Shown here piece after piece: positions 1-24,570 of a stretch of DNA of 24,570 nucleotides. The position numbers were made by a program, and so were the translations under genes. The notes beneath the pieces were generated by a model, which saw nothing but the letters and a program-made list of their open reading frames with translations, was not told where the DNA came from and searched no databases. The DNA comes from a virus: IMG/VR virus record IMGVR_UViG_3300044729_001201, positions 1 through 24,570 of that record; one strand, given 5' to 3'. Numbering within the stretch: the stretch's first letter is position 1; each line of letters starts with the position of its first letter.

Positions 1-2
1 AT

Positions 3-206
3 GCTCGTGCGGCGACGAAGGCTGCTCGTGACGCGAAGCGTGCGGAGCGTGTGGCTGCCCGAATCGCGAAGGCTGAGGCTCGGCTCGAGGCTCTGAAGCA
101 GCGTGAGTTTGCTCGCGCTCAGAAGGCGACGAAGAAGTCGACGAAGGGTGTCATATGGACGGCTGAGCAGGTTGCTGCGATGAACGCTGAGCGAGGTCTC
201 GCCTAA
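3..206 (+). CDS. Partial Ala/Lys-rich protein, function unknown
   Basis: Open at the left edge: the frame runs from base 3 without a start and ends at TAA 204-206, leaving the last 67 residues. The visible part is a highly charged helix rich in Ala, Lys and Arg (KAARDAKRAERVAARIAKAE), then a basic stretch with KKSTKG and a short tail ending NAERGLA. This composition suggests a long helix or coiled coil, possibly nucleic-acid-binding; that is inference only. The stop overlaps the next start by one base (TAATG), so the two are translationally coupled. G+C is visibly higher than in the genes after 1270. An ATG at base 1 exists in another frame but stops early. Confidence 0.6.
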   Translation, partial: ARAATKAARDAKRAERVAARIAKAEARLEALKQREFARAQKATKKSTKGVIWTAEQVAAMNAERGLA

Positions 207-472
207 TGAGTACCACGAATCCTCTTGCGTTGGCGAGTGCCAGTGACATCAAGGCTCTGGTTGTGGCTTGCGAGGTCAGTGCTACTGATGCGCTTGCTCG
301 GGTGGATTCGGTCCTGACTCGCAAGAGTCTGACTGATGGTAAGAAGGCGCGATGGACTCGTCTGCGCGAGTGGCTTGTCAATCGCGACATGAACGATGCT
401 GCGAACTACAACCCCGATTACAACGACTTCTACGACGGCAACGGGTATCCCCGTCCTAGCGAGCGAATCTAA
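206..472 (+). CDS. Hypothetical protein, 88 aa
   Basis: ATG at 206 overlaps the previous stop, and a GAGGT lies about 9 bases upstream. Residues 1-60 look helical (ALVVACEVSATDALARVDSV, then a basic KKARWTRLREWLVNRD segment). The C-terminal 25 residues are rich in Asn, Asp, Tyr and Gly (NPDYNDFYDGNGYPRPSERI) and look unstructured. I recognise no family. Stop and next start overlap again (TAATG at 470-474), giving a tight operon of short proteins. G+C-rich codons match the flanking genes and differ from those after 1270. Confidence 0.6.
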   Translation: MSTTNPLALASASDIKALVVACEVSATDALARVDSVLTRKSLTDGKKARWTRLREWLVNRDMNDAANYNPDYNDFYDGNGYPRPSERI

Positions 473-627
473 TGGACAATCAAGAAAAGTCGAAGAAGGA
501 ACTGGAATGCGACCTTCTTTTCATAGAAGGACTTCTGATGCTGCGCGCGAGGCAGATAGCACCGTTGGTGCTCGAGGCTCGCATGCTCCAGGCTGCTCTC
601 GTTGCTCGCGAGGAGGTGAAGCCGTGA
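472..627 (+). CDS. Small hypothetical protein, 51 aa
   Basis: Starts at the ATG overlapping the previous stop. The 51-residue product begins polar and charged (MDNQEKSKKELECD) and continues as a predicted amphipathic helix (LLFIEGLLMLRARQIAPLVL, then a Leu/Ala/Glu-rich end EEVKP). It could be a small helical-hairpin protein. No family recognised. Its 3' end holds an excellent Shine-Dalgarno (AGGAGGT, 611-617) followed by a GTG at 624 that overlaps this stop. I call it real because of the coupling and compatible codon use. Confidence 0.5.
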   Translation: MDNQEKSKKELECDLLFIEGLLMLRARQIAPLVLEARMLQAALVAREEVKP

Positions 628-689
628 GCGTACTTGAACGGGTGTTGGCTTGGGTCTGGCGCAGGTTTATGGCGTGGGCATCGAAGTAG
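624..689 (+). CDS. Possible 21-aa amphipathic microprotein
   Basis: A GTG start at 624 overlaps the upstream stop (GTGA) and sits 6 bases after AGGAGGT (611-617), the best Shine-Dalgarno in this part of the window. The product is short, Trp/Arg-rich and amphipathic (MSVLERVLAWVWRRFMAWAS plus Lys). Such peptides can associate with membranes, but no function can be assigned. The same initiation context (AGGT-N-AAGCCGTGAG) recurs at 688-702. Confidence 0.4.
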   Translation: MSVLERVLAWVWRRFMAWASK

Positions 690-697
690 GTCAAGCC

Positions 698-766
698 GTG
701 AGTATTATTCTTGCCTGGTTTACTTTTGCGATTTTTCGTAGTATAATGTTTCTTGTCCGTTGTTAA
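698..766 (+). CDS. Possible 22-aa hydrophobic microprotein
   Basis: GTG at 698 follows AGGTCAAGCC, nearly the same initiation context as the ORF at 624. The 22-residue product is strongly hydrophobic (MSIILAWFTFAIFRSIMFLV, then RC) and would form one membrane helix. Against it: its coding region contains the promoter at 719-747, so the hydrophobicity could come from the A+T-rich promoter DNA. Low confidence. Confidence 0.25.
   Translation: MSIILAWFTFAIFRSIMFLVRC
719..747 (+). promoter_or_regulatory. sigma70-type promoter, TTTACT-N17-TATAAT
   Basis: TTTACT (719-724) and a perfect TATAAT (742-747) are separated by 17 bases, the ideal host vegetative spacing. Transcription would start around 754-756 and read the gene at 787. 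The same two hexamers with the same spacing recur before gp32 (10674-10702). Confidence 0.65.
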
Positions 767-786
767 TTTGTTATGGAGTAATTGTT

Positions 787-1230
787 ATGAGTAATGTTCG
801 ATTCACGAAGCCTTCCAAGAAGGTCATTCAGGTGTATGAGATGTTGAAGGACGGCAAACCGTTTTCTTTCGACAAGATGGTGAGCACTCTTTCTTGCTCG
901 CCAACTACGGTGATGGTGTTCATCTGCATCCTCCGTCGCGACTTTGGTGCTCAAATTGAGACCGAGCGTGATGGTCGTAAGGTGACTGCCTATCGTCTTG
1001 ACAACGCTGCTGCTCTTGCTAAAACGATGGTGGCTGCTCCGAAGGCTGCGAAGCCCTCGAAGGCGAAGAGCGTTTCGGTCGTCAAGTCCGTTCGCACTGT
1101 GAAGACTGCAACACCGAAGGTTGCCGTTGATGACGGTTCGATTCCGACTCTTGATATTGAGGAAGTGAATGATAATGAACTTGCCTCGCTCAAGGCTGAA
1201 CTCGGTCTGAGTGAGTCTTATTCGGAGTAA
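787..1230 (+). CDS. Winged-helix-like small DNA-binding protein
   Basis: I chose ATG 787 because GGAG (775-778) sits 8 bases upstream; an ATG at 772 lacks such a signal. The product is 147 aa. Residues 1-70 read like a winged-helix module: VIQVYEMLKDGKPFSFDKMV, then SCSPTTVMVFICILRRDFG as a recognition-helix candidate, then ETERDGRKVTAYRL as a wing. Residues 75-115 are an Ala/Lys/Val-rich basic linker, and the last 30 residues are acidic (LDIEEVNDNELASLKAE). A phage transcription regulator or nucleoid-binding protein is plausible but inferred. It is flanked by its own promoter and a strong terminator, so it is a monocistronic, probably early, unit. Confidence 0.6.
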   Translation: MSNVRFTKPSKKVIQVYEMLKDGKPFSFDKMVSTLSCSPTTVMVFICILRRDFGAQIETERDGRKVTAYRLDNAAALAKTMVAAPKAAKPSKAKSVSVVKSVRTVKTATPKVAVDDGSIPTLDIEEVNDNELASLKAELGLSESYSE

Positions 1231-1242
1231 GACTTAACTGAG

Positions 1243-1270
1243 TGGGGCGGGGAAACCCGCCCCATTTTCT
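1243..1270 (+). terminator. Rho-independent terminator
   Basis: GGGGCGGG (1244-1251), GAAA tetraloop (1252-1255), CCCGCCCC (1256-1263), extended by T1243-A1264, then TTTTCT. A 9-bp G+C-rich stem with a GNRA loop and U-tract directly after the gene at 787-1230. It also coincides with the change from G+C-rich to A+T-rich DNA. Confidence 0.9.
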
Positions 1271-1272
1271 AT

Positions 1273-1971
1273 ATGCATAAACCATCAGGCGAATTCTTTT
1301 CATCGCTGGGACAATATGTCTATCAGTATGTGAATCGCGATACTCTAAAGCCATATTACACTGGCAAAGGAAATGGCGATCGATGCTGGGCGCATGTTAT
1401 TGAAAAAGGATTCGATTCTGAAGATTGTTACATTGTTGCTCGAAATCTTGAAAAGTTTGAGAACAAACAAGACTGGCAATCATTCTTACTTGAATCTTAT
1501 TTGATCCACATCAACGATCCTGAAAACAATTCTGTTTCAGGTCATTATAAGGAGTGTTTTGTTATGGCTTCTCTTTCTTCAATGCTTTCTAATTTTGAAA
1601 GTGCTCGATTTGATAATTTTGCGAATTTTCCAGATTGGTATGTTGATAACTATAAATCTTTTAAGAACAGAGTTCGCGAAGTTAAGATCAATTCAAGTAC
1701 AACGTTTGTTTTAAGTAACGCAAAAAATCAAATGTATATGATGTTTTGGTGGGATCCTATTGATGAAGAATCGCCCATCAAAGTTACATTCGAAATTAAT
1801 TTGTCAGATGGTAAAAAACTTGATGCTCTTAAAGAGGCTTTGATTTCTTGGCTAAAAACTGAAGGGCATAGAGAGACGTTTCCTGACGGTAAAATTCAGA
1901 AAGTTGCTGTCAATGTGGATGATATTGAGAGTGTTATCGCTCTGTGGGATAGTTTCTGGAAAGAAGAATAA
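1273..1971 (+). CDS. GIY-YIG nuclease-like protein
   Basis: 232 aa. Residues 13-80 carry the GIY-YIG pattern: YVY at 15-17, YYTGKG at 28-33 (the YIG element), Arg37 in GDRCWAH and Glu74 in LLESYLI. This resembles the LEM-3/COG3680-type variant with PYYTGKG. GIY-YIG enzymes cleave DNA using a tyrosine, an arginine and a metal-binding glutamate, all seen here. Residues 90-232 are not recognised (FWWDPIDEESPIKVTFEINL) and may be a DNA- or partner-binding part. No Shine-Dalgarno is clear at ATG 1273, just after the terminator, but the motif begins so early that a later start is unlikely. Homing endonuclease or anti-host nuclease are both possible. Confidence 0.65.
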   Translation: MHKPSGEFFSSLGQYVYQYVNRDTLKPYYTGKGNGDRCWAHVIEKGFDSEDCYIVARNLEKFENKQDWQSFLLESYLIHINDPENNSVSGHYKECFVMASLSSMLSNFESARFDNFANFPDWYVDNYKSFKNRVREVKINSSTTFVLSNAKNQMYMMFWWDPIDEESPIKVTFEINLSDGKKLDALKEALISWLKTEGHRETFPDGKIQKVAVNVDDIESVIALWDSFWKEE

Positions 1972-1972
1972 T

Positions 1973-2212
1973 ATGGATGAGCAATCACAAATTTTGTGCG
2001 AGATCAGTGATCAAATGTATACGATTACAGGAAAGTTAATTGAAGATGGCAGAGAGCCTTTTGCAATTGCTGCAATCTATGTTATGATCGCAATGCAGAT
2101 TTACAAAACAATATTATCTGAAAACGATTATAACGAAATGGTTGATGCTATTTCTGATAATCGTAATCAAGTGAAGACGTTGACTCAATTTACAAAGAGT
2201 AGATTAAACTAA
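1973..2212 (+). CDS. Hypothetical protein, 79 aa
   Basis: ATG 1973 begins one base after the preceding TAA, with AAGAAG about 8 bases upstream. The 79-residue product looks all-helical: ILCEISDQMYTITGKLIEDG, a hydrophobic helix FAIAAIYVMIAMQIYKTIL, then a charged end. The central segment is interrupted by polar residues and more likely a buried helix than a membrane span. No family recognised. It is coupled to the next gene by a TAATG overlap. Confidence 0.6.
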   Translation: MDEQSQILCEISDQMYTITGKLIEDGREPFAIAAIYVMIAMQIYKTILSENDYNEMVDAISDNRNQVKTLTQFTKSRLN

Positions 2213-2475
2213 TGGCTCGTCAATGGCGAAAGGCTGATTTGAATAATCATTACTATTTCAATGAGAGTGATGGTAAGGTTGTAGGACATGCTTTCAATTA
2301 TGCGCATTCAATGCTTTGGGGTGCAAAGGTTCCATCACCACTAGACTCTACTGGAGAAATGATCCTTGGTAGATATATTGAAATGGAATTTGCTAAGAAA
2401 GCAATTGAAGAGTTTTGGCATGATGAAAACAGAACACTGAGAATTGAAAATGAACATTTTTTATCTAAATCGTGA
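2212..2475 (+). CDS. Hypothetical protein, 87 aa
   Basis: ATG overlaps the upstream stop. The product starts basic (MARQWRKADLNNHYYF), has an aromatic/Gly middle (KVVGHAFNYAHSMLWGAKV) and a helical end (EMEFAKKAIEEFWHDE). No recognised domain. The last 26 bases overlap the next gene in another frame. Codon use matches the A+T-rich neighbours. Confidence 0.55.
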   Translation: MARQWRKADLNNHYYFNESDGKVVGHAFNYAHSMLWGAKVPSPLDSTGEMILGRYIEMEFAKKAIEEFWHDENRTLRIENEHFLSKS

Positions 2476-2998
2476 TACGAAGATCTGCGCTCGGGAACAT
2501 TGCGACAAACACGTTGTCAAGATGATCGTTGAGTATGCGCAATTACTTTCAACAGCACATCGCATTCTAGATGGCAATCATTATTTCGACAAAAGCAAAA
2601 ACAATCGCAAGATTCATCGCTGGAAGTTGGATCAGTATCGCGAAGATACCATGTATCATGCAGTGAGTTGGAATCATCCTTCTGCTATTTGGGTTCGTGA
2701 GTCTTTCGATCACTATCAGTGGCTCTGGAATATGGCTTCTGAACTCTGTCAGGAATATCGTCATCGTTACGGTGGCGCGAATGATAAGCAGCACAAGTCC
2801 TCGTTGGTGATTCAGAAACTGAGTTTCGCTCCTGACAATATTGCTCGAACAGGAATATTCTCAGAGCCTCCGCAAGCAATGCCAGAAGATGTAAAGGTTC
2901 CTGGAGACTCAATCGCTGCATACCACAATTATTATCGTGTCTACAAGAAACGATTTGCCACTTGGAAGAACCGAGAGGTTCCGAACTGGTATAAATAA
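2450..2998 (+). CDS. Conserved phage protein of unknown function (CDKHVVKM family)
   Basis: 182 aa from ATG 2450; a TTG two codons upstream is less likely. I recognise from memory a protein family frequent in T4-like cyanophages and other aquatic phages. Its hallmark is an N-terminal FYLNRDTKICAREHCDKHVV block (about residues 4-23), then AQLLSTAHRILDG, WNHPSAIWVRES around 75-86, FAPDNIARTG and a C-terminal PGDSIAAYHNYYR followed by WKNREVPNWY. The conserved Cys, His, Asp and Arg suggest an enzyme, but I know of no assigned activity. The stop TAA lies inside a TATAAATA box (2990-2997) before the HAD gene. Confidence 0.6.
   Translation: MNIFYLNRDTKICAREHCDKHVVKMIVEYAQLLSTAHRILDGNHYFDKSKNNRKIHRWKLDQYREDTMYHAVSWNHPSAIWVRESFDHYQWLWNMASELCQEYRHRYGGANDKQHKSSLVIQKLSFAPDNIARTGIFSEPPQAMPEDVKVPGDSIAAYHNYYRVYKKRFATWKNREVPNWYK
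2990..2997 (+). promoter_or_regulatory. T4-late-promoter-like box TATAAATA
   Basis: An exact match to the T4 late promoter octamer, overlapping the stop of the upstream gene. Only 5 bases separate it from ATG 3003, so transcription would begin at or inside that start codon. It could give a leaderless message or be a chance match (the bases encode Tyr-Lys-stop). Confidence 0.3.
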
Positions 2999-3002
2999 AG
3001 GT

Positions 3003-3620
3003 ATGCTAGACTTCCTTTCTTTTATACAAGAACAGAATAATCCAGGTGGTGGACTCCACGTTTTCGACGTGGATGACACACTCTTTCACACCACAGCAAA
3101 GGTGCGTGTGATGAAAGGAGACAAGGTTGTTCAATCCTTGTCCAACTCAGAATATAACACTCACAACCTTCCAGATGGTCATCGTTATGACTATACGGAA
3201 TTCCGTTCTGCAGAGAAGTTTGATACAGAGTCTGTTCCAAATCAGCGCATGCTTGAAAAGATGCGCAGACTTCACGACCGCGCAAAAGAAAATGGCGGTA
3301 GAGTCATCATCAATACTGCACGCGCAGATTTCGATGACAAGGATCGTTTCTTAGACGCTTTCAGAAAACAGAATGTCGACATTGATAACATTCATGTCTA
3401 TCGTGCAGGTAATATGAAAGGCGACGGAACTGTTGCACAAAAGAAAACTGCAATCATTCGCGATCAATTAGCAAAAGGCGACTACAATCACGTGAGTCTC
3501 CACGATGATAGCGAAGAAAATCTAAATCATTTTCTCGCTCTTAAAGACGAATTTCCAAATGTGAAGTTTGTTGCTCACCATGTTAAGCCAGACGGAAAAT
3601 CAAAAAGATACACTGGGTGA
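3003..3620 (+). CDS. HAD-superfamily phosphatase
   Basis: 205 aa from ATG 3003; AAAGG lies very close upstream, so initiation may be weak or leaderless. An in-frame GTG at 2937 would give a longer product but lies inside the previous gene. HAD motifs are visible: motif I FDVDDTLFHT (nucleophile Asp22, acid/base Asp24), motif II IINTAR (Thr105), a likely motif III lysine near 147-148 (VAQKKTA), and motif IV LHDDSEEN (Asp168-Asp169). HAD enzymes hydrolyse phosphate esters through an aspartyl-phosphate. The lack of a large cap resembles the DNA/polynucleotide 3'-phosphatase or acid-phosphatase types. The substrate cannot be read from the sequence; DNA-end or nucleotide processing is inferred. 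Confidence 0.75.
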   Translation: MLDFLSFIQEQNNPGGGLHVFDVDDTLFHTTAKVRVMKGDKVVQSLSNSEYNTHNLPDGHRYDYTEFRSAEKFDTESVPNQRMLEKMRRLHDRAKENGGRVIINTARADFDDKDRFLDAFRKQNVDIDNIHVYRAGNMKGDGTVAQKKTAIIRDQLAKGDYNHVSLHDDSEENLNHFLALKDEFPNVKFVAHHVKPDGKSKRYTG

Positions 3621-3623
3621 TTT

Positions 3624-3935
3624 ATGCCGAATTATGAGTTTTTGAATACAAAAACAAAGAAAATTGAAGAACATACGATGTCTGTTTCTGCCTATGATCA
3701 GTTTAAGGCAGACAATCCGCACCTAGAAAGATATTACAGCGAAGCACCGCTATTCAGTTACACTGGAACTGGCGACCTTGCTGGAAAGAAAACAGACAAC
3801 ACTTGGAAAGAAGTGATGAGTAAGATCGCAGAACAAAATCCTCGCAGCCCATTGGCTGATCGTGTTTTGCGCAAATCAACAAAACGAATTAAGACGGATG
3901 AGATTCTAAAGAAACACAAAGTCATGAAGGGATAA
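3624..3935 (+). CDS. Conserved small phage protein, FmdB-like N-terminus without Cys
   Basis: 103 aa from ATG 3624, three bases after the HAD stop. The start MPNYEFLNTKTKKIEEHTMS resembles the N-terminal strands of FmdB-type zinc ribbons, but the usual CxxC pairs are absent. The C-terminal half (TWKEVMSKIAEQNPRSPLAD, then a basic end KSTKRIKTDEILKKHK) matches a protein I associate with T4-like aquatic phages near PhoH. Function unknown. The basic tail could contact nucleic acid. Confidence 0.6.
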   Translation: MPNYEFLNTKTKKIEEHTMSVSAYDQFKADNPHLERYYSEAPLFSYTGTGDLAGKKTDNTWKEVMSKIAEQNPRSPLADRVLRKSTKRIKTDEILKKHKVMKG

Positions 3936-3937
3936 TC

Positions 3938-4708
3938 ATGTCAAAAAAGAAAAATAGCAATTCAGCCAGTTACATAGAAATCACATCAGAAACTATCGAG
4001 AAAAAGCCGCCGCGAATCAAAGCAGCAGAACTCAAGAAGTTCGAACCACTCACTCCAAACCAAGCAAAGTTTTTTGAAACATATGCGCGAGGAGATTACT
4101 TTACCATGCTTTGTGGTTCAGCAGGTACTGGTAAGTCATTCATTGCTTGCTACAAAGCAATTGAAGAAGTCCTTGATCGCTCGTCACCGTTTCATCGCAT
4201 CGTGATTGTTCGCTCTGCTGTACAGTCTCGCGATCTTGGATTTACTCCAGGATCCGTAGAAGAAAAGATGAGTTTGTATGAACAACCTTATATGCAGATC
4301 TGTCATACGTTATTCGGTCGTCGTGATGCTTATGATGCGATGAAAGAATGTGGTCGTATTGAATTCATTTCTACCAGTTTCATTCGCGGAATGAGTTTCG
4401 ATGATGCTGTGATCATCGTCGACGAATGTCAGAATATGACTTGGGAAGAATTGACGACAATTATGACTCGAGTTGGTCATCGTTCGAAGATTATCTTCTG
4501 TGGTGATTACAAACAAACAGATCTTTATCGCAATAGCAAAGACAAGAGTGGACTTCGGAAGTTTCACGAAGTCGCCAAGACTATGCAGTCCTTCACCAAT
4601 ATTGAGTTTACAACTGAGGATATCGTCCGCAGTAGTCTTGTGAAGGACTTCTTGGTGGCTGTTGAGAAGTATGAGAACAAGGAGAGTAAATCTAGTGACA
4701 AGTCATGA
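3938..4708 (+). CDS. phoH: PhoH-like P-loop ATPase
   Basis: 256 aa. Walker A is GSAGTGKS at 60-67, Walker B is VIIVDECQN around 158-166, and a sensor-like IIFCGDYKQTDL with a downstream SGL is typical of PhoH. Preceding LTPNQAKFFETYARGD is the usual entry helix, and the RSAVQSRDLGFTPGSVEEKM block is diagnostic. Length fits phage PhoH, which lacks the KH/PIN extensions of some bacterial forms. The cellular family includes RNA-related ATPases; the phage role is unresolved. It follows the FmdB-like gene by 2 bases and overlaps the oxygenase downstream, so the three are co-transcribed. Confidence 0.9.
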   Translation: MSKKKNSNSASYIEITSETIEKKPPRIKAAELKKFEPLTPNQAKFFETYARGDYFTMLCGSAGTGKSFIACYKAIEEVLDRSSPFHRIVIVRSAVQSRDLGFTPGSVEEKMSLYEQPYMQICHTLFGRRDAYDAMKECGRIEFISTSFIRGMSFDDAVIIVDECQNMTWEELTTIMTRVGHRSKIIFCGDYKQTDLYRNSKDKSGLRKFHEVAKTMQSFTNIEFTTEDIVRSSLVKDFLVAVEKYENKESKSSDKS

Positions 4709-5321
4709 TGAACTTCTTGGTGAATTGAGAAAAAGATTTTACATCCATAAAAAATTGTTTTCTGCTGAAGAATGCGATAGAATAATCGAACACTATAAAA
4801 CGCAGACGTATGTAAATGCTTCTGTGGCTGACTTAAATGAATCAGAAGGAAACAAGATTGTTGCTATAACTGATGAAGATGCAAGAAAGGGTCGCATCGT
4901 TTTTTGCGATCATAAGAATCCTGTAACAAATTTTGCGTTTCAGAAATTGTTTTATAGCGTGTTGTGGGCAAACTTTGGTTGGAGTGTTTTCCCGTTACGG
5001 TTTCTTCAGATTGCTGAATATAATTCTGAAACAGATGGTGGCTTCTACAAACGTCATAGAGATATTATTAATTATCAGAATCCGCAACGAATCATTTCTT
5101 CGGTCACTCAGTTATCTAAAAAAGAAGATTACACTGGTTGCAATTTAATATTTGATGATGATTCTAACGCACCTGTAGATTTTTTAGAGCAAGGCGATAC
5201 GATTTTCTTTACTTCAATTGAACCACATGAAGTGACTCCTGTGATAACTGGAACTCGATACTCGTTGACAGCGTGGTATGAGGGTCCAGTGCTTTGGGAA
5301 ACTTTACCAGAGGATTTTTAA
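4695..5321 (+). CDS. 2OG-Fe(II) oxygenase (prolyl-4-hydroxylase-like)
   Basis: I chose GTG 4695 because GGAG (4681-4684) is 10 bases upstream; ATG 4671 and TTG 4662 are in-frame alternatives with weaker signals. Product 208 aa. The iron facial triad is H121-R-D123 (YKRHRDI) and H179 (EPHEV), with R188 (TGTRYSLTAW) for the 2-oxoglutarate carboxylate. YTGCNLIFDDDSNAPVDFLE and QGDTIFF are typical double-stranded beta-helix strands. Family members hydroxylate protein or nucleic-acid substrates using O2 and 2-oxoglutarate. They are common in T4-like aquatic phages but with unknown targets. The start overlaps the end of phoH by 14 bases. Confidence 0.85.
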   Translation: MTSHDELLGELRKRFYIHKKLFSAEECDRIIEHYKTQTYVNASVADLNESEGNKIVAITDEDARKGRIVFCDHKNPVTNFAFQKLFYSVLWANFGWSVFPLRFLQIAEYNSETDGGFYKRHRDIINYQNPQRIISSVTQLSKKEDYTGCNLIFDDDSNAPVDFLEQGDTIFFTSIEPHEVTPVITGTRYSLTAWYEGPVLWETLPEDF

Positions 5322-5323
5322 TT

Positions 5324-6004
5324 ATGTTTACACACATTGAACACAACTTTCCGCAACTGTTGAGAGAAACAGTTGATGGAACTCGAATGTACGTTTCTCC
5401 GACTGGTGAAAGATATCCTTCTGTCACAACTGTTCTATCAGATTATAACAAAGAAGGACTCAAAGAGTGGAGAGCAAGAGTTGGTGAAACGAAAGCCAAT
5501 GAGATTTCTCGCAAAGCAACAACACGCGGAACTTCTGTTCACAAAGTCATTGAGAAGTTTTTAAAGAACGAAGATGTTTCGAATATCGAGATGCTTCCAA
5601 ACGTTAAGTCGCTCTTTGTGCGCATGAAAGAAGAACTCTCAGAAAAAGTGGACAACATTCATTGCCTTGAGTCTCCATTATTCTCGCATAAACTCAAACT
5701 CGCAGGGACTGTAGACTGTATTGCTGAGCATAATGGAATTCTTTCTGTCATCGACTTTAAGACTTCTGTGCGCCTGAAGAAGAAAGAACAGATTGGAAAT
5801 TACTTCATGCAAGGTGCAGCCTATGCCACAATGTTTACTGAGATGTCTTCCATTCCAGTGGACCGAGTTGTCATTCTGATTGGTGTAGACACGGCAAACT
5901 TCTGTCAGACTCTTGTTGTAGAAGGAGATGAACTCTTTAATTGGAAACAAGAGTTGAATAAGTATATTCTTGCATATCGTAAAAAGGTTGACATTATCAC
6001 TTGA
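5324..6004 (+). CDS. PD-(D/E)XK exonuclease, RecB/Cas4-like
   Basis: 226 aa from ATG 5324, with AGAGGA about 9 bases upstream. The core is visible: His73 in RGTSVHKVIEKFL, Glu116 (LESPLF), Asp131 in KLAGTVDCIA, and Asp144-Phe-Lys146 in SVIDFKTS, with Gln163-containing YFMQGAAYATMF as the RecB-type motif QxxxY. Such enzymes degrade DNA ends with Mg2+ and are used by phages in recombination or host DNA breakdown. The N-terminal PTGERYPSVTTVLSDY is also typical of these phage nucleases. The last 17 bases contain the -35 element of the next promoter. Confidence 0.85.
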   Translation: MFTHIEHNFPQLLRETVDGTRMYVSPTGERYPSVTTVLSDYNKEGLKEWRARVGETKANEISRKATTRGTSVHKVIEKFLKNEDVSNIEMLPNVKSLFVRMKEELSEKVDNIHCLESPLFSHKLKLAGTVDCIAEHNGILSVIDFKTSVRLKKKEQIGNYFMQGAAYATMFTEMSSIPVDRVVILIGVDTANFCQTLVVEGDELFNWKQELNKYILAYRKKVDIIT

Positions 6005-6016
6005 TTGCGATAGAAT
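5988..6016 (+). promoter_or_regulatory. Strong sigma70-type promoter, TTGACA-N17-TAGAAT
   Basis: Perfect -35 TTGACA (5988-5993), 17-base spacer, -10 TAGAAT (6011-6016), five of six to consensus. It straddles the nuclease stop codon and would start transcription near 6023, about 26 bases before ATG 6049. It uncouples the secreted glycine-zipper gene from the upstream operon. Confidence 0.8.
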
Positions 6017-6048
6017 AAGAATGTCTGGGTTAATTGGGAGATACAAGA

Positions 6049-6453
6049 ATGAAATATTTACCTGTTATCACTGCAGCCCTCCTTCTTGGATCACCAAGCA
6101 TCATGGCGCAAGAAGAGCCTACAACCGAACAGCTCCTCGGTGCAATTGCTGGAGGCGCACTTGGCAGCACAATCGGCGACGGTGACGGTCGCAAGGCTGC
6201 TACAGTTATCGGTGCAATCATCGGATATCGTATGGGTGAGCGTGTTCTAAGTTCTAATGATCGCAGAGCATTTACAAGAATGGGACACGATGACTTTCGC
6301 CGTTGGTGTCGTCATGAAGTTCCATATCGTTATGAGCATGACAGCAGACTCCGTAATCAGTGGATTTCTGGTTGCGTGAATCGTTTGAATCGTCAACAAC
6401 GTGAACTTGAGCGTGAAGCATATGAGGATGGATATTATGGACCTTCCAATTAA
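6049..6453 (+). CDS. Secreted glycine-zipper envelope protein
   Basis: ATG 6049 has GGGAG (6036-6040) 8 bases upstream; an earlier in-frame start at 6034 lacks a signal. Product 134 aa. Residues 1-20 are a signal peptide (MKYLPVITAALLLGSPSIMA, predicted cut after Ala20). Residues 31-63 form a glycine-zipper two-helix hairpin (GAIAGGALGSTIGDGDG and VIGAIIGYRMG) as in outer-membrane 17-kDa-antigen/SlyB-like proteins. The C-terminal half is Arg-rich with two Cys (RRWCRHEV and ISGCVNRL) that could form a disulfide. No lipobox Cys follows the signal, so it is probably not a lipoprotein. It likely inserts in the host envelope during infection; a superinfection-exclusion role is only inference. Confidence 0.7.
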   Translation: MKYLPVITAALLLGSPSIMAQEEPTTEQLLGAIAGGALGSTIGDGDGRKAATVIGAIIGYRMGERVLSSNDRRAFTRMGHDDFRRWCRHEVPYRYEHDSRLRNQWISGCVNRLNRQQRELEREAYEDGYYGPSN

Positions 6454-6601
6454 TGAATATGAATTAAGTGTGATCATCGAATGCTTACAGCGTGATGGTC
6501 GATGGGAATTGCGCGATCGCCTTCTTCTTGTTTCTGAATTGATGAAAGACGGTAAGCCATACAAGAAGATTCTCCGCGAAGAATACGGCATCGTCGCCTA
6601 A
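6437..6601 (+). CDS. Hypothetical helical protein, 54 aa
   Basis: ATG 6437 follows GAGGA (6424-6428) at 8 bases; ATG 6422 is an in-frame alternative. The start overlaps the preceding gene by 17 bases. The product (MDLPINEYELSVIIECLQRD, then a RLLLVSELMKD helix and a basic end KPYKKILREEYGIVA) looks like two or three helices. No family recognised. It lacks a signal peptide, unlike its upstream partner. Confidence 0.55.
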   Translation: MDLPINEYELSVIIECLQRDGRWELRDRLLLVSELMKDGKPYKKILREEYGIVA

Positions 6602-6724
6602 TAGTCCAAATAAATCGTTTCGATCGTATTAAATTATCGCTTGCATCGCGATTTTATGTCGCGCCATGCATATATACGCTTGTGTATAGGTTTCGTATAG
6701 GTTTTAGTTCTACAGGAGTTTACT
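6602..6724 (+). promoter_or_regulatory. Structured leader/regulatory region of the peroxiredoxin gene
   Basis: Three elements are visible. A hairpin spans 6643-6669: GCATCGCGA pairs with TCGCG and ATGC, with a CC bulge and a 7-base loop; no U-tract follows. Two direct copies of GTATAGGTTT lie at 6684-6693 and 6695-6704, exactly 11 bases apart. An AGGAG (6714-6718) sits 6 bases before ATG 6725. No consensus -35/-10 pair is clear. The 11-base period suggests tandem binding on one DNA face, or a duplicated promoter element. Confidence 0.45.
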
Positions 6725-7297
6725 ATGAAGACAGTTGGAGATAAGTTAGAACAATTTGTTATCACTGGCGTGAAGCCAGGTGCTCTCACACCTGACAATG
6801 CCTTTCAAAAGATTACAGAAAAATGTTTTGAAGGTAAGTGGAAGGTCATCGTTTACTATCCAAAAGATTTTACTTTTGTTTGCCCAACAGAAATTGTGGC
6901 ATACGATAAATTGAACAAGGACTTTGCGGACCGTGACGCAGTTCTTCTCATTGGCTCTACAGACAATGAATTCTGCAAACTCGCATGGAAGAATGCGCAT
7001 GAAGGTCTCAAAGCAACTACCTCTTGGTTCTTTGCTGACACTGCACGCAGTGATGAGTGGCATGATGAGGAACAAGGTCTTGTTCAACAACTTGGTGTTT
7101 TCTACAAGCCAGCAGGTGCTGCACTTCGTGCAACATTTATTGTTGACCCAGAAAATGTCATTCAGCATGTTACTGTGAATAATCTAAATGTCGGTCGTAA
7201 CGCTGATGAGACACTTCGTGTTCTTGATGCGCTACAGACAGGTGAACTTTGCCAGTGCAATCGTCAGGTTGGCGAAAGCACTTTGAACGCTGCTTAA
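6725..7297 (+). CDS. Peroxiredoxin (AhpC/TSA family)
   Basis: 190 aa with a strong AGGAG. The peroxidatic motif is DFTFVCPTE (Cys53), with Pro46 upstream and later R135 (ALRATFIVDP), as in typical thiol peroxidases. The C-terminus carries GELCQCN (Cys176, Cys178), a candidate resolving pair reminiscent of AhpC forms with a C-terminal CxC. The enzyme would reduce H2O2, organic peroxides or peroxynitrite, needing a host thioredoxin- or AhpD-type reductant; no partner is encoded here. Full family length, no truncation. It has its own leader, so it may be expressed strongly. As an auxiliary metabolic gene it could protect the infected cell from oxidative stress. Confidence 0.92.
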   Translation: MKTVGDKLEQFVITGVKPGALTPDNAFQKITEKCFEGKWKVIVYYPKDFTFVCPTEIVAYDKLNKDFADRDAVLLIGSTDNEFCKLAWKNAHEGLKATTSWFFADTARSDEWHDEEQGLVQQLGVFYKPAGAALRATFIVDPENVIQHVTVNNLNVGRNADETLRVLDALQTGELCQCNRQVGESTLNAA

Positions 7298-7301
7298 TAT
7301 C

Positions 7302-7406
7302 ATGAAGGCTCTGCGATTTTTAAAGGAATGGGGGATTGTGTTAATTCCGTTGATTTGTTTCGGAGCATTTTGGTTGTTAATTACTTTTACAAATATACTT
7401 TACTAA
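7302..7406 (+). CDS. Single-pass membrane peptide, 34 aa
   Basis: ATG 7302 lies five bases after the peroxiredoxin stop. The 34-residue product has a basic N-terminus (MKALRFLKEW) followed by one hydrophobic helix (GIVLIPLICFGAFWLLITFT), the standard N-in membrane peptide. The helix could also act as an uncleaved signal. Its stop overlaps the Shine-Dalgarno of the EF-hand gene, suggesting coupling. Function unknown; no Shine-Dalgarno is strong here. Confidence 0.5.
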   Translation: MKALRFLKEWGIVLIPLICFGAFWLLITFTNILY

Positions 7407-7417
7407 AGGAAATCAAA

Positions 7418-7666
7418 ATGAAGAAATTAATTCTAGCATTCGCTCTCGTTTCTGCACCAGTATTGGCGCAAGATCGCGTAGCACAATATGACTTTGACAA
7501 GGATGGCAAAGTTTCCTTCGATGACATTAATCGTTACTGCACACTTACAAAGTCACTCTTTGATAATGCTGATAAGAACGGTGATGGTTTTTTGAACAAT
7601 TCAGAAATGCGCACAGCAAAGAGATATCTCTTCAGCCGCTGTGAAGCAGAAAAGCAGAATGCCTAA
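7418..7666 (+). CDS. Secreted EF-hand calcium-binding protein
   Basis: ATG 7418 follows AAAGGA by 7 bases; 82 aa. Residues 1-17 are a signal peptide (MKKLILAFALVSAPVLA, cut before Gln18). Two canonical EF-hand loops follow: D25-F-D27-K-D29-G-K-V-S33-F-D-D36 and D52-K-N54-G-D56-G-F-L-N60-N-S-E63. The first ends in Asp rather than Glu at position 12, which usually lowers Ca2+ affinity or allows Mg2+. Cys41 and Cys74 could pair in the periplasm. A phage protein sent to the periplasm to bind Ca2+ is uncommon. Roles in envelope stabilisation, adsorption blocking or lysis control are inference. Confidence 0.8.
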   Translation: MKKLILAFALVSAPVLAQDRVAQYDFDKDGKVSFDDINRYCTLTKSLFDNADKNGDGFLNNSEMRTAKRYLFSRCEAEKQNA

Positions 7667-7678
7667 AAGTTCTTGCTG

Positions 7679-7686
7679 GCTAAATA
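7679..7686 (+). promoter_or_regulatory. Late-promoter-like box GCTAAATA
   Basis: GCTAAATA differs from the T4 late octamer TATAAATA at the first two positions. It lies 34 bases before ATG 7720, a plausible distance for a leader holding the AGGAG at 7709-7713. It would serve the mini-protein and perhaps the tmRNA. Weak evidence because the motif is short and A+T-rich. Confidence 0.25.
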
Positions 7687-7719
7687 ATACTACCTTTTTT
7701 AAAAGATTAGGAGTATAAT

Positions 7720-7878
7720 ATGGAAGACGTGAAACAAATTAAATGTGGCTGTGGACGTAGTCCAACTGGTTACTGCATTGGCTTGCATGCAATGACAAAT
7801 GAACAATACAAGGCTCATTTGGAACAACAGCAAAAGCAACTCAACGAACAGACAAAGCCACAATTCTTGATTGATTAA
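7720..7878 (+). CDS. CDGSH-like Cys/His mini-protein, 52 aa
   Basis: ATG 7720 follows TTAGGAG (7707-7713) by 6 bases. The 52-aa product has the block CGCGRSPTGYCIGLH (about residues 9-23). It matches the C-x-C...C-x-G-x-H spacing of CDGSH 2Fe-2S domains except that one residue and the Pro-x before the third Cys differ. Three Cys and one His would ligate a 2Fe-2S cluster, or alternatively zinc. The remainder is a Gln/Glu-rich helix (NEQYKAHLEQQQKQLNEQ). I recall very similar mini-proteins in aquatic T4-like phages. It ends where the tmRNA acceptor piece begins, so protein and RNA probably share a transcript. Confidence 0.65.
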   Translation: MEDVKQIKCGCGRSPTGYCIGLHAMTNEQYKAHLEQQQKQLNEQTKPQFLID

Positions 7879-7879
7879 T

Positions 7880-8162
7880 GGTAGTGAACCTCTGACTAAA
7901 GGTGTTCTGGACTCGGGTTCGACCCCCGACATCTCCACCAAATGCCCATCACCTCTTCAGCAATGTACGTGGTGGCTATCTTATGGGGATGAATTTGGCT
8001 TCGACAGGGCAAGTAATAAACCAAAGGCTACCAGTGAGGCGACTGACTTAATCAGCGCAAAAAACGTAAATGCAAACGATGATTCATTTACACCTATGGC
8101 TCTTGCTGCTTAATAAGCACACTGAGTACAAAGAGTTGACCGCTCGGTAACAGAAAGGTCTG
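7880..8162 (+). ncRNA. ssrA: Circularly permuted two-piece tmRNA
   Basis: The acceptor piece comes first: T-stem TCGGG/CCCGA (7913-7917/7925-7929) with loop TTCGACC, acceptor strand CATCTCC (7930-7936), discriminator A and encoded CCA (7938-7940). An intervening segment (7941-7984) precedes the coding piece, which begins GGGGATG (7985-7991) and TTTGGCTTCGACAGG. GGGGATG pairs with CATCTCC over 7 bp and includes the G3-U70 alanine-identity wobble. CAGGGC (8005-8010) pairs with GTTCTG (7904-7909) as part of P2. The resume codon is probably GCA 8072-8074, by alignment with the E. coli context; the tag is ANDDSFTPMALAA followed by TAATAA (8111-8116). The reversed order is the known permuted form of alphaproteobacteria, cyanobacteria and some betaproteobacteria. 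It would rescue stalled ribosomes and tag proteins for ClpXP. Outer ends are approximate. Confidence 0.93.
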
Positions 8163-8195
8163 GGTTGGTGGTGCGAACCACCAACCTTTTCTTTC
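8163..8195 (+). terminator. Rho-independent terminator of the tmRNA
   Basis: Perfect 10-bp stem GGTTGGTGGT (8163-8172) and ACCACCAACC (8177-8186) with a GCGA tetraloop, then TTTTCTTT. It closes the tmRNA transcript and separates it from the SleB gene. Confidence 0.92.
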
Positions 8196-8220
8196 CACTG
8201 CAATAATGGAGACTCGAAAC

Positions 8221-8847
8221 ATGAATGCAGTAGATATACTTTGTAATGTAGAAAAATATTTTGATCGCAACCACAATTTCTTTATGCTCTGGGGTGGCTT
8301 ATTTGCTGCCGTGTTCTTTGGGTTGTTCGTGCCATTCGAAATCTACGATCGAACAATGCAACAATTAGAACTAGAGCGTGAAGCAAATGTTCTTCTCACT
8401 TCACAAATGAAAGAAATGAATCACCGCATGGAGTTTCTTGAACTCTCATATGACAAAAAACAAAAGGTGATGCGTGAAGTCGAATGTCTTGCCAAGAACA
8501 TCTATTTCGAAGCAGGGTCAGAACCACGTGCTGGTAAAATTGCAGTGGCTGAAGTCACGATGAATCGTGTCAAGAGCAAACAGTTTCCTCGTTCAGTTTG
8601 TGGTGTAGTTTATCAAAAAGTCAGAGGAACTTGCCAATTCTCTTGGGTATGTCAAGACAAGAAAGCAATTCGTAGTCGCTCCGCATGGACAGAGTCTTTG
8701 CAAATTGCAGAGAATATATTGATTTCTAAGAAGAGATACGGTATAATTGGTCCTGCAATGTACTTCCATGCTGACTATGTTGACCCAGCATGGGCTGAAG
8801 AAAAGCGACTTATTGCAAAGATTGGAGCACATATCTTTTATCATTGA
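8221..8847 (+). CDS. Membrane-anchored SleB-type cell-wall hydrolase (endolysin candidate)
   Basis: I prefer ATG 8221 (GGAGA 8 bases upstream) over ATG 8206. Product 208 aa. Residues 20-39 form one membrane helix (FFMLWGGLFAAVFFGLFVPF) with a short cytoplasmic N-terminus. Residues 45-80 are a charged helix or coiled coil, and about 88-208 are a Hydrolase_2/SleB domain: NIYFEAGSEPRAGKIAVAEV with the catalytic Glu in YFEA, then MNRV, CQFSW and a C-terminal YFHADYVDPAWA...IGAHIFY. SleB enzymes cleave peptidoglycan. The topology puts the domain in the periplasm, so it could work as a signal-anchor endolysin without a holin; that mode is inferred. No holin is seen nearby. Confidence 0.82.
   Translation: MNAVDILCNVEKYFDRNHNFFMLWGGLFAAVFFGLFVPFEIYDRTMQQLELEREANVLLTSQMKEMNHRMEFLELSYDKKQKVMREVECLAKNIYFEAGSEPRAGKIAVAEVTMNRVKSKQFPRSVCGVVYQKVRGTCQFSWVCQDKKAIRSRSAWTESLQIAENILISKKRYGIIGPAMYFHADYVDPAWAEEKRLIAKIGAHIFYH
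8719..8747 (+). promoter_or_regulatory. Candidate promoter TTGATT-N17-TATAAT for guaC
   Basis: TTGATT (8719-8724), 17 bases, perfect TATAAT (8742-8747), inside the end of the SleB gene. Transcription would begin about 100 bases before guaC, giving it, and perhaps gp33-gp59, a source independent of the tmRNA terminator. Confidence 0.5.
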
Positions 8848-8853
8848 GGTTTT

Positions 8854-9876
8854 ATGCGTATCATTGAAGATGTGAAGTTAGATTATAAAGATGTTTTGAT
8901 TGTTCCTAAAAGATCTACAATAGAATCTCGTAGCCAAGTAAAGTTAGAAAGAACTTTTACTTTTCGAAGTGGCAATTCATGGTATGGTGTTCCAATCATT
9001 GCGGCTAACATGGATGGTGTTGGTGCGTTTGGAATGGACGATGAACTAAACAAACATCGTTGCATGGTTGCTCTCACAAAACATTATAAAGACGTTGAGT
9101 TAATTAACCATTTCCAAAAGAAACTGAATAGCACAATCTACTCTCTTGGTATCAGTGATAAAGATGTTGAAAAGTTTAGTAACGTTTTCAGCATTGTTGG
9201 ACAGCCACACATGCGCGTCTGTATTGATGTTGCGAATGGTTACACACAACAGTTTGTAGAATTCGTAAAGCGTTTTCGCGATCGTTATCCTTACATTGTG
9301 CTCATGTCGGGAAATGTTGTCACACCAGAGATGACTGAAGAATTAATTCTCGCAGGTGTAGACGTTGTGAAGGTTGGTATTGGTCCTGGTTCTGTTTGTA
9401 CAACACGAAAGAAAACAGGTATCGGCTACCCGCAGTTGAGTGCGGTTATTGAATGTGCAGATGCTGCTCATGGTCTCAAGGGTCATATTATAGCGGACGG
9501 AGGGTGTACCGTTCCTGGAGACGTGGTGAAAGCATTTGCTGCGGGAGCCGACTTTGTGATGCTTGGTGGAATGCTTGCTGGACACAAAGAAGGTGGAGCA
9601 TCTCCTTTTGGTGATAACAAGTTCTATGGCATGAGTTCTGACACTGCCATGGATTTACATAATGGTGGTGTGGCAAACTATCGCGCCTCTGAAGGCAAGA
9701 CAGTTGAGATTCCATATCGTGGTGAAGTCAGTAGAACAATGAAAGATATTTTAGGTGGTTTGCGTTCAGCATGCACCTATGTTGGAGCAAGTGAATTGAG
9801 GGAGTTGAGTAAGCGCACGACATTTGTTCGCGTGACTCAACAATTGAACAATTCCTTGAATGCATATGAGATCTAA
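8854..9876 (+). CDS. guaC: GMP reductase
   Basis: 340 aa, full length, with TGAGGT just upstream of ATG 8854. The active-site loop is [20 protein letters not shown] with catalytic Cys182. [34 protein letters not shown] and the C-terminal [18 protein letters not shown] are typical of GuaC. Absence of the CBS-domain insertion argues for GMP reductase over IMP dehydrogenase. The enzyme converts GMP to IMP with NADPH and releases ammonia, shifting guanine toward adenine nucleotides. For an A+T-rich phage this could rebalance the pool during replication; that is inference. The adjacent replication genes fit such a role. Confidence 0.93.
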
Positions 9877-9877
9877 T

Positions 9878-10099
9878 ATGGCTAATAGAGAAGAAAAGAA
9901 TAATTTCTCAATGATGATCATGGAAATGGCAATCAAAGAGAAAATTGATCACATGGATGCAGTGACAACTTATTGCGAACGAAATAATTTAGAGATTGAA
10001 GTTGCTGCAACTCTGATCAATGATTCTCTAAAAAGCATCATTCAGGGTGAAGCAATGGATTTGAGATATCTTCCAAAGGGTAGCAAACTTCCGATATGA
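9878..10099 (+). CDS. 33: Late transcription co-activator gp33-like
   Basis: 73 aa from ATG 9878, one base after the guaC stop; ATGs at 9860 and 9866 lie inside guaC. The product is helical: MIMEMAIKEKIDHMDAVTTY, then CERNNLEIEVAATLINDSLK and a short tail ending LPKGSKLPI. Small size, the IDHMDAV...NLEIEVAATLI pattern known from T4-like cyanophage gp33, and its place directly before gp59 and gp32 (T4 order 33-59-32) support the call. In T4, gp33 bridges RNA polymerase to the sliding clamp for late transcription. Sequence alone is weak because gp33 diverges strongly. Confidence 0.65.
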   Translation: MANREEKNNFSMMIMEMAIKEKIDHMDAVTTYCERNNLEIEVAATLINDSLKSIIQGEAMDLRYLPKGSKLPI

Positions 10100-10701
10100 A
10101 TGGGTACGATTTGTATTGCACCTACCAAGCCATCAAGTTGCATTTCAATTCAGAAAATTATAATTTCTTTCACTACGATGGCAAGACACGAGTATCTGTA
10201 GATGCATTTCAAAAACGTCGTGACAAATTTCTATTCCACCGTCTTGCGAGGAAGTATCGCGACGATGAGATGGTTCCATTTTTGGTTGCTAATTTTGTAC
10301 ACAGTGACGATAATTGGACCAAGTCTCTACTTGAGGAAGAAGCTGAATCTACCTACAGAGAATGGAAACGAAAGACGGATTCCATGAGCAAGATCTACGT
10401 TGAGGATCTTGAGAAGATTGCAAGCAAAGACAATTTCAACGAACTATTTAAAGTCGAAGATGGGCAGTTCCCTAAATTGCTAACTGCTTTTCTTCAGAAT
10501 GATGTTACTATTGAAACAATGGTAATCTTGAATAACATCTTCGACTTTATTCGAATTTGGGACAAGAAGATTTCTGATGACATCATCTATCCCAAAGTAT
10601 CAAGAAAGATTCGCAAATACGGATCATTCTTGAATGTGAATGTTGACAAGTACAAGGCTCTCACAAAAGAAACTTTACTTGGAGACAGAAATGCTATATA
10701 A
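10096..10701 (+). CDS. 59: gp59 helicase loader
   Basis: 201 aa, ATGA overlap with gp33. The segment VDAFQKRRDKFLFHRLARKY (about residues 35-54) closely matches the T4 gp59 stretch YQKRRDKYFFQKLSEKY, and the preceding YDLYCTYQAIKLHF also aligns. The protein is mainly helical and about the T4 length (217 aa). gp59 loads the replicative helicase gp41 onto gp32-coated forked DNA and coordinates leading-strand polymerase. The stop lies inside the TATAAT of the gp32 promoter. Confidence 0.88.
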   Translation: MNGYDLYCTYQAIKLHFNSENYNFFHYDGKTRVSVDAFQKRRDKFLFHRLARKYRDDEMVPFLVANFVHSDDNWTKSLLEEEAESTYREWKRKTDSMSKIYVEDLEKIASKDNFNELFKVEDGQFPKLLTAFLQNDVTIETMVILNNIFDFIRIWDKKISDDIIYPKVSRKIRKYGSFLNVNVDKYKALTKETLLGDRNAI

Positions 10702-10702
10702 T
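10674..10702 (+). promoter_or_regulatory. sigma70-type promoter of gp32, TTTACT-N17-TATAAT
   Basis: TTTACT (10674-10679) and TATAAT (10697-10702) with a 17-base spacer: the same hexamers and spacing as at 719-747. Placed at the end of gene 59, it gives gp32 its own transcript with a leader of about 60 bases. No T4 MotA box is seen at -30. Confidence 0.65.
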
Positions 10703-10732
10703 GATATGGTAATGAAGAAAGTGGACAAGTCG

Positions 10733-10770
10733 ATATACAATTCATACAACGCTATACGGAGTTATACAAA
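10733..10770 (+). promoter_or_regulatory. ATAC repeat array over the gp32 ribosome-binding site
   Basis: ATACAA (10735-10740), ATACAA (10744-10749), ATACGG (10754-10759) and ATACAA (10764-10769) recur every 9-10 bases. They span the GGAG at 10758-10761 and end at the gp32 start. The leader has no obvious hairpin. T4 gp32 represses its own translation by cooperative binding to an unstructured leader, so this array is a good candidate for the equivalent site. Confidence 0.45.
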
Positions 10771-11666
10771 TGAGTCTATCTAATCTTAAGAAGGGTTCCT
10801 CCCTTGATAAATTGAAGAAAGCAGTCGAAGCCTCTTCATCCACTGGTGGTGGTAAATCAAATGCTGATGATCGTTTCTGGCAACCAGAGGTTGATGCCGC
10901 TGGTAACGGATACGCTGTCATTCGTTTTCTTGATACACCAGCAGTAGACGGTGAAGATGGTTTGCCTTGGGTGCAGATTTGGTCGCACGGTTTCCAAGGT
11001 CCAGGTGGTTGGTACATTGAGAATTCTCTCACAACACTTGGCAAGACTGACCCTGTTTCTGAGTACAACACAGTTCTTTGGAATTCTGGCATTGAAGCCA
11101 ACAAGGAAATTGCTCGTAAGCAGAAGCGTAAGTTGACCTACATCGCAAACATCCTTGTTGTTTCTGACGCAAAGCGTCCGCAGAATGAGGGCAAGGTTTT
11201 CTTGTTCAAGTTCGGCAAAAAGATCTTTGATAAGATCAAGGAACAACTTGAGCCACAGTTTGCTGATGAGACCCCAATGAATCCGTTTGATTTCTGGAAG
11301 GGTGCAAACTTCAAGGTCAAGATTCGCAACGTCGAAGGCTATCGCAACTATGACAAGTCGGAGTTTGAGGCTCCTGCTCCATTGTTGAGTGGTGATGATG
11401 CGAAGATTGAGCAGGTCTGGAAGTCTGCCCATTCACTCAAGGATTTCTTGAAGCCTGATAACTTCAAGTCCTATGATGAACTCAAGGCTAAATTGGACAA
11501 GGTTCTTGGTGCTGGTGGAGTTGCTGGTGCAACTGCCAAACGAGTTGATGATGAGGAAGCAGCCGCTCCTGTCATTCGCTCTGCTCCTGCCAAGAAGGTC
11601 ACTGCTGAAGATGTCACTGTCGAAGATGATGACATGGCATTCTTCGAGAAACTTGCTGCTGAGTAA
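10770..11666 (+). CDS. 32: gp32 single-stranded DNA-binding protein
   Basis: 298 aa, GGAG 8 bases upstream. A basic N-terminal stretch (LKKGSSLDKLKKAV) corresponds to the cooperativity domain. The core has the T4-like block LTYIANILVVSDAKRPQNEG, then KVFLFKFGKKIFDKI, NPFDFWKGANFKVKIRNVEG and YRNYDKSEFEAPAP. The C-terminus is acidic (EDVTVEDDDMAFFEKLAAE), as needed for partner contacts. The protein has no cysteine at all, so the T4 zinc site (His plus three Cys) is absent; only a His in WSHGF remains. I recall the same loss in cyanophage gp32. It coats ssDNA in replication, recombination and repair, and works with gp59 upstream. Confidence 0.93.
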   Translation: MSLSNLKKGSSLDKLKKAVEASSSTGGGKSNADDRFWQPEVDAAGNGYAVIRFLDTPAVDGEDGLPWVQIWSHGFQGPGGWYIENSLTTLGKTDPVSEYNTVLWNSGIEANKEIARKQKRKLTYIANILVVSDAKRPQNEGKVFLFKFGKKIFDKIKEQLEPQFADETPMNPFDFWKGANFKVKIRNVEGYRNYDKSEFEAPAPLLSGDDAKIEQVWKSAHSLKDFLKPDNFKSYDELKAKLDKVLGAGGVAGATAKRVDDEEAAAPVIRSAPAKKVTAEDVTVEDDDMAFFEKLAAE

Positions 11667-11694
11667 TTTTCTTTAGAAAACCGTAGATGTTTTC

Positions 11695-11720
11695 AGGGGG
11701 ACTTCGGTCCCCCTTTTTTT
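11695..11720 (+). terminator. Rho-independent terminator of gp32
   Basis: AGGGGGAC (11695-11702), TTCG loop, GTCCCCCT (11707-11714) and a run of Ts to 11720. Very stable UUCG hairpin with a U-tract on the plus strand only. The T-run overlaps the stop codon of the convergent minus-strand gene. Confidence 0.95.
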
Positions 11721-13134
11721 ATCCGCGAAAGCCCGTATACTGCGGATGATTTGAGTCAGCCATTGATAAGCGATTGAATGTGTTATCATCAGTAAACACT
11801 TTGCCTGTTCTTGAATCGCCTTGTGGTCTTGTTGTTATTGTTTTAGAATTATTGATCACAATTGGTTGTGATGGTTTATCTTCTTGAGTTGTTTTCATCA
11901 TATCAGTAATTGCCATCAATTGATCTTTTTCTCTTTTAGCATTTAAGATCATGTTTGCATCTTGACTCATTGGACTTAATGTATCAGATTCTTTTCTTAG
12001 ACTGAGATTTTTTGGACTTGTGATTGAACTAAAGTCTCCTGCTTCTTCTCTGCGATTATATTCAGACAAAACTTCGCCAGCTCTTCCACCGCCATAGAAG
12101 TCGGCATAGAGTGCTTTGAATCTTTCCCATGGATCATTTCCATATTCATATTCATCTCTTCCGAGATCGGGACCCTGCCCCTCTCCTTCTCGATATCCAC
12201 TTACATCGACAGAATCAATTTCTTCATCTTCATCTCCAGCCAATCTTCCTCTCACATCAATCGATTCTAATTCATCTAGATCATCTTCTTCTTTGGCACC
12301 AGCCAGAGTTCCAGAAACATCAATTGATTCGATTTCTTCAAGATCATCTTCTTCTAATTCAGGAGAAACTTTTGTATATGTCACGTTTAATTTGGAAAGT
12401 TTGTAGTCCTCTGGGGCAGCATCTTGATTATCGAACATCTCGCTGACAACATCATTAAATTCCTGAGACACAGCTGGTATTTGAGCAGTATCTGAAGTTG
12501 TATCTGCCTCGGTAATAGGTTGGTTAATTTCAATTGGAGTATATCCTGCACCCATACCAACGCCAGAAAAGTCGAGTCCAGTCAGATTTAAATTTCTTAA
12601 TGTTTCTAATGTGCTGCTATCTAATCCAAATTGACCCAATCCAGCCAATGTACTATCTTCAGTTGTTTGAAGTGCTGCTGCAACATTTTTGATTCCAGAA
12701 TCTTCTGTCAATCGAGTCGTATTGATTCGTTTGGCACTTTCTTGATCTTCCTGAAGTTTTGATATAAATTCCTCAGCCTGATCCATTGACATAATTGCGT
12801 CTGCAGTAACATCTCCAGGTTTGGTGTATGTTGGTTCGCTCTTTTCAATCTGATCTTGAATCCTTTGATTCAACGATCCTGCAATTGAATTGTTGATTGA
12901 TTTTGTATCGCTGGAGACAACTTTCTTGACCATGTCGCCTGCATCATCTCTAAAGGTGTTGCCAATTGTGGCTGCGCTTGGAAATGAGGCACCAAATGGA
13001 CTTCCAAATGGACTTCCGAAAGGATTTCGGAAAGGACCACCACCAAATCTAGATGAGAAATCGTTCTGATAGAAATCGCCTCTATCTGCAAAATTGCTGC
13101 GAAGTCTTTCGATGTTAGATACGCCAATTGCCAT
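11719..13134 (-). CDS. Acidic repeat-bearing structural protein at tape-measure position
   Basis: 471 aa; ATG overlaps the stop of the 52-aa ORF upstream. Residues 1-60 are Phe/Gly/Pro-rich (RFGGGPFRNPFGSPFGSPFG). A helical, Gln/Glu-rich part follows. Residues about 260-315 hold three copies of the ESIDV motif (EEIESIDVSGTLAG, DELESIDVRGRLAG, EEIDSVDVSGYREG) in acidic spacers, and the C-terminal third is polar and probably disordered. No family recognised. In many myophages the gene after the tail-assembly chaperones encodes the tape measure (gp29 in T4), and its place after gp26 and a chaperone-like ORF fits. But it lacks long coiled coil or membrane helices, so the call is tentative. It is the last gene of the minus operon. 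Confidence 0.6.
   Translation of the reverse strand: MAIGVSNIERLRSNFADRGDFYQNDFSSRFGGGPFRNPFGSPFGSPFGASFPSAATIGNTFRDDAGDMVKKVVSSDTKSINNSIAGSLNQRIQDQIEKSEPTYTKPGDVTADAIMSMDQAEEFISKLQEDQESAKRINTTRLTEDSGIKNVAAALQTTEDSTLAGLGQFGLDSSTLETLRNLNLTGLDFSGVGMGAGYTPIEINQPITEADTTSDTAQIPAVSQEFNDVVSEMFDNQDAAPEDYKLSKLNVTYTKVSPELEEDDLEEIESIDVSGTLAGAKEEDDLDELESIDVRGRLAGDEDEEIDSVDVSGYREGEGQGPDLGRDEYEYGNDPWERFKALYADFYGGGRAGEVLSEYNRREEAGDFSSITSPKNLSLRKESDTLSPMSQDANMILNAKREKDQLMAITDMMKTTQEDKPSQPIVINNSKTITTRPQGDSRTGKVFTDDNTFNRLSMADSNHPQYTGFRG
12191..12350 (-). repeat. Three ESIDV peptide repeats in the 471-aa protein
   Basis: Three tandem units of about 16-18 residues with the core E-[IL]-[ED]-S-[IV]-D-V-[SR]-G, separated by runs of Glu and Asp. 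Same core as in gp54 and gp48, but the Arg-rich spacers there are replaced by acidic ones (LAGAKEEDDLD). Confidence 0.85.
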
Positions 13135-13292
13135 TATCGTTTTCTCTGTAGTTGTCGTTCTCTTATCTTATCATTTTCTTCTTTGACGTGTTGCGCCACT
13201 AAAGAAACATACATTGCTCTTTCCCAAGGAATCATTTGCTCAAGTTCCGTTAGGCTATATCCATGATGTTGCATCAATGCAAAATTAGTCAT
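13134..13292 (-). CDS. Tail-assembly-chaperone-like small protein, 52 aa
   Basis: On the minus strand ATG at 13292 to TAA at 13134-13136; the stop overlaps the next start. The product begins MTNFALMQHHGYSLTELEQM and continues IPWERAMYVSLVAQHVKEEN plus a basic end (DKIRERQLQRKR). The SLTELEQMIPWERAMYV element is typical of the short second ORF of tail-assembly chaperone pairs (lambda GT, P2 E' type). It follows gp26 at 32 bases. In many phages this ORF is made by frameshift from the upstream frame; no slippery sequence was established here. Confidence 0.65.
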   Translation of the reverse strand: MTNFALMQHHGYSLTELEQMIPWERAMYVSLVAQHVKEENDKIRERQLQRKR

Positions 13293-13324
13293 GAAGTATG
13301 TTTTCAAATTCTCATTACGAAGGC

Positions 13325-14047
13325 TTATACGAAAAAATCGAGGAGACCCTCCAGCCTGATGGTGTGATTCTTACCACACTTCTTACAGACTAATTCATTT
13401 TCAAATTTCAAAATAGGCATGTCAAGAAAAAACTTTTTAATCTTTCGATATTGTTCAGTTGTTAAGTTATTCACAAACTCATCAAACTCACCTTGCTGCA
13501 TTTCATCAATTCTATAAACCTGATTCTCATCAAAAAGATATTCTGTACATTGTTTAAGAATCTCAGTCGGTGCATCTTTTGAATTCAGCTTCTCAATCAA
13601 TACTTTCGAAACACTGATTGTCGGATAATTCAATTTAATACCAACGCCATTTGATAACTGAATCATATTCTGGACTGGCTTGTGATCAATTGCTACTTGT
13701 AGCAAGTCCACATTCATCTCCATACGACCTTTACATCTCTTGTTCTCTGCAACGACGTTTTCGCAAACGTATTCTAGAGTCACAACTTCGCCGATTGATC
13801 TTGCTCTTAAATTTAAGAACAAATACTCAATCTCATATAAAGGTAATGATTCAACATCAATATCTTCTAACACACAATTCTTCACAATTTGCTTAATGGC
13901 ATCTAAACTTGTTTCATAATCTTTTGACTCAAGTGCCATTAAAAGAATCTTTTCTTCTTTCACCACGAATGGTCTAAAAGTAATTTCTTTATCTAATGAC
14001 TCAATTCTAAGTTTATATGTCGGCAAATCAATTTTTGGTATAGCCAT
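13325..14047 (-). CDS. 26: gp26-like baseplate hub/assembly protein
   Basis: 240 aa with GGAGTG ahead of its ATG. The N-terminus IDLPTYKLRIESLDKEITFR, then PFVVKEEKILLMALES, matches the T4_baseplate family (Pfam PF12322, gp26 in T4-like cyanophages). Later, IKLNYPTISV and EYLFDENQVYRIDEMQQGEF are also typical. A C-terminal LVCKKCGKNHTIRL, with Cys spacing like half a zinc ribbon, pairs with an earlier Cys-bearing segment (YVCENVVAENKRCKG). In T4, gp26 is needed for hub assembly. Gene order next to a chaperone-like ORF suggests it may be an assembly chaperone rather than a stable part. Confidence 0.8.
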   Translation of the reverse strand: MAIPKIDLPTYKLRIESLDKEITFRPFVVKEEKILLMALESKDYETSLDAIKQIVKNCVLEDIDVESLPLYEIEYLFLNLRARSIGEVVTLEYVCENVVAENKRCKGRMEMNVDLLQVAIDHKPVQNMIQLSNGVGIKLNYPTISVSKVLIEKLNSKDAPTEILKQCTEYLFDENQVYRIDEMQQGEFDEFVNNLTTEQYRKIKKFFLDMPILKFENELVCKKCGKNHTIRLEGLLDFFV

Positions 14048-14065
14048 AATTCACTCCATAAGTTA

Positions 14066-14851
14066 TCAGCCACCTCGTCTTCTTCTTCCAGTGACGTCAA
14101 TACTTTCTAATATTTCGGTTTCTCTTCTAGTTCCTCTCACATCAATACTTTCTAAGACTTCACTTCCATCTCCACGTCGTCTTCTTCCATTCACATCAAT
14201 GCTATCTAAGACTTCTCTATCGCGGCGATTTCCAACAACATCAATGCTCTCTAAAACTTCTGGCGCATCATCATCACTTCTCTCATATGCGTCAGCATTC
14301 AAACTTCTCCAGTAACGATATGAGAATGTGGCGTCAAGTCTAATTGGTTCTTGTTCTGCCCACGATCCTTTGATTTCACCAAGATTAATTGGAAACACTT
14401 CGTAAAGTCTCATGCCATATGAGACTCGATTACCATCCTCAGAAATTTGAAGAATGTCTATTTCTCCAATGTAATCATCGCGATATCTAAAATCGTATTT
14501 GTTTTCTTTTGGGTTTACAAAGTTTAGCCATGCGTCGAAGAACATTTTCTGACGCATGTCATCATCCACAATAAATGAAATCGTTACATCTTTGTAATCG
14601 CTGCGAACTGGAACGTTCATCGGTGGACCACCATAGTATAAGTCGGTGGTCAATAGTTCTTGTCCAGGATAACTTACAGACTCTGCATAATAAGTAAGAT
14701 AGTTATCCTTTTCTTTATAATTCAGAATCTCAACAAGCTCTGCTGGCGGCTTGATATTGATGGCAATTCGATTGAGTCTTGAGAAGCCACTCTTTCTGGC
14801 TTGAGAAAGGAAGTTGCTGATGTTCAGCGTTCTTTGCGGATTTATTGCCAT
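14066..14851 (-). CDS. 54: gp54/gp19-like tail-tube initiator with ESIDV tail
   Basis: 261 aa; start overlaps the upstream stop (TAATG). Residues 1-190 look like a tail-tube-fold protein: YAESVSYPGQELLTTDLYYG, NVPVRSDYKDVTISFIVDDD, FFDAWLNFVNP, YGMRLYEVFPINLGEI. Such features fit T4 gp54 (tube initiator) or gp19 (tube); baseplate neighbours favour gp54. Residues about 197-261 are an added tail of four ESIDV repeats (EVLESIDVVGNRR, EVLDSIDVNGRRRR, EVLESIDVRGTRR, EILESIDVTGRRRR) running to the C-terminus. I know of no such tail in T4 gp54. Being Arg-rich and flexible, it may bind DNA, a partner or the host surface. Confidence 0.75.
   Translation of the reverse strand: MAINPQRTLNISNFLSQARKSGFSRLNRIAINIKPPAELVEILNYKEKDNYLTYYAESVSYPGQELLTTDLYYGGPPMNVPVRSDYKDVTISFIVDDDMRQKMFFDAWLNFVNPKENKYDFRYRDDYIGEIDILQISEDGNRVSYGMRLYEVFPINLGEIKGSWAEQEPIRLDATFSYRYWRSLNADAYERSDDDAPEVLESIDVVGNRRDREVLDSIDVNGRRRRGDGSEVLESIDVRGTRRETEILESIDVTGRRRRGG
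14069..14270 (-). repeat. Four ESIDV peptide repeats at the gp54 C-terminus
   Basis: Units of 15-18 residues with the core E-[VI]-L-[ED]-S-I-D-V-x-G-x-R-R and spacers of Arg, Gly and Asp. The codons of the copies are similar, so the units may have spread by duplication. The copy at 14238-14262 is 23/25 identical (inverted) to 15860-15884 in gp48. Confidence 0.92.
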
Positions 14852-15399
14852 TAAGCGTAGCTCCTCATGTTTTGTACAGGAAGAAATATTGCTGTTTCCC
14901 AGTTATTCGGCTCAATATAAATTAACGGGGAAACCATTTGATCGTACAAATATCTTCGCATACAGTCCTGAACAGCGGAGAATCTACTCATATTTTTCAA
15001 TAGATCGTATGAGAGATTAAATCTTGTAGAATCGTCATATTTATCGTTGTTTAAGAAGATTGTTAGTCCATCCAGCATTGTCATTCGCATTCCTGGATTT
15101 AAGAAATGGAAATTGATTCCAGTGAATCCATCACCTGTTACTGTCGTTGGAATCACTAATGGAAACTCATCCCACTGTGGAAGTCGCTCTTTGGTTAGAG
15201 GATCATATCGAAACATGAACATACGACCAACTGCAGCAAACGGAGTGACGCGCTTCGGATCGTTTAAGACGTTTGAACGATTTGTTGGGATCTTTGTTTT
15301 AGCAATCTGTTGTTGGATGAACGCTTTTGCTTCTTCAGTTCGGGCTTTGATACCCTTCTTCGCCATCTCTCTCGTAATTTTTTCGAGTAATGCTGCCAT
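14851..15399 (-). CDS. Conserved structural-type protein, unknown function, 182 aa
   Basis: Start overlaps the stop of gp4. The product has a helical N-terminus (KGIKARTEEAKAFIQQQIAK) and a conserved-looking core: GRMFMFRYDPLTKERLPQWD, EFPLVIP, GFTGINFHFLNPGMRMTMLD, DDSTRFNLSYDLL, and a C-terminal WETAIFLPVQNMR. I recall a similar protein near neck and baseplate genes in T4-like aquatic phages but cannot name it. Its position between gp4 and gp54 suggests a neck, head-completion or baseplate role. Confidence 0.65.
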   Translation of the reverse strand: MAALLEKITREMAKKGIKARTEEAKAFIQQQIAKTKIPTNRSNVLNDPKRVTPFAAVGRMFMFRYDPLTKERLPQWDEFPLVIPTTVTGDGFTGINFHFLNPGMRMTMLDGLTIFLNNDKYDDSTRFNLSYDLLKNMSRFSAVQDCMRRYLYDQMVSPLIYIEPNNWETAIFLPVQNMRSYA

Positions 15400-15833
15400 T
15401 AGATTCCTAGATGGTCCTCTGTGATTACGTTAAACTTCCAATTTCTATCTTTACAATACTCTGCGGCGGCTTTCCATTTAGCCTCATTTACACCCCAGTT
15501 TGCGACTTCTTGGATATACTGTCTGGTGACTCGACTCTTCATTTTAGGAGGGGCTGCTTGACTCTTTGGTTTAACTTCTAGAATCAGACTTTCTTCAATG
15601 CCTTGTCTATTCTTAACTTTGACAAAGAAGTCTGGGAAATAACGATGCCATCTTCCGTCCACAGGCGATAAATATGGAATAATAATCTCTTCATTTGACC
15701 ATCCAATTACGTTCGGGTTTTCATCCAAGTGCACCATTACTCGGCGCTCCCACAACGATCTATACCAGATGTTCTTATGGTCACCTAAATATTTACTGAG
15801 GTTTTTTGGACTAAATTTTCCGCTATAAGCCAT
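15399..15833 (-). CDS. 4: gp4 head completion protein
   Basis: 144 aa from the ATG at 15833; a TTG one codon upstream is not needed. The pattern NIWYRSLWERRVMVHLDENP, VIGWSNEEIIIPYLSPVDGR, RYFPDFFVKV, LILEVKPKSQ, RVTRQYI and the end NWKFNVITEDHL matches gp4/head-completion proteins of T4-like phages, which have a TnsA/endonuclease-like fold. The motif Glu (LWERR), Asp (YFPDFF) and Glu-x-Lys (EVKPK) is the PD-(D/E)XK signature, so nuclease activity at the head vertex is possible. T4 gp4 (with gp50/gp65) is required before tail joining. It is the first gene of the minus operon. Confidence 0.85.
   Translation of the reverse strand: MAYSGKFSPKNLSKYLGDHKNIWYRSLWERRVMVHLDENPNVIGWSNEEIIIPYLSPVDGRWHRYFPDFFVKVKNRQGIEESLILEVKPKSQAAPPKMKSRVTRQYIQEVANWGVNEAKWKAAAEYCKDRNWKFNVITEDHLGI
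15667..15674 (+). promoter_or_regulatory. Candidate plus-strand late box GATAAATA
   Basis: NATAAATA match antisense within gp4; a second weaker box, CCTAAATA, lies at 15784-15791. The gap between the divergent genes is only 22 bases, so a late promoter for gp48 would have to lie in this antisense DNA. Short motif, low certainty. Confidence 0.25.
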
Positions 15834-15837
15834 CAAT

Positions 15838-15845
15838 TATTTATA
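15838..15845 (-). promoter_or_regulatory. T4-late-like TATAAATA on the minus strand
   Basis: Exact late octamer reading toward gp4, only four bases before its ATG. Transcription would begin about at the start codon, implying a leaderless message, or the box may be chance. It fills most of the 22-base divergent gap. Confidence 0.4.
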
Positions 15846-15855
15846 GGAAATTTCA

Positions 15856-17058
15856 ATGGCAGAAGTATTAGAGAGCATCGATGTATCAGGAAATAGACCT
15901 GGTGTTGATAGAAGAGGCGATGAAGTCCTTTCAGATATTTCTGTTGAGGGTCGTCGACAAGGTGGAAACGGTCCAATTGATGGAGAGAGACTAGAAGGTA
16001 TTGATGTGGTTGGTCGCTCTAGAAGAAAAGGTGAATCAAAAAATCTATTTTATCCAGAAAGACTTAATGATGCAAAATCAGACATTAAGAATGCAATTCG
16101 CTTCACGATTTATTCTCAAACAAGATCTTATCAAGACGATCCAGGCGATACGCCTTATCTCAGAGAAGTTCCAGATCAATACATCGGTGGAGCAAGAACT
16201 TTCCCAATCAGCGTTGGTGGATTTGCAACCGCATTCGGTTTGAGGAGCAGCCTATCAGGAATTTTCGGTGCTGGAGGTGTCGGCAGTTTGGTTGAAGATT
16301 TGGCAGGTATTGCCACAACTGGTCTTGACTATTTCACTGGCGGCGAAAGAACGAATTACGGCAGAAGAACTCTGCAATTAGATAGCAGCGTGACTCTTTA
16401 CATGCCTGATACGATGGTGAATCAAGACAAGCACGACTATCAGCCAATTTCAATCAACCAAGCTGCTGGTAGAGCAGGACTTTACACTGCAGGATTCCCA
16501 GTTGCGGTGGGCGGCACAGGTTCTCCATTGGGCAGAACAGAAGTGCTTGCTGAACTAGCAGGAAGAGCGGGTATCTTCGGAACACGTTCCACTGAAGCAG
16601 TATTGGCTGGATTGGGTTATGCATTAAATCCGATGCTTGAAATGTCATTCGGTGGAACACAACCAAGAGCGTTTATGTTCCAGTTTAGATTTGCACCAAG
16701 AAATTATAAAGAAGCAGAAGAAGTCTTGAAGATTATTAAAACACTCCGCTTTCACTCTCATTCAGAAAGCACAGGTGGCAATCTTGATCCGATCACACAG
16801 GGTAGTGGAACACGCTATTTGATTCCACCAAATCACTTTGAAATTCAATTCCTCCGCAAAGTGAACAATCGCTTTGAGGAAAATCTTGCGATGCCAAGAA
16901 TCACGACTTGTATGTTAGCATCTATCAATACTAATTACGCTGCGCAGCTTGATACGTTTGCGACATTCAGAGATGGCAAGCCAGTTTCCATCAGCCTTGA
17001 TCTAGAATTCGTTGAAAGCGTCATTCTTACTAAAAACGATATTAAGAAGGGATACTAA
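15856..17058 (+). CDS. 48: gp48-like baseplate tube cap with N-terminal ESIDV repeats
   Basis: 400 aa; AGGAA lies 6 bases before ATG 15856. Residues 2-58 carry three ESIDV-type repeats (EVLESIDVSGNR, EVLSDISVEGRR, ERLEGIDVVGRSRR). The rest resembles gp48: SSVTLYMPDTMVNQDKHDYQ, a long Gly/Ala-rich stretch, ALNPMLEMSFGGTQPRAFMF, QFRFAPRNYKEAEEVLKIIK, LRFHSH, and RYLIPPNHFEIQF with a beta-rich C-terminus. In T4, gp48 sits between the hub and the first gp54/gp19 ring. The repeat-bearing head is an addition, mirrored by the tail of gp54 on the opposite strand. Confidence 0.78.
   Translation: MAEVLESIDVSGNRPGVDRRGDEVLSDISVEGRRQGGNGPIDGERLEGIDVVGRSRRKGESKNLFYPERLNDAKSDIKNAIRFTIYSQTRSYQDDPGDTPYLREVPDQYIGGARTFPISVGGFATAFGLRSSLSGIFGAGGVGSLVEDLAGIATTGLDYFTGGERTNYGRRTLQLDSSVTLYMPDTMVNQDKHDYQPISINQAAGRAGLYTAGFPVAVGGTGSPLGRTEVLAELAGRAGIFGTRSTEAVLAGLGYALNPMLEMSFGGTQPRAFMFQFRFAPRNYKEAEEVLKIIKTLRFHSHSESTGGNLDPITQGSGTRYLIPPNHFEIQFLRKVNNRFEENLAMPRITTCMLASINTNYAAQLDTFATFRDGKPVSISLDLEFVESVILTKNDIKKGY
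15859..16030 (+). repeat. Three ESIDV peptide repeats at the gp48 N-terminus
   Basis: Begins one codon after the start. The first unit (EVLESIDVSGNRP) is nearly identical to gp54 units, the second (EVLSDISVEGRR) is shuffled, and the third (ERLEGIDVVGRSRR) is diverged, so decay increases away from the N-terminus. Spacers are rich in Gly, Asp and Arg. Confidence 0.9.
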
Positions 17059-17960
17059 TGGCTTATTTCTCAAAATTTCCAAAAGTATTATATTCCGTAA
17101 ACAAGGAAGGCAGCGACGCAAAGATCGTTCCAGATATTCTTTCGCGAGTAAAATTTCTAGATTCTGTCATCTCAAATCAAAATCTATTTTTCAAATATGA
17201 GATTAAGGGTGGAGAAACTCCTGAGCAGATTGCAAACAGAGTTTATGGGAATCCAGAGAAGCATTGGATTATTCTTCTCGTTAACCAAATAATTGATCCA
17301 CAATTTAACTGGGCATTGGGTCCATATGAATTTGACAAATACATCAAACAAAAGTATGCTTCATTGAACGTCAGTTTGAGTACGACTGAAACATATCCTA
17401 CAGGTTATACAGTTGGCGAAGTTGTTTATCAAGGTTCGACATATGATAAATCAACAGCTGAAGCAACGGTTGTAGCCTATAACTCTGGCACAAAAACATT
17501 ACAAGTTAAATTTGCATCTGAAATTCTTGCAAATGGTAGTAATATCACTGGTGTTAGTTCAGCTCAAACTCATACCATCGTTGCAATCACAAACAATCAA
17601 GATGGATACCAGTGGGCTTCTAATACGACCAGTCACTACGAAGCAACTGAAGTAAGAAAGAATTCTGACGATGCAACTACTGAAACGAAGAAATATAGAG
17701 TTACTTCGAGTGGTTACAACTATTCAACAGGAAGCGTCATATCTATCAATACCAATACATCATATTCAAACACATACAACGTTGTAAGTTCAGTAAACGG
17801 AAGCAACATTCAATATACTGTCGCGACAACGATTGCTCCAGTTTCATATTATGACTATGAAGTTGAACTAAACGAAAACAGAAGAAAGATTGTTGTTCCA
17901 AAGTCCTCAGTCATAGCCGCAATTGAAACTCAGTTTGCTTCACTAATGCTGGCTCCATAA
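17058..17960 (+). CDS. 53: gp53 baseplate wedge protein
   Basis: 300 aa; start overlaps the gp48 stop. Residues 1-110 match the gp53 family (PF11246): AYFSKFPKVLYSVNKEGS, KYEIKGGETPEQIANRVYGN, EKHWIILLVNQIIDPQFNWA, and YEFDKYIKQKY. The last 40 residues (YYDYEVELNENRRKIVVPKS) match the family end. Between them about 130 residues of beta-rich Ser/Thr/Asn/Tyr sequence (VGEVVYQGSTYDKSTAEATV) form an insertion not in T4 gp53 (196 aa), probably a surface domain. gp53 joins wedges around the hub. Confidence 0.88.
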   Translation: MAYFSKFPKVLYSVNKEGSDAKIVPDILSRVKFLDSVISNQNLFFKYEIKGGETPEQIANRVYGNPEKHWIILLVNQIIDPQFNWALGPYEFDKYIKQKYASLNVSLSTTETYPTGYTVGEVVYQGSTYDKSTAEATVVAYNSGTKTLQVKFASEILANGSNITGVSSAQTHTIVAITNNQDGYQWASNTTSHYEATEVRKNSDDATTETKKYRVTSSGYNYSTGSVISINTNTSYSNTYNVVSSVNGSNIQYTVATTIAPVSYYDYEVELNENRRKIVVPKSSVIAAIETQFASLMLAP

Positions 17961-17961
17961 C

Positions 17962-19290
17962 ATGAAAGATGCAAATTCGGGTGGTAGAACTTCTGGCGAA
18001 GGTTCGTTTTCACCGTATGATTATTCGCTTTTAGAATTAAAACTTATCAATGCTTTTGGAACTAACATTGATATTGATTTAATCTATGGCGAAATTAATC
18101 TTTACGAAGATTTATTCAGCAATGTGATCAACGGCGATATTCTTCTCACTGACTCGAATAATCTTTTCAATCTATTGAACATGCATGGAAACGAATTTAT
18201 TTCGTTATCGTTTAGCACTCCAGGAATGGCGCGATACCAGAAGATCTTTAGAATTTTTAAAATTAGCGATTATAGTTTGCGTGGAACATCAAACGCGACC
18301 TTCAAGATTCATTTCTGCTCTGAAGAATTTCTATTGAATCAACAGTATTATATTTCTAGATCATTTAAGGAAACAAGATTATCCGACGTTGTTAAGATTA
18401 TTGCTAGAAACATATTAAAGATTCCAGAAACAAAATTACCAAATGAATTAATCGAAGAATCAGCCCTATTATTAAATCCTGAAAAGAATCCATTAATTGT
18501 TCCTAATTTAAAACCATTCGAAGCAATTAATTGGATTTCTTCGTTTGCATTGAGTAAGTTAGATTTATCTCCAGGGTTTTTCTTTTTCGAGACCATTAAT
18601 GGATACTCATTTAAATCCTTGAGCACTCTATACAATGCACCCATAAAGAAAACGATTTCATACTCTCCAAAGAATGACGACTTCTTTGAGTCGGTTGGTT
18701 CCAAACACGACAAATTAGATGAAATGGAATTCAAACAAGTGTTTGATGTTCTTGATAGCATCAACAACGGTGCATATGCCTCTGAATTACTCAAACTCGA
18801 TGTAATGAATCGCACAACTGAGTTTGAACAGTTTGGATCAAATAGATCTACTATTAAAACACTAAATGATTATCTGCCGTTCAATTATGCTAAAAATAGA
18901 TTAGGGAACTCGTTGAATCAGGCTTCGGCATATGTCAAGATGTTTCCAAAATTCCAGGACAACCTAGCAAGTCAGTGGTTGTTGATGCGCGCAGCAAGAA
19001 TTGCATTGCTCAACAGCACTCGACTTCACATTGATATTCCTGGCGATAGTTCGATCTCTGTTGGTGATATTGTCAATGTGAAGATTCCAAAGAATGACGC
19101 ACAAACAGATTCGAATAACATTACATTAGACCCAATCATGTCTGGCAAATATCTTATCACTGGATTGAGACATCAATTAGTTGATGATAAATATTTTTGC
19201 CATGCACAGTTGTGCAAAGACTCAATGAACTTAAATCTCAATTATAGCCCACCATTTAATTCTGGTTGGAATTTGGCAATTAACTCATGA
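17962..19290 (+). CDS. 27: gp27-like baseplate hub protein
   Basis: 442 aa, one base after gp53. Features fit the gp27/gpD-type hub: LYEDLFSNVINGDILLTDSN, then FKIHFCSEEFLLNQQYYISR, RLSDVVKIIARNILKIP, KPFEAINWISSFALS, FFFFETINGYSFKSLSTLY, and a C-terminal LHIDIPGDSSISVGDIVNVK with GKYLITGLRHQLVDDKYFCH. These are the hallmarks of phage hub rings that hold the central spike. It immediately precedes gp5 with an ATGA overlap, as expected for interacting hub partners. The gp27 symbol is by structure and position rather than close similarity. Confidence 0.75.
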   Translation: MKDANSGGRTSGEGSFSPYDYSLLELKLINAFGTNIDIDLIYGEINLYEDLFSNVINGDILLTDSNNLFNLLNMHGNEFISLSFSTPGMARYQKIFRIFKISDYSLRGTSNATFKIHFCSEEFLLNQQYYISRSFKETRLSDVVKIIARNILKIPETKLPNELIEESALLLNPEKNPLIVPNLKPFEAINWISSFALSKLDLSPGFFFFETINGYSFKSLSTLYNAPIKKTISYSPKNDDFFESVGSKHDKLDEMEFKQVFDVLDSINNGAYASELLKLDVMNRTTEFEQFGSNRSTIKTLNDYLPFNYAKNRLGNSLNQASAYVKMFPKFQDNLASQWLLMRAARIALLNSTRLHIDIPGDSSISVGDIVNVKIPKNDAQTDSNNITLDPIMSGKYLITGLRHQLVDDKYFCHAQLCKDSMNLNLNYSPPFNSGWNLAINS

Positions 19291-22211
19291 AATTTAAAAA
19301 GAATTTTATTGGACAAGACGGCTTTCAGTGGTGGATTGGCGTTGTTGAAGACCGCGATGATCCCGAAAAGTTGGGTAGATGCCGTGTGCGCGTTTTTGGC
19401 ATTCACACAGATGATCTGGTCGCAATCCCAACAGAAGATTTGCCATGGGCTATCTCAATTTATTCAGTTAATAATAATGATGCCTTTGCTGCGCCGAAAG
19501 AAGGCGAATATGTTTTCGGCTTTTTCCTAGATGGTTCTTTCTGTCAATCACCTGCAATACTTGGTGTCATTCCTGGTATCAATCAACAAATTGCACCTGT
19601 GGCAAAGGGATTTGGTGATTTAAGAACCTCTAAAAAGATTAAAAATTCTCCAAAGAAACCAATTGCGATTGATTATCCTGAAGCACCTTCTGGTCAAGTA
19701 GATGCCATCAGCGGAAACATTATTAATGATGCTGTTGGTGTAGAGAGAGTTGCAAGAGATAACATTATTATTCACGTGCCACTTTCGCGTACTGCAAGAC
19801 CTTCGTATATTGAAGGAAACCTATTCATCGTTGGATATAACCACAAATTCACAGCACAAGAATTAAAGAAAGGTCATATTGATCTTTTGAACGGAGAACT
19901 AGTTCCAATTCTCGGAATTAATGGCGCGGATACTGAAATAACTGAAACTCAGGCTAGAGTTCTTTTAAATCTAGACATTGCCGCTGCAATCGAAGCTGCT
20001 CGTTCATCTATCGGCGAGGAAGGATGGGGTGGATTGAACGTTGCACAGAAGGCTGGATTAACATTGACAGCATATAATCTTGGTGCACAGGTCAACTTTG
20101 AGAAAGACGGTATTCGTTCTGCAGTGACTTCAGGTGATGTTGTTCGAGCAGCTCAATTATTGAGCACTAGTGCATTAAGATCACTAACTGGTAAGTATCT
20201 GCATAGTGAAAACATTCTCTCTCATGCTGCAGCAACTCTGTTCAAATCAATCCCTAAAACAGAAATTTTAACTGAACGAGCTGATGTAACAAAAACTCGT
20301 AACCCAGTTTCTGCTTCAGGCGCAGGCATCGGCGTACAGGTTCACGAAACGGATATTTCAACAGACGACAATGCAGATTCTTTAAAGTATCCACTACAAG
20401 AAGATATTGGTAAGCCATCCATTTCTGATCTTGCCACTAAACTTGGAAAAACAACACCTCAACGATATAGAGAACGTTCGGTGATCAGCGCAAATGGTGC
20501 GTTTGGAGAGTCTTGGTCAGAGCCAGCACCAGCATACGCTGCCGAATATCCATATAACAAAGTAAAGGAAACCGAATCTGGTCACATCTTTGAGATGGAT
20601 GATACACCAGGGTTTGAGCGAGTTCATTTGGCTCATCGTTCAGGCAGTTTTACCGAGTTTTATCCAAGTGGTTCGAAGGTTGAGAAAATTGTAAAGAACA
20701 ATTATAGAATCGTGATGAGCGATGATCATCTGTACGTTGCTGGAAAAGTGAATATCGTTCTTGAGTCAAATGCACACATTAAGGTTGTTGGCGATTGTTT
20801 CTTGCAAGTTGAGAATAATCTAGAAGCATCTGTTAGTGGAAATATGAACGTTGCGATTAACGGCGGCTTCAACGTTAAAGCAAATACTCTTCACTTTGAT
20901 ATTGCTAACACATCAACAATTACAGCAAACAATCAGTATATTTCTATCGACGATAAACTTGTTATCAATTCAAACACATCAAACGTCACTACTGCAAACG
21001 ATTTAACGATATTCTCAGCAGCAAATCAATATTATACGACTGCAAATACAGTCTATCATAAGTCTAAGAATATTAAAATTGAATCTTCTGCAGACGTATC
21101 AATCAACTCAGCTGGAGTTGGTTACTTTACTACAACTGGAGTTTTAAATCTTAAGGGCGGCTCAACTCGTATCACTGGATCGACTGTTGATATTGACGGA
21201 ACATTAAATGCCACAACTACAAATATGAAGGCGACTGGAGCTGACTCCAATGGCGATACGCATCTACTTACCGTTGCTGGTGTCGGCGCTAATGCCGCTG
21301 CAAATGCTTATGCTTCTGTTTCGAGCAATTCTGCGATCGACGCTAATGTGGTTATCGATTTGTATTATTCAAGTAAGAAAAATCTCGATGAAATCGCAGA
21401 GACTTTAGAAATTACTGTCAAGCAGGTTCAAGAAGTATTAGATGCCTCTTCTTATTTAAGAACGCCAATCAAGAAAGGAACACCAACAGCTGCTCAGAAA
21501 TATCTCGAGCCAGATAAACTCGTACGATTGAGTGAAGAAATTAATATTGAAAACAATAGAAGTTTGGCAAACTATTTGGCAAATCCAGAAAATTACCGAT
21601 CTATTTACAGCAATGCAAAACGATTGATGCCGCCTATTTTAAGTTCTGGATCTGATTTGATTCTTAAAAATCAAGTCGGCGAGGATCTGATTGTCATTAA
21701 CGATTCAGCGGATATCACTCAGTGGTTTGAAAAGCAACTTCTATTAGCTGCCAATGGATACTGGAGAGAGTCTGGAGTGGATCTCAAGGGTAAACGACAA
21801 CCTTCAAATCCAAATATTCTCAGTCTATGGCGAAATCTTGGATTTATGAACGAGCCATGGAATATGAGCGATCAATCTAACTGGGCTATAGCATTCGTCA
21901 ACTTTGGATTGAAGCAAAACGGATATCGTTATGTGCAGACTCCAAATCCAAAGGACGTTGAAATTCGAATTGCGGATTACAGATTTAGTCGCGTTAATCC
22001 AGTTGACGCTCAACCTGGAGACGTTGTTCTCTGGAACAACGATCACGTGAACTTTGTTTATAAGAATATCAATGGAAATTTAACTTATATCGGCGGTTCG
22101 CAGCAACCAGATCCGCGGTTTGACGTTGCAGATACTCGCGTCGGAGATGTGTCTGTAGTTGGTAGTGGTGGTGCGCAAATTGTTACAATTCTCCGTCCGT
22201 CGAAGACATAA
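19287..22211 (+). CDS. 5: gp5-like spike/hub protein with lysozyme-like and CHAP-like domains
   Basis: 974 aa. Residues 1-100 are the gp5 OB-fold (WWIGVVEDRDDPEKLGRCRV, ILGVIPG). About 150-320 resemble a GH24 lysozyme (FIVGYNHKFTAQEL, ITETQARVLLNLDIAAAI, QKAGLTLTAYNLG), but the expected Glu next to His163 is Val164 and the Thr of TIG is Phe180. About 480-650 are short beta repeats as in the spike helix (VNIVLESNAHIKVVG). Around 687-721 a helix-turn-helix-like segment appears (NLDEIAETLEITVKQVQEVL). About 835-974 resemble a CHAP/TIGR02594-type peptidase (NWAIAFVNFGLKQNG, PGDVVLW, HVNFV) in which the usual Cys is Ala867 while His920 remains. So the spike seems to keep two hydrolase folds without full catalytic residues. 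T4 gp5 is 575 aa. Confidence 0.85.
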   Translation: MKFKKNFIGQDGFQWWIGVVEDRDDPEKLGRCRVRVFGIHTDDLVAIPTEDLPWAISIYSVNNNDAFAAPKEGEYVFGFFLDGSFCQSPAILGVIPGINQQIAPVAKGFGDLRTSKKIKNSPKKPIAIDYPEAPSGQVDAISGNIINDAVGVERVARDNIIIHVPLSRTARPSYIEGNLFIVGYNHKFTAQELKKGHIDLLNGELVPILGINGADTEITETQARVLLNLDIAAAIEAARSSIGEEGWGGLNVAQKAGLTLTAYNLGAQVNFEKDGIRSAVTSGDVVRAAQLLSTSALRSLTGKYLHSENILSHAAATLFKSIPKTEILTERADVTKTRNPVSASGAGIGVQVHETDISTDDNADSLKYPLQEDIGKPSISDLATKLGKTTPQRYRERSVISANGAFGESWSEPAPAYAAEYPYNKVKETESGHIFEMDDTPGFERVHLAHRSGSFTEFYPSGSKVEKIVKNNYRIVMSDDHLYVAGKVNIVLESNAHIKVVGDCFLQVENNLEASVSGNMNVAINGGFNVKANTLHFDIANTSTITANNQYISIDDKLVINSNTSNVTTANDLTIFSAANQYYTTANTVYHKSKNIKIESSADVSINSAGVGYFTTTGVLNLKGGSTRITGSTVDIDGTLNATTTNMKATGADSNGDTHLLTVAGVGANAAANAYASVSSNSAIDANVVIDLYYSSKKNLDEIAETLEITVKQVQEVLDASSYLRTPIKKGTPTAAQKYLEPDKLVRLSEEINIENNRSLANYLANPENYRSIYSNAKRLMPPILSSGSDLILKNQVGEDLIVINDSADITQWFEKQLLLAANGYWRESGVDLKGKRQPSNPNILSLWRNLGFMNEPWNMSDQSNWAIAFVNFGLKQNGYRYVQTPNPKDVEIRIADYRFSRVNPVDAQPGDVVLWNNDHVNFVYKNINGNLTYIGGSQQPDPRFDVADTRVGDVSVVGSGGAQIVTILRPSKT

Positions 22212-22214
22212 ATA
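22207..22214 (+). promoter_or_regulatory. T4-late-like box CATAAATA for gp25
   Basis: NATAAATA match overlapping the gp5 stop, 20 bases before ATG 22235. Predicted start near 22220 leaves a short leader carrying AGAGGA (22222-22227). The geometry is the best of the late-box candidates in the window. Confidence 0.5.
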
Positions 22215-22234
22215 ACCATTTAGAGGAACCATAA

Positions 22235-22627
22235 ATGGAAAGAACGTCGCGCGTTTATTCAGATCTTGACATTAAATTTAGTAAACATCCAGTTACTAAA
22301 GATGTCGCGATCAAAACGAATGAATATGCTATTATCAGCGCCGTTCGGAACATCATTATGACAAATTTTGGAGAGCGTCGTTTTACTCCAAAATTCGGCA
22401 GTGATGTGCTCTCTCAGCTCTTTGAGCCGTTAGATGATATGACTGCAATGAACATTAAAGAAGAAATCATTACAAGTCTGACTAACTATGAGCCAAGAGT
22501 TAAGATTGATTACGTCAATGTTGTTCCAAATTTCGATTTAGACGGATTTAATGTTACGATTCGTTTTTATCTCTTAAATTCGATTAAACCTATAACAACG
22601 GCTTTATTTCTTCAAAGGTTAAGATAA
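22235..22627 (+). CDS. 25: gp25 baseplate wedge protein
   Basis: 130 aa with AGAGGA 7 bases upstream. It matches the GPW/gp25 family: YSDLDIKFSKHPVTKDVAIK, ISAVRNIIMTNFGERRFTPK, FGSDVLSQLFEPLDD, and the NYEPRVKIDYVNV segment that holds the conserved EPR core. Length equals T4 gp25 (132 aa). It stabilises sheath attachment at the baseplate and pairs with gp6 and gp53 in the wedge. gp6 begins one base after its stop. Confidence 0.93.
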   Translation: MERTSRVYSDLDIKFSKHPVTKDVAIKTNEYAIISAVRNIIMTNFGERRFTPKFGSDVLSQLFEPLDDMTAMNIKEEIITSLTNYEPRVKIDYVNVVPNFDLDGFNVTIRFYLLNSIKPITTALFLQRLR

Positions 22628-22628
22628 A

Positions 22629-24570
22629 ATGGCAAATGTCGAGAGCAAACTAGTTATTTCAGAGCCAGACTTTTTTGCAATTAAGTCTAGCCTCAAGAAT
22701 TTTTTAAAGTCTCAGAGCACCTTTGCAGACTACGACTTTGAAGGTTCAACGTTATCTCAGCTGATCGATCTTCTATCATATAACACGCACTACTTGTCGT
22801 TCTATATGAATATGATTGCTAACGAATCTTTCTTGGACAGCGCATCACTCCGAGACTCAGTTGTTTCTCATGCAAAGATGTTGGGATATACCCCATCTTC
22901 TATCCGCAGCGCGAAGGCTCGTATTGATTTAAGTTTCACGCTTGCAAGCAATCCAGGGGTTGCGAGTATCACTTCTCTTACATTACCAAAGTTTACAAAG
23001 TTTGCTTCCTCTGCCATTGATGGTGTAAACTACATCTTCACTAACTTAGATGAAGTAACTGTTACAAAATCAAACAATGCATTTACCTTCAGCGATCTTG
23101 ATATTTTCGAAGGTAATCCAGTCACTCAAGTTTTCACTTATAATGAACAATTGAATCCATTACAAGAATTCAAATTGCTTGATAAAGATATTGACACTTC
23201 AACCATTGAAGTGATTGTTCAAAATTCTACAGTAGATCTAACTCAAGAAGCATTCACACTTGCAACAGATTCAACAACGCTAACTTCAGACAGTAAAGTT
23301 TATTTTCTAGACGAAATCACTAATGGAAATTATAAGATTTATTTCGGAAGTGATATTCTTGGTAAGAAACTTACAGACGGTAACATTGTTGTTATCTCTT
23401 ATGTAATCAGTAAAGGTAGAACAGCCAACAAGGCAACATCATTTAAACTTCTTGATTCAGTTGGTGGTTTAACAGAAGGCACAATTGTTGTTGATCAGGT
23501 TGCTGCTGGTGGTGCAGCTGCGGAATCAATTGAATCAATTAAGACTCTTGCGCCAAAAACTTATGCTTCAAATGGTCGCGCTGTTACCAAAAACGATTAC
23601 ATTTCGCTCATTCAACAACGCTATCCATCATTCGAAGCTGTCAACGTTTGGGGTGGTGAAGAAAATAATCCACCAGTTTATGGTAAAGTGTTTATTTCTG
23701 CAAAACCATCATCTGGATATGAGATTTCTAGAACAGAAAAAGATTATATTATTAACACTGTTATCAATCCAATTAGCATTCTTACAGTGACGCCAGAGTT
23801 TGTTGATCCAGACTTCAATTATCTCAATTTAAACGTTCGTGTTACATATGATCCAACTGCAACAACATTGACTCCAGGCGAACTGTCATCATTAGTTCGA
23901 ACACGCATCAATAACTATGCGAATACCTATCTTGATCAGTTCAATTCATACTTCAAGATTTCAAGATTGATGCACGAAATTGATATGGCTCATCCATCAA
24001 TCGTCAGTAACGACGTTGATGTTAAGATTGAAAAGAGATTGACTCCAATCCTTGGATCGTCAAGAAATTATATCGTGAAATTTTTCACTGAATTGAAACG
24101 TTCAACAGGAACAGATCGCATCAGCTCTGCACCAGCATATACTGCATATGATAACGAAGGTGTTCTACGTGAATTCTACTTCGAAGAAGTCCCACTATCA
24201 TCAACAGGTGTGTCAGCAGTTCAAGTCATTCTTGGTGGATCAAATTTGACTACAACTCCGAGATTAGATGTTATCGGTGACGGCATCGGCGCATCATTGA
24301 GAGCAGTTGTCACAAACGGCAAAATAACTTCTGTAATTATAGATAAATCAGGTTCTGATTATTCAACAGCATCAATCAAAGCATACGATCAAGATGACAA
24401 CCTATTAACAAATGTCGTGCTAAAGCCATTGATTGAGAATACAACTGGTAAACTCAGATCATACTATTTCGACAACAACAATATTAAGATTGTGTTTTCT
24501 GAAAATGCTGGTACAATTGACTATTTGATTGGAACGATTACACTATCTCAATTTAATCCATTAGATGTTA
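22629..24570 (+). CDS. 6: gp6 baseplate wedge protein (cut by the right edge)
   Basis: 647 codons are open to the edge with no stop; T4 gp6 is 660 aa, so little may be missing unless this version is longer. The N-terminus NVESKLVISEPDFFAIKSSL, FEGSTLSQLIDLLSYNTHYL, SFYMNMIANESFLDSASLRD and VVSHAKMLGYTPSSIRSAKA is typical of gp6/gpJ. Later, TYASNGRAVTKNDYISLIQQ, RYPSFEAVNVWGGEENNPPV and FISAKPSSGYEISRTEK are also diagnostic. The Ser/Thr/Gly-rich region after about residue 510 may be an added beta domain. gp6 forms the ring joining wedges in the dome-to-star change of the baseplate. Confidence 0.92.
   Translation, partial: MANVESKLVISEPDFFAIKSSLKNFLKSQSTFADYDFEGSTLSQLIDLLSYNTHYLSFYMNMIANESFLDSASLRDSVVSHAKMLGYTPSSIRSAKARIDLSFTLASNPGVASITSLTLPKFTKFASSAIDGVNYIFTNLDEVTVTKSNNAFTFSDLDIFEGNPVTQVFTYNEQLNPLQEFKLLDKDIDTSTIEVIVQNSTVDLTQEAFTLATDSTTLTSDSKVYFLDEITNGNYKIYFGSDILGKKLTDGNIVVISYVISKGRTANKATSFKLLDSVGGLTEGTIVVDQVAAGGAAAESIESIKTLAPKTYASNGRAVTKNDYISLIQQRYPSFEAVNVWGGEENNPPVYGKVFISAKPSSGYEISRTEKDYIINTVINPISILTVTPEFVDPDFNYLNLNVRVTYDPTATTLTPGELSSLVRTRINNYANTYLDQFNSYFKISRLMHEIDMAHPSIVSNDVDVKIEKRLTPILGSSRNYIVKFFTELKRSTGTDRISSAPAYTAYDNEGVLREFYFEEVPLSSTGVSAVQVILGGSNLTTTPRLDVIGDGIGASLRAVVTNGKITSVIIDKSGSDYSTASIKAYDQDDNLLTNVVLKPLIENTTGKLRSYYFDNNNIKIVFSENAGTIDYLIGTITLSQFNPLDV

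Follow-up and report, generated by a model that had tools for sequence, protein, structure and literature searches.

TonB-box-like peptide repeats in three tail-core proteins of a freshwater T4-like phage

Tail genes and their shared repeat

The window, by which we mean the whole 24,570-base stretch of DNA analysed here, is a fragment of a freshwater T4-like phage (an IMG/VR viral record). Genes on its minus strand encode a gp4-type head closure protein, a DNA end protector, a gp54-type tube protein, a gp26-type hub protein, and a protein of 471 aa (p471); those on its plus strand encode gp48, gp53, a tail protein, a gp5-type lysozyme, and gp25. Three of these proteins (gp54, gp48, and p471) carry arrays of one short peptide (Table 1).

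Table 1. Repeat-bearing tail genes of the window, their neighbour gp26, and the individual repeats.
Feature	Position	Strand	Basis or remark
471-aa protein (p471) in the tape-measure slot	11719..13134	-	Synteny, C-terminal signature; three repeats inside
Repeat p471-1 EEIESIDVSGTL	12304..12339	-	
Repeat p471-2 DELESIDVRGRL	12241..12276	-	
Repeat p471-3 EEIDSVDVSGYR	12190..12225	-	
gp26-type baseplate hub protein	13325..14047	-	PHROG_150, PF12322; without repeat (control neighbour)
gp54-type baseplate-tail tube initiator	14066..14851	-	PHROG_45 (1.7e-30); T4 gp54 profile match; tail-tube fold
Repeat gp54-1 EVLESIDVVGNR	14225..14260	-	
Repeat gp54-2 EVLDSIDVNGRR	14180..14215	-	
Repeat gp54-3 EVLESIDVRGTR	14126..14161	-	
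Repeat gp54-4 EILESIDVTGRR	14081..14116	-	
gp48-type baseplate tail-tube cap	15856..17058	+	PHROG_230 (1.7e-44, body 57-399); T4 gp48 profile; fold
Repeat gp48-1 EVLESIDVSGNR	15862..15897	+	
Repeat gp48-2 EVLSDISVEGRR	15922..15957	+	
Repeat gp48-3 ERLEGIDVVGRS	15985..16020	+	Orthologous to RLEGVVVTGSK of L016

The window's gp54 is a T4-type tail tube initiator: it has a homologous body (residues 1 to about 190; PDB profile match to T4 gp54, 1.9e-4), adjoins gp26, and lies in the gene order gp4-gp2-gp54-gp26. Its repeats are borne by a C-terminal tail (residues 196-261). The gp48 protein is a T4-type tail tube cap, with a homologous body and a gene located upstream of gp53; it matches the T4 gp48 profile (PDB, 0.0019) and, by Foldseek, baseplate-tail entries of phage KP1 and T4, and its repeats form an N-terminal head (residues 1-57) in front of the conserved body. 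AlphaFold assigned pLDDT values below 50 to residues 186-261 of gp54 and to most of residues 1-60 of gp48 (31-46 in the head), although alignments of 13-14 sequences are shallow and may account for part of this result.

The third protein, p471, matched no family among the PHROGs and Pfam models and had no match among phage isolates. By synteny, its slot is occupied by the annotated tape measure in HTVC008M and by a 742-aa unannotated protein in Melnitz, and a C-terminal signature (ENTFNRL...HP) is common to p471 and the 581-aa protein in the same slot of a 173-kb relative (G025). Judged from its position and this signature, p471 is probably a tape-measure protein, if a short one of only 471 aa that falls outside the PHROG and Pfam families. 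Its repeats occupy an acidic, probably flexible segment.

Each repeat spans 12 residues, with the consensus E-x-L-E-S-I-D-V-x-G-x-R. There are ten copies on the two strands (four C-terminal ones in gp54, three N-terminal ones in gp48, and three inside p471), in agreement with a preliminary description of this DNA. The pattern given in that description, E-[VIL]-L-[ED]-S-I-D-V-x-G-x-R-R, captures a real motif but is too strict for all ten copies, which have [ED]-x-[LI]-x-x-[IV]-[DS]-V-x-G in common; the trailing Arg is frequent, not universal. When a profile was built from the gp54 copies only, or from the gp48 copies only, all ten repeats were the top ten among 14,025 ORF positions of the window, and a profile of the p471 copies only gave nine of them the highest scores, with the tenth in 11th place. 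Most copies score higher than anything in 200 shuffles of the full ORF set; the weakest cross-protein copies equal that ceiling or fall slightly short of it.

The serine codons of the repeats are AGY in gp54 and gp48 and TCN in p471. This difference rules out recent DNA copying between the three genes and indicates that the copies are old and have been maintained at the protein level. The preliminary description held that copies in unrelated genes would speak against a tail-core motif; in a 108-kb relative (G020), strong copies occur only in the same three proteins, which hold the 11 best profile matches bar one chance-level match (9.6) elsewhere.

Repeat dialects and the receptor TonB box

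Relatives in IMG/VR retain the repeats in all three proteins, with three to five copies in gp54, two to four in gp48, and one to four in p471. Within one genome, the three proteins use a common dialect: ESIDVxG in the window, IDVIGR and IKVIGK in L008-type phages, and VVVTG and VTVTG in L015-L020 and L281. Orthologous gp48 units such as RLEGIDVVGRSRRK and RLEGVVVTGSKRKK can be aligned across dialects, RLEGIDVVGRS of the window's gp48 is the ortholog of RLEGVVVTGSK in a divergent relative, and the p471 units of relatives sit between the same flanking segments. Units of the divergent relatives further include LLGVTVTGTR and LESVVVTGRR in gp54, LEEVVVSGTR in gp48, and LDEVVVSGTR in p471.

In its VVVTG dialect, the repeat takes the classic form of the TonB box of TonB-dependent receptors, the peptide by which the energy motor of the cell pulls on outer-membrane transporters. 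TonB boxes are unordered segments, like the predicted state of the phage repeats. As for the host, a permuted tmRNA in the window is of betaproteobacterial type and supports a Gram-negative, betaproteobacterial host; compared with 399 genomes of one order, this tmRNA gave short partial matches only, and we therefore call the host no more than probably betaproteobacterial.

We drew a receptor set of 69 Plug-domain proteins from betaproteobacterial genomes (eight at first, with further ones added), slid a profile of phage units along each receptor, and counted a success when the best site lay 10-25 aa upstream of the Plug. With the repeats of the divergent relatives (the VVVTG clade), the TonB box was the best site in 37 of the 69 receptors, against 1.5 under uniform chance, 3 for the reversed motif, and a mean of 4.9 (maximum 18) for 100 column permutations. 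The window's ESIDV repeats alone placed the box first in 15/69 receptors (permutations: mean 3.5, maximum 14, with 0/100 as good), its IDVxG dialect scoring below the VVVTG dialect against receptors. The third phage dialect alone did so in 8/69, a number matched by 9/100 permutations and hence not above permutation.

The repeats resemble the TonB box in sequence and in dialect. The receptor boxes LQRVEVTGSRIR, LDEIKVIGSAEN, and LQEVKVVGKPEA have close counterparts in phage units, among them LESIDVTGRRRR and EEIKVIGKTQDD. Both kinds of peptide have a core [IV]-x-[VI]-[TSVK]-[GA], an upstream Leu, and a downstream basic residue, and the phage repeats may also lie in a flexible segment, as receptor boxes do. 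The short alternating hydrophobic core followed by Gly or Ala in the local dialect, by which a TonB box is recognized, is present in the phage repeats.

Their placement is different. Receptors have one box, N-terminal to an outer-membrane Plug, whereas the phage tail proteins have 3-5 copies that are neither N-terminal of a receptor Plug nor part of a bacteriocin: C-terminal in gp54, N-terminal in gp48, and internal in p471, with no Plug domain in any of the three. Because of this placement and the missing Plug, the repeats stand outside the receptor and bacteriocin families and are at most mimics.

In 11 bacterial genomes, VxV[ST]GTR had 13 DNA matches, no more than its backward controls; nine of the 13 are in frame and lead into a receptor, with the Plug domain immediately after the match in 9/9. 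The strict 30-base DNA pattern for LxxVxV[ST]GTR had no forward match in eight betaproteobacteria (one in the backward control), because the boxes of those bacteria mostly read VVVTATR or VEVTGSxIKR. An hmmsearch of the repeat profiles against PDB chains returned nothing significant and no TonB-dependent transporter, the 19-position profile being weak there.

Distribution of the repeats and of box-like peptides

The repeats are not present throughout the group. In L013 and L014, the gp54 and p471 units are degenerate and lack the Gly, and gp48 is devoid of units. G025 has no repeats, though it carries the same TonB-dependent receptor gene as G020 (see below); the T4-like isolates HTVC008M and Melnitz, unlike the window, have no repeat extensions; and phages of Porphyromonas, Flavobacterium, Cellulophaga, and Bacteroides, the isolated Bacteroidota relatives of one tape measure with a box, are without it. 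The trait is therefore optional. A tblastn search of the repeat arrays against phage isolates yielded no convincing relative and no repeat-bearing isolate.

The receptor in question is complete in G020 (834 aa, with a signal peptide, the box-like EPLEEVTITSIR, a Plug, and a barrel), and four further contigs, including one of 173 kb, encode it too. Phage-encoded TonB-dependent receptors are known from gut viromes (PMC8857322), and a pelagiphage also encodes a receptor of the TonB-dependent class (PMC10504331).

Across 2.9 million viral contigs scanned at the DNA level, V[TV]VTGTR occurred in 160 stretches and its reversed form in 166. The motif is thus not in general excess among viruses: its raw counts equal those of the reversed control, and only the protein classes differ. 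The scan contained 35 non-redundant in-frame ORFs with the peptide, two of which belong to the window's own clade; among the 33 others, PHROGs identified eight as tail tube or tape-measure proteins (L282 weakly), and none was seen among the 38 ORFs of the reversed control, where the inspection covered the strongest families plus ten members. A Leu or Ile three residues upstream of the peptide, as in TonB boxes, is present in 8/8 tube or tape-measure ORFs vs. 4/25 of the other ORFs (p = 3.6e-5).

The contig L350 has the gene order gp4-gp2-gp54-gp26 and a box, MADELPEVVVTGTREN, in gp54; no other protein of this contig, neighbouring tail genes included, scores above the cut-off. The box is N-terminal in the gp54 of L350, L256, and L249 and C-terminal in that of the window clade, i.e. 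the peptide has been retained though its position shifts.

Among the four other ORFs that have the upstream Leu or Ile, one resembles a receptor itself and two have several boxes.

A possible role in genome entry, and competing readings

We propose, at a probability of about 0.6, that the tail-tube core carries, in these repeats, arrays of TonB-box mimics that become exposed to the periplasm after contraction and recruit TonB during entry. In T4, gp48 and gp54 (six copies each) connect the hub to the tube and gp29 (three copies) lies inside it; after contraction, the gp5-gp27 complex and then the tube enter the periplasm (PMC3004832). The window's gp48 and gp54, and with them p471 as the putative counterpart of gp29, are comparable to the T4 proteins in their homologous bodies and gene order. 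The dependence of some phages on TonB is established as well (PMC11658791).

On the T4 model, box arrays would be displayed on flexible extensions of the gp48 and gp54 rings at the lower end of the tube and of the tape-measure-slot protein inside it; the T4 stoichiometry of 6 + 6 + 3 would give about 51 boxes per virion, at the tube tip. Sheath contraction would push this tip through the outer membrane and bring the repeat segments into the periplasm, where the C-terminal domain of the host TonB could bind them by beta-strand addition, as with the box of a TonB-dependent transporter or colicin. The TonB-ExbB-ExbD motor, driven by the proton-motive force, might then act on the tube or the tape measure, anchoring or pulling it, and so aid the last step of genome entry. 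A more general proposition, to which we give slightly less than even odds, is that contractile-tailed phages of TonB-bearing bacteria use the TonB motor directly, via boxes in tube-initiator and tape-measure proteins and without a transporter, to energize or anchor entry, and that related boxes recur in the tube and tape-measure proteins of unrelated phages.

Several known systems are akin to this arrangement in part. The pIII protein of filamentous phages binds the periplasmic domain of TolA, a TonB paralogue, during entry; in that case a minor coat protein binds through a folded domain, whereas the window encodes a peptide array in a contractile tail. Colicins, klebicins, and pyocins are foreign proteins that cross the outer membrane and present a TonB box in the periplasm (PMC11658791), an exposure that we infer for the phage repeats; unlike these toxins, which have one N-terminal box, the repeats are structural parts of an injection machine. 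Phages T1, phi80, and H8 need TonB and the proton motive force for entry, and act via a TonB-dependent receptor; the passages of that source consulted here make no mention of a box in their own tail proteins (PMC11658791). Searches of open full-text journal papers turned up no account of TonB boxes in the tube or tape-measure proteins of phage tails.

The preliminary description had correctly confined the shared peptide to three co-located tail-core proteins; the docking or cross-linking role that it suggested for the peptide fits the evidence less well than TonB-box mimicry. By that account, gp48, gp54, and the tape measure would bind each other or a common hub through a private repeat motif during tail assembly, which we regard as unlikely. 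The three proteins that hold all copies do meet at the junction of baseplate and tube (PMC3004832), these proteins have a dialect in common within a genome, and alternating hydrophobic residues could make intermolecular beta strands. Yet the gp54 of L350 bears the peptide in a contig with no other scoring protein, the same peptide is found in tape measures of other phages, its position in gp54 varies, the gp48 of L013/L014 has lost all copies while those of gp54 and p471 persist, and the match to the TonB box is left unexplained. A peptide that occurs alone and in variable positions is better explained by an external partner common to these proteins than by mutual docking. The next rival, and a less probable one than docking, combines both ideas: the repeats would act in assembly, and their likeness to the TonB box would be convergence on a generic strand-adding peptide. 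Such convergence is conceivable for a short, beta-prone core of alternating V/I followed by G and a basic residue, and the viral raw counts equal the reversed control, but column permutations and the reversed motif miss the TonB box, agreement extends to the TG, the Arg, and the Leu upstream, and the exact bacterial matches that are in frame prove to be receptors.

Two further readings have little to recommend them. Delivered boxes could occupy periplasmic TonB as a decoy, excluding superinfecting phages or bacteriocins instead of powering entry. Each virion would carry many boxes, several phages and colicins need TonB (PMC11658791), and relatives bring their own receptor as well; we nevertheless hold a decoy to be very improbable, as about 50 boxes per particle would presumably be too few for long saturation of TonB, and boxes fixed in tube proteins would not be released. 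Hardly any weight attaches to the idea of low-complexity linker repeats that have no specific partner and were amplified by replication slippage: copy number is variable, ranging from 3 to 5 in gp54, and disorder is predicted for the repeat segments, but the core is kept across relatives and in three separate proteins with different serine codons.

TonB was discovered via phage resistance; a phage with many boxes on the part of its tail that enters the periplasm would offer direct access to the question of what phages gain from TonB at entry. If true, this reading would assign a further role to the flexible termini of tube proteins and tape measures, regions that structures rarely resolve, and would provide a sequence signal for TonB use by uncultured phages. 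The repeat peptides can be synthesized, mixed with TonB, and mutated.

Receptor genes and further TonB-box-like units

Full-length TonB-dependent receptors are encoded not only by the 108-kb relative G020 (see the table) but also by the relatives' contigs L181-L185, and the 173-kb relative G025 carries the receptor gene and lacks the repeats. Proteins with several TonB-box-like units each, of which TELPPVTVTGERESVEFPQVTVTGQRDPVYELDPVTITGTREP is an example, are found in three other viral contigs; none of the three was matched in a PHROG search.

Features of the window and of the viral contigs compared with it
Feature	Location	Size	Basis
AhpC-type peroxiredoxin	window 6725-7297		
Small protein, signal-peptide-like start, EF-hand-like DxDGDG motifs	window 7328-7666		by eye
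Permuted (two-piece) tmRNA, phage-borne	window 7826-8204		Rfam beta_tmRNA, tmRNA_permuted
IMP dehydrogenase/GMP reductase-like protein	window 8854-9876		sequence
gp5-type hub lysozyme	window 19287-22211	974 aa	PHROG match
Full-length TonB-dependent receptor (Plug, barrel)	L172:9793-12294 (G020); also L181-L185	834 aa	
Proteins with several TonB-box-like units	L337:9197-11710, L259:1095-3602, L291:5868-7148	427-838 aa	

Other genes of the window

The tmRNA encodes the tag ANDDSFTPMALAA, and its comparison with 399 genomes of one betaproteobacterial order yielded nothing beyond short partial matches. The gp5-type hub lysozyme has a C-terminal extension (residues 659-974) that lies outside the PHROG match. 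The IMP dehydrogenase/GMP reductase-like protein, the gene for which adjoins tail genes, is common to the window, G020, and G025. The peroxiredoxin is about 60% identical to proteobacterial enzymes; its closest relative (81% identity) is from a short contig binned as Bacteroidota, which may itself be viral.
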